Below are positions 1 through 64,000 of a stretch of 64,000 bases of DNA, one piece after another; position 1 is the first letter of the stretch; each line of letters starts with the position of its first letter. Under the pieces are notes generated by a model. It saw only the letters and a list, made by a program, of their open reading frames with translations. It was not told the DNA's origin and ran no database searches. Both the position numbers and the translations under genes were made by a program. The DNA is from Candidatus Terraquivivens ruidianensis. GTDB lineage: Archaea > Thermoproteota > Nitrososphaeria_A > Caldarchaeales > Wolframiiraptoraceae. Where the stretch lies: positions 165,053 through 229,052 of the forward strand of contig JALNLA010000002.1 of the NCBI GenBank assembly GCA_023267975.1, in the 5' to 3' direction.

Positions 1-2
1 TC

Positions 3-842
3 AATGAACCGGTTTACTATGGTGCAGATAGCGTGATTTACGTGGATGATGAGGATCTGGCTACGTATTATCCAAATGTTTACGGTGACGTCCTAGTTAA
101 CCTTGTCAAGAAATACAAGCCCGAACTCCTCCTCATAGCTGGAACGCTTAGTGGTAGAGAGATGGCACCATACGTTGCTAACTGTCTGAGGACGGGTATC
201 ACGGCTGACTGTACGGATTTTGACGTAGATGAAACAACAATGGACGTACTCCAGATAAGACCACCGTTTGGTGCAACCTTGCTCGCATACATAAGGACGC
301 CACACAATAGGCCACAAATTGCAACGGTTAGACCAAACGTCTTCAATTTACCAAATAAGGACGTTTCTAGAAAAACCAGCTCAGTAATCAGGGAACATGT
401 TGAGATACCGAGGCCGAACGTCCGTCTGCTTAGCTCGGAAAAAGTCGAGAAGGAGGCTGCTATAATAGAGAAAGCCGACGTCATAGTTTCTGGAGGAAAG
501 GGTTTAGGTTCTCCAGAAGGATTTAGATTATTGGAGGAACTTGCGCGTGAATTTGGCGGCGTCGTGGCAGGTTCTAGAAAAGCAGTTGATGCGGGCTGGA
601 TACCTCATGAGAAGCAGGTAGGCCAAACGGGTAAGAGCGTAAAAGCTTCCTTGTATATTGCCGTAGGTATATCTGGCGCTGCCCAGCATCTGTTCGGCAT
701 AAGGGAGGTAAAAACTGTCGTGGCGATAAACACGGACCCAGAAGCTCCAATATTCGACAACGCCGATTACGGGATAGTTGGTGACTATAGACAGATAATA
801 CCTGCAATAATAGAGGAGGTAAAGAGGCGAAGGCGTGGCTAG
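3..842 (+). CDS. etfA: Electron transfer flavoprotein alpha subunit (5' truncated)
   Basis: EtfA binds FAD and, with EtfB, passes electrons from dehydrogenases to a quinone or ferredoxin-linked acceptor. The reading frame is open to the window edge, and the codons before the internal GTG at 33 continue the protein, so the true N-terminus lies outside. The C-terminal FAD-binding domain is plain: GGKGLGSPEG, then AGSRKAVDAGWIP, QVGQTGKSVKASLYIAVGISG and the ending AINTDPEAPIFDNADYGIVGD, all typical of ETF alpha. EtfB is probably upstream outside the window. The stop overlaps the stop of the convergent FrhB-like gene on a shared CTAG. Confidence 0.95.
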   Translation, partial: NEPVYYGADSVIYVDDEDLATYYPNVYGDVLVNLVKKYKPELLLIAGTLSGREMAPYVANCLRTGITADCTDFDVDETTMDVLQIRPPFGATLLAYIRTPHNRPQIATVRPNVFNLPNKDVSRKTSSVIREHVEIPRPNVRLLSSEKVEKEAAIIEKADVIVSGGKGLGSPEGFRLLEELAREFGGVVAGSRKAVDAGWIPHEKQVGQTGKSVKASLYIAVGISGAAQHLFGIREVKTVVAINTDPEAPIFDNADYGIVGDYRQIIPAIIEEVKRRRRG

Positions 843-2206
843 CCAAACTTCCTTACGTATATGCCCTCCAGCTCAGACTCCTTCTCTAAAACCTTCTTAA
901 TCAAATTATGAAGTTTTCCTGCCTCTATTCGTAGAACGGTTGATGGTCTAGTGGGCACGTAATACCCTTCATGTTTAATCAGCCATCCTTTTTCACTAAG
1001 TCTCGTAAGAATCGTATCTAGCTCCGTTTCACCAATGTTGGCTGCCTTTGATAGCTCCGCGGCATTAGCCCCCCCTAACGTCAGCAGGACAAAGTACACG
1101 CGTATGTCCTCCGACGGTATACCAAGCTCAGAGAAGTACTGATACAGCAAATCGCTAACCTTCTCCCGCCTCTCGGCCTTCTTTTGTGCCTCTTTCATTA
1201 TAACATTTATAGCATTTCCACCTTCAACTATCCTTAGCTTTCCAGCTTTCACTAAGTCATCTAAGACCTCCATGGCTTTCTTAGACCTAACTATCGCCAT
1301 GCTCCAGTTAATGTCCGTGACACCAGCGTTACCGACGGATAAGTCTGCTAACCTTCCCGTGAAGTCCGTGCAAGAGGAACATGACGGCCAAGAGTATTTG
1401 CTGAGGTCCTTTACCTGTAAGCCTACTTGCTTATTTTCTTGGGTAAACACCGTGAACTTGCCCTTCCATATATCCAACTTTCTTATTTCGGATGGGTCAA
1501 TATTCAGCATCTTCTTCACAGTCTCTAAAAGAAGTCCCTCATAAGAGAAATTTCTGTGACAAAATAGCCCGATTATAAATTCGATCTTTCCATTCTCGAC
1601 CGGAACCATGGACTCCATCTGTAGCTTTCTTGCGGCTCTGACCTGGCATGGAAGGCCTACGACGGCAACTCTCTTAACCGTCGGGTCATCAATTACATTG
1701 CGGTACGCCCACATGCTTGGACACATAAAATACTTTGAGCCCGCTGCCTTCTTTATTTCCTCAGGAGTTCTAGCAAGGATAGGCTTCGGCATCCAATTTT
1801 TGTCTGCTGTCGTTAGAATGGCACCATCGATCAGCCCGGTCTCTAAAGCGTAAATCAGCAGCGTGGTTACCAAACCCCCGTTTTGTGCTATGGAGAGTAT
1901 ATTATCATCGGTGCTCTGCGCCAGTATGCATTTTTCATAATAACCCAAAGACTCTTCTTTGTTTGTCCCAATGAACAACTTCTTCTCAAATTCTTTCACG
2001 GGCGTATAAGTTTGGGGGCAGTACTTGTAACAGTTTCCGCACTCCGAACAATAATCTATAAGCCTTGGAGTTTTTCCATCCAACGTTATCCTAGGACATA
2101 CGCCCGCGCAGGTACCACAATAGCAGCAAAGCTGCCTCTCGATTACCCACCTATTTAAAAGCTCAAAGCTTGGAGTATAACTCAAGGCAGTGCTAGGTAC
2201 CATCAT
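839..2206 (-). CDS. FrhB-like Fe-S flavoprotein with C-terminal winged helix
   Basis: This resembles the beta subunit of coenzyme F420-reducing hydrogenase/dehydrogenase, which carries FAD and Fe-S clusters and moves electrons between F420 and partner proteins. The N-terminus has two ferredoxin-like motifs (CCYCGTCAGVCP, then CSECGNCYKYCP). The middle has FrhB features such as AQNGGLVTTLLIYALETG, VAVVGLPCQVRAARKL and LFCHRNFSYEG. About the last 85 residues look instead like a TrmB-type winged helix (FVLLTLGGANAAELSKAANI, then LTRLSEKGWLIKHEGYY), an unusual fusion. The frame opens at 2233, but a TATA-like box at 2240-2247 predicts a transcript start near 2217, so the adjacent ATGs at 2206/2203 are preferred. 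Its electron donor is not shown by the neighbours, though etfA is convergent next door. Confidence 0.8.
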   Translation of the reverse strand: MMVPSTALSYTPSFELLNRWVIERQLCCYCGTCAGVCPRITLDGKTPRLIDYCSECGNCYKYCPQTYTPVKEFEKKLFIGTNKEESLGYYEKCILAQSTDDNILSIAQNGGLVTTLLIYALETGLIDGAILTTADKNWMPKPILARTPEEIKKAAGSKYFMCPSMWAYRNVIDDPTVKRVAVVGLPCQVRAARKLQMESMVPVENGKIEFIIGLFCHRNFSYEGLLLETVKKMLNIDPSEIRKLDIWKGKFTVFTQENKQVGLQVKDLSKYSWPSCSSCTDFTGRLADLSVGNAGVTDINWSMAIVRSKKAMEVLDDLVKAGKLRIVEGGNAINVIMKEAQKKAERREKVSDLLYQYFSELGIPSEDIRVYFVLLTLGGANAAELSKAANIGETELDTILTRLSEKGWLIKHEGYYVPTRPSTVLRIEAGKLHNLIKKVLEKESELEGIYVRKFG

Positions 2207-2239
2207 TGCCACGTCAATAAAACTAAAAAACATCTCTTA

Positions 2240-2247
2240 TATTTAAG
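2240..2247 (-). promoter_or_regulatory. TATA box of the FrhB-like gene
   Basis: On the minus strand this reads CTTAAATA, a good archaeal TATA element. Its distance places transcription start near 2217, downstream of the first ATG at 2233 and just ahead of the ATG pair at 2206/2203. It suggests separate transcription from the archaellum operon, which ends about 30 bases upstream. Confidence 0.5.
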
Positions 2248-2264
2248 TTATATTTTTAGCGCTC

Positions 2265-2876
2265 CTAAGAAACTGCCCCCTCGTTACTTATACGCCTCTT
2301 AAGCTCGTCAACTGCATCCCTCAAACCCATCAGGGTCTTAAAAAACTCCTCAAAGTCCATATGGTAATTTGACCCGTCTATATCGGTTTTCTCCGATATT
2401 TCAATTTGAGCGGGCCTCGCGGCCTCCAATTTTTCACACGATTCCTCTTTGGATTCATCAGTCATCCCAACTTCCTTCATTGAGCTCTCTACCCCTTTCA
2501 CGGTCTCTTCGGACTTATCTATGCTCTTTTCATAGCTGGCGGTACCTTTCCCTTCCTCCCCCTTCAGCTGAAGGGGTTGTTGCAACGGTGGACGTTGAGA
2601 GGGCTCAGGCCTTGGTCCTGTTTTTAATGGTTGGGATGGTTGCGCGACATGAACCGTCACGTTGCCAGCACCCTCTGGGATTTGATGGTATGAATGGCCA
2701 TGAGCGGCAGCGTATCCAGCTGGACTGTCCATACGTTCGGTTGGGATGCCCCCCGAAGTGTGGGTAACTGCTTTAGGTACTCTAATTTTTTTGTAAAGCA
2801 GGGCTACGCCTACATAAAATAATGCCAAGAAGATCAAGATTATGAGCATCAAATCAATGTCGGACAGACTATGCAA
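2265..2876 (-). CDS. Membrane-anchored coiled-coil protein, ArlX-like candidate
   Basis: Unrecognised by sequence. One transmembrane helix lies near residues 9-28 (LMLIILIFLALFYVGVALLY), followed by a basic stop-transfer KK. Then comes a long low-complexity Pro/Gln/Glu/Ser-rich linker, and a C-terminal segment (about 170-200) with helical heptad character (FFKTLMGLRDAVDELKRRI). The start is a TTG directly abutting the arlJ stop, with a later ATG-encoded Met at residue 10 as alternative. Being the last gene of the archaellum operon suggests a motor accessory role. In Crenarchaeota, ArlX has the same plan of one TM plus a coiled coil that forms a ring round the motor. No homology is claimed. 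Confidence 0.6.
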   Translation of the reverse strand: MHSLSDIDLMLIILIFLALFYVGVALLYKKIRVPKAVTHTSGGIPTERMDSPAGYAAAHGHSYHQIPEGAGNVTVHVAQPSQPLKTGPRPEPSQRPPLQQPLQLKGEEGKGTASYEKSIDKSEETVKGVESSMKEVGMTDESKEESCEKLEAARPAQIEISEKTDIDGSNYHMDFEEFFKTLMGLRDAVDELKRRISNEGAVS

Positions 2877-4418
2877 CTAACCCACCTCAACAAGACCGCT
2901 TAATTCTTCAACATTTAGCATCATACGAAAGAGTAACTCGACCGAAAGCGATACTACCAAGAAGGAGGCTGCAGAGATTGCCATTAACAGACCAAGGTAC
3001 ATGAGGAGCGTAAAGGGAGATTCTCCTTCAACGAAGTATATGGCGAGGCTACTGCCGACGGTAACAGCGAGTGTCACCGAGAAGAAGTATATGTTCACTA
3101 TATGTTCGGATGGAATCTGTATGAGGGAGATGTATGGTGAGACCATTTGCATAAACTTTCTAAAGATCCCGGTGAGGGACTTGATGAGTGCAAGCACGCT
3201 GCTTAGCGTTGCCTGTAACGGTATAACCGTACCCTTCAGGTTGCCAGCAATTTGGGCACGCTTATTCCTTCTTATAAGGACCGAAGTCGTGTAGTCACCC
3301 AACACCTTACCGTAGACGCTCGCCTTAGCACCAGATCTTATACACTCTCCCAATATGAAAGAGCATGAAGAAATCATCCTGCTACCGCTCTCAAGACCAA
3401 AGATGTATAAGCATATGTCCGTGCTAAACCCAGCCTTGAGTCTGTTCACCAGTTTCTTTATAAGCCCTGTAAGCTTCCCGTAATCATTCAGCGCTACCGT
3501 TTTTAATGCTGGTTTAAGGGAACTTGTTACAGATAAAGAATCGGCGAGGGCTTTAACGAAGGATAAAAATACAGTATCCATCTCTTTCACGCTAGATACG
3601 ACCCTTCTACCAACCAATCCAACGAGAGCTGGAGCGACGGAGCCTAGAAATAATGGCAGGGGTACAGGATAAAGTGCAGATATTGGAGCGGATATAACGA
3701 AATATGTGGACAGCAAACCCATGATAACGGTCACTGAAATGCTTCCGATAAGAGTAGGCGGTATTAGCTTCTCAACTTTCGCTATGTGGTTAGGCCTCTC
3801 CTTTAGGGAGTGAAGGACGGGGGATTTTGGCGAGCTCTTGTAAATTAAGAAAATAATGCAGACTAGCGTTGCTACCATCATTGTGGCCGATGTTATTAGA
3901 ATCTGTTCAGGTTTTACACCACCGTATATCATCGAAGTCAGGAGCATCGAAACTGATAAGAATGCGAATGAAGTCAAGAGTGCTGAGTATGTCTCGGAAA
4001 ATCTTCTGAGCCTATCCATGCATCTGTCAAATTCTGCCTCAGAAGTTGACATAAATCTCTCGAATTCGATCTTGGCAAAGTCCGACATACTGGCTCCGAC
4101 CTTAAGCGTTTGGCCCATCCTAAGTAGCGTACCCTTAATCTTCTTATCTCGTATGTTTTCTAAGACAGCAGAATAGGCATCATGAAGTCCGTAAGACCAC
4201 CTCTCGGTTAACGACTTTATTCTCTGAAATACTGTAACCAATGGACCTACTATGTTCGTTGCTGAAGCCATTCTACCGATGATTACTTTAGTATTTAGGT
4301 TGGACATAGAAAGGCAAGTCAACAGGAGCAGCATCATAGGGTAAAATTCGCTCGTGCCATTCATCTTACCGTGAAAACTATTTTTAATGGACCTATAGAA
4401 GCTCCCTAAGATTTCCAA
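2877..4418 (-). CDS. arlJ: Archaellum membrane platform protein ArlJ (FlaJ)
   Basis: ArlJ is the polytopic membrane core of the archaellum motor, on which the ArlI ATPase acts. The 513-residue protein has the GspF/T2SF-like layout: a cytoplasmic N-terminal helical domain, TM segments near 145-190 and 220-260, a second cytoplasmic helical domain and C-terminal TMs near 440-505. The start is TTG at 4418, overlapping the arlI stop by 13 bases. A strong Shine-Dalgarno (GGGAGGT) lies about 10 bases upstream, inside the end of arlI, which favours this start and implies translational coupling. Confidence 0.93.
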   Translation of the reverse strand: MEILGSFYRSIKNSFHGKMNGTSEFYPMMLLLLTCLSMSNLNTKVIIGRMASATNIVGPLVTVFQRIKSLTERWSYGLHDAYSAVLENIRDKKIKGTLLRMGQTLKVGASMSDFAKIEFERFMSTSEAEFDRCMDRLRRFSETYSALLTSFAFLSVSMLLTSMIYGGVKPEQILITSATMMVATLVCIIFLIYKSSPKSPVLHSLKERPNHIAKVEKLIPPTLIGSISVTVIMGLLSTYFVISAPISALYPVPLPLFLGSVAPALVGLVGRRVVSSVKEMDTVFLSFVKALADSLSVTSSLKPALKTVALNDYGKLTGLIKKLVNRLKAGFSTDICLYIFGLESGSRMISSCSFILGECIRSGAKASVYGKVLGDYTTSVLIRRNKRAQIAGNLKGTVIPLQATLSSVLALIKSLTGIFRKFMQMVSPYISLIQIPSEHIVNIYFFSVTLAVTVGSSLAIYFVEGESPFTLLMYLGLLMAISAASFLVVSLSVELLFRMMLNVEELSGLVEVG

Positions 4419-6121
4419 ATTTCCTTACCTCCCAAAACCATGCTCAATGCCTCCCCCGTCCCAACCCTCCATGCGACCTTTATCGCCCTCCAAACGTCAA
4501 AGTAGTCCAAAACGCCCCTCTCCGCCAAACCTTTAAGAAAGACCGCCCTCGTCTCGAGCTCCCTATAGATCTCCCTGACCCTTCTTCTGGGTATGCCGCG
4601 CATAACGGCAACTTTGTTCTCCAATAGATGACTGCTCCCCTCGCCCCTAAAGACGAAAGTGTCGCTTATCGGGTCCCAGCTGAACAGCTCTATGAAGTCG
4701 AACCGGTCTTCAACGGAATCATAGCCAACTATCTCGTTAACGCTAAGGACTCTCCTCTCAAGCGTACCAGTGGAGGGTAGCCTGACGGCGCTCTGAATCA
4801 CCGCGCAATTCAGTATGTCTATGTAGCTCTTCGGTATATCTATCGGTGTTCCAGTGAGACGTTGTATCAGTTTCTGTACGGAGCCAGCGTGGAACGTCGT
4901 CACGACTGGTGCTCCTACCTGCATCGCTTGGAAAGCGACATACGCTTCCTTGCCCCTTATTTCCCCGACAATTATGTAGTTGGGTCTCTGTCTCAGTGAC
5001 GCTTTTAATAGGTCAAACAGTTCTATGCTGCTTTCAACATCCTCCCCTTGTTTCGTCACTTCACGAACCCAGTTGTCGTGCGGAACGACTATCTCGGGTG
5101 TATCCTCTATCGATATTATCTTAGCCTCAGGTCTTATGAACACGCAAGCGGCTCTTAAAAGTGTGGTTTTACCGGAAGCAGTCTCACCGCAGAACCAAAC
5201 ACTCAATCCGTTCTCCAGCATAAGCCACAAGTAAGCTGATGTTATCGCATCTATCGTGCCCCACTTTATGAGTTGAGTGATGCTTATTGGTATATCGGCA
5301 AATTTTCTGATGGTAAAGTTTGACCCGCGCATGCTGATATCGTTGCCGAAGACTATGTTTATCCTAGAACCATCAGGCAGAGCACCATCGATTATTGGTC
5401 TCCTGTAAGTGACAGGTCTCATAGTCCTTTCTGATAGAGAAATGACAAATTCATCTAGCTGATCTTCGCTCTCGAAGGTCACGCTCGTTTCGCAGCTGCC
5501 GAATATTTTATGCTCGACGAATATGGGCCCTACACCATCACATGATATGTCTTCAATGTACGGGTCCCTTATGAAGGGCTCGATTAAGCCCAATCTTACT
5601 TTGTGAAGGATCAGCTGGTATCTGAGGACCGAAAAGGTTTCATCGTTCACCTTTATCTTAACTGGTATTCCGGATTTCTTCAAAACCTTGTAGTTCCATG
5701 TTGGAAGACTCCTGTCCACACTTATGAGAGTATCAAGCTTTGACAGCAAAATCCTTTCTTTTTCAGAATCGCTATCCCCAACTTCCTCATCACTTATTAA
5801 TATCGCGAGGGCTTTATCGACATCCTTCAATAGTTCGCCGAACTCCTTCGGTACAGTCGGCTCGACAACCTGATAGTAAATCCTCTCACCTTTAGCCCGC
5901 TCGTAAACATGAATGAATATCGGATCACCGACGGGATAAAGTACGTTAATGTTCTCCATGTACCTCATGTCTCTTGAAAGCTGCACATGATATGCCGGTT
6001 GGGTAAGTCCTTTACTACGTAGATTTGCCAAGTACTTTACCAGATGGGGATTTGCCTTAATGGCATCTGTAAGACTCTTGCCCAATTGTTTTCCATGCTG
6101 CTCGTAAGCCATCATGCTCAT
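4406..6121 (-). CDS. arlI: Archaellum motor/assembly ATPase ArlI (FlaI)
   Basis: ArlI is the secretion-family ATPase that powers archaellin assembly and rotation. The Walker A motif GETASGKTT is at residues 312-320. It is followed by IISIEDTPEIV, the HDNW segment and the IIVGEIRGKEA Asp/Walker B box, with the His box TTFHAGS after it, all as in the GspE/VirB11 class. The length of 571 residues is normal to slightly long, with the N-terminal regulatory domain present. The start ATG overlaps the arlH stop as ATGA. It lies between arlH and arlJ, the standard archaellum order. Confidence 0.96.
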   Translation of the reverse strand: MSMMAYEQHGKQLGKSLTDAIKANPHLVKYLANLRSKGLTQPAYHVQLSRDMRYMENINVLYPVGDPIFIHVYERAKGERIYYQVVEPTVPKEFGELLKDVDKALAILISDEEVGDSDSEKERILLSKLDTLISVDRSLPTWNYKVLKKSGIPVKIKVNDETFSVLRYQLILHKVRLGLIEPFIRDPYIEDISCDGVGPIFVEHKIFGSCETSVTFESEDQLDEFVISLSERTMRPVTYRRPIIDGALPDGSRINIVFGNDISMRGSNFTIRKFADIPISITQLIKWGTIDAITSAYLWLMLENGLSVWFCGETASGKTTLLRAACVFIRPEAKIISIEDTPEIVVPHDNWVREVTKQGEDVESSIELFDLLKASLRQRPNYIIVGEIRGKEAYVAFQAMQVGAPVVTTFHAGSVQKLIQRLTGTPIDIPKSYIDILNCAVIQSAVRLPSTGTLERRVLSVNEIVGYDSVEDRFDFIELFSWDPISDTFVFRGEGSSHLLENKVAVMRGIPRRRVREIYRELETRAVFLKGLAERGVLDYFDVWRAIKVAWRVGTGEALSMVLGGKEIWKS

Positions 6122-6846
6122 GCCCTCGCTTGGGAGAACGGTAGTACCTTGATGCCAAAGGTCGTATCTACATCAAAACTCAGGATGACTGATGTGGATT
6201 TAATTGCGCCCTTAATTTTCGGAGCCTGCAATATTCTGACCATCCTATCGCCTATTTCCTTTATCGAAAGCAGGAAATGTACATCGCATATCGAACGGAT
6301 CCTCAGCATCATTTCTTGAGTGAAGGCATGCGTGTGAATCGTGACGATAAGAACTTTAGAACTCTCTTCTACTAAGTTCCTTACATCCGTGAAAAAGCTC
6401 AGTATGTCCTCCTCTGATGCATAAGTTGCTATATAGGTGAGCGAGTCCACAACGTAAACGTCAAAAGTTGGATTATTTTTGATTAGATTTATGATTAGGT
6501 CCAAGAACCTTTTTGCCAGATCACTTTGCCAATTGAGCTCCTTTACGTGGAGCTCAGCTATTTTTAAGTCGCCATTAAAGAAGTAATACTTAACATCAAA
6601 CGAAAGATCCTGCATGTTTCTGAGTAGCTGCCTGTAGCCGCTCTCTGTGGTAACGTAGTAGGCTCTGAGACCGCTTTGTAAAGCTCCATAAACATACTGC
6701 TGAGATATTACGCTCTTGCCAGAGTCGTTAGGTCCCTCAATGAGAAGAATAGATGGTATCTTTATTGAACCTATTTTCCTATCCAGCTCTGTGTTATAAG
6801 ATGTGAATTCTTTTTTGGATAAACTTTCTGTAAACTTACCGCTCAA
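6118..6846 (-). CDS. arlH: Archaellum ATP-binding protein ArlH (FlaH)
   Basis: ArlH is a RecA/KaiC-fold protein that binds ATP, usually with little hydrolysis, and sits on ArlI inside the ArlX or ArlC/D/E ring. Walker A is GPNDSGKS at residues 38-45. A Walker B-like strand (VYVVDSLTYIA) follows near residue 130, and the TIHTHAF segment corresponds to the sensor region. It ends in an ATGA overlap with arlI and starts 2 bases after arlF, so it is cotranscribed. Confidence 0.95.
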   Translation of the reverse strand: MSGKFTESLSKKEFTSYNTELDRKIGSIKIPSILLIEGPNDSGKSVISQQYVYGALQSGLRAYYVTTESGYRQLLRNMQDLSFDVKYYFFNGDLKIAELHVKELNWQSDLAKRFLDLIINLIKNNPTFDVYVVDSLTYIATYASEEDILSFFTDVRNLVEESSKVLIVTIHTHAFTQEMMLRIRSICDVHFLLSIKEIGDRMVRILQAPKIKGAIKSTSVILSFDVDTTFGIKVLPFSQARA

Positions 6847-6848
6847 CT

Positions 6849-7409
6849 CTAAAACCCTCCATCCGTTGTGGATGCACCGTTTGGTGCCACGACTATTATG
6901 TTGATGGGGTACGTCAGATTAAGTGCGTGTTCCCTATCCAAATTAACCATGATGACTAGTTCTTCGGAGGGGTCCCACTTGCCCTTTGAAGTATAAGGTA
7001 GGTTTATCGGATTCAGCGCCTCGCCCATCACACCGTTTGTCAAGACTGACACGACTCGCCATCCTTCCTTTCCAATTGATAATTGGTCAAAGGGTACTCT
7101 TACGACAGTTGGGTATGTGTAATTCTCTAATGTTCCGACGACGAATATTTCCATCCTGTCAAAGTGGGCAACTGGTATGGAGTAAGAACCTACGTTCTTA
7201 ATTTCGAGGTGAATCGTTGTGCCGCTTTGGGGAGTTATACCGAGTATTCTTAGGACTGTTCTTTCTAACGAGATGCTGTACCTGAGGGCTTCTACTCCTT
7301 CATTATATGTTCTAATTCCTGCCTGTATTATGTAGGATCCTTGAGCAAGAACCAACATAATCATTACTGCCATGATGCCTGCAGTAATTAACGTCCCAAA
7401 GCTACTCAT
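6849..7409 (-). CDS. arlF: Archaellum stator protein ArlF (FlaF)
   Basis: ArlF has an N-terminal archaellin-like helix (MSSFGTLITAGIMAVMIMLV) that anchors it in the membrane, and a beta-sandwich domain outside. In other archaea ArlF holds the motor to the S-layer. The typical strand-turn LEIKNVGSYSIPV and a late GKWDPSEELVIMV strand are visible, along with N-glycosylation sequons NYT and NLT. The KWDPSE motif near residues 144-149 is shared with ArlG. F versus G assignment rests mainly on gene order (G then F then H), since both are short and similar. Confidence 0.82.
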   Translation of the reverse strand: MSSFGTLITAGIMAVMIMLVLAQGSYIIQAGIRTYNEGVEALRYSISLERTVLRILGITPQSGTTIHLEIKNVGSYSIPVAHFDRMEIFVVGTLENYTYPTVVRVPFDQLSIGKEGWRVVSVLTNGVMGEALNPINLPYTSKGKWDPSEELVIMVNLDREHALNLTYPINIIVVAPNGASTTDGGF

Positions 7410-7419
7410 GAAACCACCT

Positions 7420-7908
7420 CTATATGGAAAATGTGAAGTCCGAGTACTGACCTGTGTAGATAGTGAATCTGAGAAAGTAATCCCCGCTCTGCAAGCTAGT
7501 CGGCCAATCTATTGTTATTTCGATTGTCTCACTAGGGTCCCATCTACCATCCCCGTCAGCATCATTTACAAACTCATATTGCCACTTCGGTGGACTTGGT
7601 TCTTTGTATGGTATACGTCGGAAAGAGCCCTTAGGACCAAAAAAGAGGTCCGATAGTTCTATCAGTTCTGAGGGTATGTCCTCCTGGCCGACGTTCTTCA
7701 ACCAAGCTTTGATTGTCGTGCTGCTAACTGGAGCGGCGAAGACTATCTTCACTTCAATCTTCAGTTCACGCCCTATCCGGCCAAGCATGAATTTGTTTGC
7801 ATCCGATATTTCATAGAAGCTAGCTATGAAAGTAGTTGAAAACACTGAAGCTGCGATAATCGCAGCAACCATTATTATTGCCTCACCAATAAATGTGGTC
7901 GAGACCAT
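7420..7908 (-). CDS. arlG: Archaellum stator protein ArlG (FlaG)
   Basis: ArlG is the second pseudo-archaellin of the motor. In other archaea it forms filaments capped by ArlF. An N-terminal hydrophobic helix (residues about 6-30) is followed by a beta-sandwich containing KAWLKNVGQEDIPSELIEL, the conserved FlaG/FlaF strand. Residues 116-127 (DADGDGRWDPSE) match the 12-residue EF-hand calcium loop at positions 1, 3, 5, 9 and 12, which is not a feature I know from ArlG. The gene lies 10 bases ahead of arlF and 6 bases behind arlD/E. Confidence 0.82.
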   Translation of the reverse strand: MVSTTFIGEAIIMVAAIIAASVFSTTFIASFYEISDANKFMLGRIGRELKIEVKIVFAAPVSSTTIKAWLKNVGQEDIPSELIELSDLFFGPKGSFRRIPYKEPSPPKWQYEFVNDADGDGRWDPSETIEITIDWPTSLQSGDYFLRFTIYTGQYSDFTFSI

Positions 7909-7914
7909 ACCCTT

Positions 7915-8601
7915 TCATTCCCTCGCCGATAATGCGTTATCAGAATCATACTGGAGTTTATTGACAACGAGTAATAGAAGCATAAAGAGCGGGTCATCAT
8001 CCCCTTCTGCCAACCTATTCAGAAGATATGCGGCTATCAAGCCATCTTCGATGGTAGGCGCTTTTTGAAAATTTGAGTCTCGTACATCGTTCTCAAACCT
8101 ATTGAGCATCTCTAAAGACTCTATTATCTGAATGATCGTGCCAGATGGTATTAGCGCTCTCCAAAACGTGGAGCTGAGCATACTTAGCAGGCGCTCACGT
8201 CCTATGAGCCTTACCATCAAGCTTGTAAGCGCCAACACGTTCAGAAATTTCATCACGCCTCCGATGTGGCGCTCTGTTGATGCATGTGCTTGTGGCGTCG
8301 CTTCTATTGTATGCTCCGCTGGAGGTGACTGTTGACGGGGTTTTTGCTCGGGTTTAGTAACTCCCTCATCAGGTTTTAACTCTCTTACGGGAAACGTGCC
8401 GATGAGCTTAGTGACATACTCAAACGGATTCTCCAACTCGTTTATCAATCCCCTGATGTCCATCAAAGTCTTTTCTAGAGGTTCCTTCATCTTCTGGACT
8501 TCTTCCTCCAGCATTCTGATTCTTCTTTCGATATCAATCTCGTGCTTCTTATCCACCGACAACTTACATCCCTTCTCATATCTTCCTAATCGCGTACTCA
8601 C
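7915..8601 (-). CDS. arlD: Archaellum protein ArlD/E-type (FlaD/FlaE domain)
   Basis: This is a cytoplasmic ring/adaptor protein that in Euryarchaeota and Thaumarchaeota replaces crenarchaeal ArlX around the motor and connects to taxis. The N-terminal coiled coil (residues about 22-56) leads to ELENPFEYVTKLI, a short Pro/Gln linker, and a C-terminal FlaD/E-type helical domain (TSLMVRLIGRERLLSML...IPSGTIIQIIESL). The start is GTG at 8601, inside the end of the V4R gene (26-base overlap). No nearby in-frame alternative looks better. No separate arlC or arlE exists here, so this gene may serve for all three. Confidence 0.75.
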   Translation of the reverse strand: MSTRLGRYEKGCKLSVDKKHEIDIERRIRMLEEEVQKMKEPLEKTLMDIRGLINELENPFEYVTKLIGTFPVRELKPDEGVTKPEQKPRQQSPPAEHTIEATPQAHASTERHIGGVMKFLNVLALTSLMVRLIGRERLLSMLSSTFWRALIPSGTIIQIIESLEMLNRFENDVRDSNFQKAPTIEDGLIAAYLLNRLAEGDDDPLFMLLLLVVNKLQYDSDNALSARE

Positions 8602-9115
8602 AGGACTCTTTGTTCTTCAACTGACACTCGCTTTCGATGATGCGCATTCCGTCCTCCAGAAATTTTTCGAATATTGATTTCAACATACCGCACATGAAAT
8701 TACAGAAAAGCGAGCTTTCGCTTTCGTCTTCGTCGTAATGCTCTTGTTCCAAAAGCATGGATAAAACAAGGTTGCTACTAACACGAACACGGTATTCCTT
8801 AACGTTAGCGTCTGGAGTCTCTGACTCGAAAAACCAGAACCTCTCAACATAGTTATTTTCAATTAAAATCTCCGAGAGTTCTTTAAAAATTACGTGAAGG
8901 TCCAATCTGTTTTCAATATTGGTCGGATTAACTTTCTGCATAAGTAGCCCCGCGATGTTGCACCCCTCAGCCATTCCAAGCCTGAAGAATATCGCGTTAC
9001 ATGCCGAGTTGCCAAACAACCTCGCGATTATGCTGCTTATATAAAGCAGGGCGCGCCATTCCAAAACTTCTCTAAAACCGAAATTGTTGCTTTTTTGTGT
9101 CATTAATCCGTTCAC
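8576..9115 (-). CDS. V4R-domain protein, first gene of the archaellum operon
   Basis: The C-terminal third has the signature of the V4R (4-vinyl reductase) small-ligand domain: FCNFMCGMLKSIFEKFLEDG, then ESECQLKNKESCEYAI, with cysteines at 138, 142, 164 and 172. V4R domains occur in BchJ and in regulators, where they bind small hydrophobic or heme-like ligands, or metals via Cys. The remaining sequence fits one complete V4R fold and no DNA-binding domain is seen. It leads the operon, 9 bases downstream of its predicted transcription start. It overlaps arlD/E by 26 bases, so a sensory or regulatory role in motility is inferred. V4R plus arl is not a standard pairing. Confidence 0.68.
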   Translation of the reverse strand: MNGLMTQKSNNFGFREVLEWRALLYISSIIARLFGNSACNAIFFRLGMAEGCNIAGLLMQKVNPTNIENRLDLHVIFKELSEILIENNYVERFWFFESETPDANVKEYRVRVSSNLVLSMLLEQEHYDEDESESSLFCNFMCGMLKSIFEKFLEDGMRIIESECQLKNKESCEYAIRKI

Positions 9116-9220
9116 CTTTAATCTGATTTATGCATTATCAAAATAATATTTAAGTTTTCTGGAAATTCCGTAAAATTTAAATAAAGGTAATGTTATAATA
9201 AGACTGAAGTAAATGAAGTG
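9116..9220 (+). promoter_or_regulatory. Divergent promoters between archaellum operon and archaellin gene
   Basis: A plus-strand TATA box (TTTAAATA, 9176-9183) predicts a start near 9206, just ahead of arlB. A minus-strand box reading CTTAAATATT at about 9147-9156 predicts a start near 9124, 9 bases before the V4R gene. The two promoters lie back to back in about 100 AT-rich bases, so one regulator could control filament and motor together. No clear operator palindrome is visible. Confidence 0.6.
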
Positions 9221-9826
9221 ATGAACATGAAAAATACTTTAGTATTAAAAAAACGTATGCGAAACAGGGGGTTGACAGGATTGGAGACTGCCATCATCTT
9301 AATTGCCTTCGTAGTGGTCGCCGCAGCTTTCGCGTTTGCCGTGCTGAACCTTGGCTTCACGACGACTCAAAAGAGCTCTGAGGTCATAAGAGCAGGTCTT
9401 AGCGAGGCCACCTCTGCGATAGAGCTGAGCGGCGGAGTCATAGCAATGTCTAATGATTCAAACGGCGTTCGGTACGTGGCCAACGTAACGATGTTCATCA
9501 AAACCGGCCCTGGAAAGGAGCCTATAGATATGAGCGACAAAACACTCACAGTAAGTTACATGGACCCATACGTTCATGTCGCACGGTTAACTGAAGGCAC
9601 TAATTTGTTAGTTAATGAAGTAAGGGGTGACGGCGATAGTTTGTTAGAGTATGGTGAAACATGGCAGATAACCGTCGAAATAGACAAAATTTACGGCAAT
9701 CTGACGGATGTTAAGATTGGGGCAAACGATAAGTTCGTTATAGAGATAAAGCCTGCGGTCGGTGCTATGCTGACTGTCGAGCGCATACTTCCGCCATCGA
9801 TAGATCCGCTAATGAACCTAGGATAG
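9221..9826 (+). CDS. arlB: Archaellin (major archaellum filament protein)
   Basis: The class III signal peptide has a basic stretch (KKRMRNRG) followed by the hydrophobic assembly helix LTGLETAIILIAFVVVAAAF; the prepilin peptidase should cut after the Gly. The mature part is a beta-sandwich with sequons NDS, NVT and NLT, likely sites for AglB glycosylation. A loop near residues 136-147 (RGDGDSLLEYGE, counted from a GTG at 9218) partly matches an EF-hand loop, paralleling ArlG. ATG at 9221 or 9227 is a better start than that GTG. Only one archaellin gene is present, transcribed away from the motor operon. Confidence 0.93.
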   Translation: MNMKNTLVLKKRMRNRGLTGLETAIILIAFVVVAAAFAFAVLNLGFTTTQKSSEVIRAGLSEATSAIELSGGVIAMSNDSNGVRYVANVTMFIKTGPGKEPIDMSDKTLTVSYMDPYVHVARLTEGTNLLVNEVRGDGDSLLEYGETWQITVEIDKIYGNLTDVKIGANDKFVIEIKPAVGAMLTVERILPPSIDPLMNLG

Positions 9827-9853
9827 CCCGACCGATGCCCTTAATATCCTCCT

Positions 9854-9867
9854 CTTTTTATTTTTTC
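9854..9867 (+). terminator. T-rich terminator after archaellin gene
   Basis: An uninterrupted pyrimidine-rich tract (CTTTTTATTTTTTC) lies about 30 bases after the arlB stop and before the uL23 promoter region. This is the form of intrinsic archaeal terminators, which need T-runs rather than a hairpin. Confidence 0.55.
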
Positions 9868-9907
9868 AAAAACTAAAAATAGGGCGACTTTTAACCTGCT
9901 TTCTGCC

Positions 9908-10168
9908 ATGGATGCACAAAACGTAATAAAAAGGGTCGTCATAACTCAGGACACCGTCTCGCTCGTCGAGAAGGAGAATAAGATAACCTTCATAGTTGAC
10001 ATAAAGGCCACGAAGAAGCAGATAAAGGATGCCGTAGAGAAGCTCTACGAAGTTAAGGTAGAAAAGGTCAACACACTGATAACACCGCTCGGCGAGAAGA
10101 AGGCATTCGTGAAGCTGAAGCCGGAGTACAGCGCATCCGAGCTTGCGGTTAAGCTCGGAATATTCTAG
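9908..10168 (+). CDS. rpl23: 50S ribosomal protein uL23 (L23)
   Basis: uL23 binds 23S rRNA domain III and surrounds the peptide exit tunnel, where it docks SRP and other exit-site factors. The 86-residue protein shows the family core: [20 protein letters not shown], then [23 protein letters not shown]. The ATG follows a short leader. It is the first gene of a three-gene ribosomal run; rpl3 and rpl4, which normally precede it, are absent and replaced by the archaellin gene. Confidence 0.97.
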
Positions 10169-10240
10169 CCCATCAAAAGCTCTTAAGGTAGCCTTTAACT
10201 ATCCTCAACGGTAGCTTAGGACTAAAGGGTGAATAACAAG

Positions 10241-10966
10241 ATGGGAAGGAACATAAGAGCTCAAAGACTCGGCAGGGGCTCACCAAGCTTCGCGGCCTCA
10301 CTTAGGAGGAAGTTTCAACTTGGCTTCCCCACGAACCTCGTTGAGATGGGAAAGACGCTTGCAGGTATCGTGAGAAGGTTCCACCACGACCCAGGCCGTG
10401 GCACTCCCGTAGCTGAGGTAGAACTCCAGAGTGGTGAAAGCTTTACTATGGCAGCGGTGGAAGGCATGAGCGAGGGGCAAAAGATTTACTTAGGTTCGGA
10501 TGCGCCCATTCAACCCGGAAACATCCTTCCACTTGGTAAATTGCCGGAAGGGACCGTTGTATCCTCGATCGAGCTTAGACCAGGAGACGGAGGTAAGCTA
10601 GCCCGCTCGTCAGGTGCCTATGCAACCGTTATGGCGCAAATGGGTGATAAGACGTTGCTAAGGCTACCGTCAAAGAAGCTAATAGAGTTAAGCTCTAAGG
10701 CTCTTGCAGCAATCGGCGTAGTAGCAGGAAGCGGAAGAGTGGATAAGCCGTTCCTGAAGGCTGGCAAGAAGTTCTATTGGATGAAGGCCAGGCGGAGACC
10801 CTACCCAAGGGTCAGGGGCGTTGCGATGGCACCAGTCTTCCATCCGTTCGGTGGAGGTAGTCATAAGCGCATAGGTAGGTCTGAGACAATCTCTAGGAAT
10901 GCACCTCCTGGAAGAAAGGTCGGCCTTATAGCTGCTAGAAGAACTGGAAGGAAAAAGAGGGCCTAA
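10241..10966 (+). CDS. rpl2: 50S ribosomal protein uL2 (L2)
   Basis: uL2 is a core large-subunit protein close to the peptidyl transferase centre and needed for subunit joining. The start MGRNIRAQRLGRGSPSF is the usual archaeal N-terminus, so the ATG at 10241 is preferred to the in-frame GTG at 10229; GGGTGA about 9 bases upstream can serve as its Shine-Dalgarno. The C-terminal RGVAMAPVFHPFGGGSHKRIG stretch holds the conserved His of L2. It is cotranscribed with rpl23 and rps19. Confidence 0.97.
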   Translation: MGRNIRAQRLGRGSPSFAASLRRKFQLGFPTNLVEMGKTLAGIVRRFHHDPGRGTPVAEVELQSGESFTMAAVEGMSEGQKIYLGSDAPIQPGNILPLGKLPEGTVVSSIELRPGDGGKLARSSGAYATVMAQMGDKTLLRLPSKKLIELSSKALAAIGVVAGSGRVDKPFLKAGKKFYWMKARRRPYPRVRGVAMAPVFHPFGGGSHKRIGRSETISRNAPPGRKVGLIAARRTGRKKRA

Positions 10967-11009
10967 ACCTTTAATAAAGACTGCGACGATGTTGTTTTTC
11001 TGACCTTAA

Positions 11010-11408
11010 ATGGTAAGGGAATTCCTCTACAGGGGCTACGCACTGGAACAACTCAAGTCCATGAACATGGATCAGTTTATCAAACTCCTCCCATGCAGAC
11101 AGAGAAGGAGTTTGGGAAAGAGAGGATTAACGCAGGCACAACTGAAGCTCATTACTAAGATTAGGAAGTATAAGAAACTCCAGATTCAAAAGCCGATTAA
11201 GACGCATGCAAGAGATATGATAATACTGCCCGAGATGGTCGGCTTGACGATACATGTGCACAACGGAAAGGACTTTGTACCAGTTGAGATAGTTCCTGAG
11301 ATGATCGGTCATAGGTTAGGGGAGTTTGCAATAACAAACAAACGCGTTGTACATGGAAGGGCTGGTGTCGGTGCCACAAGATCCAGCATGTACGTCCCAC
11401 TAAAGTAG
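11010..11408 (+). CDS. rps19: 30S ribosomal protein uS19 (S19)
   Basis: uS19 lies on the small-subunit head near the A site and contacts uS13. Family motifs are clear: [15 protein letters not shown], then [20 protein letters not shown], and ending [22 protein letters not shown]. The length (132) is normal for archaeal S19/S15e. The usual next genes rpl22 and rps3 are missing; a convergent DUF92 gene follows instead. Confidence 0.97.
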
Positions 11409-11421
11409 GATATTTATTACC

Positions 11422-12264
11422 TCAGATAATTTCAAAAGATATTACACCAAAATGCACGAGCGCATACGCGAGCGCAGCCCCTACGATCGTTGCGGTTAAA
11501 TTTACCACACTATTATCGACGTACTTAATCCCTTTCAGGCGTTGAGTCTCAACATTGCAATGAATCCTCTTCTCGGTAGTCTTACCACATACTTTACATC
11601 TATAAACCGCCTGTACAGTCGCTCCGATAAGGCTGTCAAAAGTTGAGCCAAGAAAGCTCGATACGAGCACTATGATCAATAAGCTTAGGAACGCTGTTAT
11701 CTTATCCCCGGTCGGTAAAAATAGCACGGTTACCGGAACAATCGTGAAGGCACTGAGAAGTTGTGCGGCCGTTCCGTAAGGTGAGACCCCTCCAGGTGTT
11801 CCAGCAGACACTGACTTCATGCTTGTTATCAACCTTGGCTCCCCTGGATATAACAGGCCTATTTCCGTAGCAAGCGTGTCAGCGTAGGCCGTCGAGACGG
11901 CGCCTAGATAAGCTGCTAAGAGCTCAGGCTTTGGGACACTGTGAGCATATGCAGCTATGTAAACAATCGCCGCCGCTACGCCGCCGTTTGCGAGTACGTT
12001 TCTCCACCCTCTAGCACCGAACTTTTCTTCTGCGGCACCTTTGAGCCTTTTCTCTTCATAACGAACTTTTGTAATCAAACCCGCTATGACGTAGAATATG
12101 AGTAAGGGAATGAAGAAGAGCCTACCGCCAAATATGTATATTGTGTAACCAATTATAAAGGATGAAATCAGACCACCTGGGTCGACGAAGCCCGCTTTGA
12201 TAGAGAGCAGCATAAGAGCGACCATGACAACTGTTGCTTCTATGATTAACTCTAACGAAGGCAA
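11422..12264 (-). CDS. DUF92 membrane protein (VTE6-like isoprenoid kinase family)
   Basis: This polytopic protein of 280 residues has about seven hydrophobic segments and the DUF92 hallmark stretches: SIKAGFVDPGG near the start, ANGGVAAAIVY, TAYADTLATEIG and SAGTPGGVSPYG in the middle. The plant member VTE6 phosphorylates phytyl monophosphate using CTP, and archaeal members may do the same for geranylgeranyl phosphate or a polyprenol; that is inference. It sits 11 bases after hisS on the same strand, and ends 13 bases from the convergent rps19. Confidence 0.85.
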   Translation of the reverse strand: MPSLELIIEATVVMVALMLLSIKAGFVDPGGLISSFIIGYTIYIFGGRLFFIPLLIFYVIAGLITKVRYEEKRLKGAAEEKFGARGWRNVLANGGVAAAIVYIAAYAHSVPKPELLAAYLGAVSTAYADTLATEIGLLYPGEPRLITSMKSVSAGTPGGVSPYGTAAQLLSAFTIVPVTVLFLPTGDKITAFLSLLIIVLVSSFLGSTFDSLIGATVQAVYRCKVCGKTTEKRIHCNVETQRLKGIKYVDNSVVNLTATIVGAALAYALVHFGVISFEII

Positions 12265-12275
12265 GGCAGAGACCC

Positions 12276-13574
12276 CTATTGGTTACTGAAGATACTCGAA
12301 AGCGCAACGTGGTCATCAAGCTTAATCTCGCTCTGCGTTCTCGTCTGTAAGTCCTTGATTGTGACTGTATTCCTTTGAACTTCCCGTTCACCGACTATAA
12401 TTAACCATCTTATACCTTTCTTTTCACAGTACTCTATCGCAGCAAGTATCTTTTTTCCTATAACATCCAGCTCCAGCGTCGTACCTGTAGCCCGTATCGT
12501 AGCAGCTACCTTCACCGCATAGCGTAAGCTTTCCCGTCCTACGCTTACAAGAAAGGCGCTAACCTTTGGGATACTGAAGCCCTGCATTCCAACCTTTTCA
12601 AGGATATACTGATGGATTCTTGTGATACCGACAGCACAACCAACAGCGGGTAAAGGTTTTCCACCAAACATCTCTGTAAGCTTGTCATACCTTCCACCAC
12701 CGTTGAAGGCTATGTCTACACCTGGCACATACTGTTCAAAGATGAAACCCGTATAGTAAGCCAAGCCCCTGGCAAAGCCGAGGTCTATAATGAGCTTTGA
12801 TTCGACGCCCGCATTACGCACAAAATCTATTATCTCAGAAAGATTATCCAGCGCCTTGACGGCTTTGTCCCACGGTGAAATTATGTCGTAACCCATCTTT
12901 AACGCTTCTTCGGCACTACCAGAGATGCTTACCAGTTTCTCGACAGCTTTTTTTTCTTCACATTCCTCCATCAAAGAAAGCGCCTCCCTAATTCTTTTTC
13001 TATCGAGTAACGAAAGTGCAATGTCTTGTTCAGCCTCAGCCATACCCGAGGCCTCCATCAAAGACCTAAGCGTTCCAACGTGACCGATCTTGAAAAAGTG
13101 CTCTTTTAGACCAATCGCATCGAACACATCCTTGCTGACTTGGACTATCTCAGCATCAGCTACGGGGCTGGAGCTACCGAACAACTCGAAGCCGCCGTGG
13201 TAGAACCTCCTCTTTCTTCCCCATTGCGGTTCATCATAACGATAGCAATCTGCTATGTATCCTAACCTGATGGGTAGTGGTGCACTCCTTAACTTCGTGG
13301 CTACAATTCTGGCCACTGATGCGGTCATCTCAGGTCTGAGGACGAGCTTCCTGCCGGATTTGTCTATGAAGGTAAACATTCTTTCCCTTATCTCCTCGCC
13401 CGATTTTGCCTCGAAGATTTCGTAATGCTCAATAGTCGGTGTCTCAATCTCTTGGTAACCGTACTTGTTGAAAACGTTTCTTATGACTTCCTCGATTTTC
13501 CTCTTAACCGCCATTTCTTCTGGTAAAAGGTCGTCCATGCCCCTAACGGTCGAAAGTCTTACTTCCTTTGACAT
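12276..13574 (-). CDS. hisS: Histidyl-tRNA synthetase
   Basis: A class II synthetase that charges tRNA-His. Motif 2 and substrate loops appear as ERMFTFIDKSGRKLVLRPE and RYDEPQWGRKRRFYHGGFE. The histidine-specific segments are GLAYYTGFIFE and FNGGGRYDKL, and the C-terminal anticodon-binding domain covers roughly 330-430. The length (432) is normal. The ATG is about 30 bases from a TATA box (CTTTATATT on the minus strand, near 13600), implying a leaderless mRNA. Confidence 0.97.
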   Translation of the reverse strand: MSKEVRLSTVRGMDDLLPEEMAVKRKIEEVIRNVFNKYGYQEIETPTIEHYEIFEAKSGEEIRERMFTFIDKSGRKLVLRPEMTASVARIVATKLRSAPLPIRLGYIADCYRYDEPQWGRKRRFYHGGFELFGSSSPVADAEIVQVSKDVFDAIGLKEHFFKIGHVGTLRSLMEASGMAEAEQDIALSLLDRKRIREALSLMEECEEKKAVEKLVSISGSAEEALKMGYDIISPWDKAVKALDNLSEIIDFVRNAGVESKLIIDLGFARGLAYYTGFIFEQYVPGVDIAFNGGGRYDKLTEMFGGKPLPAVGCAVGITRIHQYILEKVGMQGFSIPKVSAFLVSVGRESLRYAVKVAATIRATGTTLELDVIGKKILAAIEYCEKKGIRWLIIVGEREVQRNTVTIKDLQTRTQSEIKLDDHVALSSIFSNQ

Positions 13575-13670
13575 GGGCCATCAGGGGGCCTTCGCAAAAA
13601 TGCAATATAAAGGTTAAATGGCACATAGAAAGAACGTTATGAGTAGCATTAAAATGCATGGTGTAAAGCT

Positions 13671-14615
13671 CTGAGCGAGCTGCAAGAAGGTTTATGCAAC
13701 GTATGCGGTAAAGGTAAAGTCGTGTACTTTAGAGCTTATTCTGGCGAAAGACTATGTTCAAAGTGTTTTACAAAAACGTTTGAGAAGAGGGTGGCAAGGA
13801 CTGTAGCTAAGTATGATATGTTGAAGTATAACGATAGGATAGCAATAGCTGTCTCTGGAGGAAAAGACAGCCTAGCGCTGTTAAGAGTTTTAGCGAAGAT
13901 TGAAGATAGGTTTCCAGCATCAAGCATAGTTGCGGTAACTGTTGATGAGGGCATAAGCGTTTATAGGGATGAGGCAATAAAACATGCAGAGGATTTTATC
14001 TCGAAAATGGATGACGTTGAGCATGTAAAGGTAAGCTTTAAAGAACTTTTTGGTTTCACCCTAGACGATGTAGTGAAGAATGGTATCGTAGACAGAGCGG
14101 GTGTTAAACCATGTACGGTTTGCGGCATACTTAGGAGGAGGGCTCTAGACATCGTTGCAAAGCGTGCTGGCGCAACGGTCATAGCAACAGCCCATACTTT
14201 GGATGATGTAGTTCAAACGTATTTCATGAACATGCTCAGGGGTGACATAGACAAACAACCGTTTGGTATAAGAACTGAACTCGATGGTCTCGTACCTAGG
14301 GTTGCACCATTTAAGCTCACGCCGGAGAACGAAGTCGTAATGTATGCGTACTTACATAGGATACCGTTCCAATCCCATGTCTGCCCATATGCAAGAACCT
14401 CGATGCGGGATATGATAAGGAACTTTTTAACGGAGTACGAAGAAAATTATCCCGGGACGCTCTACACGGCTTTGACATCCTTCGAAAAGTTGATAAAACC
14501 ATCGAGCATGCTGCTCCAAAAATGTGAAGTATGCGGTGCTCCGACTGGCAGAAAAATTTGTAGAGCATGCGAGATACTCGGGTGTCTCGACGTAGAAGAA
14601 GTCCCAATTAAATAA
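13671..14615 (+). CDS. tRNA 2-thiolation protein, TtuA/Ncs6 family; start disrupted
   Basis: A PP-loop ATP pyrophosphatase that thiolates tRNA uridines (U34 or U54). The PP-loop is SGGKDS, the central cysteines KPCTVCGILRRRAL would hold the Fe-S cluster, and a C-terminal zinc finger is CEVCGAP...CRACE. The N-terminal zinc finger begins LCNVCGKG, upstream of the first ordinary start (GTG 13722), which would cut it in half. The frame is open back to 13653 but has only CTG codons (13671, 13680) there. A separate frame from ATG 13639 reads MSSIKMHGVKL and stops at 13672; one missing base near 13669-13671 would join it to this gene. The true start is therefore unsettled: 13639 with a frameshift, or a CTG. 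Confidence 0.88.
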   Translation: MSELQEGLCNVCGKGKVVYFRAYSGERLCSKCFTKTFEKRVARTVAKYDMLKYNDRIAIAVSGGKDSLALLRVLAKIEDRFPASSIVAVTVDEGISVYRDEAIKHAEDFISKMDDVEHVKVSFKELFGFTLDDVVKNGIVDRAGVKPCTVCGILRRRALDIVAKRAGATVIATAHTLDDVVQTYFMNMLRGDIDKQPFGIRTELDGLVPRVAPFKLTPENEVVMYAYLHRIPFQSHVCPYARTSMRDMIRNFLTEYEENYPGTLYTALTSFEKLIKPSSMLLQKCEVCGAPTGRKICRACEILGCLDVEEVPIK

Positions 14616-14644
14616 TAATGTATGAATATACCTTAACTACTTAA

Positions 14645-15256
14645 TTATCTAATCGCCTCAAGTCCCTTAGAAAATCCAACTTCAAACGCTTGAATGTTAA
14701 TCTTTGCGACCTTCTCCGTAAACATCCCTTCCATAGCCGCGTGGAAATGATGCTTAGGTATTGGGATGTCGGAGACGGCTTTCATAAATCCAAGGAGTAC
14801 AGAACCTGCGGCTAGCCTTGACCCAGCTAAGCTGGCTAGCTCAGATGCATTCAGCATAAACACATTCTTCGTAATCGTCAAAAGAGCTGACCTTATGTCT
14901 GCTAATTGAGGATATCTTTGCTGTTTGAGCTGGACCGTCAAGGGATAGACGGGCTTTTCATTAAATATAACCATACCGTCCTCTCTAAGGTACTGAATAG
15001 ACGACCTTAAAGCCTCCAGCGGTTCTATCCCAACCACTATGTCTGCAAACCCATTAGGGACTATCGACGAGTACACATTATCACCAAACCTCACGTGACT
15101 GAGCACAGCACCACCTCTTTGTGCACCGCCGACTATGTCCGTGGTCTTGACTCTGTAGCCTGAAGCCAGTGCTGATTCTGCCAAAATTCTGGCAATGGTT
15201 ACTACACCTTGACCGCCGACGCCTGCGATTATAACATTCCAAACTTTACTCATCAT
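14645..15256 (-). CDS. iorB: Indolepyruvate:ferredoxin oxidoreductase beta subunit
   Basis: IorB pairs with IorA to oxidise aryl pyruvates from Trp, Tyr and Phe breakdown to aryl-acetyl-CoA, reducing ferredoxin. The gamma-type fold is shown by NVIIAGVGGQGVVTIARIL, TDIVGGAQRGGAVLSHVRFG and the C-terminal helices. The frame is open to 15310, but ATG 15256 overlaps the iorA stop as ATGA and has GGAGGT just upstream, so that start is used (203 residues). Confidence 0.95.
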   Translation of the reverse strand: MMSKVWNVIIAGVGGQGVVTIARILAESALASGYRVKTTDIVGGAQRGGAVLSHVRFGDNVYSSIVPNGFADIVVGIEPLEALRSSIQYLREDGMVIFNEKPVYPLTVQLKQQRYPQLADIRSALLTITKNVFMLNASELASLAGSRLAAGSVLLGFMKAVSDIPIPKHHFHAAMEGMFTEKVAKINIQAFEVGFSKGLEAIR

Positions 15257-17157
15257 GATACCTCCTTGACTATCGCTCGGTACGGACAAATCTGAGCGCA
15301 AACTCCACAACCCGTACAGTCTTCAGCCTCTATCCAAACCTTGTTGTCATCCTTTGTCACTAGGGCAGGGCATCCGAAATGCTGCGTACATACGCCGCAA
15401 CCCGTACACTTATCCTCTAAGATAGCATACTTATGCAACCGCTCGCCCTTAATCTTAGCCTCCCTAGTTACGTATACTGCACACGGAGAGCGTGCAACAA
15501 GCACAGCAGGTCCAGGACCCTGATAGCCGATGGCCTCCTCGAAAGCCCTCTCAGCCTCCTTCAGGTTTAAGGGGTTGAAGGTTTTCACGAACTTTACACC
15601 GACTGCACGTGCAATACCTTCTGGAAGTATGCTTACGCTTTCGGTACGGTTAGCGTTTAACCCTAGGCTAGGTGATGGCTGCTGGCCAGTCATGCCGACC
15701 ACGAGGTTGTCCAGCAGGACCACGATGAACCTTGAGTCGTTATATACGGCATTTATCAGGGCGGGTATGCCCGCATGGAAGAAAGTCGAGTCGCCAATTA
15801 TTGCAAACACCTTATTGTCAATGTTAGACTTTGCAAAGCCGCAGGCTAAACCTATGCTGGCGCCCATCGAGAACTTTAAGTCTATTAGCTGGAAGGGAGG
15901 TTGGGATGCGAAGCTATAACAGCCTATGTCACCGCAGAATAGCGCCTTGTCTTTGAGCGTTTTGTTTACCGCTCTCTTCATCGCATAGAAAGTGGCTCTA
16001 TGGGGACAGCCGCTGCACATGGTAAGAGGTCTGGAAATCAGCATATGCTTAAACTTCGTAACATGAGGTCTTTCTGACTTTATGAAAAGCTGTTCATTTC
16101 CACTCGCCCTTTTAATCATGCTCAACACTTCGTCAAACGTGACTTCGCCTACAGCTCTGGGATTTGAATCGGCACGCCCGTATGCCCTACAACTTATGCC
16201 CTCCTCAGCTAAGATGGCCCTTATGTTGGTTTGCAAGTAGGGCTCCACATCCTCTACCACTATTACTGCCTCAAGGTCGTTACAGAAATTCCTGAGGAGT
16301 TTCTTTGGTAGTGGGTGGGGCGTTGCCAGCTTAAACGTCGCAAATTTCTCCCTCATATTGCAATACTCTAAAGCCTCCACGGCTATATGGTAACCCATTC
16401 CCGCTGAGATTATTCCCCATTTTTCTTCCCCATGTTTCACAATTTTGTTAAACGGCGATTGTTCGATAATGGACTCGATCAGTTCTTGCTTTTTGTGTAA
16501 ATTTTCATGAAGCCTTACGGACCTTCCTCCAGCACCCGTAACTAGGTACCTTTCATCCCTCTTGAATTCTACCTTGGCGTTAGGCTGAACTATTTCTCCC
16601 AAAACAACGTCCTCAAGTCCATGTGAAATTCTTTGGGTGGCACGTAAAAGTACTGGAAGCTTAATGCGTTCAGAAACCTCGATGCTCCATACGACCATGT
16701 CTTTTGCTTCTGCCGGACCGGATGGCTCCATCATAGGAAGCTCGCTCATGGATGCTAAGAACCTTATATCCTCCTCATTTTGCGAAGCTCTGCTTTGTGG
16801 GTCGTCACCGACCACCACAAGCATGCCAGCCTCAATGCCGCTGAGATTTATGCACATCAGGGGGTCAAGGGCCCAGTTCAACCCGACGTGCTTCATCGCT
16901 ACGAGGGACCTGAGACCAGCAATCGATGCAGCAGAGGCAGCCTCCAAACCTACCATCTCATTGATCGACCATTCTGTATATATGCCAAGCTCGTTAGATA
17001 CAGATATCAGAGTGTCAAGTATCTCTGTGCATGGGTTTCCAGGATAAGATGTTGCGAACTTAACTCCGGCCTCTATAGCGCCCCTAACTATGGCCTCGTT
17101 CCCAGAAAGGATTACGCGTTTACCTTTTTCGTTGCTAAGTAAAGAATTTTTTAACAT
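15253..17157 (-). CDS. iorA: Indolepyruvate:ferredoxin oxidoreductase alpha subunit
   Basis: The catalytic thiamine diphosphate subunit. The N-terminal pyruvate-binding domain (SGNEAIVRGAIEAGVKFATSY) is followed by a TPP domain (CSGCPHRATFYA, GDIGCYSFASQPPF, GDSTFFHAGIPALINAVYN). The C-terminus has two ferredoxin motifs, CTGCGVCTQHFGCPAL (a first-cluster variant) and CTGCGVCAQICPY. The length of 634 is normal. The start ATG lies after a T/A-rich leader, and iorB follows in an ATGA overlap. The pair suggests peptide or amino-acid fermentation, or reverse use to make aryl pyruvates. Confidence 0.96.
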   Translation of the reverse strand: MLKNSLLSNEKGKRVILSGNEAIVRGAIEAGVKFATSYPGNPCTEILDTLISVSNELGIYTEWSINEMVGLEAASAASIAGLRSLVAMKHVGLNWALDPLMCINLSGIEAGMLVVVGDDPQSRASQNEEDIRFLASMSELPMMEPSGPAEAKDMVVWSIEVSERIKLPVLLRATQRISHGLEDVVLGEIVQPNAKVEFKRDERYLVTGAGGRSVRLHENLHKKQELIESIIEQSPFNKIVKHGEEKWGIISAGMGYHIAVEALEYCNMREKFATFKLATPHPLPKKLLRNFCNDLEAVIVVEDVEPYLQTNIRAILAEEGISCRAYGRADSNPRAVGEVTFDEVLSMIKRASGNEQLFIKSERPHVTKFKHMLISRPLTMCSGCPHRATFYAMKRAVNKTLKDKALFCGDIGCYSFASQPPFQLIDLKFSMGASIGLACGFAKSNIDNKVFAIIGDSTFFHAGIPALINAVYNDSRFIVVLLDNLVVGMTGQQPSPSLGLNANRTESVSILPEGIARAVGVKFVKTFNPLNLKEAERAFEEAIGYQGPGPAVLVARSPCAVYVTREAKIKGERLHKYAILEDKCTGCGVCTQHFGCPALVTKDDNKVWIEAEDCTGCGVCAQICPYRAIVKEVS

Positions 17158-17264
17158 TTTCTTTTTATCCGTTTGGAATAAGTAGTTAAAAAATGTTACC
17201 GTTATAAGTAAAACTTAAGATTTTCTATAAACGTTAATAGCGTCGTTTAGCTTCACCAGTAACG

Positions 17265-17972
17265 GTGAGGTTGACGCACCGTTTTCCCGTAAGGTATGTT
17301 GTGTACGATGATGATCATTGGAAACTGCTACAAAATCTTCGTAGAAAGGCCGTCAATCTTATGGATGCCCTCAGGAGACGCGGTCTGTTCTCCATAACCT
17401 ATGGCAGCATAGTAAGAGGCGACGTTAAACTGACTAGCGACATTGATGTTTTCATACCGGATGTTGTACCATCGCATGAAGTCGAGCTAGCATTAACGGA
17501 CGTTGGTTACAGTATCATTTCGAGAGAGGTTGTGCAGGCTACGCCCTCTTATGTCGTGAAAGGTTACGTCTACATTGACGAGCTAACATCCGTCTCTTTC
17601 CCCCTAATCTCGATGAGAAGTGATGAAGAGGCATTCTATTCTCTCGCAGGAAAGGTAAGTCTCGAAGAGCTGATGAGCGGCATAAGGAAACCGGGAATAA
17701 ACAAGGAGTTGATGCTTATTGTGCCAACCGAAGAGGGGCATTATGAATTCTCAATCGAAGACAACATAGAAGAAGCTGCAAAGCTACTTTCCGCAGACCC
17801 AAGTGTGCTTAGGAACAGGGCGTACATCCTTAAAAGACGGAAGGAATTGGGCAGGACTGGTGTTTATAGGTTGATTCAGCTTCCTCCTGAAGAATCTTTT
17901 GAGAACATTCTGAAAAGGTTAATAGACACGTCCCCGTCACTTAAGAGAAGGCTTAAAGAGCATGGACGATAG
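17265..17972 (+). CDS. Predicted nucleotidyltransferase (COG1665-like)
   Basis: The pol-beta-type nucleotidyltransferase signature TYGSIVRGDVKLTSDIDVFI (GS...D.D) sits at about residues 45-65, as in MNT and CCA-type enzymes, but no tRNA-binding domain is recognised. The remaining C-terminal half is helical and basic. The start is GTG after a TATA-like element (CTATAAACG near 17226). It precedes pelota by 45 bases in the same direction. Substrate unknown; this family is archaeal and uncharacterised as far as I know. Confidence 0.75.
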   Translation: MRLTHRFPVRYVVYDDDHWKLLQNLRRKAVNLMDALRRRGLFSITYGSIVRGDVKLTSDIDVFIPDVVPSHEVELALTDVGYSIISREVVQATPSYVVKGYVYIDELTSVSFPLISMRSDEEAFYSLAGKVSLEELMSGIRKPGINKELMLIVPTEEGHYEFSIEDNIEEAAKLLSADPSVLRNRAYILKRRKELGRTGVYRLIQLPPEESFENILKRLIDTSPSLKRRLKEHGR

Positions 17973-18017
17973 GCTGTCCTATCTATTTAGAAACTGTTTA
18001 TAAGGAGCGTGCTAGGA

Positions 18018-19100
18018 TTGAAAATACTTTCCGTCAGTCCCAGCAAAAGGCTTGTAAAGTTAATACCTGAGACAACACTCGACTTACTTAATCTTTATAG
18101 GATAGTATCTATAGGCGACATCGTTTACTCGGATACGACTAGAGAAATCAAAAAACAAAGAGCAGACGGCAATGTTGACAGCGAGAGAGTTAAGGTCACC
18201 ATCGGTATAGAACTCGAGAGGAAGTCTTTAGACCCCCTCATGAAGAGGGTCCGTTTCCTTGGCAGGATAACATATGCTAATGTTGAGCTTGATTTGATCG
18301 GGAAGCATCACTCACTGAACGTGGATGTAGGGTCAGAGTTGGGCATAGAGGCTAAGAAGGACTTTTCTAGATTAAAAAACTTCGCAGACTATTACCAAAA
18401 AGTAGGCGGTGTCAGAAAACTGTTTTGCATACTGCTAGATGATGAGCAATTCACAATCTCGTCTTTAAGCAATTCGGGAGTAGAGGTTGTACATAAGGGC
18501 AGGTTCATTTCACAAAACAAGGACAGGCCAGAGGAACATGTGAAAAGCATAGAGAAGGTTTACGCAGAAATCATAGAAACAGTAGATAGGAAGCTTGAGT
18601 TGGAAAACCCAACTCTTGTGGTTTTGGGAAATGAAATAGCCGTGGAAAACTTTCTCAAATTTTTGAAAAAGGAAAGGGAGAGGATTTTTAAGGCAATCAA
18701 AAAAGTTGCTCACGTCTCGGATGGGTCTTTGGCAGGAATGCAGGAGGCACTCAGGAATAAACTTCTTGACGACGTTGACGGATCCCTTAAACCGATAAGG
18801 GATGCGGAGGTAGTCGAAAACTTTATAGAACTCATGTCAAAAAATTGGATGAACGTCGCCATAGGGTTCGAGGAGGTTTACAAGGCTGTAGAGTTAAATG
18901 TCGTTAAAGATGTCACCGTCATCGAGGACTTCATTTGGATGAACATGGATAACGAAAGGTTTCGGCGAATCATGGATTTTGTTGATAAACGACAGATTGA
19001 TATGCATATAGTGCTTTCTAACACGGAGGCAGGCGATAAGATAAAATCGCTCGGAAGCATTGTGGGTAGACTGAGGTATCCGCTTAAGCTTAGTCATTAA
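18018..19100 (+). CDS. pelA: Translation surveillance factor aPelota
   Basis: Archaeal Pelota (Dom34) binds stalled ribosomes at the empty A site, works with aEF1A and aABCE1 to split them, and is an eRF1 relative. The N-terminal Sm-like domain contains ERVKVTIGIELE, the middle is the eRF1 domain 2 without a GGQ motif, and the end LRYPLKL is typical. AAGGAG at 18002-18007 is correctly spaced for a TTG at 18018 (giving MKIL), not for the GTG at 18009, so 18018 is preferred. The 3' end overlaps the convergent dnaG by 11 bases. Confidence 0.93.
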   Translation: MKILSVSPSKRLVKLIPETTLDLLNLYRIVSIGDIVYSDTTREIKKQRADGNVDSERVKVTIGIELERKSLDPLMKRVRFLGRITYANVELDLIGKHHSLNVDVGSELGIEAKKDFSRLKNFADYYQKVGGVRKLFCILLDDEQFTISSLSNSGVEVVHKGRFISQNKDRPEEHVKSIEKVYAEIIETVDRKLELENPTLVVLGNEIAVENFLKFLKKERERIFKAIKKVAHVSDGSLAGMQEALRNKLLDDVDGSLKPIRDAEVVENFIELMSKNWMNVAIGFEEVYKAVELNVVKDVTVIEDFIWMNMDNERFRRIMDFVDKRQIDMHIVLSNTEAGDKIKSLGSIVGRLRYPLKLSH

Positions 19101-20244
19101 CGAACTGATCTGCTGATATTATATGAATGTTTGGCGGTCTTTTTGAGACATCGCCTATTCTCATTCCAATGAGATGTACGTCGTGGTCAAGTGTTGCTAC
19201 GATATCTACGAGTCTCTGAGTTACTACACCGTCAAAGACGACGTACTTCATGTTCTTATATTCAGGCATCTTCTGAGCCAGCTCACTCACAGGAATCTTA
19301 GTCAAAGTTTGAAACGCCTCATCTAATATAATTGCCATAAGATTTCCGTTGACTTCTTTCACAAACTGCATGAGTTCTTCAGGTAGTTGTGGAGATTTCT
19401 CAGCTGCCACGTACTTAATGTTCTTAGTTGCCTCATCTGCCGTTACAGCCTTCTGCAGAGCATCCGATATTTCCCTGGATGTCAATTCTTCAACTTCTTT
19501 ACCGTAAGGTGCCCTCGCCACCAAATCTATCTTAGAGTTTTGTAACAATTCCCTAAGTATTAAGTCGCCGCCCCTATCGCCGTCGAGGAATGCTATGACT
19601 GTCTTCTTTCTTCTCGTTAGCTCGGATATAGATTTCGGAACCTTTACGCCCTCAACAGCTATCACGTTCCTGTAACCATGACGGAGGAGGTTTATCACAT
19701 CAGCCCTACCCTCGACTATTATTAGCTCGTTACTTGATTCGACGTCAGGTCCAGCAGGAAGTCTGTCTGGCCCAAATTCTACAACTTTGCTTTTAACAAG
19801 GGCCTCTTCAAGCTCCTTAAGTACTTCATCATCCTCTGGAATCTTTTGCTTTTCCCACTCGCAAAGTATGGCCCTTGCCCTCTCAATTATCTTCTTTTTC
19901 TTCTCAGCTCTCGTATCTTCAATTTTTTCTATAGTCACCTTTGCGTGGTATGGCCCTACTCTATCAATGCTCTCTATCATTGCAGCTATAAGCGCTGTCG
20001 TAAACTTATCAAGGTTTGTGGGTAGGATGATCTTTCCTGTAGTTTTGTTGCCTTGCGACGTTGAAGTTATCTCTATTCTTCCTATCCTACCCGTCTTCTG
20101 AAGTTCTCTGAAATCTAACTCTGAGCTAAATATTCCTTCTGTCTGTCCGAATATAGCACCAATTATGTCGTTTCTGTCAACAGACCCGTCGACATCTATT
20201 TTAGCCTCTATTACATACTTAACAGATGTTGCTCCTACGCTCAA
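19090..20244 (-). CDS. dnaG: Archaeal DnaG-type primase / exosome-associated protein
   Basis: The Toprim domain is clear: LIIVEGRADVINLL and then AFLDGDRGGD. The N-terminal sequence (IGAIFGQTEGIFSSELDFRELQ) and C-terminal region match archaeal DnaG. This protein binds the RNA exosome via Csl4 and promotes poly(A)-tail degradation, with primase activity also reported in Sulfolobus. The start is TTG at 20244 with GGTGATG upstream. The length (384) is close to the usual 400. Confidence 0.94.
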   Translation of the reverse strand: MSVGATSVKYVIEAKIDVDGSVDRNDIIGAIFGQTEGIFSSELDFRELQKTGRIGRIEITSTSQGNKTTGKIILPTNLDKFTTALIAAMIESIDRVGPYHAKVTIEKIEDTRAEKKKKIIERARAILCEWEKQKIPEDDEVLKELEEALVKSKVVEFGPDRLPAGPDVESSNELIIVEGRADVINLLRHGYRNVIAVEGVKVPKSISELTRRKKTVIAFLDGDRGGDLILRELLQNSKIDLVARAPYGKEVEELTSREISDALQKAVTADEATKNIKYVAAEKSPQLPEELMQFVKEVNGNLMAIILDEAFQTLTKIPVSELAQKMPEYKNMKYVVFDGVVTQRLVDIVATLDHDVHLIGMRIGDVSKRPPNIHIISADQFVND

Positions 20245-20388
20245 AAATCATCACCTTTATTCTTATGGACTTAATTATTAACCATCACCGAATTCTTATG
20301 AATATGAATCAAGAGACTTAATATAAGTTTTAACTTTTTAACAAAGGTTTAGTGGCTGTAAGAGCTACGGAGTTTAAGTATGCGCTTG

Positions 20389-21603
20389 TTAAAGGCTCAT
20401 TCTCGTAGCCCTTGGAAAAGCCTCAAAATATTCCTTAGCGGCCCTTTGAACTCTTTCCCTATAATCGCTTTCCGTATAAACTCTCACTATGTTGTATACC
20501 TCGCTTACAGACTTGAGCAAGAAAGACTCTACGCTTACCTGTCTTAAACCTTCAACACTCTCCTCATAAAATGCAACCTCTTGGGAATCTGAAAGTGGTA
20601 GTGGTGGGACATACGGTGTATCTATCCAGATGTGCTCAGCACTTATGCCAGCCATTGATGCTATCTCCTCTTCAACACTCTTTTTTATATGGGGTTTGCT
20701 TAGAATGGCTAACGAGACCTTTTCGTGAGATATTCTGCCTTCAAAAGCTCGCTTTGGTAGCATCCTTCCTTCTATTCTTTTTATTATATCCCTTGACTTT
20801 TCATTAGTCTTCATAGCACACCAGACGGTGTAATCATCGTGTGAAATATACTCTGCGATTGGCATGGAAGAAAAATCCAAAGAATGTTCGATTAACTTAG
20901 CACCTCTTAGGAATAGAGACTGGGCAGCTCTGGCTGCGTGATGGAAGTATATGTTCATAAATGACTGAAAACGTGCTAGAGCTAGCTCTTCGAGTACACC
21001 TAATCCACGAATGCTTATCATAGTCTTACCGTCAATAATTTTTGTCATCATGATTATCCTTTTAACATCCACTATTCCATATGTGGCTCCAGTGAAGTAC
21101 GAGTCCCTTATCAGGAAGTCGAGTTTATCCACATCCGTCGGTCCAGATATTATGGTAGACTCTGGCTTGCGTTTTTCAAGTATTTCTATAACATCCTTAA
21201 CCCTGACACTCGAAGCCTCTACTGCAGAGGCAAGCTCAGAGTCCTCTTTTATGATTCTTATACTCATCATCTCGTGGTTAATGCCCTTTTCAATCAGCAA
21301 AGATTCAAGAAGATGGGAGTAAGGTGTGTGGCCTATATCGTGGAGCAATGCAGCATACTTTAGAACTCTGGACCAATATTCATCTAATCCGAGATGTTTA
21401 GCATATTCTCCTGCAAGATAAAAACAACCTAAAGAATGGTCGAATCGTGTGTGTCTCGCGCAAGGATATACTAGGTAAACCAGGGGCAATTGCATTATCC
21501 TTCTTAACCTTTGAAAAGAAATAGTATCGACAATTTGTCTATCGTATTCATCAAGTTCTATGTACCCCCACACCGGGTCCTTTACAAGTTTAACCTTCAT
21601 CAT
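20389..21603 (-). CDS. HD-domain phosphohydrolase (SAMHD1/dGTPase-like)
   Basis: The HD metal-binding motif is present as RHTRFDHSLGCFYLAGEYA then AALLHDIGHTPYSHLLES, with GPTDVDKLDFLIRDSYFTG further on, as in the YdhJ/SAMHD1 family that hydrolyses (d)NTPs. The C-terminal half has no extra domain that I recognise. It precedes dnaG on the same strand with about 140 bases between, and is divergent from prs. A role in controlling dNTP pools is likely but the substrate is not shown. Confidence 0.88.
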   Translation of the reverse strand: MMKVKLVKDPVWGYIELDEYDRQIVDTISFQRLRRIMQLPLVYLVYPCARHTRFDHSLGCFYLAGEYAKHLGLDEYWSRVLKYAALLHDIGHTPYSHLLESLLIEKGINHEMMSIRIIKEDSELASAVEASSVRVKDVIEILEKRKPESTIISGPTDVDKLDFLIRDSYFTGATYGIVDVKRIIMMTKIIDGKTMISIRGLGVLEELALARFQSFMNIYFHHAARAAQSLFLRGAKLIEHSLDFSSMPIAEYISHDDYTVWCAMKTNEKSRDIIKRIEGRMLPKRAFEGRISHEKVSLAILSKPHIKKSVEEEIASMAGISAEHIWIDTPYVPPLPLSDSQEVAFYEESVEGLRQVSVESFLLKSVSEVYNIVRVYTESDYRERVQRAAKEYFEAFPRATRMSL

Positions 21604-21708
21604 ATTTACGAATAAGCCCTCCCTTTTTAGACTTTTTGCCTAAAGTTTTGAGCGCCAATTCCCCCATGAAGTTTATAGTTGACCGTTAAATAAGTAATTT
21701 TGGTCAAA

Positions 21709-22584
21709 ATGAAGCTAGTGCCTGGTCCCGCATCCATAGAACTCGCGAGTAAAGTCTCCAGCATGCTAAATCTGAAGCTAACGGAATTGGAACATAAGGC
21801 CTTCCCAGATAGTGAATCTTATTTCCGATACGCAGAGAGTGTAAAAGACGAAGATGTGGTGATACTCCAAGGTACCCATCCGCCCCAAGACAAGCATATA
21901 GTTCAACTCTGTCTTCTCTCTAGCGGAGCAAAAGACTTAGGTGCGAAGAGCGTTGTGGCTGTCGTACCGTACTTAGCATACGCTAAGCAGGATAGACGAT
22001 TTAAAGAAGGCGAGGTCGTGAGCATAGATACTATACTGAATATCCTCAAACAATCTGGCGTAGACAGAATATTAACAGTAAACGTACATGCGCCATGGGT
22101 CATCGACAGGTCGCCCATTCCCATCGAGAACATAGATGCTATCGGGATTCTTGCCACTTACATCCTTAAAATGAACTTCAAAAGACCTTTTGTCCTAGCA
22201 CCAGGAAAGAAGGGAGAGGAGATGTGTGCCGTGGCTGCAAAGGTCTTGGATGCGGAGTACGGTGCTATTAAGACGAGGAGAGATGTTAACACGGGAGCGG
22301 TGGAGATTAGCCTAGAGAACGTAAATATAGAGAACAAGGACGTCATATTAATTGACGATATGATAAGCACGGGCGGCACGATGGTTAAGTCTGTCAGGGC
22401 TCTCAGGTCAGCTGGAGCCAGAAGGATAATCGTCGGTTGCGTTCATGCGATAATGATAGACAACGCTGACGGGAAGATTCTGTCTTCGGGTGCGGATACG
22501 ATTGTGGCGACGGATACCGTTCCCAACAAGTATGCTTTTGTATCGGTAGCAGGTCTTTTGGTAGAACGCTTGTTGAGGTTATGA
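21709..22584 (+). CDS. prs: Ribose-phosphate pyrophosphokinase (PRPP synthase)
   Basis: Makes PRPP from ribose 5-phosphate and ATP for nucleotide, His and Trp synthesis. The signature PRPP loop is VILIDDMISTGGTM; the flexible and ATP sites include LLSSGAKDLGAKSVVAVVPYLAYAKQDRRF broken over residues 70-105. The length (about 291) is typical of archaeal class forms. The frame opens at a TTG (21700), but ATG 21709 gives the usual MKLVPGPAS start. It ends in an ATGA overlap with the tRNA methyltransferase gene. Confidence 0.96.
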   Translation: MKLVPGPASIELASKVSSMLNLKLTELEHKAFPDSESYFRYAESVKDEDVVILQGTHPPQDKHIVQLCLLSSGAKDLGAKSVVAVVPYLAYAKQDRRFKEGEVVSIDTILNILKQSGVDRILTVNVHAPWVIDRSPIPIENIDAIGILATYILKMNFKRPFVLAPGKKGEEMCAVAAKVLDAEYGAIKTRRDVNTGAVEISLENVNIENKDVILIDDMISTGGTMVKSVRALRSAGARRIIVGCVHAIMIDNADGKILSSGADTIVATDTVPNKYAFVSVAGLLVERLLRL

Positions 22585-23621
22585 AGGGAAGGGCATACTA
22601 CTTCTTCCAACTCTCGGGCGAGCATCCTGAGTTACCTTTTGGTGAACTCAGGGCCATACTCTCCACTTTTGACCGCTCTCCAAAGGTTACTTTTGATTGT
22701 GAAAACGTTGGACTAGCAGAGACCACAAGGGACTGTGTAGCTTTGACCGTTGAGCGCTCTGCTTACATTAAGGAGGCAGCGTTGCTTATAGTGAAATCAG
22801 CAGATATGCATGAGATGTTTGAGCATGTAAAATCAGCACCATTACACGAGTTATTAAACGACGGAGAAACATTTGAGGTAAGATGTACAAGATATGGGGG
22901 CGCGAAGCACGACGTAATGAAAACTGAGATAGAGCTAGGAAAAATCATCCTAAATTGCGGGAAGTCCGTCTCCGTAAACTTGGAGAATCCTGACAAGAGA
23001 TTCATACTTTTGGCAACGCCGCACAAGCTCTTCTTCGGGCTATCAATCGCAAAAAAGAGGAAGAAAGAGTTCTATGACAGAAGGGCAGGCAGGAGACCGT
23101 TTACGTTACCCTCTGCCCTTCAACCTAAGGTTGCTAGATGCATGGTTAACCTAGCTAGGGTTAGACCGGATGGTAGGATTCTTGATCCATTTGTTGGCTC
23201 AGCCTCGATATTGAGTGAGGCGTGGTTATTGGGATATGAAGCGGTAGGGTTGGAGATAAAGTATTGGATATGCAAGGGTGCAAGGCTGAACATAGAGCGG
23301 TACGCGCCCAACGGTCCGGATGTAGTAAATGGTGATGCAACAATCATACCGTTCAGAGGGGGCTTTGACTCCATCGTGACAGACCCTCCGTACGGTAGGT
23401 CCACAACCATAACGGCCGGCTCGCTCACTAATCTACTGGAAGAGTTTCTCTCAAAGCTGGCAGAAATTCTCGTAAAGGGCGGAAGCGTATGCATGGCCTC
23501 ACCTTCGAATATTGACATAATCTCCTTAGGAAGAGCGTATGGTCTGGACGTCTTAGAAACCTACACCATTAGGGTCCACAGAACTTTAACGAGGAGGATA
23601 ACGGTTTTTAGGATGGGGTAA
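22581..23621 (+). CDS. tRNA (guanine-10-N2) methyltransferase family (Trm11/TrmG10)
   Basis: An N-terminal THUMP-like RNA-binding domain (about 1-150) is followed by a Rossmann methyltransferase domain. Motif I is RILDPFVGSASILSEAWLLG and the catalytic IV motif is DSIVTDPPYGRS, the N-type D/N-PPY seen in TrmG10. The tRNA G10 target is assigned from family resemblance. It is translationally coupled to prs by a 4-base overlap. Confidence 0.88.
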   Translation: MKGRAYYFFQLSGEHPELPFGELRAILSTFDRSPKVTFDCENVGLAETTRDCVALTVERSAYIKEAALLIVKSADMHEMFEHVKSAPLHELLNDGETFEVRCTRYGGAKHDVMKTEIELGKIILNCGKSVSVNLENPDKRFILLATPHKLFFGLSIAKKRKKEFYDRRAGRRPFTLPSALQPKVARCMVNLARVRPDGRILDPFVGSASILSEAWLLGYEAVGLEIKYWICKGARLNIERYAPNGPDVVNGDATIIPFRGGFDSIVTDPPYGRSTTITAGSLTNLLEEFLSKLAEILVKGGSVCMASPSNIDIISLGRAYGLDVLETYTIRVHRTLTRRITVFRMG

Positions 23622-23679
23622 ACAATAGTTAAAGCTAAGGTCCTAAAACCGTCTTTGGCAGGAATGCTAATTGACGATT

Positions 23680-24600
23680 ATGAAAATAATCTTCTTGGGA
23701 ACTGGGGGTGGCATGCCAAGTAGGAGGCGTGGGCTTCCGGCCATCGCGATTAAATACGCTGGCAGTGTGCTTTTGTTCGACTGTGGCGAGTCGACTCAAA
23801 GACAGGCGATACTAGCGGGTTTAGGTTTTAAAAAGGACTTTAAAATATTCTTAACCCATCTTCACGGAGACCACGTCTTAGGCTTACCGGGTTTGTTATA
23901 CACGATGTCTATGCTGGATAGGAACGACCCTGTCGAGATTTACGGTCCTGTCGGCACAAAGGAAGTCGTTAAGTCTTTGCTTGTTACCACGTCTGGCATG
24001 ACTGAGTTTCCTGTTGAGATAATTGAGGTGAATGAAGGTGTTGTGTGCACGTCACGAGAGTACACGCTAGAATCCATTAAAGCAGAACATACGGTTGACT
24101 CTTTTGCATACAGGCTTCAGGAAAAAGAAAGACTAGGTAAGATACGTGTGGAGTACTTAGAGAGTATAGGGTTGCCAAGAGGTCCCTTGTGGGGTAGGCT
24201 ACAAAGGGGACATGCGGTGGTTTACAAGGGCAGGAGGATAACGCCGGAAGAGGCCGTCGGCCCTCCGAGGAAGGGGAGGGTAGTGGTTTATACAGGAGAC
24301 ACGAGACCGGCTGAGAGAATTATAGAATTTAGTAAGAACGCCGACATTCTGATACACGATGCAACGTTTTCTCATGAGCTTTTTGAAAGGGCTAAGGCGG
24401 AAGGTCACTCTACCGCAAAAGAGGCGGCCGAGGTTGCTGCTGCAGCAGCGGTAAAGAGATTGTATTTATTTCACATAAGTCCCCGATACGACAAAGAATC
24501 AGAGCATCTTTTGTCCGAGGCAAGGAAAATCTTCCCACAAACTTACTTATCTGAGGACCTTATGCAGGTTGATGTCCCTTATCCTTCAGAGGAAGATTGA
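23680..24600 (+). CDS. rnz: Ribonuclease Z (tRNA 3' endonuclease)
   Basis: A metallo-beta-lactamase enzyme that trims tRNA precursors at the 3' end. Motif II is THLHGDHVLGLPGLLYT, and the PxKxG-like exosite is replaced by PPRKGRVVVYTGDTRPAERI. The His and Asp ligands HDATFSHE and HISPRYD follow. The length (about 306) fits the short RNase Z form. ATG 23680 is used in preference to an in-frame TTG at 23671. The stop overlaps the convergent EamA gene by 15 bases. Confidence 0.94.
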   Translation: MKIIFLGTGGGMPSRRRGLPAIAIKYAGSVLLFDCGESTQRQAILAGLGFKKDFKIFLTHLHGDHVLGLPGLLYTMSMLDRNDPVEIYGPVGTKEVVKSLLVTTSGMTEFPVEIIEVNEGVVCTSREYTLESIKAEHTVDSFAYRLQEKERLGKIRVEYLESIGLPRGPLWGRLQRGHAVVYKGRRITPEEAVGPPRKGRVVVYTGDTRPAERIIEFSKNADILIHDATFSHELFERAKAEGHSTAKEAAEVAAAAAVKRLYLFHISPRYDKESEHLLSEARKIFPQTYLSEDLMQVDVPYPSEED

Positions 24601-25473
24601 GATTAGGGCCACCACGATTAAAGGCGTACCTATAAGAATCTTCCAATCGAAAACCTCAAACTTCCTGTTAAAAATGTAAGATAGCACTAACGTGAACAAA
24701 GGATAGGCGTTAATGACTGGTGATGCGAGGCTGACTGGCGCATGAGCAAGCGCGATGTAGCGCGTTAATTGGCCACTCGTTACTAAGAATGCGCCTAAAA
24801 TAAAGTAGCGCTTCACTATAGTATCCATACCGAGAACTTCCTTTTTGTACTTTGGCAAGGTCAAGAAGACTGAACATGTGATCAAGGCAAAAAAGTTTGA
24901 GATTAGCAGACCGAGCGATGGTAAGTTTGCTTCAAGCGTACCTAACCTAACAGCAAGTGAGGAGATGCTAACGCTTAACATTGCAAGAATTGCGTAGAGC
25001 AGGCCATGCTTGGAATTTATAGAGGTCTCGTACCCGTTCTTATCGGAAGCGATTTTACTCATAATGAAGGCAACACCAACAGCAACGAGTATCGCTGCGA
25101 TTATCAACCTGGGCGAAAACTCTTCCCCGAGTAACGCTATACCAAGTAAAACAGTTATTAATGTATTGCATGAAGTTATAGAGAATGTTACCGTAGCACC
25201 AATAAGCTTTATTGCGGCATATATTAAATACCTTACCACGAGAAAGTTCGAAATGCCTGCTACGATGAAGCAGACTATCGCCATCATGTTTAAATCAGTT
25301 AAAGCCCATATCTCACCGGTAAGAAGTGAAACAATAGTCGTGTATGGCACTGCGAACATCAGGCTAATCAATACGCTTGGATAAACATCGCCAATTATAA
25401 GTCCCCTTCTCATCACGACCGAATTCAGCCCAAAGATGATAGCCGATAGCAGCGAGAGGGTTAATCCAAGCAT
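24586..25473 (-). CDS. EamA/DMT-family transporter
   Basis: A ten-helix membrane protein built from two five-helix EamA repeats. The first repeat ends near residue 140 (VAVGVAFIMSK), and the second starts after a short cytoplasmic linker. Typical end-of-repeat motifs are IALLGEEFSPRLIIAAILVA and the last TM GTPLIVVALISIFL. It likely exports or imports a small metabolite; the substrate cannot be told. It is convergent with rnz. Confidence 0.85.
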   Translation of the reverse strand: MLGLTLSLLSAIIFGLNSVVMRRGLIIGDVYPSVLISLMFAVPYTTIVSLLTGEIWALTDLNMMAIVCFIVAGISNFLVVRYLIYAAIKLIGATVTFSITSCNTLITVLLGIALLGEEFSPRLIIAAILVAVGVAFIMSKIASDKNGYETSINSKHGLLYAILAMLSVSISSLAVRLGTLEANLPSLGLLISNFFALITCSVFLTLPKYKKEVLGMDTIVKRYFILGAFLVTSGQLTRYIALAHAPVSLASPVINAYPLFTLVLSYIFNRKFEVFDWKILIGTPLIVVALISIFL

Positions 25474-25518
25474 GATTAAGGAATACGTATCTGAGTACTG
25501 CTATAAAAACTAGAAGTG

Positions 25519-26289
25519 CTAAAAGCTTTTATGCTTTAAGCTGAGCAAAAATTCGTTTACTTTATTAAAGCTTTCCTCGATTTTGCTTTTACATTCTAAC
25601 GTCACAAATCCTCTATATCCTCTTCTAGCTAAAGCATCCAAAAACCTCCGCCATGGAACCTTTCCAGCGTCTAATGGCATGTGTAGATCATGTAATCCAT
25701 CATTGTCATGTAGATGAACGTTCATAATCTTCCCGTAAAACTTCGTCAAAAAACCATCGATACTTCCATCTATATACGCATGACCTACGTCTAAACATAG
25801 ACCCAAATTTTTTGAGGAGATTGTCTCAAAAATCGTAACGAAATCTTCTAGGCTGTTAAGGTATGCGCTCTCGTTTGACGTACAGTTCTCCACGAGTAAG
25901 CTTATTCCAAATTTTGAGGCGGTAGATGCTAGCTTTTCCAAGTTTTCTAGCATTATCTCAAGGCTTTCACAACGTGGAGCGTGAACCACAACATAGCTGG
26001 AACGCAGAAGTCCAGCTAGAGATATGGTGGTTTCGAGTCTTTTAAACCAAGAATGTCCGAATATTAATGGGTCGTAAGGGCCGTGAACGTTTATCAAAGC
26101 CAAGCTATTTGGCATAACATTCCTATAACCCCCAATCTTTTTAACATCTAACTCGTTGGGACTTTCATCTATTATCTCCCATGTGTTAACCCTCAAGCGT
26201 TTCATCCAATCTAAAATCCTGCCAAACGGCGATTCGTGGACAGAAAGCGTTGATATACAGGGCATCATATCTTTACATCGTTCTATCAT
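25519..26289 (-). CDS. Sugar phosphate isomerase/epimerase-like TIM barrel
   Basis: A xylose-isomerase/AP-endonuclease-2 type barrel: VVVHAPRC, ISLLVENCTSN, LGLCLDVGHAYIDG, MNVHLHDNDGLHDLHMPLDAG and FVTLECK supply the His/Glu/Asp metal ligands. Members act on sugars, inosose or abasic DNA; the substrate here is not identifiable. ATG 26289 overlaps the stop of the RNA-binding gene as ATGA, which favours it over the GTG at 26301. Confidence 0.8.
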   Translation of the reverse strand: MIERCKDMMPCISTLSVHESPFGRILDWMKRLRVNTWEIIDESPNELDVKKIGGYRNVMPNSLALINVHGPYDPLIFGHSWFKRLETTISLAGLLRSSYVVVHAPRCESLEIMLENLEKLASTASKFGISLLVENCTSNESAYLNSLEDFVTIFETISSKNLGLCLDVGHAYIDGSIDGFLTKFYGKIMNVHLHDNDGLHDLHMPLDAGKVPWRRFLDALARRGYRGFVTLECKSKIEESFNKVNEFLLSLKHKSF

Positions 26290-26672
26290 TCGGTGAGCCA
26301 CTCTATTAGCTTATTTGGGTCCTCTGCCTTTATCGTGACCTTAATTGGGCCTAGCGGGGATTCGCCTTCAGCATTCGAGAACGACACCTTGCCAGCGTAT
26401 GCTGCCTGCTTATGCAGGTAGAACTCTATTATGTTGCCCCTGATACCGCTCCTCATAACGACCTTAGCTGCAGACCTTATCCTCCTCTGTCTTATCATAC
26501 GCTTCAGCCTTTCAAGAGATACCATATTATTTGAATGACCTATCGCTTCACCCTGTACTATGTTTACCCTAATATTAAATATAGCAATTATACTCCTCAC
26601 AACTTTTTCCTCGTCCTCGGTCGGGTTTAGGGGCGCTCTGACTTCGAGGTCAGCGTCCAACTTCGTGCACAT
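26286..26672 (-). CDS. UPF0201/COG1931 RNA-binding-like protein
   Basis: A small archaeal protein of a conserved but uncharacterised family: RAPLNPTEDEEKVVRSI at the N-terminus, then QRRIRSAAKVVM, and FYLHKQAAYAGKVSFSN with SPLGPIKVTI. The family is structurally related to exosome or ribosomal RNA-binding folds. ATG 26672 is preferred to TTG 26684, because a TATA box near 26702 would place the transcript start at about 26676, giving a leaderless message. Confidence 0.8.
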   Translation of the reverse strand: MCTKLDADLEVRAPLNPTEDEEKVVRSIIAIFNIRVNIVQGEAIGHSNNMVSLERLKRMIRQRRIRSAAKVVMRSGIRGNIIEFYLHKQAAYAGKVSFSNAEGESPLGPIKVTIKAEDPNKLIEWLTE

Positions 26673-26795
26673 ACAAGTTACCAAAATGTTTCCCTAAAAT
26701 AAATCTTAGTCTCATCCTACGTCCTACGTCATTAGGCTCCGTATATGTAAGAGAAGTGCTTTGTTATATATGCATTTACATCTAGCTATAAATAA

Positions 26796-26821
26796 GGGAG
26801 GTACATAAGATGGGCTGGTGA
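26796..26821 (+). promoter_or_regulatory. Shine-Dalgarno and three-codon leader ORF before top6A
   Basis: GGGAGG at 26796-26801 is ideally spaced for the ATG at 26810, but that ATG opens only ATG GGC TGG TGA. Its TGA overlaps the GTG (26818) that begins the long top6A frame. This could be a minimal uORF that couples ribosomes to top6A, or evidence of an indel; the next in-frame ATG is 26827. A TATA-like CTATAAATAAG precedes it. Confidence 0.45.
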
Positions 26822-27942
26822 AATTGATGGACGATGAGCATGGCAAAAAGCACATGGCCCAGTCCTACAAAATCGACAAACTTAAGGAGACTGTAGCGCA
26901 GTCTTTAACACAGCTCGGCTGGAAGATAGTAAATACCATCGAGGATGGTACGTTTCCAGAAATCCAGCTTCCGTTAAGAGCGACGAGTAACATAATATAC
27001 GACCCTAACCTGAGGCAATACGTCCTAGGAGCGAAACGAGTTTTAAGAACTACAAAGAATGTTAAACATCTGAGACCATTTGCTCAGTTGATTTGGATCA
27101 GCAGTTTTGCTAAGAAGCTGATAAAAGTGGGCAAGACTTCTACCCTCAGGGACACCTACTATGTCGCAATCGGTGAAGGCATGGATTTTGAGGGACAGAA
27201 TGAGAGCGACAACATAATAATTGAGTTGGAAAGCCTGCTGGGGTATCCTAGGGAGGACTTTAACATATTTCCGGAAGAAAGGGCGTCCATATACGGAGAC
27301 TTAGTGATCGAGTATACGGTGCCAGGGTTCAGGGGTAAGAGAGTTGACCTTTCATCGCACCCGGATGGTTTCGCCATAGGCCCAGCTCTTACGACGGCCG
27401 AATTTGTCAAGTGCGGCGCTGAGGTTCTCTTCGTAATTGAGAAGGGTGCAGTGTTTGCAAGGTTCGTGGAAGAAGGAGCTGACAAGAAGTATAAGGCTCT
27501 CCTCCTCCATACCGCTGGCCAATCCCCAAGAAATGCAAGAAAGTTGATTAGGAGGTTGAACGAAGAGCTTAACCTCCCTGTTTACATATTTGCAGATGCA
27601 GACCCGTTTGGCGTTCATATAGCATCCGTTATAGTACACGGCTCAGCCATATCAGCACATCTCCGTGAGCTGAACATCCCAGATGCGGTATGGGCTGGTT
27701 TGTACGCATCCGACATCATCAAGTATAAGCTTCCTTCCATGAAATTTACTGAGCAAGACGCAAAAAGACTGGATGAGTTGAAAAGAGACCCGAGGTACCA
27801 GGCTGACCCATGGAAGAGGGAGCTTGGCGTATTCTCAAAAATTGGGAGAAAAGCAGAGCTTGAGGCTTTCTCTAGATACGGTCTAGAGTTCATCGTAGAA
27901 GAGTTTTTGCCCGAAAGGCTGGCAGAATTAACCAAGCGGTAA
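26818..27942 (+). CDS. top6A: DNA topoisomerase VI subunit A
   Basis: Spo11-family DNA-cleaving subunit. The catalytic tyrosine is in STLRDTYYVAIGEG, and the Toprim acidic motif is VYIFADADPFGVHIASVI. Both winged-helix and Toprim domains are complete in 374 residues. The B (GHKL ATPase) subunit, normally adjacent, is not in this window. The preceding leader contains a strong ribosome site for a three-codon ORF that overlaps this start. Confidence 0.96.
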   Translation: MKLMDDEHGKKHMAQSYKIDKLKETVAQSLTQLGWKIVNTIEDGTFPEIQLPLRATSNIIYDPNLRQYVLGAKRVLRTTKNVKHLRPFAQLIWISSFAKKLIKVGKTSTLRDTYYVAIGEGMDFEGQNESDNIIIELESLLGYPREDFNIFPEERASIYGDLVIEYTVPGFRGKRVDLSSHPDGFAIGPALTTAEFVKCGAEVLFVIEKGAVFARFVEEGADKKYKALLLHTAGQSPRNARKLIRRLNEELNLPVYIFADADPFGVHIASVIVHGSAISAHLRELNIPDAVWAGLYASDIIKYKLPSMKFTEQDAKRLDELKRDPRYQADPWKRELGVFSKIGRKAELEAFSRYGLEFIVEEFLPERLAELTKR

Positions 27943-28024
27943 AGGAGTCTTTAATTCTTACTATAAAGCCTCTATAGATAGAGAGAATGAGGTTTAATAC
28001 TTGGACTAGCATTTAACAGCATGA

Positions 28025-28831
28025 TTGGAACCGGTCTTGTTTAAGATACCAGATATGCCTGCTCTGTTGATTGAGCGGCCCGTTAAGAGTCTCATCGTAT
28101 CGGACGTTCACATAGGCTTCGAGGAAGAGCTTCATGAAGTTGGCTTCAGGGTTCCTTTCCAAAGCTGGAAGATTCTCGAGAACATTGAGCAGCTGGTAGA
28201 GAAGACAGGGTCGGAGAGGTTGATAATCTTAGGTGATCTCAAGCACAAGGTTCCTGGGACTTCTAAGACTGAGTGGAAGTATTTGCCCAGCATGGTTGAA
28301 GACATTCGGAAACTGGTCAACGAGATTATACTCGTTCCAGGAAATCATGACGTTGGTATAAGCAGAATACTCAGGAACTCCATCACCTATGCCCCATCAA
28401 GGGGTTTTGTGATCGAGGGCGGAGACCGTAAGGTTGGTTTATTCCACGGTCACACATGGCCATCGATAAGTCTCTCCAACGCCGACATGTTAGTGATGGG
28501 GCACATGCACCCCGTCGTCAGGCTAAGAGCAGAATCCGGTTTCACCGTAAGGAGGAGGGTTTGGTTAAGCCTTGAGGGTGATAGGGCCTCTTTGGCAAGA
28601 AGGTTAAGACGACAGGAAAGCTCGAAGGTTCCAACAGGGCGCATAAGCCTCTTGGTGATGCCATCTTTCAACGATTTCCTTTCGGGCGTTGCCATAAACG
28701 TTGCATCAGAAGGAAAGGAGCTGTTAGGACCTATAATAAGGTCGGGCCTATTTGACCTCTCTAAAGCTGAAGTTTACATGCTTGACGGTACGCATCTGGG
28801 TAAGGTTTCAGACCTGAGGGAGTTGGCATGA
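28025..28831 (+). CDS. Metallophosphoesterase (COG1407, ICC-like)
   Basis: Calcineurin-like hydrolase motifs occur in order: SDVHIGFEEELHEVG (D.H), LGDLKHKVPG (GD), LVPGNHDVG (GNHD) and LFHGHTWPS/VMGHMHPVVRLR (GH.H). The frame starts at a TTG (28025) about 27 bases from a TATA-like TTTAATAC, so it may be leaderless. Homologues often sit next to Lhr-type helicases and are suspected of nucleic acid roles. Here it is coupled to a SWIM zinc-finger gene by ATGA overlap. Confidence 0.85.
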   Translation: MEPVLFKIPDMPALLIERPVKSLIVSDVHIGFEEELHEVGFRVPFQSWKILENIEQLVEKTGSERLIILGDLKHKVPGTSKTEWKYLPSMVEDIRKLVNEIILVPGNHDVGISRILRNSITYAPSRGFVIEGGDRKVGLFHGHTWPSISLSNADMLVMGHMHPVVRLRAESGFTVRRRVWLSLEGDRASLARRLRRQESSKVPTGRISLLVMPSFNDFLSGVAINVASEGKELLGPIIRSGLFDLSKAEVYMLDGTHLGKVSDLRELA

Positions 28832-29163
28832 AGGATGAGTTAAGCTCGTTAAAGGAAAGATATGGCTCCATGTACGAGGAGGCGGTTAACGCCGTAGAGA
28901 AAGGCTTGGTGAAGCGTTACTTCTTCAAACCGAGCGGCAGGATGAGATGGGTCGTCGTGGGCAAGACGCAAGACTACCTCATCTTACTCAAGGCAGGGTA
29001 CTGCACATGCGATGATTTTTATTTTAGGGTCTTAAGTCATGAGAAGCCTATGTGTTATCATTTGCTGGCCGCCAAGATAGCTTCGGAGAGTGGAGAGTAT
29101 GAGGAAATATACGAAGAAGATAAGTGGTACCGTAAACTATTAAATGAGTGGTTACCAAAATAG
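28828..29163 (+). CDS. Small SWIM zinc-finger protein
   Basis: The SWIM signature CxC...CxH is present as YCTCDDFYFRV then PMCYHLLAAKIA. The protein is 111 residues, acidic at the C-terminus, with a short basic N-terminal half. SWIM domains bind DNA or proteins and in Rad51-paralogue partners (Shu/Sws1) promote recombination. Coupled by ATGA to the phosphoesterase gene, so the two probably act together. Confidence 0.8.
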   Translation: MKDELSSLKERYGSMYEEAVNAVEKGLVKRYFFKPSGRMRWVVVGKTQDYLILLKAGYCTCDDFYFRVLSHEKPMCYHLLAAKIASESGEYEEIYEEDKWYRKLLNEWLPK

Positions 29164-29178
29164 GAGCAGTGGTCTGAT

Positions 29179-29297
29179 GCCGGGGTCCCTTAGTCAGGTA
29201 TAGGGGCGGCCTCGAGATCTCTGTGTAAGAAAGAGCGCTGGTCAAGAAAGCCGCTGACCCGATGAGGGTCGCCTGGGTTCGAATCCCAGCCCCGGCG
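29179..29297 (+). tRNA. tRNA-Ser(CGA), with a 32-base intron
   Basis: The acceptor stem GCCGGGG (29179-29185) pairs with CCCCGGC (29290-29296), discriminator G73. D-stem CCT/AGG with GG in the loop, anticodon stem GCGGC/GCCGC, long variable arm GACCC-loop-GGGTC (class II) and T-arm CTGGG-TTCGAAT-CCCAG are all found. Reading the 7-base loop as CTCGAG...A gives anticodon CGA and an intron at 29217-29248, at the canonical 37/38 site. A relaxed bulge-helix-bulge with one C-A mismatch can be drawn, both cuts falling after the second bulge base. Confidence 0.9.
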
Positions 29298-29328
29298 CTA
29301 TGTTCAACTTATCGTCCTATTTGGTACC

Positions 29329-32300
29329 TTACCAGATTCTTTGAGTATACACCAATTCCTTCCTCTTACCGGTCTTCGTGATCTTGGCTGGATTGGCGTA
29401 GTATGATTGAGCAGCGCTCAACCAGCTGAGTAAGGGCCAACCTCCAAGCGATACATCATTCTGTAGCACGACGTTCGGCGATACTCCGTTAAACCTCCAC
29501 TCGTCGACTGTTTTTCCTACATTATAATACTCCAAAGGCCTATCAGTAAAGAGTATGACCTTCGTTAATTCGGGTAGTCTCTTTACGGGGTTCATTGCTT
29601 CGTCCGGTAAATCTGCCCTATCTGGCAACTCTTCGAGGGACCTTGATATGGTGCCGTCATACACCTCGAAATATTTTGGCTTTAAGATAACTGTCTCAGC
29701 CCATCTGCCCATCCCATAAGGAACCAGTATAACGCCTCTCCTTACCGTGGTTTCTAAGAGGACGGGGGCCTCGAAACTCCCGACAGGTGTCTCAATGCGA
29801 ACTACGTCACCTGGCTTGATGGATGCTATCTCGGCATCTTGTGGATTAATCACGATGAAGTTCTCAGGTAGTATCTGCTTAATCCAATAGTAGCAATTAC
29901 CTCTATGCTTAGTATAGAGTGGCCCTGATTCGAACACGACAAAGAACGGATACTCCGACTCAGGATAGAGTTCTCTAAGCAACGTCCCATGAATCCATTT
30001 ATCCTTTCTTGTCTTACCCGCTACGGGTGCATAAGTCGCAGGCATGAAGTACTTTGGCCCTCCCCAGAACTTAGCGCCTGTAATGCTGTTGCATGTCTTA
30101 GCCAGCTTCTCGTTCCAGAATTGGAGGACTCTTGTGCCTGCTACGCTCCTTCTCGAAAAGCCTTTTTCATCAAAAGACTCCTCATATGTCGTGAAAACAC
30201 CGCCTCTTGCCAACGGGTATGCTACGGCTTGCCACTCGTCTTTCGGCAATACTTCCTTAAAGCTGGCTATAGGATAATTTTTCTCCACAAACTCAAGCTC
30301 GTTGCGTGGGACATCCTTGGGTACGAGTCCACGATCTTGTGCGTCAACAGCTCCATTCGCGTACACCCTGAGGATGTAATCCCAGTAGCTGTGCATCGGG
30401 AACCATTCGCCCTCATACTTCTTTCCTTTCGTTCCGGGTATTGCTTTTTCGCCATAACCTGGCATGCCTAACGCCTTACCTACATCTATAAAGAACTCCC
30501 ACATCGAAGCATGCCTTGGATGCTTATTTGGAGAGTTTCCTATCTCTTCAGTTAGTGGCATTATCGTCGGCGTCCTCCAAGATTCGGCCAACAACCTGCC
30601 CGCGCCACTTGCGTAAAGGAATTGAACACCACTCGTCCCTGTCTCCAAGTAGGTTGTATCCGGCACTATGTAATCCGCGTAGATATAAGTCTCATTTATG
30701 GTCGTAGTTATGCCTATAAACAGCGGCAACCTATTTGTGTCCTTAAGGACCTCGACGAATTTCGTACCGTAGTTAACTGATAGTACGGGGTTGGCAAAGT
30801 AAAGCACGAGCGCCCTGACCGGATACGGGTAAGCTTCTGCGATGCCAGCAAACATCTCCGTATAGCTCTCTTCGGGTGGGTGAGGATACCATGGCCTCTT
30901 TGCAGGATAAGGGCTCTCTTCCTTCTTAACCTTGAGCAAGTACTCGAGGGTCTTCTCATACTCGACGCCATGCCTGTCTATTGGTGGGCCCCATCTCAAA
31001 GGTTCACCAAAACCTGAGTCGCCAAGGTTGTAAAGGTAGTTAACATACCTAGTCGTTCCAGGTCTGGAAAGGAGGCCTCCCTTTCTGTGATAATTGCCAA
31101 TGAGTATGTCCAGGGCCCTTAATGCCCAAACTGAATACTCGCCATGCGGATGCTGGGCCACTCCTCTATGGATATATGTGGCAGCATATGGTGCGGCATT
31201 CGCAAAAGTATTTGCCATTTCCACTATAACAGCGACCGGTACGCCACAGATAGTTGACCATTCCTCTAAGCTTCTGCTAAACGCCTCCTCCTTGAACATC
31301 TGAAGGGCAGTCTTGACTGTTACTTCCTCACCTGTAATGAGTCTCACTTTCTCTGAATAGAACGGCTTGGCTTTTTTAACGGAATCGTAAGCCTTCAGCC
31401 CGTCTTCAGAGGCGACTAATGGTTTTCCATTTTCACCCACGCCAACGTACTTGTCTAAGACGTAAGAGCCAAACTCTTCATGTCCTTCTTCTGCTATCAC
31501 CAGCCACGTGGCGTCAGAGTGGTATGGATAACCTACCTCCTCGGCGGCCTTTAGATTTGGTATCTCCAAAAATTCGTGGTTGATTCGGTTATTCTCGATG
31601 AGCCACCTTGCCACAGCCATAGTCAATGCAGCATCCGTACCTGGTTTGATTGGTACCCATACTATGTTACCGTTAGCTGTGGTCCTTGGTGCGATAGGAT
31701 TGACATAGTAAACTTTTAGCTCACCTCTGGCTGCTCTCTCTACAAGAATTCCTTGGCCGGTAGCACCAGGGTGAATTCTCCCCATGCACGCGCCTGCCAT
31801 TATAAGGACTTTTGAGCTCAAGATGTCGGGGCTTATATCATAGGTACCTGACCATAGCTTGTTCCCAGTGTAAAAACCTAACTGACAGGCTGACGTATGT
31901 CTTAACCAGTTCACGCTACCGAACGCAAATATAAAACGTCTTGTAAACACGTCGGCATTATCTTGCCCCCTTCCCCTCATAAACACAAGCTCATTGCTCT
32001 TCGTTCCTAAGTCAGGTCTATCAGGATCTATCAACACGTCATCTAACTTTAAACCTTTCTCAGCCAGTATGCCTTGCCACTTTTCCTTAAAGGCAAGAAG
32101 CCTACTTTTAACATCTGCGTAGCTTGTCCTCGGGTCCGATGCAATTTTCAGGACTTCGTCAACATCCTTCTTCATCTCCGAAAGAATGCCGTTAGGATCT
32201 TCGAAGCCAGCAGCCCTGAGTCTGCCTGTTACAAAAATCTCTTTAAAACCAGGTAGTCTCTCTCCCGTCTCCTCGATAACCCCGCCCTCCACGACCTCCT

Positions 32301-32781
32301 TTATAAGTTGCTCCCAGCTGATTATTTTCCACTTTCCGCTACCCCTTGGGCCGGCTCTCTTCAATGGTTTAAGAACCCTATATGGGTCGTACACATAATG
32401 TATGCCATCTAAACCCCTTGCGCATAGCGTACCAGTATACTTTAGGGACTTCTCTATTGGCGTATCGTAGGTTATAGGGTCAATTCTCGTACGCTGACTT
32501 CTTGGGACTACTGCCCTATTATAAACATGGTATGGATTACCTTCTATCTTCTCGATAACCTCCTGACCGTTGAACGACGCAACCCTGACCCTAATTCCAC
32601 ACCTAACGTTGCATCCTAAACAACTACTGTAAACATACCTAATGCCATTCAGCTTATCTGGACCGTATAACTTTGTGGTCGGTCTGACGATCTTTTCGAA
32701 GACCTCTGAATACCCAAGTGTGAAAGTACCAATTGCAACCGCTCCTATTATGCCTTTTACTACCGCCCTCCTATTTACCAA
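29329..32781 (-). CDS. Molybdopterin oxidoreductase, TtrA-like catalytic subunit
   Basis: A DMSO-reductase-superfamily enzyme with bis-MGD cofactor, exported. The twin-arginine signal is NRRAVVKGIIGAVAIGTF, the [4Fe-4S] cysteines are C54, C57, C61 and C120, and Cys299 in HTSACQLGFY is placed as the probable Mo ligand. A large insertion (about 170-270) and total length of 1150 resemble tetrathionate reductase TtrA and related Arr/Srr enzymes rather than formate dehydrogenases. It is the last gene of a B-C-A operon, overlapping ttrC-like by 11 bases. Substrate (tetrathionate, arsenate, polysulfide or selenate) is not decided. Confidence 0.85.
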   Translation of the reverse strand: MVNRRAVVKGIIGAVAIGTFTLGYSEVFEKIVRPTTKLYGPDKLNGIRYVYSSCLGCNVRCGIRVRVASFNGQEVIEKIEGNPYHVYNRAVVPRSQRTRIDPITYDTPIEKSLKYTGTLCARGLDGIHYVYDPYRVLKPLKRAGPRGSGKWKIISWEQLIKEVVEGGVIEETGERLPGFKEIFVTGRLRAAGFEDPNGILSEMKKDVDEVLKIASDPRTSYADVKSRLLAFKEKWQGILAEKGLKLDDVLIDPDRPDLGTKSNELVFMRGRGQDNADVFTRRFIFAFGSVNWLRHTSACQLGFYTGNKLWSGTYDISPDILSSKVLIMAGACMGRIHPGATGQGILVERAARGELKVYYVNPIAPRTTANGNIVWVPIKPGTDAALTMAVARWLIENNRINHEFLEIPNLKAAEEVGYPYHSDATWLVIAEEGHEEFGSYVLDKYVGVGENGKPLVASEDGLKAYDSVKKAKPFYSEKVRLITGEEVTVKTALQMFKEEAFSRSLEEWSTICGVPVAVIVEMANTFANAAPYAATYIHRGVAQHPHGEYSVWALRALDILIGNYHRKGGLLSRPGTTRYVNYLYNLGDSGFGEPLRWGPPIDRHGVEYEKTLEYLLKVKKEESPYPAKRPWYPHPPEESYTEMFAGIAEAYPYPVRALVLYFANPVLSVNYGTKFVEVLKDTNRLPLFIGITTTINETYIYADYIVPDTTYLETGTSGVQFLYASGAGRLLAESWRTPTIMPLTEEIGNSPNKHPRHASMWEFFIDVGKALGMPGYGEKAIPGTKGKKYEGEWFPMHSYWDYILRVYANGAVDAQDRGLVPKDVPRNELEFVEKNYPIASFKEVLPKDEWQAVAYPLARGGVFTTYEESFDEKGFSRRSVAGTRVLQFWNEKLAKTCNSITGAKFWGGPKYFMPATYAPVAGKTRKDKWIHGTLLRELYPESEYPFFVVFESGPLYTKHRGNCYYWIKQILPENFIVINPQDAEIASIKPGDVVRIETPVGSFEAPVLLETTVRRGVILVPYGMGRWAETVILKPKYFEVYDGTISRSLEELPDRADLPDEAMNPVKRLPELTKVILFTDRPLEYYNVGKTVDEWRFNGVSPNVVLQNDVSLGGWPLLSWLSAAQSYYANPAKITKTGKRKELVYTQRIW

Positions 32782-33892
32782 GCTTCGTCACCTCTAACTG
32801 GAAGATGAATGAAAGGACCACAAAAATGAACACACCCAAAGATATTGGTGATATTGTTAACATAAGCCAGTCGGACGGTAAATGAAGCTCCAACACTCCA
32901 AGCCCCGTTGCAGATATTAACTGTCCGTTAACTACCATATTCCACTTGTTTATGATAGTTCCCGAGAAAGCGGCTAGTGAGACGAATACACTCACTACGG
33001 GGAAACGTAGAGAAATTATTGACAATAAAAACGAGGCGGATAGTAAAACAATCGCAAGATACATGAACGGTATAACTATGGCTATACTTTGATTAATTGG
33101 CGAGTCGATGAACCAGAACCACCATATAGCAAGCTGCAGCGCGGTTATCCCGACCACGGAGATCGAGCCAGCCGCATGAACTTTCAACAAAGGTTTTACC
33201 ATCTCGGAGTCCACTCGACCCGCTTTCATTATGAAGTAGACGAGTATGGATATGGCCGTGGCGACGACAAACGTGTCAGCATAGTAAGCAAAGATAAGCG
33301 TGGTCCAATTTCTCCAAAGGAAGACCCATGTCTGCGAAATCATCAAGGAGGCTGGGTATATGCCCCAAAACGTCATAGGAACGATCATGATTATTGCCAG
33401 CCCTTTGAGAATTGGCTGGAGCTTGTTGTACGATGCTTCATCCCTTATACCGAGAGATAGTATCCTGCATAACTTTGAAAGCTTCCCGCCCTCACTAGCT
33501 TTAAGATACATGTTATAAGAAAAATACAGTAGCGCGAAAGTAACGCTGAGGATTAGACCGATTATCCAGAGAATTGATTGGAACGCTATGAGTGATATGC
33601 CTGGCGTCTCAGCTGTGGGTAGCAGGTGCGGACTGGAGAATATCAGTGTGGCCTTGTGCGGTGACCTTAAATCCGCGAGCGGACCAAACAAAACAGTTGC
33701 GAAGAATGAGATGCCCAAAACTATGAGCAGAGGTATAGCGCGCGTAAGCCGTTTAGTGAGATATGCGAGCGAAGCCAAAATTATCATATCTGCACCGGAT
33801 ATCAGGAAAGTGTAAGCAAAAACTACTGGGTCCCAAACTATTGGTGTGGTTGCTTCGTTTGGATAATAGTATTGGGACGTCTCCAGCATCAT
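32771..33892 (-). CDS. NrfD-family membrane anchor (TtrC-like)
   Basis: A polytopic membrane protein with about 9-10 helices and the NrfD pattern of quinol-oxidising anchors (PVVFAYTFLISGADMIILAS start, polar loop FGPLADLRSPHKATLIFSS). It would deliver quinol electrons to the Fe-S subunit and then to the molybdenum subunit. It overlaps the ttrB-like gene by 4 bases and the ttrA-like gene by 11, so the three are one operon. Confidence 0.88.
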   Translation of the reverse strand: MMLETSQYYYPNEATTPIVWDPVVFAYTFLISGADMIILASLAYLTKRLTRAIPLLIVLGISFFATVLFGPLADLRSPHKATLIFSSPHLLPTAETPGISLIAFQSILWIIGLILSVTFALLYFSYNMYLKASEGGKLSKLCRILSLGIRDEASYNKLQPILKGLAIIMIVPMTFWGIYPASLMISQTWVFLWRNWTTLIFAYYADTFVVATAISILVYFIMKAGRVDSEMVKPLLKVHAAGSISVVGITALQLAIWWFWFIDSPINQSIAIVIPFMYLAIVLLSASFLLSIISLRFPVVSVFVSLAAFSGTIINKWNMVVNGQLISATGLGVLELHLPSDWLMLTISPISLGVFIFVVLSFIFQLEVTKLGK

Positions 33893-34551
33893 CTGTTCGC
33901 CTCCTCTGGTAGGTTCATGTAAAATATCATGGGTCTCGTGTTTGCATGAGGTTTTAAGACCTGCGTGGGCACGCTCTCTACGATGTTTTTTAACTCGTTT
34001 TCTTCAGTTAATGACCCAAATATCCGTGCACCAGTTGGACACGTTTCAACGCAAGCTGGAAGTAGGCCCTTGTTAAGTCTGTGGTAGCAGAAGGTGCACT
34101 TATCAGCGGTTCCCTTAACAGGGTTTGGAAAACGTGCACCGTAAGGACATGCCTGTACGCATGCGCCGCACCCAATACATAGATTATCGTCTATTAACAC
34201 CAAACCATTCGGGTCTCTAAAAGTGGCTCTGGTCGGACAGGGTCGAACACAAGGCGGGTCTTCGCAGTGGTTGCACTGTTTTGGGACGAAGATGACAGCG
34301 CCCGTCGGTTTTACAAATCTTTCGACCCACGTCCTGAAGAAGCCTATCGGAACGTTATTTTCTGCGGCACAAGTGACGACACAAGCCATGCACCCATAAC
34401 ACCTAGAGGAATCTATGAGCATTGCATACCTCTTTTTTTCTTGTTCTTTTAAAGAATCGGTCGGCGTTGCGAGAAGCAGCACCAAACTTGATGTTGTCTT
34501 AATAAAATCCCTTCTCCCAATTACTTGCCCGCCAAGAACCATGGTGTACAT
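33889..34551 (-). CDS. Four-cluster ferredoxin subunit (TtrB-like), Tat-exported
   Basis: A 220-residue iron-sulfur protein with an N-terminal Tat signal (GRRDFIKTTSSLVLLLA). Four Cys clusters follow: CYGCMACVVTC, CNHCEDPPCVRPC, CIGCGACVQACPYG and CTFC...CVETCP. It bridges electrons from the NrfD anchor to the molybdenum subunit. The upstream DNA has overlapping TATA-like elements, so the start may be the ATG at 34551 or the one at 34542. Confidence 0.9.
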   Translation of the reverse strand: MYTMVLGGQVIGRRDFIKTTSSLVLLLATPTDSLKEQEKKRYAMLIDSSRCYGCMACVVTCAAENNVPIGFFRTWVERFVKPTGAVIFVPKQCNHCEDPPCVRPCPTRATFRDPNGLVLIDDNLCIGCGACVQACPYGARFPNPVKGTADKCTFCYHRLNKGLLPACVETCPTGARIFGSLTEENELKNIVESVPTQVLKPHANTRPMIFYMNLPEEANR

Positions 34552-34635
34552 AACACAGTGATAGTTTTATAAAATTTTATTTACTTAAAACGGTGCCAGA
34601 TAAACCACTTACGTCGTTAATTACAAGAACGTGTA

Positions 34636-34665
34636 AAATTTATTATAATACGAAACATATTGTTT
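34636..34665 (+). promoter_or_regulatory. Promoter and inverted repeat upstream of the ECF operon
   Basis: A TATA-like stretch (AATTTATTATAATAC near 34638-34652) is followed by a short palindrome AAACA-TAT-TGTTT at 34653-34665. The predicted transcription start lies near 34670, so the palindrome overlaps the start region, a usual repressor position in archaea. The ATG of the transporter gene follows at 34693 after GGGAAAG. Confidence 0.5.
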
Positions 34666-34692
34666 ATATGTTAGAGTAAAAGCGGGAAAGAT

Positions 34693-35256
34693 ATGGAACA
34701 GGAAGTCGTGAAGTATCCGAAACCAGACGCACTAACGACAATCGCTTACATAGTTATGACTGGAGCCATTACTGGTGTAGGTTTCTTGCTCACAGCTCCT
34801 ATACCCTTGATACCTGGCGCAATCCACTGGAGGGTCCTGGCATTCCTTCCTTGCTTATTCGGCGTACTCTTCGGCCCAGCCATAGGATTCTTATCCGGTG
34901 CCATAGGCAACACTTTGTGGGCGATAATAGGCGGCTACTTCAACCCGGCGACCCCAATCTTCGACCTAATAGGCGTAGGTCTAACAGGTCTCATACCCGG
35001 GTTAATCTGCAAACCCAAGGATGTGATGAGCGGTAAGGGAATTCTGAAAGTAGCGGCGATATCGCTCATATCAGGCATAGTTATGGTGCCGATAGTCGCA
35101 ATAGGTTTCGACTGGGTCGGAGTGGCACCATTTGGACCTGCGGTCTTCATGTTAGCGGTCAGCGACCTGCCGCCAATCCTCATCGGAACACCGATAGTTC
35201 TGAAAGCCATCGCCCCTCCGCTGGTTAGGAGAGGGCTCCTCAAATGGAGACTCTAG
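34693..35256 (+). CDS. ECF transporter S component (substrate-binding membrane subunit)
   Basis: A six-helix membrane protein of 187 residues with ECF S-component features, including LFGPAIGFLSGAIGN, FDLIGVGLTGLIPG, and a proline/glycine-rich second helix region (APIPLIPGAIHWR). It captures the substrate for the ECF ATPase/T module encoded immediately downstream. The next gene is a phosphoribosyltransferase, so a nucleobase or base-like vitamin is a reasonable guess, but specificity cannot be read from sequence. It overlaps the ATPase gene by 13 bases. Confidence 0.8.
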   Translation: MEQEVVKYPKPDALTTIAYIVMTGAITGVGFLLTAPIPLIPGAIHWRVLAFLPCLFGVLFGPAIGFLSGAIGNTLWAIIGGYFNPATPIFDLIGVGLTGLIPGLICKPKDVMSGKGILKVAAISLISGIVMVPIVAIGFDWVGVAPFGPAVFMLAVSDLPPILIGTPIVLKAIAPPLVRRGLLKWRL

Positions 35257-36728
35257 ACGATCATGATCTTAAAGCGGTCGCTCTAGGATGCAGGTACGAT
35301 AAAGAGTGGATATTCAAAGACCTTACTTTTTCTGTTAAACCTGGGGAAGCTCTTGGCATAGTTGGACTGAGCGGCTCGGGAAAGACTACGCTCGCTTACT
35401 GCCTTACGGGAATTATTTCTAAGAACCTGAAGGGCGAGGTAGCTGGAAGCGTTTATGTCGAGGGGAAAAACATATTAGAGCTGGACGACAAAGAGAGGTA
35501 TAAGAGTATAAACGCGGTACTGCAGAACTACGAGGTACAGATATTCGGCCTTACGGTTGAGGAAGACCTTTTGTTCGTGCTTGAGAATCTTGAATTAGAC
35601 GAAGAAGAAACCGAGAAGAGGTTTGAGTGGGCTCTCGAACGCTTCGGGCTAAAAGAGTATAGAAATTATCAAGTTAATGAGCTCTCGGGTGGGCTTCGAC
35701 AGAGGCTTGCCTTAGCCTCAACGCTCCTAATGCAGCCAAAATACCTTGTGATGGACGACCCCATGGCCAACCTAGATTGGTGCGGTATAGTTGAGTTGCG
35801 ACGAACGCTTCAGATGTTGAAAGAGGGCGGGCATGGTTTGGTTATAATGGCCAGGAGACTCAAGGGCTTAGAGCCAGTGATTGATAAGACAATCTCCTTG
35901 GGACATATGTTAGCTCGGCAAGATATGTTGGATGACGTTATAAACGAACCCCGCCCGATGTTTACTAAATACGGTCCCGTCATCAAATTCGAGAACGTTT
36001 GGTTCAGCTACGCTAAGAGGATGGTTTTGAAGAGCATCGATCTGAGCATAAGCCGCGGCCAGTGTGTAATTCTGATGGGGCCGAACGGTTCTGGAAAGAC
36101 TACTCTCGCCAAACACATCAACGGTCTGCTTAAACCCTCGAGCGGAAGGGTCTTAGTTCTTGGGAAGGATACGAAAAAGCATGGGCCGGCACAGATGGCG
36201 AGACATGTCGGGTTCGTCTTTCAGGACCCAGACAAGCATATTACACAAGAGAGCGTATGGGATGAGGCAATCTTTGGAGCGAAAAATCTAGGCTTGAACT
36301 ATACCTATGCTGAGACAGCGTTAGAGATGCTAGGGCTTAGCCATCGAAGAAGCGACCCGCCTTATCGCTTAAGCATGGGCGAAAGGGTCAGGTTATCGAT
36401 TGCAGGCATCCTAGCCATGAACCCAGAAATACTGATTCTGGATGAGCCTACCACAGGGCAGGATGAAGAAACCTTGTCAGTCATCAATTCGATGCTGACG
36501 AGGATGAAGACTGAAGGAAAGACTATATTAGTAATTACTCATGATAGCGATTTTGCCCTGAAGATAGGTGACAGAATTATCGTTATACATGATGGTAGAG
36601 TGGTAGCAGACGATCAACCCAGAAGAATACTATTTAATAAAAACCTACTCGAAGAATTCGGCTTGGAGCCTCCATCACATCTACTAATCCAATCGGCCAA
36701 GGAGGTATCTGACCATGTTAAAGCTTGA
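35244..36728 (+). CDS. ECF transporter ATPase with two ABC domains
   Basis: A single chain fuses two ABC ATPase domains. Domain 1 (about 10-215): GLSGSGKTT, signature LSGGLRQRL, Walker B YLVMDDPMANLD, where the usual catalytic Glu is Asp. Domain 2 (about 250-480): GPNGSGKTT, signature LSMGERVRL and a normal LILDEPTTGQD. The asymmetry suggests one ATP site is weak, common in fused ECF ATPases. The gene overlaps the S gene by 13 and the T gene by 14 bases. Confidence 0.92.
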   Translation: METLDDHDLKAVALGCRYDKEWIFKDLTFSVKPGEALGIVGLSGSGKTTLAYCLTGIISKNLKGEVAGSVYVEGKNILELDDKERYKSINAVLQNYEVQIFGLTVEEDLLFVLENLELDEEETEKRFEWALERFGLKEYRNYQVNELSGGLRQRLALASTLLMQPKYLVMDDPMANLDWCGIVELRRTLQMLKEGGHGLVIMARRLKGLEPVIDKTISLGHMLARQDMLDDVINEPRPMFTKYGPVIKFENVWFSYAKRMVLKSIDLSISRGQCVILMGPNGSGKTTLAKHINGLLKPSSGRVLVLGKDTKKHGPAQMARHVGFVFQDPDKHITQESVWDEAIFGAKNLGLNYTYAETALEMLGLSHRRSDPPYRLSMGERVRLSIAGILAMNPEILILDEPTTGQDEETLSVINSMLTRMKTEGKTILVITHDSDFALKIGDRIIVIHDGRVVADDQPRRILFNKNLLEEFGLEPPSHLLIQSAKEVSDHVKA

Positions 36729-37425
36729 TTGTAGAAGCAAGTTGATCTTTTTCTTCTCACTTATGACCCTCACTTTCGTTTGTAAGGACCTTTGGTGCAT
36801 GATTATCCTCTTAGCTGCAGCATCTGCAACCGTGGCCATGAAGGGAGCTTCCCTAATCAACAAGAGCTTAAAGATAATGCTTCCTATGGTTTTCGTTGCC
36901 TTTGTGACATGGTCTCTGCTTCATAACTGGTCCCTTTTCCAATCTGGGGGGATCGGCTTAGATTGGCAACTCGGGAGCTTCATGGCCATAAGGTTGTTCA
37001 CGATTTTGATGACATCTACGGGATTTCTGGCAACGGTTAAGCCAGGGGAGCTAATGAAAGGGCTTTCGCTACTTGGCGTACCGTACGGCGTAGTGTTCAC
37101 AACAGGTCTGGCCTTTAGGCATATCTACACCGTAGCAGACGATTATCATAGCGTCAAGGAGGCCCTCTCCTCGAGAGGCTTAGAACTTGACAAAGGCTCT
37201 CTTGTCAAAAGGATTAGAAACTATGTATTTGTTTTGACACCGTTACTGGTAAAAAGTATCGAGAACGCGGAGAAGCTCGTGCTTGCGATGAAGTTGAAGG
37301 CCTTTTCGCTGGATAAGAGACGAAGGAAAAGCAGTAAGCTAGGTCTACTAGATGTCTTAGTGATATCGTCTTCTATCATCGCATTAGGGGTTGCAATCTT
37401 ACACTACTGGGTGGGGGTCATTTAG
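36715..37425 (+). CDS. ECF transporter T component (EcfT/CbiQ-like)
   Basis: The transmembrane coupling subunit: hydrophobic helices near residues 10-45 and 60-80, and later the cytoplasmic coupling region VKEALSSRGLELDKGSLVKR, which carries the Ala-Arg-Gly type motif that docks to the ATPases. A final TM (LDVLVISSSIIALGVAIL) completes it. It belongs to the S-A-T-PRTase operon without gaps. Confidence 0.85.
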   Translation: MLKLDCRSKLIFFFSLMTLTFVCKDLWCMIILLAAASATVAMKGASLINKSLKIMLPMVFVAFVTWSLLHNWSLFQSGGIGLDWQLGSFMAIRLFTILMTSTGFLATVKPGELMKGLSLLGVPYGVVFTTGLAFRHIYTVADDYHSVKEALSSRGLELDKGSLVKRIRNYVFVLTPLLVKSIENAEKLVLAMKLKAFSLDKRRRKSSKLGLLDVLVISSSIIALGVAILHYWVGVI

Positions 37426-38052
37426 ATGCTAAAGAGGGTTACGCTGTATAACGGAGAATGTACTTACAGAGTAAAAATCGGTGAAGTGGTCAGAGAACTA
37501 CCCATAGTTCAGGTTGATAAGGGGCTTTGGATAGCCTCCGATGCAGAGTTGATTTTGGGCGACGTCGAGTTCATCTCATACACGGCGGAGTTAATTTCTA
37601 AAAAGATTAAGCGTTTGAACCCAGAGGTGATAGTTGCACCCGAAGCAAAGGCGTTACCCTTTGCGTTCCAAGTCGCCAAGAACCTCAGACATAATAGGAT
37701 AGTCTTTGCAAGAAAGAGTATCAAGGCTTACATGTCGGATTATTTGTTTGTAGATACGAAGTCAATCACGACTAGCGAAAAACAGGTACTCGTATTAACG
37801 GGAGGGGACGCAGAGTATCTAAGAGGGAAAAGGGTTTGTCTTTTAGACGACGTGGTATCGACAGGAGGGACTTTAAAAGCCTTAGAAAGCCTAACCAGCA
37901 GGGCCGGTGGTAAAACTATCTGTAGAGCCTCTATCTGGATAGAGGGACCGTGGTATGAGGGCGACCTACTGTTCCTCGAAGAGTTGCCGGTATTTGTGAA
38001 CGAGGAAAAACTCAAGGAGCTAGAGATGTGCTACTGTAAAGCCCATAGGTAA
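37426..38052 (+). CDS. Purine-type phosphoribosyltransferase (Apt-like)
   Basis: Type I phosphoribosyltransferase with PRPP loop VCLLDDVVSTGGTLKALE, and a base-side segment IVAPEAKALPFAFQVAKNL then FARKSIKAY, closest to adenine/xanthine phosphoribosyltransferases. It starts one base after the EcfT stop, so its product is made with the importer. Converting the imported base to its nucleotide would trap it in the cell. No DNA-binding domain is seen, so it is not a PurR/GfcR-type regulator. Confidence 0.82.
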   Translation: MLKRVTLYNGECTYRVKIGEVVRELPIVQVDKGLWIASDAELILGDVEFISYTAELISKKIKRLNPEVIVAPEAKALPFAFQVAKNLRHNRIVFARKSIKAYMSDYLFVDTKSITTSEKQVLVLTGGDAEYLRGKRVCLLDDVVSTGGTLKALESLTSRAGGKTICRASIWIEGPWYEGDLLFLEELPVFVNEEKLKELEMCYCKAHR

Positions 38053-38105
38053 TGTATGAGTCAGAGGGACAAAGTTCAAAAACACGATAGCATGCAGCGT
38101 ATAGT

Positions 38106-38903
38106 ATGGCAAGAAGTGGACGATTCAAAGAATATGTTGTTGTCGTTGTTGGCGCATCCAGCGGAATAGGAAAAGCTACAGCAGAAGCATTCTCTAGGGA
38201 GGGAGCGAGGACCATACTTTCTGCACGCTCTGCTGATAAGCTCGAGTCCATAGCAAAAGCTCTCCGTTCTGAGGGGTTCGAGGCTTATCCCTTCCCGTCA
38301 GATGTGAGCATCAGGCAGCAGGCTGAGAGACTTATCGACTGGGTAGTCCAAACCTTCGGAACTTTGGACATACTCGTAAACAGTGTCGGAATATACGACA
38401 TAAGGAAGGTGACGGAAGCAGACCCAGCCGATATAGAGGAAGTCATGAGGACGAATTTCTTCGGACCGGTATATTGCACGCTCAAGGCTTTGAAGGAGAT
38501 GCTAAAGAAGGGCAAGGGAGTCATAGTAAACGTCTCGTCGATAGAAGGTAAGAAGGCTTTGAAGCATCCTCCTGGTTACGTATGCAGCAAGTTTGCTCTA
38601 ACAGGCTTCACGGACCTTCTCAGGCAAGAATTGTACGGCACAGGCGTGCGTGTCGTGGGCGTTTACCCTGGATATGTCAATACGCCTCTAATAGAGAAAT
38701 TGAGGTTGCCCGATAGTAAAGCAACAAAGCCCATTCCACCAGAACAGGTGGCTGTCGCGATACTCGATGCCGTGGAGAAGAATAAGGCCGAAGTCATAAT
38801 ACCTAACCCTACAAGCGTCAAAGTTTTCCTTACTCTGAGCACCCTGTCTCCGAACATCGGCGACTGGTTCGTAAGAAGGTACAATCTCTCTGGAGAATTT
38901 TAG
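38106..38903 (+). CDS. Short-chain dehydrogenase/reductase (SDR)
   Basis: A classical SDR: cofactor loop VVGASSGIGKATAEAF, NAG-type motif replaced by ILVNSVGIY, catalytic Ser in VIVNVSSIEG and YVCSKFALTGF as YxxxK. Arg in SARSADKL after beta-2 suggests an NADPH preference. The C-terminal segment is slightly extended. Substrate unknown; ends four bases into the convergent alaX stop region. Confidence 0.9.
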   Translation: MARSGRFKEYVVVVVGASSGIGKATAEAFSREGARTILSARSADKLESIAKALRSEGFEAYPFPSDVSIRQQAERLIDWVVQTFGTLDILVNSVGIYDIRKVTEADPADIEEVMRTNFFGPVYCTLKALKEMLKKGKGVIVNVSSIEGKKALKHPPGYVCSKFALTGFTDLLRQELYGTGVRVVGVYPGYVNTPLIEKLRLPDSKATKPIPPEQVAVAILDAVEKNKAEVIIPNPTSVKVFLTLSTLSPNIGDWFVRRYNLSGEF

Positions 38904-39664
38904 CTATCTAAAACCCTGTAGCTTACCCTAAAACCATTACTAACTTGCTCAACTGACTCGATTTTTATGCGTCCAACTTCGGATGTGTTCTTCACATGAG
39001 TCCCGCCACACGGTATCGCGTTTATCCCTTCTATCACTATTATCCTGTAAACGTCCAAACGAGGTAGCCGGCCTAGGTTAGGGGCTCCAAAGACTTTCTT
39101 ACCTAACTCATGAGCGCTCACGTACTCTGCAAAGACAGGCCTGTTCGATACCGCGACCTCGTTGGCCACATCTTCTATCCTTTCCTTTAGGTCGCCCAAA
39201 TATTTACCAAGGTATTCTTGAAAACCATGTCCTACGTCATGCGTGGCTGACTGAGATTGGAAAGGTCTCCCGTAGACTGTTACGACCGCGTAATCGACTA
39301 TATGACCAGCGGTGTGTGTCCTCATTATTTTGTACCTTCTTTCCCAGTCAAGATGCATCCTCACATCCATTCCTTCCTTAAAATCGCCACCGCTTATCTC
39401 TCCATAGTGCACGATGACGCTATCATATTCCATGACCTTGCTTACCGTAAAAGTGGTACCGTCAGACTCTAAGACGCCACGGTCGGACGGTTGGGCTCCA
39501 GATTTTGGATGCATTATCGTTTCCTTAACAACGAGATAGCCTTTTCTTCCTGTCTCCTTTATCCAACGTAGCACGTAGGATTCTGCCTCTTTTTTGTAGG
39601 AGTCCTCAAGGTAAAGCTTTCTGGTCTCTGGCAGACCTGCAACGACTTCGGCTAAGCTTACCAT
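38900..39664 (-). CDS. alaX: Alanyl-tRNA editing protein AlaX
   Basis: A free-standing relative of the AlaRS editing domain that removes Ser or Gly from mischarged tRNA-Ala. Zinc ligands appear in RTHTAGHIVDYAV and the CGGTHVKNTSEVG motif near residue 215, with an N-terminal glycine-rich PSDRG strand like AlaX-M. At 254 residues it is the larger AlaX type. Separated from radB by about 70 bases, divergent. Confidence 0.9.
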   Translation of the reverse strand: MVSLAEVVAGLPETRKLYLEDSYKKEAESYVLRWIKETGRKGYLVVKETIMHPKSGAQPSDRGVLESDGTTFTVSKVMEYDSVIVHYGEISGGDFKEGMDVRMHLDWERRYKIMRTHTAGHIVDYAVVTVYGRPFQSQSATHDVGHGFQEYLGKYLGDLKERIEDVANEVAVSNRPVFAEYVSAHELGKKVFGAPNLGRLPRLDVYRIIVIEGINAIPCGGTHVKNTSEVGRIKIESVEQVSNGFRVSYRVLDS

Positions 39665-39733
39665 TCCATAGCATCCCTTTACTTCCTTGAAAGCAAGACT
39701 ATAAACGTTTAATGCGACTTCAGTAACCCATAA

Positions 39734-40405
39734 TTGGGAAGAATGGTGAGGATTCCTACTGGTCTACCAAAACTCGACATTACCATCGGCGGCTACTTAG
39801 GTGGCATGCTATATTTCGTTTACGGTGAGGAAAAAAGCGGCAAAACTAGCCTTGTGCTCCTTGCTGCCGTAAACGCCATCAAACTCGGCGGCAAGGTTGT
39901 ATGGATAGACTGTGGACAGAGATTACACGCTAAGAGGCTCTCACAAGTGTTGTCTACGAACAAAGCGGACGCCTCCAAGTTCATAATCACACCTACCAAG
40001 AGTTTTGACGAACAAGAGGCGGTCATCATAAGCCTACTGGAAGGTACATCGTCCGGTACGAGGTTGATTGTGCTTGACGATTACACGTACCTCCACCGTA
40101 TAGCGATGAAAGGGGAGTTGAAAGAAGATGCGCCCATATTCAAGAGGCTAGCGTTTCAGACAGCGTCGCTTAAAGAAGTTGCAGCCACGAATGACATACC
40201 GATAATCGCCGTGGGTCAGGTCCACGAGGTGCCCGGCTTTGGCACGAAGCCCGTGGCGTCCAGGATAGTTGGGTACTGGTCGGATGCCGTATTCAGGCTC
40301 GAGAACGCTCCAGCTGGCTTCAGGGTTCTGATACTCGAGAAGGGCGGCAGGTATCTTGAGCAAAGGTTTAGGATAACAGATGCTGGCGTAGAGGCAGTGA
40401 GTTGA
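39734..40405 (+). CDS. radB: RadB-like recombinase (RecA/RadA paralogue)
   Basis: A minimal RecA-fold ATPase: Walker A GEEKSGKTSLV, Walker B RLIVLDDYTYLHR, and a C-terminal strand region VFRLENAPAGFRVLILEKGG. It lacks the RadA N-terminal HhH domain, as RadB/RadC-type mediators do. RadB assists RadA in homologous recombination. The frame starts at a TTG; ATG 39743 (MVRIPTGLPKLD) is an equally good start. The residues after Walker A are K and T as expected. Confidence 0.85.
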   Translation: MGRMVRIPTGLPKLDITIGGYLGGMLYFVYGEEKSGKTSLVLLAAVNAIKLGGKVVWIDCGQRLHAKRLSQVLSTNKADASKFIITPTKSFDEQEAVIISLLEGTSSGTRLIVLDDYTYLHRIAMKGELKEDAPIFKRLAFQTASLKEVAATNDIPIIAVGQVHEVPGFGTKPVASRIVGYWSDAVFRLENAPAGFRVLILEKGGRYLEQRFRITDAGVEAVS

Positions 40406-40429
40406 ACATCTAACCTCTGTTTTTCGAAA

Positions 40430-40834
40430 TCATCCCAATTTTGCTTGTAACGCCAACAATATACCGACGAATGCCACTAACAACAGAATGGAGCTAAAGA
40501 CGTACATGTACTTTACCCTTTTACTCAAGAACTTTTCCCTTCCCGCCATGATGTAAAGCACGACGCCGATGAAGGCCATGAGGTAGTACGTGAACATGAC
40601 GAATAGCTCACCAGACGTCTGCATCATTAAGTCTGGGATGAAAACATAGGCTATTCCTCCTATGAATATCACGGCTACTGTCGGGTTTGATATACAGTAC
40701 AGAATACCGCTCATAAGGATTATGACGAATAGCGCAATAGCTAACGGAAGACCTATGCCGAATTGCCTTGCCGAGATGATTTTGTTAAGCGATTTAATAA
40801 GACGGTCGTAAAGTCCCTCCAACTTCCTTTCCAT
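40430..40834 (-). CDS. Membrane protein of unknown function
   Basis: No family recognised. Four hydrophobic helices follow a short amphipathic N-terminus (MERKLEGLYDRLIKSLNKI): FGIGLPLAIALFVIILMSGI, VAVIFIGGIAYVFIP, LFVMFTYYLMAFIGVVLYIM and MYVFSSILLLVAFVGILLAL. A TATA box near 40866 on this strand sets the transcript start at about 40840, so ATG 40834 (134 residues) is favoured over the longer frame to 40927, which would overlap the divergent promoter. Convergent with radB. Confidence 0.65.
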   Translation of the reverse strand: MERKLEGLYDRLIKSLNKIISARQFGIGLPLAIALFVIILMSGILYCISNPTVAVIFIGGIAYVFIPDLMMQTSGELFVMFTYYLMAFIGVVLYIMAGREKFLSKRVKYMYVFSSILLLVAFVGILLALQAKLG

Positions 40835-40944
40835 CCCACAGACACCGTTCTTTAATTTTACATATATTAGACAATTTCGGTCGGCTTTAAAGATTCTTAA
40901 AGCTATATAAGACTCGTTAACGAACATTTCTGAGAAGTAGCTCG

Positions 40945-41118
40945 GTGGTCGACTTGCTGGCGATAATCTGCGGACACTGTGGTTACGTGCTATACGAGGG
41001 TAACGAATTAAAGACGCTTACCGAAGTAGTTCGGGAGTATGCCAACGTTTGCCCCAAGTGCAAGAAGGCTCTTAAGCCCATAACCCAAAGCGTTAGAATT
41101 TTAGAGGGGGAGAGGTGA
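40945..41118 (+). CDS. 57-residue zinc-ribbon protein
   Basis: A short gene immediately before aglB. GTG start, then C-x2-C at residues 9-12 (CGHC) and CPKC at 36-39, a classic four-cysteine zinc ribbon, with a charged stretch between. A plus-strand TATA box at 40903-40911 (CTATATAAG) lies about 40 bases ahead. The stop TGA is four bases before the aglB ATG, so it is in the same operon. Function unknown; possibly a regulator or partner of N-glycosylation. Confidence 0.75.
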   Translation: MVDLLAIICGHCGYVLYEGNELKTLTEVVREYANVCPKCKKALKPITQSVRILEGER

Positions 41119-41122
41119 GCGT

Positions 41123-43210
41123 ATGGAGATCAAAAGTCGCCTTCGCTCATTTTTCAGGTCTAGGCCTACTGTACTAGAAATTTCAGCCTTGATATCCATT
41201 CTAACGATTGCCTTCATCATTAGGATGTTGCCGATTAGATGGGGTGCCCTCCTGTCAGAGTTTGACCCATGGATGCAGTTCCGTCAGGCCGAATTTATCG
41301 TTGAAAGAGGATGGTCAGGGTTCATCGAGTACTTTTCTTGGATAGATACGGAGCGCTGGTATCCTTATGGACAGTTTGTGAGTAGGACTTTTTACCCAGG
41401 GCTTCCCTTCGCATTGGCATTCATCTATCTCTCCCTATCGTCGATAGGCATACATGTCAACCTTTTGGAGCTGGCTGTCGTCTTCCCCGTCATGATGTCT
41501 ATAGTAGCGGTGCTCGCAGTTTATTTTTTGGGTAAGGAAGTCGGCGGAAAGTCGGCCGGCTTAGTGGCGGCGTTTACGTTAGCGGTAAGTAACGCAAACA
41601 TAAGCAGGACACACGCAGGCTGGTTCGATGACGAAAGCATTTCCATCCCCCTTATGTTGATAAGCTTTCTTATGTATATCTATGCCATCAAAAGGGAAAA
41701 GGGCCTCAGACATGTGGTTGTATACTCTGTCTTATCTGGTTTCTTCCTAGGATACGTTGCCGCATGCTGGGGTGCCCATAGATTTCCGTTCATGTCTATA
41801 CAGCTCGTAACTTTGTTGCTCTCATTCATAGGACGGTATAGGAGAGGGATTTTGGTATCTTACTCGATAACCTTTGGTCTATCCTCCACGATAGCTGCAT
41901 CTATCCCTAAGTTAGGTGGCGTAGGTTATGTAAACGACCTAACCATAATGACCGGACTATTCGTCCTCGGCCTGCTTGTAGTTTTCGAGCTATCGAGCAA
42001 CTTTAGCAACAAATTCCTAAGAAGCTTCGTGCCTAGAATTACGACAATAGCTTTGTTAGCGTCACTCGGCATCCTAGCGATTCTTCCGGCTACTAAATTC
42101 CTTTCGACCGTTATACCGGGCATAAGGGGCGAGTTACCCGTCCTGATATCCGTTGCGGAAAACCAAGTAAGCACTTGGGCGACAGTATTCATGGACTTAG
42201 GATTCTTCTTGCTATTCGTTCCAGTAGGGGTTTACTACATGCTGAAGGAAGGAACCGATGAAGCGATATTCATCTCTGCCCTTGCCATCCTGAGCATATA
42301 TTTTGCCACGTCCATGGTAAGACTGGCTGCACTAGCTGCACCATTCGTAGCCATAACTTCTGGATACGCAATCAGTAGATTATTCGACTCACTTGGGAAC
42401 GTAATAGCAAGCAGAGCTGATAGGAGGAAGGGCGAAAAGATTCCGATAGAGTACGCGATCGTTACACCCATACTCATAGTGTTGCTGCTGGCGCTTCCGC
42501 TTGCGCCTTCTTTCCTCATCAGCAGAAATTTGCCGAGGTTGTCACCAATAGACCAAGCGTACGTTCCTCCTACAGTAGTGCAGAGCACGCTACCAGTTGC
42601 TGCAAGCATACCTGACTGGATAAACGCTTTGTCGTGGATGAGAGATAACCTTCCGGACGATGCAGTCGTCGCCACATGGTGGGACTACGGCTATTGGATT
42701 ACTATGATGGGGAACAAAACGACGCTCGCTGACAACTCGACCACGAACAGCACGCAGATTGGTGTGCTAGCCCTCGCCTTCATGTCACCACCTGAAAAGG
42801 CCGCTCAGATACTGAGGCAGCATGGTGTGACGCACGTCGTAATCTTCGTAACGCATGAGGTTACATCGTATGCTGGTACGTATTTGCCAAGGTTGCTTGG
42901 CTACGGTGATGAGGGAAAATGGGTATGGATGCTGAGGATAGCAAACCAAGAGGCACAAAAGCTTGATATAGAACCTTTTAACGAAAGGGACTATTACGAC
43001 CCAACAAAACCACTAACTGAGGGTGCCACGGATAAGTTTTGGAAGGAGACCTTACTCGGTCAGCTTATACCCTACAAGCCGACTACTGAAGGCGGTAACG
43101 TCGTACACTATTATAACGAGCCCGATGTAAAGGGCTTTAAGCTCGTTTACTCGTCAAGCCCTCCGTACAGGAGTTATGCGTACGTATATATTTACGAACT
43201 CACCGATTAG
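41123..43210 (+). CDS. aglB: Oligosaccharyltransferase AglB (STT3 homologue)
   Basis: Transfers a lipid-linked glycan to Asn in N-X-S/T on surface proteins. About 13 TM segments precede a soluble C-terminal domain. The family catalytic WWDYG is at residues 519-523, and the first external acidic motif, EFDPWMQFRQAEF, lies near residue 50. The archaellin, ArlF and other surface proteins in this window carry sequons. At 695 residues it is somewhat shorter than euryarchaeal AglB. Confidence 0.94.
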   Translation: MEIKSRLRSFFRSRPTVLEISALISILTIAFIIRMLPIRWGALLSEFDPWMQFRQAEFIVERGWSGFIEYFSWIDTERWYPYGQFVSRTFYPGLPFALAFIYLSLSSIGIHVNLLELAVVFPVMMSIVAVLAVYFLGKEVGGKSAGLVAAFTLAVSNANISRTHAGWFDDESISIPLMLISFLMYIYAIKREKGLRHVVVYSVLSGFFLGYVAACWGAHRFPFMSIQLVTLLLSFIGRYRRGILVSYSITFGLSSTIAASIPKLGGVGYVNDLTIMTGLFVLGLLVVFELSSNFSNKFLRSFVPRITTIALLASLGILAILPATKFLSTVIPGIRGELPVLISVAENQVSTWATVFMDLGFFLLFVPVGVYYMLKEGTDEAIFISALAILSIYFATSMVRLAALAAPFVAITSGYAISRLFDSLGNVIASRADRRKGEKIPIEYAIVTPILIVLLLALPLAPSFLISRNLPRLSPIDQAYVPPTVVQSTLPVAASIPDWINALSWMRDNLPDDAVVATWWDYGYWITMMGNKTTLADNSTTNSTQIGVLALAFMSPPEKAAQILRQHGVTHVVIFVTHEVTSYAGTYLPRLLGYGDEGKWVWMLRIANQEAQKLDIEPFNERDYYDPTKPLTEGATDKFWKETLLGQLIPYKPTTEGGNVVHYYNEPDVKGFKLVYSSSPPYRSYAYVYIYELTD

Positions 43211-43244
43211 CTTAGTGCTTTGGCGCTAATCTTAAAAAGAGATA

Positions 43245-44126
43245 ATGCTTAATTATCAAGTAAGTAGCCATACGTTTTGGGTCATGTCAAATAATCCGAA
43301 GAAGGTTGTTAGGAGGGACGCAAGGGGTCGGCTTTTAACAAGATTAATTCTTGGACTGTTCATAATGTTTGCTGTATGGTCGATATCCGGCGTCTTAGCC
43401 GCGGTCGCAGGTGTTCCAAATCTAGCAGCAAAGGAGGCAGGCCTCGACTGTCTTTGCAGTCCTGCACTCGTCGGCCTTCTGGGATACTATGCTACAGTCG
43501 GAGAGATGGAGGTTAACCTAAGTTTTCTGGTTCCAACGCTGGTTTTGGGCATCATGCTCCTTTTGCTCTACGCCTCTAAGAGGGAGGTCTTTCAAACCAA
43601 ACTAAAACAGACCGTAGGCATCTCTTTGGTTATTTCGTTCGTTGGTATCGTGGGCGTGGTTGCAATGGCATACGCTGGCGGAGAATTGGGGCCCATTATC
43701 CAGTCTCATGAACAAGCGTACCTTCATGTGGAGTTTGAGCTTTTGAACGGTGAGGTCGTGACTTTATCAGATTTTAAAGGCAAACCTTTACTGTTAGAAC
43801 TCATGTCACCTTGGTGTAAATACTGTAGCATGCAGGTTAATGAATTAAGGAAAATCGTGGAAAATTACGACGATGCCCTAAATGTGCTTTCCATATGTGC
43901 AGACGGCAGAGCGACAGTCAAGGACGTTGCCTTGTTCAACGAGGCTCACGGTGTTTCTTGGCAGACGGGGATAGACACTATGGGTAAGCTTATGGATGCT
44001 CTTGGAGCACCTGGGTATCCGTACTTAGTATTGATAGATAAGGACGGAAACGTCATTAAGGTCTTCAGAGGGTTAACCACTGCAGAAACGATCGAAGCAT
44101 ACGTTGATGAACTTGTTAGTCAGTGA
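43245..44126 (+). CDS. Membrane-anchored thioredoxin/TlpA-like protein
   Basis: Hydrophobic helices near residues 30-55, 92-110 and 122-145 are followed by an external thioredoxin domain with the active site SPWCKYC. The TlpA/ResA topology (membrane anchor then a Trx fold with an insertion) suggests a role in oxidising or reducing extracytoplasmic disulfides or cytochrome maturation. An extra cysteine pair, DCLCSP, lies in the first external loop. The N-terminus may start at the Met near residue 14 instead. Overlaps homocitrate synthase at the 3' end by 11 bases. Confidence 0.82.
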   Translation: MLNYQVSSHTFWVMSNNPKKVVRRDARGRLLTRLILGLFIMFAVWSISGVLAAVAGVPNLAAKEAGLDCLCSPALVGLLGYYATVGEMEVNLSFLVPTLVLGIMLLLLYASKREVFQTKLKQTVGISLVISFVGIVGVVAMAYAGGELGPIIQSHEQAYLHVEFELLNGEVVTLSDFKGKPLLLELMSPWCKYCSMQVNELRKIVENYDDALNVLSICADGRATVKDVALFNEAHGVSWQTGIDTMGKLMDALGAPGYPYLVLIDKDGNVIKVFRGLTTAETIEAYVDELVSQ

Positions 44127-45513
44127 TTAAAACCTTGACCTCTTCGACCACGTCGGAAAAGGTCTTCTTTAGGCGGGAAATCACGTTACCGTCGCTTGGT
44201 AACACTCTTGCCTTCACCACCATGTCCACATCGCCGTAAACTTCGTCGACACTGTCTACATCGTCCCACGTCATAAGTTCACCTATTATCTTAGATGCCG
44301 GGAATTGAGGTTTTAACTTAATCAGGATGTAAGCGTTCTCCGTTCCAAATATGCTGGAGACGTCTTCCATTTTGACTTGTATGCCGGCGTTTACCAAAAT
44401 ATCCCTTACCTCTGAGGGAAGGAGCTTTCTTCCTTTATTGCTCGAATTGGATGCGAGCATCTCTGTAATTCTTCTTGCCTCGTCACCCTTAACCCCATAT
44501 TTTGATAGGAGTCTCTCAATGATCTTATGGCTCAGGTATGGAGTCGCCTCAAATACGAGACTTCCGTTGAAATCGTATATCAGCTTTTTCTCAGGAACGT
44601 ATCCCCTCGGCATCTTAACAACCATTGACTGATGCACTCCCGCCCTAACGGTTCTCGCCTCTTTCGAAAGCGGATGGGAGAAGTAAGGCCTTATGCCTGT
44701 CAGCTTTGAAAATTTTTCATACAATTTAGAAATAGCATCACGTTTCACGCCGGTGCTAATATTGTAGATGTCTTCTAGTCCTGCGACAACCTCATAGAGG
44801 TCAGCTATTCCGTTTCTATCACCGATTCCAAGCACGCATACATGTGCTTCATCGGCACCCTCAGCTACCGCCTCGACCGTGTTGGCTGAGGCGTAGCCAT
44901 AGTCGTTGTGAAAGTGGCATGAGATTGGAGTCCTGCATCTTCGCTTTATGGTCGATATGAAATCTCTAGCTTGCTTTGGAGATAGCATGCCAGCAGTGTC
45001 CGGTACGCTAACCAAGCTAGCACCAGCATCGCCCATAGAGTCGATGAGCTTCTCAAGCCTCTCCATGCCAGCTTGGCCGTCAAAGTAAAATCTGCTTGCG
45101 TCCTCGACGGTCGCTCTGATGTATTTAAAGCCGAAAGATTTTGCAATCTCTACCGATTCCTCCATCCTTTGAACAGCCTCCTCGTAAGAGAGGCCGCCTA
45201 GCTTGTATTCTCTATGGATGTCCGTCGGCGCGAGGTAAAGGGCACAACCGTCGACGTCGTACTTACTCATGGCCTCTATATCCCTTTGGTAGGCCCTGCC
45301 GTGCATCACGACCTCTACGTCGTAGGGACTTAGCGCATCTATAATGTAAGCAACGTCCTCGTAGGTAGTCCTAGGCGGATAATCGACCGTTAGCTCTATT
45401 CTAGGGATACCTGTCTCCGCCAGCTGAACCGCTATCTGTCGGTTAACCTCGCGGCTGAAAATCCTATAAAGCTGCCCTTCACGTAGCGTCGAGTCAAGGA
45501 TGATGGGCTTCAT
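44116..45513 (-). CDS. Homocitrate synthase with C-terminal RAM/Lrp-type domain
   Basis: HMGL/DmpG-family aldolase: LDSTLREGQLY, HFHNDYGYASANTVEAV, and GIGDRNGIADL are the homocitrate/isopropylmalate synthase motifs. The last about 75 residues (AYILIKLKPQFPASKI, then DVDMVVKARVLPSD) form a RAM/AsnC-ligand domain as in Sulfolobus homocitrate synthase, where it senses lysine. First step of lysine synthesis by the alpha-aminoadipate route. A minus-strand TATA near 45552 supports the ATG at 45513 rather than TTG 45519. Confidence 0.85.
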   Translation of the reverse strand: MKPIILDSTLREGQLYRIFSREVNRQIAVQLAETGIPRIELTVDYPPRTTYEDVAYIIDALSPYDVEVVMHGRAYQRDIEAMSKYDVDGCALYLAPTDIHREYKLGGLSYEEAVQRMEESVEIAKSFGFKYIRATVEDASRFYFDGQAGMERLEKLIDSMGDAGASLVSVPDTAGMLSPKQARDFISTIKRRCRTPISCHFHNDYGYASANTVEAVAEGADEAHVCVLGIGDRNGIADLYEVVAGLEDIYNISTGVKRDAISKLYEKFSKLTGIRPYFSHPLSKEARTVRAGVHQSMVVKMPRGYVPEKKLIYDFNGSLVFEATPYLSHKIIERLLSKYGVKGDEARRITEMLASNSSNKGRKLLPSEVRDILVNAGIQVKMEDVSSIFGTENAYILIKLKPQFPASKIIGELMTWDDVDSVDEVYGDVDMVVKARVLPSDGNVISRLKKTFSDVVEEVKVLITD

Positions 45514-45665
45514 GGTCAACCCATGTGTTTATCGTCTACTATAATACGTATTTAAGCATAATGTTTACTTTTTTCGTAAAGAAAAATGGAGCTTTCGTCT
45601 ATCAACACGTAGACCTCCTGCGAAAAATTTTAAGAGAAGCCTCGGCTCCTTCCTTAACGCGAGAG

Positions 45666-46322
45666 CTAAACCTCGGCTAACACGGTGCAAGGAGCGCTAT
45701 CAATGCCCTCGACGAAGAGTGGCACGACGATTACCAACTTTGGACTATCGGTAAGCTTGGATAGGTCCATGTCTTCCACGATGAAAAAATCCCGGCCGCT
45801 CAGCAACGTTTTATGCGAAAGCCTACCGTCCTCCCTGTGGTCAACGGAAGATAGGGATATGGTATCTAACCCTAAGGCCCTGAGTTTCGGAAAGGTCTTG
45901 ACGATGTAGTTAGCCGCGCCGGAAGAGAGGCCCGGATTATGCATGCTGTATCTCTCAGGTTCCGGGGACCTAAACTTCTGGAAACCCGTCTTTATTAGAA
46001 GCATATCCGCCTCTGCGATCTTGTTTTTATACACCTCCAACTCTTCGGCCGTAATTAACTCTGAATCCTGCTTCGGCATGTTGAGCAGCAACGGTCTTCT
46101 GAACGTTAAGTTTTCTATTCCGTAATCTGCTATTGAGCGCCCAAAGGGGTCAAAGTGTCGTGGTGCGTCCACATGAGTTCCCAGATGGTTTAGCATTTCT
46201 ATTATGTAGCTGTTGCTACTGTCACCCTTGATTATCTGCCTTAGGGGCCTCAGCTTAAGGCTCGGACCTCCAGCATACACGGGCGTTGCCGTACTAAGCT
46301 TATGTGAGAGCAGGATGAGCAT
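45666..46322 (-). CDS. Cyclase/kynurenine-formamidase-like hydrolase
   Basis: A cyclase-family metalloenzyme with HLGTHVDAPRHF, DMLLIKTGFQKFRSPEP, and a late SSVDHREDG motif. Related enzymes hydrolyse N-formylkynurenine or cyclic amides; the true substrate is unknown. The long frame starts at 46418, but the family begins near LLSHKLSTATPVYAGGPS; ATG 46322 with a TATA centre near 46374 fits best. The promoter box is shared with the divergent F420-enzyme gene. Confidence 0.8.
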   Translation of the reverse strand: MLILLSHKLSTATPVYAGGPSLKLRPLRQIIKGDSSNSYIIEMLNHLGTHVDAPRHFDPFGRSIADYGIENLTFRRPLLLNMPKQDSELITAEELEVYKNKIAEADMLLIKTGFQKFRSPEPERYSMHNPGLSSGAANYIVKTFPKLRALGLDTISLSSVDHREDGRLSHKTLLSGRDFFIVEDMDLSKLTDSPKLVIVVPLFVEGIDSAPCTVLAEV

Positions 46323-46368
46323 GGCCAATTTAGCATGCGACAGGTAAAATATTAGTCGTTTGGTCAGG

Positions 46369-46380
46369 CTTATAAATAAG
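46369..46380 (+). promoter_or_regulatory. Shared near-palindromic TATA box
   Basis: CTTATAAATAAG is close to its own reverse complement (10 of 12 positions) and lies about 26 bases from predicted starts in both directions. It would serve the F420-dependent dehydrogenase gene (ATG 46417) and the cyclase gene (ATG 46322). A single TFB/TBP platform for two divergent genes would put them under the same control. Confidence 0.5.
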
Positions 46381-46416
46381 ACTAAATAGGCTTGACTCAC
46401 CTCTAGTGAAGGGAAC

Positions 46417-47451
46417 ATGAGGACGCTTAGACTGGGCTATTGGGCAGCGCAAGAGCAGTACGACCCGGTTCGGTTGTTAGACTTTGCTGTTAGGGCAGAG
46501 GTTGCGGGCTTTGACATCATAGCCACGAGCGACCACTTCCATCCATGGCGTGATACAGGCGGACAAGCAGGATTTCCGTGGGTTTGGCTTACGGCGGCGG
46601 CAGAGAGGACAAAAAGAGTTCAGGTCGGTACTGCGGTAACCACGCCTATGTTTAGATACCATCCAGCAATCGTAGCTCAGGCTTTCGCGACGATCGACCA
46701 CATGTATCCCGGCAGAGTATTCTTAACAGTCGGCACGGGTCATGCGATGAACGAGACACCACTGGGGTTCGAATGGCCAAGCTTCAACGAAAAGGTCGAG
46801 AGATTAGAGGAGGCCATTAAGATAATGTTGGAGCTTTGGAAGGGCGACTTCGTAAATTTTGAGGGGAAGTACTACAGGCTGAAAAATGCAAAGCTATACA
46901 CAAAGCCGAAGGCGAAGATACCGGTCTACGTGGCCTCGGCCTGCCCAAGGGTTGCGAAGATTGCCGGAAGGCTTTGTGACGGTATGCTGATAAATCCTAG
47001 GGGCCTCGAGAAGTACTACGAGATAGTTCAGGCCATGGAGAAGGCTGCCATAGAGGCTGGAAGAGATCCGTCGGCGCTCGTCAAGTCCATGGAGTTTAAG
47101 GTTTCATACGACGTTGACTATGAAAGGGCTTTAAACTCCGCACTCTTCTGGGCTTCGACGGCCATACCGAGGGAAAAGCGTGAAAAGATTTCTGACCCGA
47201 GGGAGCTGGAGGCTAGCGTCGGGCAGGAAGAGATAGAAAAGATCAAGAAATCATGGCTCATAACGACAGACCCGGACGACATATTCAAGGAACTTGCAGA
47301 GTTCCTTAAGCTGAGGCTTGACATAGTGTATATACACAGCGCCAGCCCGGACGAGGAAAAGTTCATCAGCATCCTTGGAAGGGACGTGCTGCCTTGGATG
47401 AGAGAATTTTATGAAATGTTGGACAAGCCTATAAGGAAAGTTGTTGAGTAG
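46417..47451 (+). CDS. F420-dependent glucose-6-phosphate dehydrogenase-like enzyme (LLM family)
   Basis: A luciferase-like flavin/F420 barrel: LRLGYWAAQEQYDP, SDHFHPWRDTGGQAGF, GTAVTTPMFRYHPAIVAQAF and TVGTGHAMNE strongly resemble mycobacterial FGD and relatives. It would oxidise glucose 6-phosphate or a similar sugar phosphate/alcohol with F420. It sits beside a SIS sugar-phosphate isomerase and Gnd, supporting the pentose phosphate reading. Activity is inferred from family only. Confidence 0.85.
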   Translation: MRTLRLGYWAAQEQYDPVRLLDFAVRAEVAGFDIIATSDHFHPWRDTGGQAGFPWVWLTAAAERTKRVQVGTAVTTPMFRYHPAIVAQAFATIDHMYPGRVFLTVGTGHAMNETPLGFEWPSFNEKVERLEEAIKIMLELWKGDFVNFEGKYYRLKNAKLYTKPKAKIPVYVASACPRVAKIAGRLCDGMLINPRGLEKYYEIVQAMEKAAIEAGRDPSALVKSMEFKVSYDVDYERALNSALFWASTAIPREKREKISDPRELEASVGQEEIEKIKKSWLITTDPDDIFKELAEFLKLRLDIVYIHSASPDEEKFISILGRDVLPWMREFYEMLDKPIRKVVE

Positions 47452-47458
47452 CCAGCGC

Positions 47459-48628
47459 TCATATCACCGAGTGGTACCAGCTGAGTATGTACTCAGGAAG
47501 CTTCAAGCCTCGTTCCTCAATACGGTTGACTAGGTATATGGGTAATGGGCTGAGTGCGAATGCAGCCTTAACATAGAAGTTACTGGGCTTACCAGGAATT
47601 CTCTCGCTCTTTATTACGTAGGACTCGTCGGATATTGATTGGAGCGTCGAGCCGGGCGTCCCGACTATCGCGGCTAACTTGCCGCCCAACCTCTTAAAGT
47701 TCTTACACCAGCTTACGACTATCTCAGTCTCACCGCTCCGAGAAATAGCTACTAGCACGTCGCCCGCCCTTGGAGCTGGTGTGCTTGACTCGCCGCCGAC
47801 GTATACGTGATCGCCTATCGCCCTCTTCACGTGCCCAACCCTCACGGCAGTCATCCTAGCAACCTCTTGGCCGCTACCGAGACCAGCGAAGAAGCAGGCT
47901 TTCCTCTCTTCCAGATTGTCTAACAAAAATTCAAAGAATTTCGATTTAATGACGTCATCTACCATGCTGCCTATCTCTACCGAAAGTGGACGGATATAAT
48001 CTTGAATCTTATCGGCTGGCTTATCGTCGTTCATGGCCTCTGCCATAGCATAAAGTAAGACCGTGCTGCATAAGATGAAGACGTCCTCCAATATACCGTA
48101 GGCTTGGAACTCCCTTGCCTCACCCTCAACCCGCTCGTTTCGCTCCCGTCCCTTAATCAAGAGTACGTTCCCGTACTTCTCACCGAGCTTCCCTATTGGC
48201 GAGTTAATATCCGACGTCATAACGTCTATGCTGAAGTTTTTAGAGTCTCCAGTCTTCTCCACATAGAGGGCCATGTTCTGAGCATCGATGAGGGGCATAA
48301 GGGATTTACCGCTACCGCTGTTAATCAGCAGGCTTACGTGGCCGTATCTATGCTTCAGGATGGGTGCCGCCTCGGAGATATCTCTGCCTGGGAATCCCAA
48401 GTCGCTCCTGTCCACGATTATCTTACCCTTCCTCATCTTGGCCATCTCGCTACAGACTATGCTGAGTGCACCCTTAGACCTCCCTTCGGCTGACGGGATT
48501 ATCACACCGCTCTTCACTAGGCTATAATAGAAATTCTCTTGCTGCGTTGCATTAACGAGCTTTACGTTCTGAAATATTTTATTGATGTAACCTAAACTAC
48601 TGACAGTCTCGGACATCTTTCTCGACAT
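47459..48628 (-). CDS. Double-SIS sugar-phosphate isomerase-like protein
   Basis: Two SIS domains are visible. The first (about 50-180) has SLLINSGSGKSLMPLIDA and VMTSDINSPIGKLGE. The second (about 240-385) has ACFFAGLGSGQEVARMTAVR, DVLVAISRSGETEIVVSWCK and IVGTPGSTLQSISD, like 6-phospho-3-hexuloisomerase. It may isomerise a ketose/aldose phosphate, or sense one. Divergent from gnd and convergent with the F420-enzyme gene. An ATG just inside could be the start (residue 5). Confidence 0.8.
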   Translation of the reverse strand: MSRKMSETVSSLGYINKIFQNVKLVNATQQENFYYSLVKSGVIIPSAEGRSKGALSIVCSEMAKMRKGKIIVDRSDLGFPGRDISEAAPILKHRYGHVSLLINSGSGKSLMPLIDAQNMALYVEKTGDSKNFSIDVMTSDINSPIGKLGEKYGNVLLIKGRERNERVEGEAREFQAYGILEDVFILCSTVLLYAMAEAMNDDKPADKIQDYIRPLSVEIGSMVDDVIKSKFFEFLLDNLEERKACFFAGLGSGQEVARMTAVRVGHVKRAIGDHVYVGGESSTPAPRAGDVLVAISRSGETEIVVSWCKNFKRLGGKLAAIVGTPGSTLQSISDESYVIKSERIPGKPSNFYVKAAFALSPLPIYLVNRIEERGLKLPEYILSWYHSVI

Positions 48629-48705
48629 CCATAAAAAAAAGCCAGAATTATAGTTTTATGTCCTTATACATCCGGCATATGATAAGTTTTTTATTAACTT
48701 GATAA

Positions 48706-50130
48706 ATGGGTACAGCTATGCAGAAGTCAGACGTGGGGCTCATAGGGCTTGCGACGATGGGCGCTAACCTTGCCCTCAACATAGAGAGCAAAGGGTTCAC
48801 TGTGTCGGTTTACAACAGGACGGCCGATAGGACCAAATCCTTCGTGGAGCAGAGGGCGAAGGGAAAGAAAATCCATGCATACTTCTCTATAGAAGACTTC
48901 GTAAAGTCCCTCGACAAGCCTCGCAGGATAATACTTATGGTGAAGGCTGGCGATGCTGTCGACGAGTTTGCTAACCAACTTACGACGTGGCTCGAGCCAA
49001 GTGACGTGATAGTTGACGGTGGTAACTCGTACTTTAAGGATACGGAGAGAAGGGTAAAGAGACTAGGAGAGCGCGGCATATACTTCATGGGCGTTGGGAT
49101 AAGTGGTGGTGAAGAGGGCGCGTTGAAAGGGCCTTGCATAATGGCTGGTGGCCCGTTGGAGGCGAACGAATACATGAAGCCGGTATTCGTAAAGATTGCC
49201 GCAAAGGTTGAGGGCGAGGCGTGCTACGGTTACATGGGTCCTGGCGGCGCCGGTCATTTTGTTAAGATGGTCCACAACGGTATCGAATACGCGATAATGC
49301 AGGCCATAGCTGAGGTATACGATGCTTTCAAGACGTTGCTTAGGTTGGATGCCGCTACCCTTTCGAAAATATTTGCCAAATGGAATGCTGAGGAGCTAGA
49401 CTCCTTTCTCTTAGAAATAACCTCGGAGGTTTTGGCGAGGGTGGACGAGGAAGCTGGAAGACCGCTCGTCGAGCTTATACTGGATAAAGCAGGTCAAAAG
49501 GGTACCGGAAAATGGGCATCACAGACAGCGATGGATTTAGGCGTACCAACGCCTACGATAGATGCCGCGGTCTCTGCGAGAAACGTATCCGCATTAAAGG
49601 AAGAGAGGGGCATTGCATCGAAGGTCATAAAATGCTCGACAGAAGCACAACGTGTGGACGAACCGTTCTTGACGAGCATAGCGAAGTCATCTCTATACTG
49701 CACGATGCTCACGGCATTCGCTCAAGGGATGGCCCTTGTATCTGCAGCCTCAAGGGAATTCGGCTATGCTACAAGCCTCGAGGAGGTTGCTCGAATATGG
49801 AGGGGCGGATGCATTATAAGGGCGAGGCTACTCAACATGATAAGAGATGTTTACTCCAGAAAACCAAGTTTAACGAATCCCATACTCGATGAAGCTTATG
49901 CTAAAGAGTTATGTGATAGGCATAGAGATTGGAGGTCTTTCGTGAGCACGGTCAAATTGCATGGCATACCATGCCCAGCCATAGCCTCTGCCTTGGACTA
50001 CTTCGACAGCTTCAGACGTGAGCGGCTACCCGCAAACCTCATACAGGCCTTAAGGGACCGCTTCGGTGCGCACGGGTATGAAAGGGTTGACAAACCGGGG
50101 GTCTTCCACACAGAATGGAGTAAACGTTAG
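48706..50130 (+). CDS. gnd: 6-phosphogluconate dehydrogenase, decarboxylating (long type)
   Basis: Oxidises 6-phosphogluconate to ribulose 5-phosphate and CO2. N-terminal Rossmann GLATMGANLALNIESKGFTV with NRT (NADP-type) is followed by the catalytic GISGGEEGALKGPCIMAGG and HFVKMVHNGIEY. The C-terminal helical domain includes GTGKWASQTAMDLGVPTPTI. At 474 residues this is the bacterial/eukaryotic dimeric form, rare in archaea, possibly transferred. The 6-phosphogluconolactonase is not in the window. Confidence 0.93.
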   Translation: MGTAMQKSDVGLIGLATMGANLALNIESKGFTVSVYNRTADRTKSFVEQRAKGKKIHAYFSIEDFVKSLDKPRRIILMVKAGDAVDEFANQLTTWLEPSDVIVDGGNSYFKDTERRVKRLGERGIYFMGVGISGGEEGALKGPCIMAGGPLEANEYMKPVFVKIAAKVEGEACYGYMGPGGAGHFVKMVHNGIEYAIMQAIAEVYDAFKTLLRLDAATLSKIFAKWNAEELDSFLLEITSEVLARVDEEAGRPLVELILDKAGQKGTGKWASQTAMDLGVPTPTIDAAVSARNVSALKEERGIASKVIKCSTEAQRVDEPFLTSIAKSSLYCTMLTAFAQGMALVSAASREFGYATSLEEVARIWRGGCIIRARLLNMIRDVYSRKPSLTNPILDEAYAKELCDRHRDWRSFVSTVKLHGIPCPAIASALDYFDSFRRERLPANLIQALRDRFGAHGYERVDKPGVFHTEWSKR

Positions 50131-50177
50131 TTTAGCATAAGGCGAATTTTTCGGCGAGCCCAAAGTAATGTGACCGC

Positions 50178-50738
50178 TTAGCGTCTCAACATATACGTCT
50201 TTATGAAAGAATGTGCCTCTTTGAGATTCATGACGCGCTTTATCCTCTCACTCTCCTTCACCGACCTATTCCATGGCCTGTCGTACAATGCCACGTACTT
50301 CCCTGCTGACGCAATCTCTTCGGCGTTCACTGGCGAATCGTCTATGTAAAAGTCATAACCAAGCTCTGACTTCTTGCTCCTAATGTTGACGAACACCACG
50401 TTATTGTCGCTTAGCTCGTGCTTACGTAACCATTTAAGAACGTACGCTTTAGTGTTCTTCGGTCTTGAGGTAACTATATCGACTTCGCCCAACTCCTTAA
50501 GCAAAGCAACCTTATTGAGAAGGTCGGGTTCTGTCGGCGGTATTGACTGCCAATTTTTCCAAGTTTTGTAAAATATTCTGTGGAATTCATTCGAGGTAAT
50601 TCCCAAACCTTTCCAAAAATCCCAGCACTTCACGTCCTCAAGCTTAAGCGAGTCGTTTCTCGATTCATTCCATATCTTTAACCATACGGATATGCTGTTG
50701 GCTAAAACGCCATCGAGGTCGAGTGCTATCTTCAACAT
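50178..50738 (-). CDS. HAD-type 5'-nucleotidase-like phosphatase
   Basis: HAD motifs: DLDGVLANSISVW (nucleophile Asp), VTSRPKNTKAYVLKWLR (motif II), YDFYIDDSPVNAEEI (motif IV). The fold and size (186) fit deoxyribonucleotidase NT5C-like proteins or phosphatases of sugar phosphates. It is the nearest gene to gnd but on the opposite strand; no operon link is obvious. Confidence 0.78.
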   Translation of the reverse strand: MLKIALDLDGVLANSISVWLKIWNESRNDSLKLEDVKCWDFWKGLGITSNEFHRIFYKTWKNWQSIPPTEPDLLNKVALLKELGEVDIVTSRPKNTKAYVLKWLRKHELSDNNVVFVNIRSKKSELGYDFYIDDSPVNAEEIASAGKYVALYDRPWNRSVKESERIKRVMNLKEAHSFIKTYMLRR

Positions 50739-50769
50739 TATCAGAGCACGAAGGGGACTGTATTAAACC

Positions 50770-51222
50770 TTAAGCTCGGAACCCTTCGGCTATCCTCTTA
50801 ACCTCTCTCAGAACTTCATCGCCATAGCCGTGTTGTTTCAAACCTTTCTGCATTATCGCCAGATATTCTGCCGACGGCTTGACGAAGCGTCTCGGATTGG
50901 TAGCAACATAAGTCACGGCCTCGACTTCACCACCCTCCGTCCTCACGACCACTTTCCTCCTGAGGTAAGTGTTCGGAACGCCCTCGCACTCGTCCAGCTT
51001 CTTCAGTTGCTCCTCGTCCAGTAGATAGATCACACCGTAAACCTTCGAGCCACTTTCTTCCCTTATATCCGCCGCACCGCCTCTCCAACGCCTCGAGAAT
51101 ACGCCGAAGTTCAACCTGTAGCCCTCCAGTATGCTCCTCTTGCAATCCTTCCACTCACCAACCCGCTTTTTCATCAATTCCTTGTCGAGATTGGCACCGT
51201 AAGCAAAGTACCAAATAACCAT
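50770..51222 (-). CDS. Gamma-glutamylcyclotransferase-like protein
   Basis: AIG2/GGCT-fold: WYFAYGANLDKELMKKRVGEW at the start, and EEQLKKLDECEGVPNTYLRRKV with the family Glu in the binding pocket. Members form 5-oxoproline from gamma-glutamyl peptides or gamma-glutamylamines. At 150 residues it has the usual length. The role in this organism is unknown. Confidence 0.82.
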   Translation of the reverse strand: MVIWYFAYGANLDKELMKKRVGEWKDCKRSILEGYRLNFGVFSRRWRGGAADIREESGSKVYGVIYLLDEEQLKKLDECEGVPNTYLRRKVVVRTEGGEVEAVTYVATNPRRFVKPSAEYLAIMQKGLKQHGYGDEVLREVKRIAEGFRA

Positions 51223-51258
51223 TCCAAATTTTACGTTTAGTGTAGATGTTTAAAAGGT

Positions 51259-51744
51259 TTATAGGTGGACTATCCTCGCCTTAACGGTATCTTTAACCTC
51301 CAATATCCCGTAAGATGCATAAGGAGCAGGCCAGGCACCGGTCGCGCTGCCCGGGTTGAAGTATAGGATGTTATCACGTACCTCCTTTTTTGCTCTATGG
51401 GTGTGACCATATACTATAACGTTAACGTTACTAAACCTTTCTCTTATCCTACTCTCGATTCTTAAAGGTGGTCCGCCCTCGACAGGATGACAAATTCCTA
51501 CGAGAAAACCGCCCACTTCGAGCATCTCCGTCTCCGGGAGCAGAACCTTTACTTCTTGTGAATCCATGTTGCCACGAACGCCCTTAAAGTTCCCGCAAGC
51601 CCTTAACTCATTAACAAGACCCACTTCGGTGAAGTCTCCGGCATGAATTATCCAGTCCGTGTCGCTAAGCTCGTCTAAGATTTTAGTAGGTAAGGAGTCC
51701 AAACTAGACGTATGAGAATCCGAGAGAACGACGACCTTAGTCAT
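51259..51744 (-). CDS. MJ0936/YfcE-type metallophosphoesterase
   Basis: Small calcineurin-like phosphodiesterase: VVVLSDSHTSSLDS, IIHAGDFTE, VRGNMDSQEV, VGICHPVE and VYGHTHRAKKEV complete the metal ligands. Usually a phosphodiesterase with no clear substrate in vivo. A TTG precedes the ATG by one codon; ATG 51744 is taken as the start. Confidence 0.88.
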   Translation of the reverse strand: MTKVVVLSDSHTSSLDSLPTKILDELSDTDWIIHAGDFTEVGLVNELRACGNFKGVRGNMDSQEVKVLLPETEMLEVGGFLVGICHPVEGGPPLRIESRIRERFSNVNVIVYGHTHRAKKEVRDNILYFNPGSATGAWPAPYASYGILEVKDTVKARIVHL

Positions 51745-51788
51745 CAATAGCCTAGCCCTATAGTTTTGCTTAAAAAAGTTAACGGCAC

Positions 51789-52637
51789 CTACACATCGAC
51801 CGATGCTGGATACGAACCTAAAACTTTTAGGAACACCGTCTTATCCTTTAGTGCCATCAAGCAGTCCCTTACTAAGTCGTCCGATATGTGTCCCTCGAAG
51901 TCCACGTAGAAGTTGTACTCCCAAGGCGTCTTTTTCGTCGGCCTCGACACTAGCATTGTTAGGTTAATTTCCCTTCTTGCAAAATCCTCAAGGGCCATGT
52001 AGAGTGCACCGGGTATGTGCTTCGTCGTGAAAATTATCGACGTCTTATCCTTACCTGTCCTCGTAGCCTGCTCCTTGCCGATTACCAAGAACCTCGTGTA
52101 GTTTACAGCAAAATCCTCTATGCCTCTTCGGAGAACATTCAACCCATATATCTCAGCAGCCAGCTCGCTTGCGATGGCGGCAGCATCCTTGACGTTTGAT
52201 TCCTTTAGCATCTTCACGCTTCCGGCCGTGTCGTAGTACGGTACGGTCTCCCAGCCCATGGCCTTGATGTACGTTCTGCACTGCGCAAGTGCTTGTGGAT
52301 GCGAGTAAACACGTTTTATATCAGAAATTTTAGTACCTGCGTTGGCTATCAAGCAGTGGACTATCCTCAGCTTCACCTCACCCGCGACGTGCAGGCTTGT
52401 CTCGAGGAGCATGTCGTAAGTCTCGTTCACGCTACCCTCTAACGAATTCTCGAAAGGGACTACCCCATACTTAGCCTCAGAAGCCTCGACAACCTCGAAT
52501 ACATCGGCTATTGTCTTCTGGGTTAAGGCATTAATCGGCCCAAAGAACTTCAAGGCGGCTATGTGGCTGTAGGCGCCAAGCTCACCCTGAAAGGCAACGG
52601 CTACCCCTCCGCCGCTCATACCAAATTCCCAAGGCAA
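51789..52637 (-). CDS. pheA: Prephenate dehydratase
   Basis: Makes phenylpyruvate from prephenate for Phe synthesis. The catalytic half runs from VAFQGELGAYSHIAALKFFG through YGVVPFENSLEGSVNETYD and a SHPQALAQC motif. The ACT regulatory domain (IIFTTKHIPGALYMALEDF, then RPTKKTPWEYNFYVDFEGH) senses Phe. The frame starts with a TTG; the ATG seven codons later (52619) is an alternative start. It follows the QueT-like gene by 5 bases. Confidence 0.93.
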   Translation of the reverse strand: MPWEFGMSGGGVAVAFQGELGAYSHIAALKFFGPINALTQKTIADVFEVVEASEAKYGVVPFENSLEGSVNETYDMLLETSLHVAGEVKLRIVHCLIANAGTKISDIKRVYSHPQALAQCRTYIKAMGWETVPYYDTAGSVKMLKESNVKDAAAIASELAAEIYGLNVLRRGIEDFAVNYTRFLVIGKEQATRTGKDKTSIIFTTKHIPGALYMALEDFARREINLTMLVSRPTKKTPWEYNFYVDFEGHISDDLVRDCLMALKDKTVFLKVLGSYPASVDV

Positions 52638-52642
52638 CGTCC

Positions 52643-53218
52643 TTACTTATCCGTTATGTATAAAGCCTTGCGGACAGCCTCCTCCAGCGTAAAGCCCATG
52701 ATGTTTATCGCTATCACGGAACCTATGGCTACGCCCAAGATAACGGCGAGCGGGCCGGGTAAATCCAAACCAAAAATATTGTAGGAGCTCGGCATGCCTA
52801 CCAAAACCCAGAGATAGCCCCCCACTATCAGGGTGATGGTAGCCGTTTGGATAAGGGTTGCGGCAAACCTTCTCTTTACGCCACTACGCCTTCCTATCAA
52901 CCATGCAAGATAGCAAGCCAAGAAATTGGCCAAGGCACCACCAGTCACGTCTATTATAGATGCGCCGCCGAAGAGTATTAGGCCGCCAGCGTAGTTAGCA
53001 ACGGCACAGCCTATAGAGAGGCCATAGGCTGCGGGCATGCCAAGTATTATGGAAAGCGGGAGAAGAGCATCGGCAACCCTTATCTGGAACGGTAGGAAGC
53101 TGAGGGGCGCAAGTGTCACCACCAAGACCGCGTAAAGCGACGCTAGAACGGACGAAACGGCCAAAGACTTTGTCCTACCCTCCAAATGCAAAATCACCCC
53201 TTTATTCGTACCAGCCAA
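52643..53218 (-). CDS. QueT-like ECF S component
   Basis: A membrane protein with about five to six helices and the QueT/PF06177-like motif PFQIRVADALLPLSIILGMP then GLSIGCAVANYAGGLILFGG. QueT members carry queuosine precursors; archaea need related 7-deazaguanines for archaeosine. No ATPase or T gene adjoins it, so it may share the ECF module at 35244-37425. The start is uncertain (TTG at 53218, other candidates downstream). Cotranscribed with pheA by spacing. Confidence 0.75.
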   Translation of the reverse strand: MAGTNKGVILHLEGRTKSLAVSSVLASLYAVLVVTLAPLSFLPFQIRVADALLPLSIILGMPAAYGLSIGCAVANYAGGLILFGGASIIDVTGGALANFLACYLAWLIGRRSGVKRRFAATLIQTATITLIVGGYLWVLVGMPSSYNIFGLDLPGPLAVILGVAIGSVIAINIMGFTLEEAVRKALYITDK

Positions 53219-53340
53219 CTAAGCAGGATACGTCGGGAACGCCAACCGGCTTGGACTTTTAACGATAAAGTAACTTAAATGCATATCGCCATCGATTTAA
53301 GAAAACAGATTAATAGAAGTGGTGTTCTGCCCCGTAGGTA

Positions 53341-53769
53341 ATGACGCTACGGCCCTTACAAGTGAAGGTTGTAAGGATAGACGAACTCATCGAGCATGAG
53401 GAGATAGACCCCGTACACTTAGAGGAGTTGAAGGCAGAGATATTAAGCGACGGTTACCTCAGGAAGTCTTTGGCAGTGGATTATAAAACCATGGTAATCT
53501 TGGATGGACATCATCGCTACAATATACTGAAAGGTCTTGGGTGCAGCAAGGTTCCCGTGTCATTCTTCGATTACGATTCGCCACTGATAGCGGTGGAGCC
53601 GGGTCCGCTCGGTCTGTCCGTTTCTAAGGATATCGTGAGGAAGGCTGGCCTGAAAAGGAGAAAGCTACCCCCGAAGTCAAGCTATCATGTGGTCGTTACC
53701 GATTCTGGAAAGATGCACCTGTCAGAATTCGAGCTGGATGTCTACGCTCCCCTGGAAACGCTAAAGTAG
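53341..53769 (+). CDS. ParB/Srx-like protein, possible free-serine kinase (SerK-like)
   Basis: The conserved core IHEEID-type segment (ELIEHEEIDPVHLEELKAEI), DGYLRKSL and VILDGHHRYNILKGLGCSKV match the ParB N-domain family that includes ADP-dependent serine kinase SerK of Thermococcus. At 142 residues it is shorter than SerK, with a different C-terminal tail. A kinase role is inference; a DNA-binding ParB role is less likely because no HTH is present. Confidence 0.65.
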   Translation: MTLRPLQVKVVRIDELIEHEEIDPVHLEELKAEILSDGYLRKSLAVDYKTMVILDGHHRYNILKGLGCSKVPVSFFDYDSPLIAVEPGPLGLSVSKDIVRKAGLKRRKLPPKSSYHVVVTDSGKMHLSEFELDVYAPLETLK

Positions 53770-53807
53770 GGGATGTTCCTATAGCGCTGACGGGCTAGGA
53801 TAGAAGG

Positions 53808-53909
53808 GCGGGGGTTGCCAAGCCTGGTCAACGGCGCAGGGCTCAGATTCCTTCATGATGGGATACCCTGTCCCGTAGGGGTTCGTGGGTTCAAATCCCA
53901 CCCCCCGCA
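53808..53909 (+). tRNA. tRNA-Leu(CAG), with a 17-base intron
   Basis: Acceptor GCGGGGG/CCCCCGC with A73; D-stem GCC/GGC and GG in the loop; anticodon stem CAGGG/CCCTG; class II variable arm TCCCGTAGGGG; T-arm GTGGG-TTCAAAT-CCCAC. The anticodon CAG is read with U33 and A37; the intron is 53848-53864, at 37/38. A bulge-helix-bulge forms: helix CTCA/TGGG (one G-U), 3-base bulges GA|T and AT|A cut after the second base. Confidence 0.92.
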
Positions 53910-54007
53910 TCAATTTACTCTTAGACGCAGTACCCGTCTTCTGAGCCAAAAGAAACCGTGGCCTCCACGGAAAGACTATTATATCTTCAAAGTTATCAGT
54001 AAACTTT

Positions 54008-54679
54008 GTGTTTCACATCCCGACGCCCGAAGAACTATTGATCAGTTTTGTGCTGGTAGGCTGGGTACTGTTCGTCAGCCTCTTCCTGACCAAGAAAACT
54101 TACGAGGCATTCGTTGCACGGGGATGTACGCATCATGTCGCCGTTTATTACAACAGGAAAATCATACACATACTTACTGGCGGATTGGTTGCCATCCTCA
54201 TTCCCTTGCTATACAAAAGCTTCGTACCCGTAGGCGTTATGGTTCTTTTTCTGGCGATCGGCAACTATCTACCGCATAAACAGAATAGGTTGTTTTACTG
54301 GTATCAAGTCGAGGAAAACATGTACGAAGTCCACTTTATACTGATGTGGGGACTAGTAATGATGATTGGGTTCTTAATAAACAACGTATGGGTCGCCGTA
54401 GTCCCAATACTCTTCATGAGTTTTGGAGATGGTGTGACGGGTATCGTGAGGAACCTACTCTATCGAAAGAGGACTAAATCGTGGTGGGGAAACTTAGCTA
54501 TGTTCGTAATATGTGCGCCGATGGCGTACGCGGTGTTTAACTTAGCAGGCCTTATATCTGCAACCCTTTCAAGCATCGTTGAGAGGTTTGAGTTTGGTTT
54601 AATTGACGACAACATAACCGTACCTCTTGTCGGCTTTGTATCCCTGCTACTTCTCACAGGCCCTCTAAAAATCATATAA
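54008..54679 (+). CDS. Dolichol-kinase-like membrane protein (SEC59/CDP-diglyceride family)
   Basis: A membrane protein of 223 residues, about six helices, with YYNRKIIHILTGGLVAI near the N-terminus and FGDGVTGIVRNLLYRKRTKSWWGNLAMF in the second half, the CTP-dependent polyprenol kinase/phytol kinase signature. It may activate the lipid carrier of glycans for AglB. Frame starts with GTG at 54008, 98 bases after the tRNA gene. Exact lipid unknown. Confidence 0.82.
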   Translation: MFHIPTPEELLISFVLVGWVLFVSLFLTKKTYEAFVARGCTHHVAVYYNRKIIHILTGGLVAILIPLLYKSFVPVGVMVLFLAIGNYLPHKQNRLFYWYQVEENMYEVHFILMWGLVMMIGFLINNVWVAVVPILFMSFGDGVTGIVRNLLYRKRTKSWWGNLAMFVICAPMAYAVFNLAGLISATLSSIVERFEFGLIDDNITVPLVGFVSLLLLTGPLKII

Positions 54680-54738
54680 GTGCAAAAGACAACGCTTGAC
54701 ACTAAAATGCTCACGATTTGTGTAGACCAGCAATTTGG

Positions 54739-54789
54739 TCAGACTGCCCGTCGAGTATCATGAATCAACTCGGACGTTGCTCATCATTC
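54739..54789 (-). ncRNA. C/D-box guide sRNA
   Basis: Every element of an archaeal C/D sRNA is present at the standard spacing: box C ATGATGA (54781-54787), 12-base guide GCAACGTCCGAG, box D' TTGA, 3-base spacer TTC, box C' ATGATAC, 12-base guide TCGACGGGCAGT, box D CTGA (54739-54742). A palindromic TATA box at 54811-54820 is about 26 bases from the 5' end. The D guide can pair with the universal 16S decoding-region GCCCGUC segment; its fifth base from box D predicts 2'-O-methylation of the C near E. coli position 1402. D' and C' boxes differ by one or two bases from consensus, as is common. Confidence 0.82.
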
Positions 54790-54810
54790 CATACTATTTT
54801 TGATGGTGGA

Positions 54811-54820
54811 TTTATATAAA
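54811..54820 (-). promoter_or_regulatory. TATA box of the C/D sRNA
   Basis: TTTATATAAA is palindromic and has no protein gene at a fitting distance on the plus strand. On the minus strand it lies about 26 bases upstream of the sRNA 5' end (near 54789), the normal archaeal spacing. Confidence 0.6.
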
Positions 54821-54875
54821 CGTAGTAGCAATGTAAAAATAAAAATTTGGAAATTTTCAAGAGTGCTTTTTTTCT

Positions 54876-55352
54876 CTAAGGCTTCGTTATCATCGTCTTT
54901 GTCAAAGTCACGATCTCCGTTACTTTGGTGTTTTCCACGTCAACCTTTACTATCGCGCTCGCCGAATCTTTTCTTAACATTACGATAGCTCCTGTTGCCT
55001 TCATCGTGATGCTACCGTCCTCCTCTACTACGGCTTTCACTATCGGCCTTATGCCGATAACGCTATACCCATCGTTTAGTAGCCTCTGCACGTCTTCGTC
55101 ATTCTTGGCTATATTGAGCGCTTTGTCTTTAAAGCCCTCGCTGGCCTCGGCGAACCCAAAGCATCTTCCTCCAAGCATCATCTTATGCGGCAATCCATTC
55201 GGCATGATCTCTGAGTTTCCGTTGCTCAACGCTGGAAAGCCATTCTGATTTCCTTCCCCGTTGATAAACGGAGGCGTAGCGTTAACGGCGACAGAGTATA
55301 TTGCCATTATCGCAATCGCTACGGCGACTATGCTTAGCGACGCGATTATCAT
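54876..55352 (-). CDS. Exported PepSY-like protein
   Basis: A signal anchor or secretion helix (IIASLSIVAVAIAIMAIYSVAV) is followed by an Asn/Gly/Pro-rich stretch and a C-terminal domain. AKNDEDVQRLLNDGY, then VKAVVEEDGSITMKATGAIVML and SAIVKVDVENTKVTEIV resemble PepSY-like propeptide/inhibitor domains. It lies divergent from an ArsR gene. Function unknown; a secreted inhibitor or sensor is possible. Poly-T (54834-54847 on this strand) ends its transcript. Confidence 0.6.
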   Translation of the reverse strand: MIIASLSIVAVAIAIMAIYSVAVNATPPFINGEGNQNGFPALSNGNSEIMPNGLPHKMMLGGRCFGFAEASEGFKDKALNIAKNDEDVQRLLNDGYSVIGIRPIVKAVVEEDGSITMKATGAIVMLRKDSASAIVKVDVENTKVTEIVTLTKTMITKP

Positions 55353-55516
55353 CCTCTTACTATCCGTCTTTTTTCACCTCCATTTTCACCCAACCAACGG
55401 CCCATTTGAATTAAAGCGTTTTTCAAAATTAATTCCAATTCTTTTCCAAATTCAAAGATGGAGGCATACTTATAATCAAGATAATGTAGGCTTCAACCAA
55501 AGCTGGAGCCGCGTAA

Positions 55517-55819
55517 ATGTCCGACAGCACGCATCCCTTGAAGTACCTACTCGGCTGGTTAATTGCAGGCACGAAGGGCGGCCCGACGAGGGCAAAGATA
55601 CTCATAGCGCTGAAAGAGGCTCCGCAGAATGCGAACCAGCTGGCGAGCAGGCTCAATATGGACTACAGGACGATAAGACATCACCTTGAGGTCCTCGAAA
55701 GGAACAACTTAGTAGTGTCTACGGGAGAAGGTTACGGCACCACGTATTTCCTATCTCCGGTCATGGAGGAGAATTACGCCTTGTTCGAGGAAATTGTGAA
55801 GAAAATTTGGAAAAAGTAG
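55517..55819 (+). CDS. ArsR-type winged-helix regulator
   Basis: A 100-residue HTH: GGPTRAKILIALKEAP, then NANQLASRLNMDYRTIRHHLEVLERNNLV, typical of ArsR/MarR-type archaeal regulators, and a short C-terminal helix. TATA (ACTTATAATC near 55466) lies upstream. It probably controls the adjoining membrane protein gene and the divergent secreted protein gene. No metal-binding Cys/His cluster is visible. Confidence 0.82.
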   Translation: MSDSTHPLKYLLGWLIAGTKGGPTRAKILIALKEAPQNANQLASRLNMDYRTIRHHLEVLERNNLVVSTGEGYGTTYFLSPVMEENYALFEEIVKKIWKK

Positions 55820-55830
55820 AAAAGGGGGTG

Positions 55831-56289
55831 ATGCGAACGAGTAACAAAATGAGCCAGAGGTCAAATGCTTGGCTGTTGTTCATACTCTTACCGATTCTTG
55901 TGGTAGCGGTAATGTTGGTTGCGACGTGGGCCGCATCTACGTTCTGGTACTTCCAGCTTGCATGGCGTCCTAGATTTCATTTGTACGTCATCCCAGGAGA
56001 CGTAGAGTTTTTCTACATAGCGAAGACTGTTGTCTCAACGGTCAACATAGCCCTTCTAATCTTCTTACTGATAGTGTACGCTGACATATACAGAAAAACT
56101 AAGTCTGAGTTCACCGTCGGACTGATAATATTTTCAGTAATCCTATTCCTGTACGCTCTTACCTCTAACCCTATGATGATGTGGGCCTTCGGATTTAGGC
56201 CATTCGGTCTAGGACCGTTTGCATTGTTGCCCGACCTATTCACGTTTGCGGCACTCGTCGTTCTGTTATATCTCAGCATCAGATACTAA
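55831..56289 (+). CDS. Four-helix membrane protein of unknown function
   Basis: Helices near residues 14-40, 56-80, 90-110 and 125-150 (AWLLFILLPILVVAVMLVAT; VVSTVNIALLIFLLIVYAD; FTVGLIIFSVILFLYALT; LPDLFTFAALVVLLYLSI). Two external aromatic and Met-rich segments (NPMMMWAFGFRPFG) could bind a metal or heme, but nothing is certain. ATG 55831 follows GGGGG; the long frame's TTG (55807) overlaps the ArsR stop. Expected to be in one operon with the regulator. Confidence 0.6.
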   Translation: MRTSNKMSQRSNAWLLFILLPILVVAVMLVATWAASTFWYFQLAWRPRFHLYVIPGDVEFFYIAKTVVSTVNIALLIFLLIVYADIYRKTKSEFTVGLIIFSVILFLYALTSNPMMMWAFGFRPFGLGPFALLPDLFTFAALVVLLYLSIRY

Positions 56290-56348
56290 TAAGGCATCCT
56301 TAAGTTAAGATTATATGCTGTACTGGTTCTTTCCGATTCAATATGGAA

Positions 56349-57416
56349 CTACAATTTAGTTAACCCGAGCATTTGTATTATACCCATGAGTTCTTCAATG
56401 AGTTCATTAACTTTTATAACTTCCCTTATATTCCAGAAAACAAGTTTGTCGGAAAGCATCTTTAGTGTCGATGCCTCTTTCCTAATCTTTTCCAATTCCT
56501 CTTCATTTGCAACCGCAACTACTTTCTGGACTGTGGAGTCTTGGGAAGCCCTCATTAAATTGAGTAACAGCGAGTCAATACTGCCCTTCATATGAACCTC
56601 GAATACGTACCTCAGCTCGCCTAGGTTGCCTATCTTCGCCAGCCAAACAACGTCCACCCTTGCTCCGGCAGCCAATGTAACCTCCCTTAATGCGTCGAAG
56701 CCTAGTCCCCTTCCAATATTCAACAACATGTTGATAATATCGTCATGTTCAAACGGTTCCTCAACTACCTGCCTACTCTCCTCTTCAGCAATAGTAAGAA
56801 CATAATACAGGAAGTAATCGACATCCAATAAGTCTGGATTTAGAAGTTTTTTTGGATCTTTTAGTAGACTTGCCACCTCTTTGAGGACTCCAATTATTGA
56901 TGAGTATTCTCTTCCTGTTAGTCTGCTTACCCCAAATGTTGCAGCCTGAGTTAATCCAAGTTTCAATAATGCCTCCTTAACCCTCCTATTCCATATGCAG
57001 TACTCCCTTGGATTAAAGTATGTCAGCATCTCCGTTATCATTGCCACACCTACTCCCTTGACATTTCTACGAAACTCATCGAACCTTTCGGCTAAATTGC
57101 GGTCAGAATAGAGCAATTCATTCAAGTAATGCCTGAGCTTATCTAATCCACCAGACCCTTTTATCCAATAATCTACGAGGTACTCCTTTCTAGTCCACCA
57201 TATGAAGGCGTATAGATTGTTGGCGAGGGTGAGGAGTCCGCTTTCATCCAACCTATCCAAGTTCTCCCTATCAAGTATCCTCTTGACCTCAGCCTCGTGT
57301 CTCCTCCTCTCTTCCTCAAATCTTAATCCATCGTCTCTGCTCCTAAAATCGAGATAGCCCGTCTTGAACTTTAAGACATTTTCCGTAAAATCTCGCGACA
57401 AAATCATATGAGACAC
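56349..57416 (-). CDS. Candidate PD-(D/E)xK nuclease with an HhH-like N-domain
   Basis: No named family fits. The C-terminal domain (about 225-345) has GLGFDALREVTLAAGARVDVVW, then YVFEVHMKGSIDSLLLNLMRA and KVVAVANEEELEKI, the spaced Asp and Glu-x-His of a restriction-like fold. The middle (about 115-145) VKGVGVAMITEMLTYFNPRE reads like a helix-hairpin-helix or DNA-glycosylase-type segment. It stands alone between unrelated genes with a more A/T-rich codon look than neighbours; a defence or repair nuclease, perhaps acquired, is inferred. Confidence 0.55.
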   Translation of the reverse strand: MSHMILSRDFTENVLKFKTGYLDFRSRDDGLRFEEERRRHEAEVKRILDRENLDRLDESGLLTLANNLYAFIWWTRKEYLVDYWIKGSGGLDKLRHYLNELLYSDRNLAERFDEFRRNVKGVGVAMITEMLTYFNPREYCIWNRRVKEALLKLGLTQAATFGVSRLTGREYSSIIGVLKEVASLLKDPKKLLNPDLLDVDYFLYYVLTIAEEESRQVVEEPFEHDDIINMLLNIGRGLGFDALREVTLAAGARVDVVWLAKIGNLGELRYVFEVHMKGSIDSLLLNLMRASQDSTVQKVVAVANEEELEKIRKEASTLKMLSDKLVFWNIREVIKVNELIEELMGIIQMLGLTKL

Positions 57417-57715
57417 GCATACATTCGATGCCGCAATTCTATAAAAGATTTTGGCGCAGAGATTAAAATATTAAGGGAGTAGGTGTAGTTAATGACAATC
57501 ATGCTATAATCAAGAGCATCTGGTAGTGAAATGAGGAAGGAACTTCGCCCTAATCGATTCATTAAGTACTGATTGGTGCTCGTTCTTAGAGTATATAGAG
57601 TCATTAGTTACGCTCGGTGGGAAAAAAATTTTTCACGCATCGCAACTAATTCTTCGGCGAAAGGACGGCGCGTTTTAAAATTATATATCGCATCCGTTCT
57701 TTTTTTTGAGCAAAA
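57417..57715 (+). other. Intergenic stretch of about 300 bases with only promoter signals
   Basis: No supported gene. The TTATATAT element near 57682-57690 is the likely promoter of the acyl-CoA synthetase gene, giving a leaderless mRNA. An A/T-rich inverted repeat (GTGGGAAAAA/TTTTTCAC around 57619-57638) lies in the middle. I see no tRNA, C/D-box or repeat structure here. Confidence 0.5.
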
Positions 57716-59350
57716 ATGGAGCGACCTTGGTATAAGTTCTATCCCGAAGGCGTACCCAGATCTATAGCGTATCCAGAAATACCGCTGCATGGTTTGCTGG
57801 AGCGCTCCGCGTCGGCCTATCCAGAAAGGTGTGCGGTCGTGTCAGGCGAGAGCGGCTACAGATTAACGTACCGTGAGCTGAATAACTTGGCGTCCTGCTT
57901 CGCAAACGCTCTGATCAGCATGGGCGTTGCCAAAGGCGATAGGGCCGCCCTCTTCCTGCCCAACATACCACAGTTCCTGATAGCGTACTATGGTGTGCTC
58001 AAGGCCGGCTGCGTAGTAACCACCATAAGCCCGCTGGCACGCGAGAGCACGCTTCTCTTTCAGCTTAACGACTCAGAGGCCGAGACCTTGGTCGTTCACG
58101 AGTTCTTGATTCCCGCCTTCCTTAAGGTTGCATCCTCTACGGCAGTCAAGAGGGTCTTCGTGACGAACGGTGTTGCGGGCAGGCCTTCCCAGCTACCTCA
58201 AGGAAGCTTCTACGACTTTGATGCTGCCCTCTCGAGATATCCCCCAGAATCACCAAAATTTGAGATAGACTCGAAGAGGGACCTCGCCTGCCTTCAGTAC
58301 ACTGGAGGAACGACGGGCACGCCTAAGGGAGCGATGCTCACGCACTTCAACATGGTGTCGGACGCCATCGCATTCTCCACTTGGATAAAGTGTAGGCTTG
58401 CCGAAGAAGTTTTCCTAACGGCGTTACCGCTTTCCCATATATTCGGAATGACGACGTCGATGAATGCGCCGATCTATGCCGCGGGGACTATCGTTCTGCT
58501 TCAAAAGTTTGACGTGAAAGCTGTCTTAGATACCATTCAGAAGTACGGCATAACGGTTTTCTGCGGCGTACCCACGATGTACGCGCTGATAGTCGCCTCA
58601 CCAGAAGTGCAGTCGTATAATCTCAGGTCGATAAAATGCTGCATATCGGGTGGCTCGCCCCTTCCTCCTGAGGTTCAGAGAAAATTCATCCAGCTTACGG
58701 GCGGCGTGCTCGTGGAGGGGTACGGCCTGACCGAGTGCTCGCCGGGAACGCATACCAACCCCGTCGACCCTAGCATGAAGACCGTCAAGATAGGCTCCAT
58801 CGGCTTACCTTGGCCTGACGTGGATGCGAGGATAGTTGACCTCGAGACCGGGAGTAAGACGTTACCTCCCGGAGAGATAGGCGAGCTCGTTATAAAGGGA
58901 CCGCAAGTCATGTTGGGTTATTGGAAGAGGCCCGATGAGACTAAAAATGTGCTAAGGGACGGCTGGTTATACACGGGTGACGTAGCCAAAATGGACGAGG
59001 ATGGTTACTTCTACATCGTCGACAGGAAGAAGGACCTCATCAAACACAAAGGCTACTCTGTATACCCGAGGGAGGTCGAGGACGTCATATACGAACATCC
59101 AGCCGTGAAGCTTTGCGCTGTCGTTGGTAAGCCGGACCCGATTGCAGGCGAGGTGCCGAAAGCATTCGTCGTCCTAAAGGATGGAGCTGACCTGACAGCG
59201 GATGAGCTTATCAGCTTCCTGAAGGAGAGGCTGGAGCCGTACAAGTTGGTGAAGGAGGTAGAGTTCAGGAAAGAATTACCGCTCACACCAGCGGGTAAGG
59301 TTCATAGAAGACTTTTGAGAGAGGAGGAGCTTAGCAGGTCACCGAAGTGA
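57716..59350 (+). CDS. AMP-forming acyl-CoA synthetase
   Basis: ANL superfamily ligase of 544 residues. AMP motif: QYTGGTTGTPKGAMLTH; then EGYGLTECSPGT and GWLYTGDVAKMDEDGYFYIVDRKKD; C-terminal lysine in LPLTPAGKVHRRLL. It links fatty or aryl acids to CoA; chain type cannot be told. It precedes the racemase gene by about 40 bases in the same direction, so it could belong to the same catabolic unit. Confidence 0.93.
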   Translation: MERPWYKFYPEGVPRSIAYPEIPLHGLLERSASAYPERCAVVSGESGYRLTYRELNNLASCFANALISMGVAKGDRAALFLPNIPQFLIAYYGVLKAGCVVTTISPLARESTLLFQLNDSEAETLVVHEFLIPAFLKVASSTAVKRVFVTNGVAGRPSQLPQGSFYDFDAALSRYPPESPKFEIDSKRDLACLQYTGGTTGTPKGAMLTHFNMVSDAIAFSTWIKCRLAEEVFLTALPLSHIFGMTTSMNAPIYAAGTIVLLQKFDVKAVLDTIQKYGITVFCGVPTMYALIVASPEVQSYNLRSIKCCISGGSPLPPEVQRKFIQLTGGVLVEGYGLTECSPGTHTNPVDPSMKTVKIGSIGLPWPDVDARIVDLETGSKTLPPGEIGELVIKGPQVMLGYWKRPDETKNVLRDGWLYTGDVAKMDEDGYFYIVDRKKDLIKHKGYSVYPREVEDVIYEHPAVKLCAVVGKPDPIAGEVPKAFVVLKDGADLTADELISFLKERLEPYKLVKEVEFRKELPLTPAGKVHRRLLREEELSRSPK

Positions 59351-59391
59351 CGTTCCAAAAATTTAAATATGGTTTCTAAATCATGTTTTTT

Positions 59392-60120
59392 ATGCTGAAA
59401 ATTTTATGGATTAATCCCGTAGGAACAGCCTCATTTGATGAGCATATGCTCGGGATACTCAAGGATATCGGGAGACCCGACGTCGAGCCCTTCGTTACCC
59501 ACCTCGAAAAGGGACCGGACCATCTGGAGTACCACTACTATGAGCATCTTGTGGCGGATGAACTTCTTAGAGTTATAAGAAAAGCTGAATCGGACGGTTT
59601 TGATGCTGCGGTTATAGGATGCTTTTACGACCCGAGCCTGAGGGAGGCCAGGGAGATAGTTTCCATACCCATCGTGGCACCGGCTGAGGCCTGCTTGCAC
59701 GTCGCCTCCACTCTTGGACATAAGTTTTCCATCATAGTAGGAAGACGAAAGTGGATACCGAAGATGGAGGGGAATGTCTGGCTTTACGGCCTAGAGAGGA
59801 AGCTGGCATCCTTTAGAGAATTGGGTTTTAGCGTAAGAAGGATGATGAAAGAGCCGGAAAAATTGAAGGAGGCGATAATCGAGCAGGCCGAGAAGGCCGT
59901 AAGGGAGGATGGTGCAGAGGTCATAATATTGGGATGCACAGCGGAGTCAGGCTTCATGAAGGAGCTCAACCGTAGGCTTGGCGTCCCAGTTCTGGACCCA
60001 GTAGTGACCGCATGGAAGTATGCTGAGATGCTAGCGGATCTCTACAAGAAGTTCGGCGTAACCCACAGCAAACTATACGGATACGAGCCGCCGCCTACAG
60101 ACGAAGGTTGGCTAAAATAA
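59392..60120 (+). CDS. Asp/Glu/hydantoin racemase family protein (copy 1)
   Basis: Racemase-fold: ILWINPVGT start, DAAVIGCFYDPSLREAREIV (first catalytic Cys), and VIILGCTAESGF (second Cys). TTTAAATA at 59362-59369 puts the transcript start near 59391, so ATG 59392 is used, not the ATG at 59383. Convergent with a second racemase-family gene, with which it shares the double GC motif plan. It could racemise a hydantoin or amino acid. Confidence 0.85.
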   Translation: MLKILWINPVGTASFDEHMLGILKDIGRPDVEPFVTHLEKGPDHLEYHYYEHLVADELLRVIRKAESDGFDAAVIGCFYDPSLREAREIVSIPIVAPAEACLHVASTLGHKFSIIVGRRKWIPKMEGNVWLYGLERKLASFRELGFSVRRMMKEPEKLKEAIIEQAEKAVREDGAEVIILGCTAESGFMKELNRRLGVPVLDPVVTAWKYAEMLADLYKKFGVTHSKLYGYEPPPTDEGWLK

Positions 60121-60141
60121 GGTTTGGGAGGTCAAGCGATC

Positions 60142-60894
60142 TCAGAGCTTCTCGAGTAACAACTCCGAAATTCCTGGAAACTTCCTTAACTTCGATGGCG
60201 GTTTTGGGTAGGCCTTATTGCTGTGAACCAGTCTAAGCTCTGCCATGATTTTGGCGAGCTTAATCGATACGGGTACTGGGTCTATGACGGGGATGCCGAT
60301 GACTTCCTGAACGTCTCTCGCCATTCCTACCATACCGGTGCATCCTAGGATTATCACGTCGGCGCCATCCTTTTCCACCGCAATCCTTGACTCATCGGCT
60401 AACCTTTTTTTAACCAGCTCCCTTTTCGTATCCAGCTCGAGCACCGGTACCTCCACAGACCTTACCGAGGCGAGGTTTTGTATAAAGCCGTATTCTCTAG
60501 CTTTTCTCCAGAAAAGCGGGACTACGTTCTCTAGGATTGTAACCACCGAAAACCTATCACCGAGCATAGAGGCCATCGCCATCGTGGCCTGACACGGACC
60601 AACCACGGGTATCCTTACGATTTCCTTTGCCGCATTGAGGGCTATGTCTCCCATACAATCCAAGAATACCGCATCAAAGCCGTTAGCCTCGGCCTCCTTA
60701 ACTTTCTCCAGCACCCAAGGCGACGCCATCCTGTCATCAAATTCTGACTCGATTGACGCTGGCCCTCGCTCTAGGCTGACTATGCTCACCTCAAGACTTT
60801 CATCTCGAATCTGCTCGATCTCCCTTCGTGTAACCTCTTCCAGCGCGGGGTTCTTTAGTATAGGAAGAACTACTAACACTCTTATTTTTCGCAT
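60142..60894 (-). CDS. Asp/Glu/hydantoin racemase family protein (copy 2)
   Basis: Paralogue of the convergent gene: DAVFLDCMGDIALNAAKEIV (first Cys) and VIILGCTGMVGMARDVQEV (second Cys), HyuE-like. A TATA-like stretch near 60918 places its start at the ATG, so the message is probably leaderless. The two copies are about 20 bases apart at their ends but not near-identical. The divergence suggests different substrates or roles. Confidence 0.83.
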   Translation of the reverse strand: MRKIRVLVVLPILKNPALEEVTRREIEQIRDESLEVSIVSLERGPASIESEFDDRMASPWVLEKVKEAEANGFDAVFLDCMGDIALNAAKEIVRIPVVGPCQATMAMASMLGDRFSVVTILENVVPLFWRKAREYGFIQNLASVRSVEVPVLELDTKRELVKKRLADESRIAVEKDGADVIILGCTGMVGMARDVQEVIGIPVIDPVPVSIKLAKIMAELRLVHSNKAYPKPPSKLRKFPGISELLLEKL

Positions 60895-60969
60895 ACGAGT
60901 ACAAATAAAAAGTATAATATAAAATTTCTAAAAATAAGGGCGTTAGGTTTTCAACGAGTAGTTCTTGTT

Positions 60970-62022
60970 CTAGAGGAGCCTCTCTATTGGTATATACTCC
61001 CCGGTATAACCCAGCTCAGCAAGAACCGGGCGGAACACAGCAAGCCCCTCAGGAGTCCTCCACCTTTCATGGGCCTTTATTCCTATCACAGCAACCTCTA
61101 AGCCTTCTTTTATGTCGGCGTTGGTGAGGGGTCGACCGTCTGTCGTCATCCAGCATATTAGGTCGGGCGATATGGCTATCGGCTTTCCTGCCCTCCAAGC
61201 TATCATGTTCTCGTTCTTATAATCCACGCGTATGTCGGCGACGTAGACTTTTCCGTAATCAAAGCCTCCCTTGGTTTCGACCTCCTTCTTAGTAACCTTT
61301 CCTCTTGTGATTTCAAAACCTTTTGTGACTTCCACCACGGCCTTGACAGGGTCTTTGCCCTTGTTCTTTGCCTCCCTGATAGCCCTACCCACGTTCTCGG
61401 CCACGGTATAGGTTCCGCCTATTACCGCCTTCTTCATCTGCCAACCTGCCATGGGATGACACGCAAGGCCGGCTTGCATACCAAAAGCCACGGTTATTCC
61501 CCTCGCCATCTTTTCGGCCATCGGAGCGTCTCTAGGATAAAGGACGGCCGAGTTTCCATAAGAATCTGCCAACGTGACGGGAGCCAATGGCAAGTTATGC
61601 ACGTAGAACATCGTCATCTCCAGCTGTGGTATGGCCCTTCCTACGCCGTCGCCATCGATTGCCGGAACACCGCTTGCTGCAGCAGCATGGAGCGGAGATA
61701 CGGAGTTAAAACCCCCCGTTTCAATCGCGATGATGTAATCCATTTTTCTACCAACTACCTGCTCTAACAATCTGAGGGCAGGTACGTCTTCGTTTCTCCA
61801 TCCCCTCTTGAGTAGCGCTTCTGGAGCACCCATACCTGCTACGACTGCTATCATACTGTAATCTGGCACCTCATCTGGGTTGACCATCTGAACCTCTTTA
61901 CTGATTTCTAGCGTGCTCTTAACGAGTTGCATCCCATTCTCAGGCGAGCCGCCACCGCCAGCTCCAAGCAAAGTAGCTCCGTATACAATATCCTCTAACT
62001 CTTTTTCCCTTAAAACCCTCAT
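60970..62022 (-). CDS. DUF917 family hydrolase/desulfhydrase
   Basis: The N-terminus has the DUF917 mark LEDIVYGATLLGAGGGGSPENG, and KMDYIIAIETGGFNS, ASGVPAIDGDGVGRAIPQLEM and GNSAVLYPRDAPMAEK follow. DUF917 proteins include hydantoin- and thiohydantoin-degrading enzymes. GGAGG about 10 bases before ATG 62022 and a TATA at 62060-62068 make this the start, not 62085. It fits with the two racemases beside it. Confidence 0.85.
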   Translation of the reverse strand: MRVLREKELEDIVYGATLLGAGGGGSPENGMQLVKSTLEISKEVQMVNPDEVPDYSMIAVVAGMGAPEALLKRGWRNEDVPALRLLEQVVGRKMDYIIAIETGGFNSVSPLHAAAASGVPAIDGDGVGRAIPQLEMTMFYVHNLPLAPVTLADSYGNSAVLYPRDAPMAEKMARGITVAFGMQAGLACHPMAGWQMKKAVIGGTYTVAENVGRAIREAKNKGKDPVKAVVEVTKGFEITRGKVTKKEVETKGGFDYGKVYVADIRVDYKNENMIAWRAGKPIAISPDLICWMTTDGRPLTNADIKEGLEVAVIGIKAHERWRTPEGLAVFRPVLAELGYTGEYIPIERLL

Positions 62023-62213
62023 TTTTAAATTCCTCCGACAGGCAAAATGGAAAGCGGTACGTTTATAAATTTTTCGTGTATGCATACAGCACGTCTTTGT
62101 TTGGATGTAATTTATGAGACAAGAAGTTCGGGATATTTACGCTAAAACTCTGGATAAAAATATAAGTATGAGTTAAAGCGTATTATCGTAAAACGGAAGG
62201 GCGTGGTACTAAC
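62023..62213 (+). promoter_or_regulatory. Divergent promoter region, DUF917 versus ABC importer
   Basis: A minus-strand TATA (ATTTATAAAC, 62060-62068) drives the DUF917 gene. A plus-strand element (AAAAATATAAGT near 62156-62165) lies about 27 bases ahead of an expected start at about 62187 for the importer ATPase gene. The two lie about 90 bases apart, allowing joint regulation. No clear operator palindrome. Confidence 0.45.
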
Positions 62214-63341
62214 ATGGGCAAGGCCTTAGAGACTAAGGAACTCGTGAAATGGTACGGAAAAGAGGTTCTCGCTCTCAACAAGGTAACGTTTGATATAGAT
62301 GCGGGAGACTTCTTCGTCATAGTCGGTCCTAGCGGGTGTGGCAAGAGTACTCTCTTGAAAATCATCGCGGGCATATTGGATTATGACTCCGGAAAGCTTT
62401 ACATAAACGGCGTGGATATGAAAGGCGTCCCATCTTACAAGCGAGATGTTTCGATGATGCTGGAGATGTATGCCCTATTTCCCCACATGAACGTCTTCGA
62501 TAACGTGGCATTCGGTCTTCGAATGTTAGGAAAGGACAAGTCCGAAATAGAGAAAGAGGTAAAGGAAGCTCTAAGGCTCGTCGGTCTGGCTGGGCTCGAG
62601 AAGAGAATGCCGCTCGAGCTAAGCGGCGGACAGAGGCAAAGAGTTGCGCTGGCAAGGGCGCTTGTTATTAACCCGAGCGTTCTTCTACTCGACGAACCGC
62701 TCAGCCACGTAGATTATAGACTGCAAAGAAAGTTAATGGAAGACCTTAAGGAGATCCATAGGAAAGTAGGTAACACTTTCATCTTGACGACCCACGTCCA
62801 AGAGCACGCGCTCAGCCTTGCAGACACCGTCATGGTTATGAACACGGGTGTAATAGAGCAAATCGGAAAGCCTGAGGAAGTTTACACCACACCAGCTACG
62901 GTCTTCGCCGCAAGGTTCGTCGGTGAAATAAACTTGTTCTCAGCACAAATTAAGTCTTGGGACGGTGGGTTGTGTTACCTTACCACGGATATAGGTGAAC
63001 TCAAAGCAAATCCCAAGAACAAGAATACACTACCATCCAGCGGCAAGGTAGCATACGCCATAAGACCCGAATACGTAAAGATAGGAGAGGAGGCAAGGCT
63101 ATGTGACAACAAAACAGAGGCAAAACTCGTCAGCTACTATTACTTCGGTCACTATATGGAGTATGTGTTCGAGGCAATCGGTAACACGAAGATAAAGGTC
63201 TCCGTTCCCACGGAGAAAGTAGGTAACCTCACCCTTGGGTCTACGTACCTTCTAGGATGGAGTGCGAAGGATGTCTTACTAATAGAGAGGCCGTGCATGA
63301 TAGAAGGACTGAACATAGAAGAGGTAATATATGGAAAGTAG
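62214..63341 (+). CDS. ABC importer ATPase (PotA/spermidine-type)
   Basis: ABC ATPase for an importer with TOBE domain at the C-terminus (about 290-370). Walker A is GPSGCGKSTLL, signature LSGGQRQRVALARA, Walker B LLLDEPLSHVD, and H-loop TTHVQEHAL. The Q-loop Gln appears as Glu: MMLEMYALFPHM (E84), where PotA/MalK have FQ. It is 9 bases before the permease gene, one operon. Substrate unknown; the neighbours suggest a hydantoin, amide or polyamine. Confidence 0.92.
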   Translation: MGKALETKELVKWYGKEVLALNKVTFDIDAGDFFVIVGPSGCGKSTLLKIIAGILDYDSGKLYINGVDMKGVPSYKRDVSMMLEMYALFPHMNVFDNVAFGLRMLGKDKSEIEKEVKEALRLVGLAGLEKRMPLELSGGQRQRVALARALVINPSVLLLDEPLSHVDYRLQRKLMEDLKEIHRKVGNTFILTTHVQEHALSLADTVMVMNTGVIEQIGKPEEVYTTPATVFAARFVGEINLFSAQIKSWDGGLCYLTTDIGELKANPKNKNTLPSSGKVAYAIRPEYVKIGEEARLCDNKTEAKLVSYYYFGHYMEYVFEAIGNTKIKVSVPTEKVGNLTLGSTYLLGWSAKDVLLIERPCMIEGLNIEEVIYGK

Positions 63342-63350
63342 GTGTATAGC

Positions 63351-64000
63351 TTGAGTACCCTCCAGCTGAAGATGGGTCTGACAGACAGAGTTGCTAAATA
63401 CTCCCGTTATCTACTGCTTCTCCCAGGATTCGTGCTCCTGCTGCTTTTTCTATTAATACCCCTTAGCATGATAGTCGGTATAAGCTTCTTCGAAAGATTT
63501 ACGGTTACAGGTCCGGAGAACCTTACCCTTAAGAACTACGTCGCATTCTTTACATCGCCCCAAACACCGGTAATACTGTTGAACACGTTTGGAATGTCCT
63601 TGCTTGCATGCTTGATAGCGTTTTTGCTTGGTTATCCTATGGCATACTTTTTGGTGTTTAGGGTTAAGAGTGCACGCGTAAGGTTTTTTGTAGTCAGTCT
63701 GCTGCTCGTACCATTCCTGATCGACTGGAGCGTCCGTGTTGTTGCTTGGCTACCGATACTTGGAGAGAGCGGCATAATCAACTATGCCCTCATGTCTTGG
63801 GGCGTGATCAAAGAGCCCTTGGAGCTACTGTTCGGGCGCAGTGCCCTACTTATAATCTGGCCCCAGACCTACCTGCTCTGGATGATATTCCCGTCGTATC
63901 TTGCGTTAACTAGAATAGACCCTGACATAATAAACGCGGCCAAGGTATTAAAGGCTCCGCCACACCGTGTCTTTTTCGACATAACGTTCAAGCTCTCGCT
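63351..64000 (+). CDS. ABC importer permease (PotB-type, 3' truncated)
   Basis: The frame starts at TTG 63351, nine bases after the ATPase stop, and runs off the window end without a stop. Residues about 19-42 form the first TM, then an external loop, and further helices (LLNTFGMSLLACLIAFLLGYPMAY is split by a short loop). The last part holds the EAA-like coupling motif NAAKVLKAPPHRVFFDITF. Later TMs and the second permease should lie outside. Confidence 0.85.
   Translation, partial: MSTLQLKMGLTDRVAKYSRYLLLLPGFVLLLLFLLIPLSMIVGISFFERFTVTGPENLTLKNYVAFFTSPQTPVILLNTFGMSLLACLIAFLLGYPMAYFLVFRVKSARVRFFVVSLLLVPFLIDWSVRVVAWLPILGESGIINYALMSWGVIKEPLELLFGRSALLIIWPQTYLLWMIFPSYLALTRIDPDIINAAKVLKAPPHRVFFDITFKLS

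Follow-up and report, generated by a model that had tools for sequence, protein, structure and literature searches.

Single-domain archaeal V4R proteins of family PF02830 are represented by MJ1460 (PDB 2osd), and paired glycines in helices 2 and 5 are a hallmark of the V4R/Bet3 fold (PMC2253512). Relatives of the V4R/TRAPPC3 type are described as dimers whose cavities bind hydrophobic ligands. In Thor-TRAPPC3, much as in PoxR, zinc is coordinated by four cysteines, and in mouse TRAPPC3 the zinc site is replaced by a hydrogen bond (PMC10933270). Because of this replacement in the mouse protein, the zinc on V4R cysteines in solved relatives appears to be structural rather than sensing. In MsvR, a V4R redox regulator of methanogens, the exchange C206A alters redox-dependent DNA binding (PMC3729527). 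Archaeal groups differ in the cytoplasmic portion of their archaellum motor. In other archaea, CheF is docked on ArlCDE and connects CheY with the motor (PMC9126983), and the thaumarchaeal counterpart of ArlX/ArlCDE is described in the excerpted text as unidentified (PMC8978795). For the hot-spring archaea of the order Caldarchaeales, to which the genus Terraquivivens belongs within the family Wolframiiraptoraceae (PMC9246946), FlaB, G, H, I, J and K are named without a V4R protein in the excerpts of one study (PMC10547907), and those of the Wolframiiraptoraceae paper mention neither archaellum nor flagellum nor motility (PMC9246946). Among the matches listed in a search of the open-licence literature, no earlier tie of V4R or 4-vinyl reductase to the archaellum was found.

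In the window, that is the whole 64-kb stretch of DNA analysed here, which belongs to a Candidatus Terraquivivens genome of 1.3 Mb in 8 contigs, the open frame at 8576-9115 (-) represents a V4R-family gene of 179 aa, the product of which will be referred to as Arl-V4R. The gene opens a same-strand run that continues with an arlD/E-like gene, two arlF/G-type genes, arlH, arlI, arlJ and one further gene, with arlB divergent, in agreement with an earlier sequence-only reading that had placed V4R at the head of the motor operon. The features are as follows:

2265-2876, minus strand: last gene of the run, fast-evolving, with an N-terminal hydrophobic stretch; no family match
2877-4418, minus strand: arlJ, membrane platform protein (NF004705, 4.5e-70, below cut-off)
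4406-6121, minus strand: arlI, motor ATPase (NF058587, 652.9 bits, over cut-off)
6118-6846, minus strand: arlH (NF004723 over cut-off; NF052589 1.8e-51, below cut-off)
6849-7409, minus strand: second arlF/arlG-type protein (PF01917 slightly below cut-off)
7420-7908, minus strand: arlF/arlG-type stator protein (PF01917 over cut-off; NCBIfam ArlG and ArlF below cut-off)
7915-8601, minus strand: arlD/E-like protein (phmmer chain to PF04659; actual start probably around 8562 or 8556)
8576-9103, minus strand: V4R-fold protein at the head of the arl operon (start at ATG 9103, 175 aa; open frame listed from GTG 9115)
8585-8704, minus strand: C-terminal V4R core, the span of the Pfam match (invariant C134 region, C160, C168)
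9104-9217, no strand: region between the divergent genes; two TATA-like boxes read by eye, one per direction
9218-9826, plus strand: arlB, archaellin, divergent (PF01917, 104.9 bits, over cut-off)

Translation of the V4R gene probably starts at ATG 9103, yielding 175 aa, since this codon is preceded by GGTGA and since the ATG, the GGTGA site and a TATA-like box are conserved in three species; the listed GTG sits inside the presumed ribosome-binding site. The sequence-only reading had expected PF02830 to match the C-terminal region, and the match was indeed found there (residues 138-177 only, the last 40 residues), though with 22.8 bits it remained below the cut-off of 31. At E values up to 1, PF02830 was matched by 6 of 12 family members. 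As the Pfam match alone is insufficient, the assignment of a full-length domain was based on profile-profile comparison. Profile A1, built from five sequences of Terraquivivens and genus g10, matched canonical V4R proteins in hhalign with Prob 96.8 (E 2.8e-10, 132 columns), profile A2 (seven sequences of other genera of Wolframiiraptoraceae) did so with Prob 95.7, and A1 and A2 matched each other with Prob 96.5. All controls stayed at or below 1.1: the reversed profile scored 1.1 and 0.2, none of 20 column shuffles exceeded 0.5, and five unrelated archaellum families reached no more than 0.3. These findings support the presence of one V4R (TRAPPC3/Bet3-type) domain over the full length and uphold the earlier description of a single-domain V4R protein. 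Of the helix glycines, G43 and G139 are present in 12/12 members and G47 in 10/12; the window protein carries the helix 2 pair G43 and G47 and half of the helix 5 pair (G139, with S at 143). No helix-turn-helix family matched the window protein or its family members, and Arl-V4R is, as judged from its profile matches, a single V4R domain without a recognisable DNA-binding or catalytic part. An AlphaFold model made from two sequences (the window protein and that of locus L087) had a pLDDT of 38.2. Profile searches of solved structures with A1 and with the family profile A5 matched no V4R structure, in contrast to a canonical V4R protein encoded in this genome, which matched MJ1460 (E 6.6e-4). 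Two other V4R proteins of this genome exceed the Pfam cut-off (L015, 9974-10795 (-); L016, 8468-9934 (+)), one of which is possibly fused to an ACT-like N-terminus.

No direct family match was obtained in the window for the arlD/E-like protein, and no member of set A6 matched Arch_fla_DE; the label was assigned through a chain, two of the window protein's phmmer matches being over the PF04659 cut-off. The 26-base overlap of V4R and arlD/E noted by the sequence-only reading arises because arlD/E is listed as the longest open frame, with its start at 8601. The arlD/E frame of G003 does not open until past the V4R stop, and comparison of the junctions suggests that arlD/E starts some 15-20 nt past the V4R stop. 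Judged from these junctions, the overlap is a product of start choice, the 8601 start being doubtful. At the other end of the run, the 2265-2876 (-) protein directly after arlJ shows 33-50% identity within the genus and no family matches, and represents a candidate membrane or ArlX-like part. The gene at 839-2233 (-), adjoining the archaellum cluster, is kept in the genus and represents an unusual fusion of enzyme and regulator: its FrhB/FdhB-type product contains ferredoxin motifs and, at the C-terminus, matches a TrmB-type helix-turn-helix (1.7e-10).

A search of genome contigs yielded one relative of the V4R protein, in Candidatus Terraquivivens tengchongensis, and the viral contigs searched contained none. 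Archaellum loci of Caldarchaeales were collected from 29 genomes with an arlJ match and from G011 (n = 30); the head was missing or cut off in six (G002, G009, G014, G022, G031 and G040), leaving 24 that could be judged. A V4R-family gene was found at the head of 14 of these 24 clusters: in 12/12 in Wolframiiraptoraceae (one decayed), in 2/5 in family f4 and, clearly, in none of seven in family f2. Across Wolframiiraptoraceae the divergent arrangement of arlB and V4R recurs as well. In the order-wide search with profile A5, the 14 best matches (E 1.1e-29 or better), 12 of which had built the profile, were all linked to arl genes, and the next match followed at 6.7e-11. G011, which is outside the building set, was found by A5 and carries V4R directly before arlD/E, arlB and the V4R start lying on a second contig end. 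Open frames in the slot of two f2 genomes (G036, L058; G042, L071) were weak candidates and were counted as negative: their hhalign Prob ranged from 2 to 56 against two wider V4R profiles and was at most 3.3 against A2, with shuffles reaching 4.2. A second archaellum-like cluster of G033 (L060, 3,768 bases) was left out of the count. No V4R gene accompanies the archaellum clusters of the Caldarchaeales genera g8, g12, g6 and g9, so that the gene is not indispensable for an archaellum. The pairing is not unique to the window and, with 14 of 24 visible-head clusters, exceeds chance. V4R is thus genuinely tied to the archaellum, in a conserved and lineage-specific manner, one protein family filling the slot in two families of the order.

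Co-occurrence and decay further connected the gene with the organelle. Within Wolframiiraptoraceae, V4R was present in 11/14 arlJ-positive compared to 1/8 arlJ-negative genomes (Fisher p 0.006, kinship ignored), and in the single arlJ-negative carrier, G011, the short contig bearing V4R contains arl genes as well. In G001, a Terraquivivens relative and sister species, the whole archaellum cluster is decayed (L012, 11426-17087): the V4R match contains one stop and extends no further than residue 121, and arlI retains residues 3-173 of 571, with the flanking genes FrhB, uL2, uS19 and hisS free of stops. Thus, the link to the archaellum claimed from the window sequence was borne out by recurrence at the cluster head and by joint decay. 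In another genome, G029 (L013), arlB, arlI and arlJ show frame breaks and the V4R frame is open, reflecting either decay or assembly error. Between species, V4R was 65-70% identical, arlD/E 67-76%, the stators 63-78%, and arlH and arlI 85-91%; the evolutionary rate of V4R hence resembles that of arlD/E, F and G, not that of arlH and arlI. Its dN/dS was 0.17-0.44 by the YN method, dS being close to saturated for some comparisons.

The 12 members in the tree described below could stem from one insertion event, so that the gene might be a neutral hitch-hiker that a common ancestor acquired next to the cluster and that plays no part in motility. We consider this extremely improbable, as the gene is under purifying selection, has been retained down to about 15-25% identity across two families, and is lost or decayed together with the cluster, and as G029 shows no match to the outer flanking genes of the window. 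Since the tie to the archaellum is conserved and lineage-specific, PF02830 does reach the C-terminal region and the pairing recurs beyond the window, a role of the V4R protein in motility is likely.

Outside Caldarchaeales, adjacency was judged from the arl loci, using 76 archaellum loci (16 plus 60 hand-picked among the stronger arlJ matches listed, spread over families). At least one of the 76, many of which are cut by contig ends, has an adjacent V4R gene: in G098, of a distant family, a canonical-type V4R over the Pfam cut-off lies divergently beside arlB (L084, 13348-13866 (+)). V4R genes in L118 and L123 lie ~9 kb beyond arlJ and 2.2 kb upstream of arlB, respectively, without arl adjacency, and were not counted. 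In a tree of 26 rows, which omits the short G007 and the decayed G001 sequence, the 12 intact Caldarchaeales genes included grouped together, separately from the canonical V4Rs (support 98/97), and the G098 protein was placed with the canonical V4Rs on a long branch. On this placement, G098 apparently represents an independent recruitment.

Arl-V4R resembles the single-domain proteins of PF02830 in its length (~170 aa), its full-domain profile match and its helix glycines and, in Terraquivivens and g10, in three C-terminal cysteines, but differs in falling below the Pfam cut-off, in its separate tree group, in its fixed archaellum context and in a cysteine motif that is broken in eight relatives. 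TRAPPC3/Bet3 and Thor-TRAPPC3 belong to the same superfamily, a relation drawn through V4R; unlike these vesicle-tethering proteins, Arl-V4R is encoded in an archaellum operon.

The sequence-only reading had counted four cysteines and proposed cysteine-dependent binding of metal or heme. The window protein in fact has six cysteines, of which C134, C160 and C168 (numbered from ATG 9103) are invariant in 5/5 sequences, from three Terraquivivens species and two g10 genomes. Their spacing of 26 and 8 is identical to that of MsvR C206/C232/C240 (PMC3729527). A redox or metal sensor that switches motility through these cysteines would fit this pattern and the effect of the MsvR C206A exchange mentioned above. 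However, in the same slot of the other genera of Wolframiiraptoraceae, C134 and C160 are missing in 8/8 and C168 in 6/8 sequences (L050 has gaps at two positions), so that the function of the slot does not require the cysteines, and the zinc on V4R cysteines of solved relatives appears structural (PMC10933270). Hence, support for the proposed binding is confined to Terraquivivens and g10 with their MsvR-like spacing and does not extend to the eight sequences of other genera. Cysteine sensing as a shared function of Arl-V4R is unlikely from this comparison, and we regard a switch of this kind as unlikely overall. In these other genera, a replacement of the metal site as in mouse TRAPPC3 seems to have happened; loss of the zinc-cysteine site would be common to this protein and the Arl-V4R family (PMC10933270), which shows V4R proteins losing a presumed metal site yet holding their place. 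As the metal-binding cysteines are dispensable, Arl-V4R is more likely a motor accessory than a metal or heme sensor.

The position of the gene at the head of the operon is equally compatible with a regulator of expression. Alone or with a partner regulator, Arl-V4R might control how arlB and its own operon are transcribed from the promoter region between these divergent units: the gene lies divergently next to arlB across the family, the intergenic region is alignable in three species, transcription factors such as MsvR occur among other V4R proteins of archaea (PMC3729527), and the best NCBIfam match is MsvR itself (NF053755, V4R part only, 24.7 bits versus a cut-off of 220). Nevertheless, the V4R domain fills all 175 residues and no helix-turn-helix family was matched, and the intergenic region shows promoter-like boxes only, no operator motif being established. 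Besides the absence of a DNA-binding domain, Arl-V4R is unlike MsvR in not occurring in methanogens and in cysteines that are not conserved in the family. We therefore consider a regulatory role rather doubtful.

The order of genes, with V4R between arlB and arlD/E, its rate as for arlD/E, F and G, the dispensable metal site and the thaumarchaeal scaffold described as not yet identified (PMC8978795) might also be explained by a subunit that occupies the place of ArlC in Euryarchaeota and serves solely as structural scaffold, without ligand sensing. For a core scaffold, however, the lack of V4R in other clusters of the order would be unexpected, and FlaC_arch (PF05377) was absent among the 11 families matched by 12 members at E values up to 1, which makes this explanation quite unlikely.

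We assign about an even chance to Arl-V4R being a dedicated cytoplasmic accessory or adaptor of the Caldarchaeales archaellum that acts with ArlD/E and ArlH. Its gene immediately precedes that of the arlD/E-like protein and is present and decays with the archaellum cluster; as a small protein of the V4R fold, an old fold of sensors and adaptors, and tied to arlD/E across a lineage, it represents a concrete candidate for a missing motor part or regulator. As an accessory, Arl-V4R may act on the ArlD/E-ArlH layer, either as stabiliser or as direct ligand input, with a partner and a ligand that we infer. The cysteines would probably hold a structural metal in Terraquivivens and g10, and other packing would replace this metal elsewhere.

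In this role, Arl-V4R may take the place used by CheF and CheY in other archaea. The euryarchaeal CheF/ArlCDE switch layer is the proposed place of action and Arl-V4R adjoins arlD/E in the operon, but no sequence relation to this layer was found. Among 44 Caldarchaeales genomes, CheF was detected in none, MCP in two and CheW in one. A chemotaxis-independent input, in which a ligand-binding dimer of the V4R/TRAPPC3 fold sits in the cytoplasmic ring beside ArlD/E and directly sets motor output or assembly, is conceivable, though we hold it to be rather improbable. Since chemotaxis genes coexist with Arl-V4R in g10, the protein is not simply a replacement for them. Chemoreceptor genes of the order are confined to this genus (G029 and G033; L160-L163), CheW being present only in G033.

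Follow-up and report, generated by a model that had tools for sequence, protein, structure and literature searches.

Does the short segment at positions 54739-54791 (minus strand) of the window, i.e., the whole 64-kb stretch of DNA analysed here, encode a guide RNA, and which rRNA nucleotides would such an RNA direct for methylation? The window comes from the genome of a hot-spring aigarchaeon whose closest named relatives are Candidatus Terraquivivens MAGs. Reading the minus strand from 54787 to 54739, we found a canonical dual-guide C/D-box sRNA with box, guide, and spacer lengths of exactly 7-12-4-3-7-12-4, the standard lengths given in the original prediction. It consists of box C (ATGATGA, 54781-54787), the D′ guide (GCAACGTCCGAG, 54769-54780), box D′ (TTGA, 54765-54768), a TTC spacer leading from box D′ to box C′ (54762-54764), box C′ (ATGATAC, 54755-54761), the D guide (TCGACGGGCAGT, 54743-54754), and box D (CTGA, 54739-54742). 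Together with the adjoining nucleotides, minus-strand positions 54790-54737 read GGA-ATGATGA-GCAACGTCCGAG-TTGA-TTC-ATGATAC-TCGACGGGCAGT-CTGA-CC. The terminal boxes have the form that defines archaeal C/D-box RNAs (RUGAUGA for box C and CUGA for box D), with D′ and C′ boxes inside; the latter two were assigned by motif match and alignment. Box D was invariant in a 30-sequence alignment, as was box C, from which genus g9 alone departs. In the sRNAs of that genus (L165, L166, L167, and L168 in G028, G041, G040, and G043, respectively), the C box is altered to GTGACGA or GTGAGGA, and the short GG/CC ends give way to a longer terminal stem rich in G+C (in G028, for example, GGGGC...GCCCC).

The C/D pattern occurred once when both strands of the window were scanned and in none of 200 dinucleotide-shuffled windows; the strict pattern matched no further C/D sRNA in the 64 kb. 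Rfam made no sRNA call at the locus at the gathering threshold. Several of its archaeal C/D families scored beneath their thresholds, the best being sR9 (21.8 bits, cut-off 36) and sR12 (20.6 bits, cut-off 38), and the sRNA thus scores as a member of no described Rfam C/D family. ARAGORN did not find the sRNA, and a blastn search against plasmids gave no match. Elsewhere in the window, an Rfam match missed by ARAGORN marks a tRNA gene of 102 bases (53808-53909, plus strand), which probably contains an intron.

The sRNA was present in 43 of the 44 genomes of the order (G000-G043). Searching 61 genomes by blastn yielded 35 positives, every one within the order, and a sequence model based on 30 of these added eight more; model matches in outgroups below ~16 bits were left uncounted, except for the one in G048, which was read by eye. 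The genome without a match, G014, is an assembly of 130 contigs that is 95% complete.

Two ORFs enclose the sRNA: a plus-strand ORF of 223 aa that ends at 54679 and a minus-strand ORF of 158 aa that ends at 54876. In genus relatives, too, the sRNA is bordered by relatives of at least one of these ORFs, and in the Candidatus Terraquivivens MAG L003, it has kept its place downstream of the same gene. The palindromic TATA box that had been proposed to precede the sRNA is confirmed as TTTATATAAA (54811-54820, minus strand), a probable promoter element. Its centre precedes the C box by ~28 nt, and this places a start 26-27 nt downstream of the centre at the C box or immediately 5′ to it. Among 39 sequences (the window plus relatives), 31 had their best AT-rich TATA-like 8-mer with its centre 24-32 nt upstream of box C, the distance required for a start at box C or immediately 5′ to it; individual elements were variable outside the genus. 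The 5′ end of the sRNA is probably at about 54788-54791, and its 3′ end is probably at or shortly past box D.

To find targets, we located the 16S and 23S rRNA genes in the same genome and scanned both for pairing with both guides. Each guide paired better with 16S than with 23S rRNA, and each, with its ~12 nt, places a nucleotide of the genome's own 16S rRNA opposite its fifth position from box D or D′. The D guide had been predicted to pair with GCCCGUC in the decoding region of 16S rRNA and to specify Cm1402. The pairing proved longer than that: 11 contiguous Watson-Crick pairs with ACUGCCCGUCG (own 16S positions 1392-1402), a run attained by none of 150 shuffled D guides. Within the full target, 1392-1403 (ACTGCCCGTCGC), the fifth nucleotide from box D is opposite C1396, which corresponds to E. 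coli C1402 (numbering checked by alignment). A mismatch between the D guide and C1400 was considered and dropped, as the genome's own 16S rRNA carries U1400 in place of the C1400 of E. coli and most outgroups, and the guide offers an A to pair with it. C1402 is a secure predicted target of the sRNA.

Does the guide follow its target through evolution? Both the sRNA and 16S rRNA were readable in 30 genomes, and guide positions 2-11 were fully paired (Watson-Crick or G-U) in 28 of them. G1405:C1496 is a near-universal pair of the decoding centre. Six genomes from two genera (g6 and g9) of family f2 carry A1405 with a compensating U1496 instead (G034, G022, G038, G025, G028, and G032; loci L132, L134, L137, L146, L150, and L152); their 16S rRNA reads GCCCATC with GAAGTTGTAACA, and the guide has U in all six. 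G1405 faced a guide C in 16 genomes and a guide U, forming a wobble pair, in six, while a guide C was never found opposite A1405; these are counts of genomes and not of independent events, as covariation events were few and some were shared by descent. At position 1400, the order has U in 16S rRNA and A in the guide. The sRNA is thus both conserved and altered in step with its target, and this compensatory change, along with the pairing in its own genome, upholds the Cm1402 prediction.

Outside the order, scanning 398 genomes of the phylum for the C/D pattern gave a match in 51, compared to three matches for a reversed control pattern. Two genomes of family f20 (G067 and G081) had C1400 in 16S rRNA and G in the guide of a C/D sRNA, whereas G048 (family f9) had U1400 and a guide A; G238 had a similar sRNA with a guide G, its 16S rRNA not being recovered. 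The D guides of these RNAs (L171/L183 in G048, L217 in G067, L218 in G081, and L216 in G238) also face C1402, and their D′ guides are unrelated, which suggests independent origin or guide exchange. Pattern matches in G047, G091, G183, G208, G200, G205, G088, and G143 were discounted after inspection by eye, being probably coding sequence or fortuitous.

Pairing was disrupted in a few genomes. The 16S rRNA copies of G017 (L153) and G030 (L141) were mismatched with their own guide at 1400, and that of G006 (L120) with the D′ guide. The G030 copy, with the decoding site ACCGCCCATCAA, shared only ~79% identity with its family and is possibly of foreign origin. The G017 copy, which has C1400, was 94% identical to that of a congener. 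Foreign contigs, chimeras, or real divergence are possible reasons for the disagreement in all three genomes.

The target of the D′ guide, which the original prediction left open, is most likely G945 of 16S rRNA (E. coli numbering). The guide forms nine Watson-Crick pairs and one G-U pair with GGACGUUGC, within own 16S positions 905-916 (GGTGGACGTTGC), and its fifth nucleotide is opposite G909, equivalent to E. coli G945, where Gm is predicted. On pairing alone the match was not significant, with nine or more pairs reached by 12 of 150 shuffled guides, and many genomes have mismatches at two or three positions of the D′ guide beside box D′. As archaeal guides without a resulting modification have been reported (PMC4644070), the sRNA could methylate C1402 alone, with the D′ duplex only aiding rRNA folding or target binding. 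We consider such a single-target guide rather unlikely. The AACGTCC core of the D′ guide is near-invariant across the order in the alignment, and its position 5, the one predicted to specify the modification, is paired in readable genomes. In family f3, furthermore, the change is two-sided: U replaces C at E. coli position 947 in 16S rRNA (GGAUGUUGC) and A replaces G in the D′ guide (GCAAUAUCC), turning a G-C pair into an A-U pair. G945 is therefore retained as a probable second target, with the prediction of C1402 methylation being the more secure of the two.

A main target other than 16S rRNA, such as a tRNA or mRNA, seems highly improbable. Some archaeal C/D sRNAs do target non-rRNA molecules, and the pairing scan covered 16S and 23S rRNA only, but of these two, 16S rRNA is the better partner for both guides, and guide changes follow those in 16S rRNA. 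Still more remote is a chance motif or silent, functionless relic: expression is a prediction here, but the covariation already contradicts this reading, as do conservation of the sRNA in 43 of 44 genomes with a guide that tracks rRNA changes and the absence of the pattern from all 200 shuffled windows.

We thus assign a probability of about 0.92 to the locus being a standalone dual-guide C/D sRNA gene with its own TATA promoter, guiding methylation of C1396 (C1402) and G909 (G945). The genome encodes the required protein partners: the fibrillarin and Nop5 genes are adjacent, and there are two L7Ae-family genes, either of which could be L7Ae itself. We infer that the sRNA would be transcribed from its TATA promoter and bound by L7Ae, Nop5, and fibrillarin. 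The D guide would then pair with the decoding region, allowing fibrillarin to 2′-O-methylate C1396 (E. coli C1402), and the D′ guide with the 945 region, leading to methylation of G909 (E. coli G945). RsmI, the bacterial C1402 2′-O-methyltransferase, has the same target position as the sRNA but is a protein enzyme without a guide RNA. It was not detected in the genome by a search with TIGR00096; the same search gave matches in 12 of the 14 genomes used as controls, including two archaea, and family-level similarity alone is therefore no proof of RsmI.

The sRNA resembles archaeal dual-guide sRNAs of Sulfolobus, Pyrococcus, and Pyrobaculum (PMC4644070, PMC7994747) in its boxes, its 12-nt guides, the presence of two guides per RNA, its rRNA targets near functional centres, and the short 3-nt spacer between D′ and C′. 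Most Pyrobaculum dual guides have their two targets within 100 nt (PMC7994747), whereas those predicted here are 487 nt apart in the 16S sequence. In a survey of seven archaeal species, predicted methylation sites in helix 44 were called sparse (PMC4644070). The equivalent of E. coli Cm1402 in Pyrococcus abyssi, Cm1376, belongs to the P site; there, the mRNA phosphate is held by the m6A1469-Cm1376 pair (PMC7005279). In Arabidopsis, a U43-type C/D snoRNA guides the corresponding 18S methylation, Cm1645, whose counterparts are Cm1639 in yeast and Cm1703 in human (PMC11542601). That snoRNA and the sRNA share C/D guidance to the same rRNA nucleotide, a likeness at the guide that may be convergence on the same target. 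A literature search, with subscription journals outside its scope, found no description of this sRNA in aigarchaeota. Cm at 1402 has precedents in Pyrococcus and eukaryotes; what is new is this sRNA within the known archaeal C/D class.

All three domains 2′-O-methylate C1402, bacteria using a protein enzyme and eukaryotes a guided machine; for an uncultivated archaeal order, the locus now provides a guide to this site that is specific and testable. There is perhaps an even chance that this order-wide guide for a near-universal modification co-evolved with A1405:U1496 and U1400, and that, given the unrelated sRNAs of neighbouring lineages, C1402 guidance was re-invented or swapped between sRNAs. 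Covariation between guide and rRNA is evidence for their interaction without any experiment, and it directs attention to relatives with an altered decoding-centre sequence, of which the A1405:U1496 pair is the most interesting by-product.
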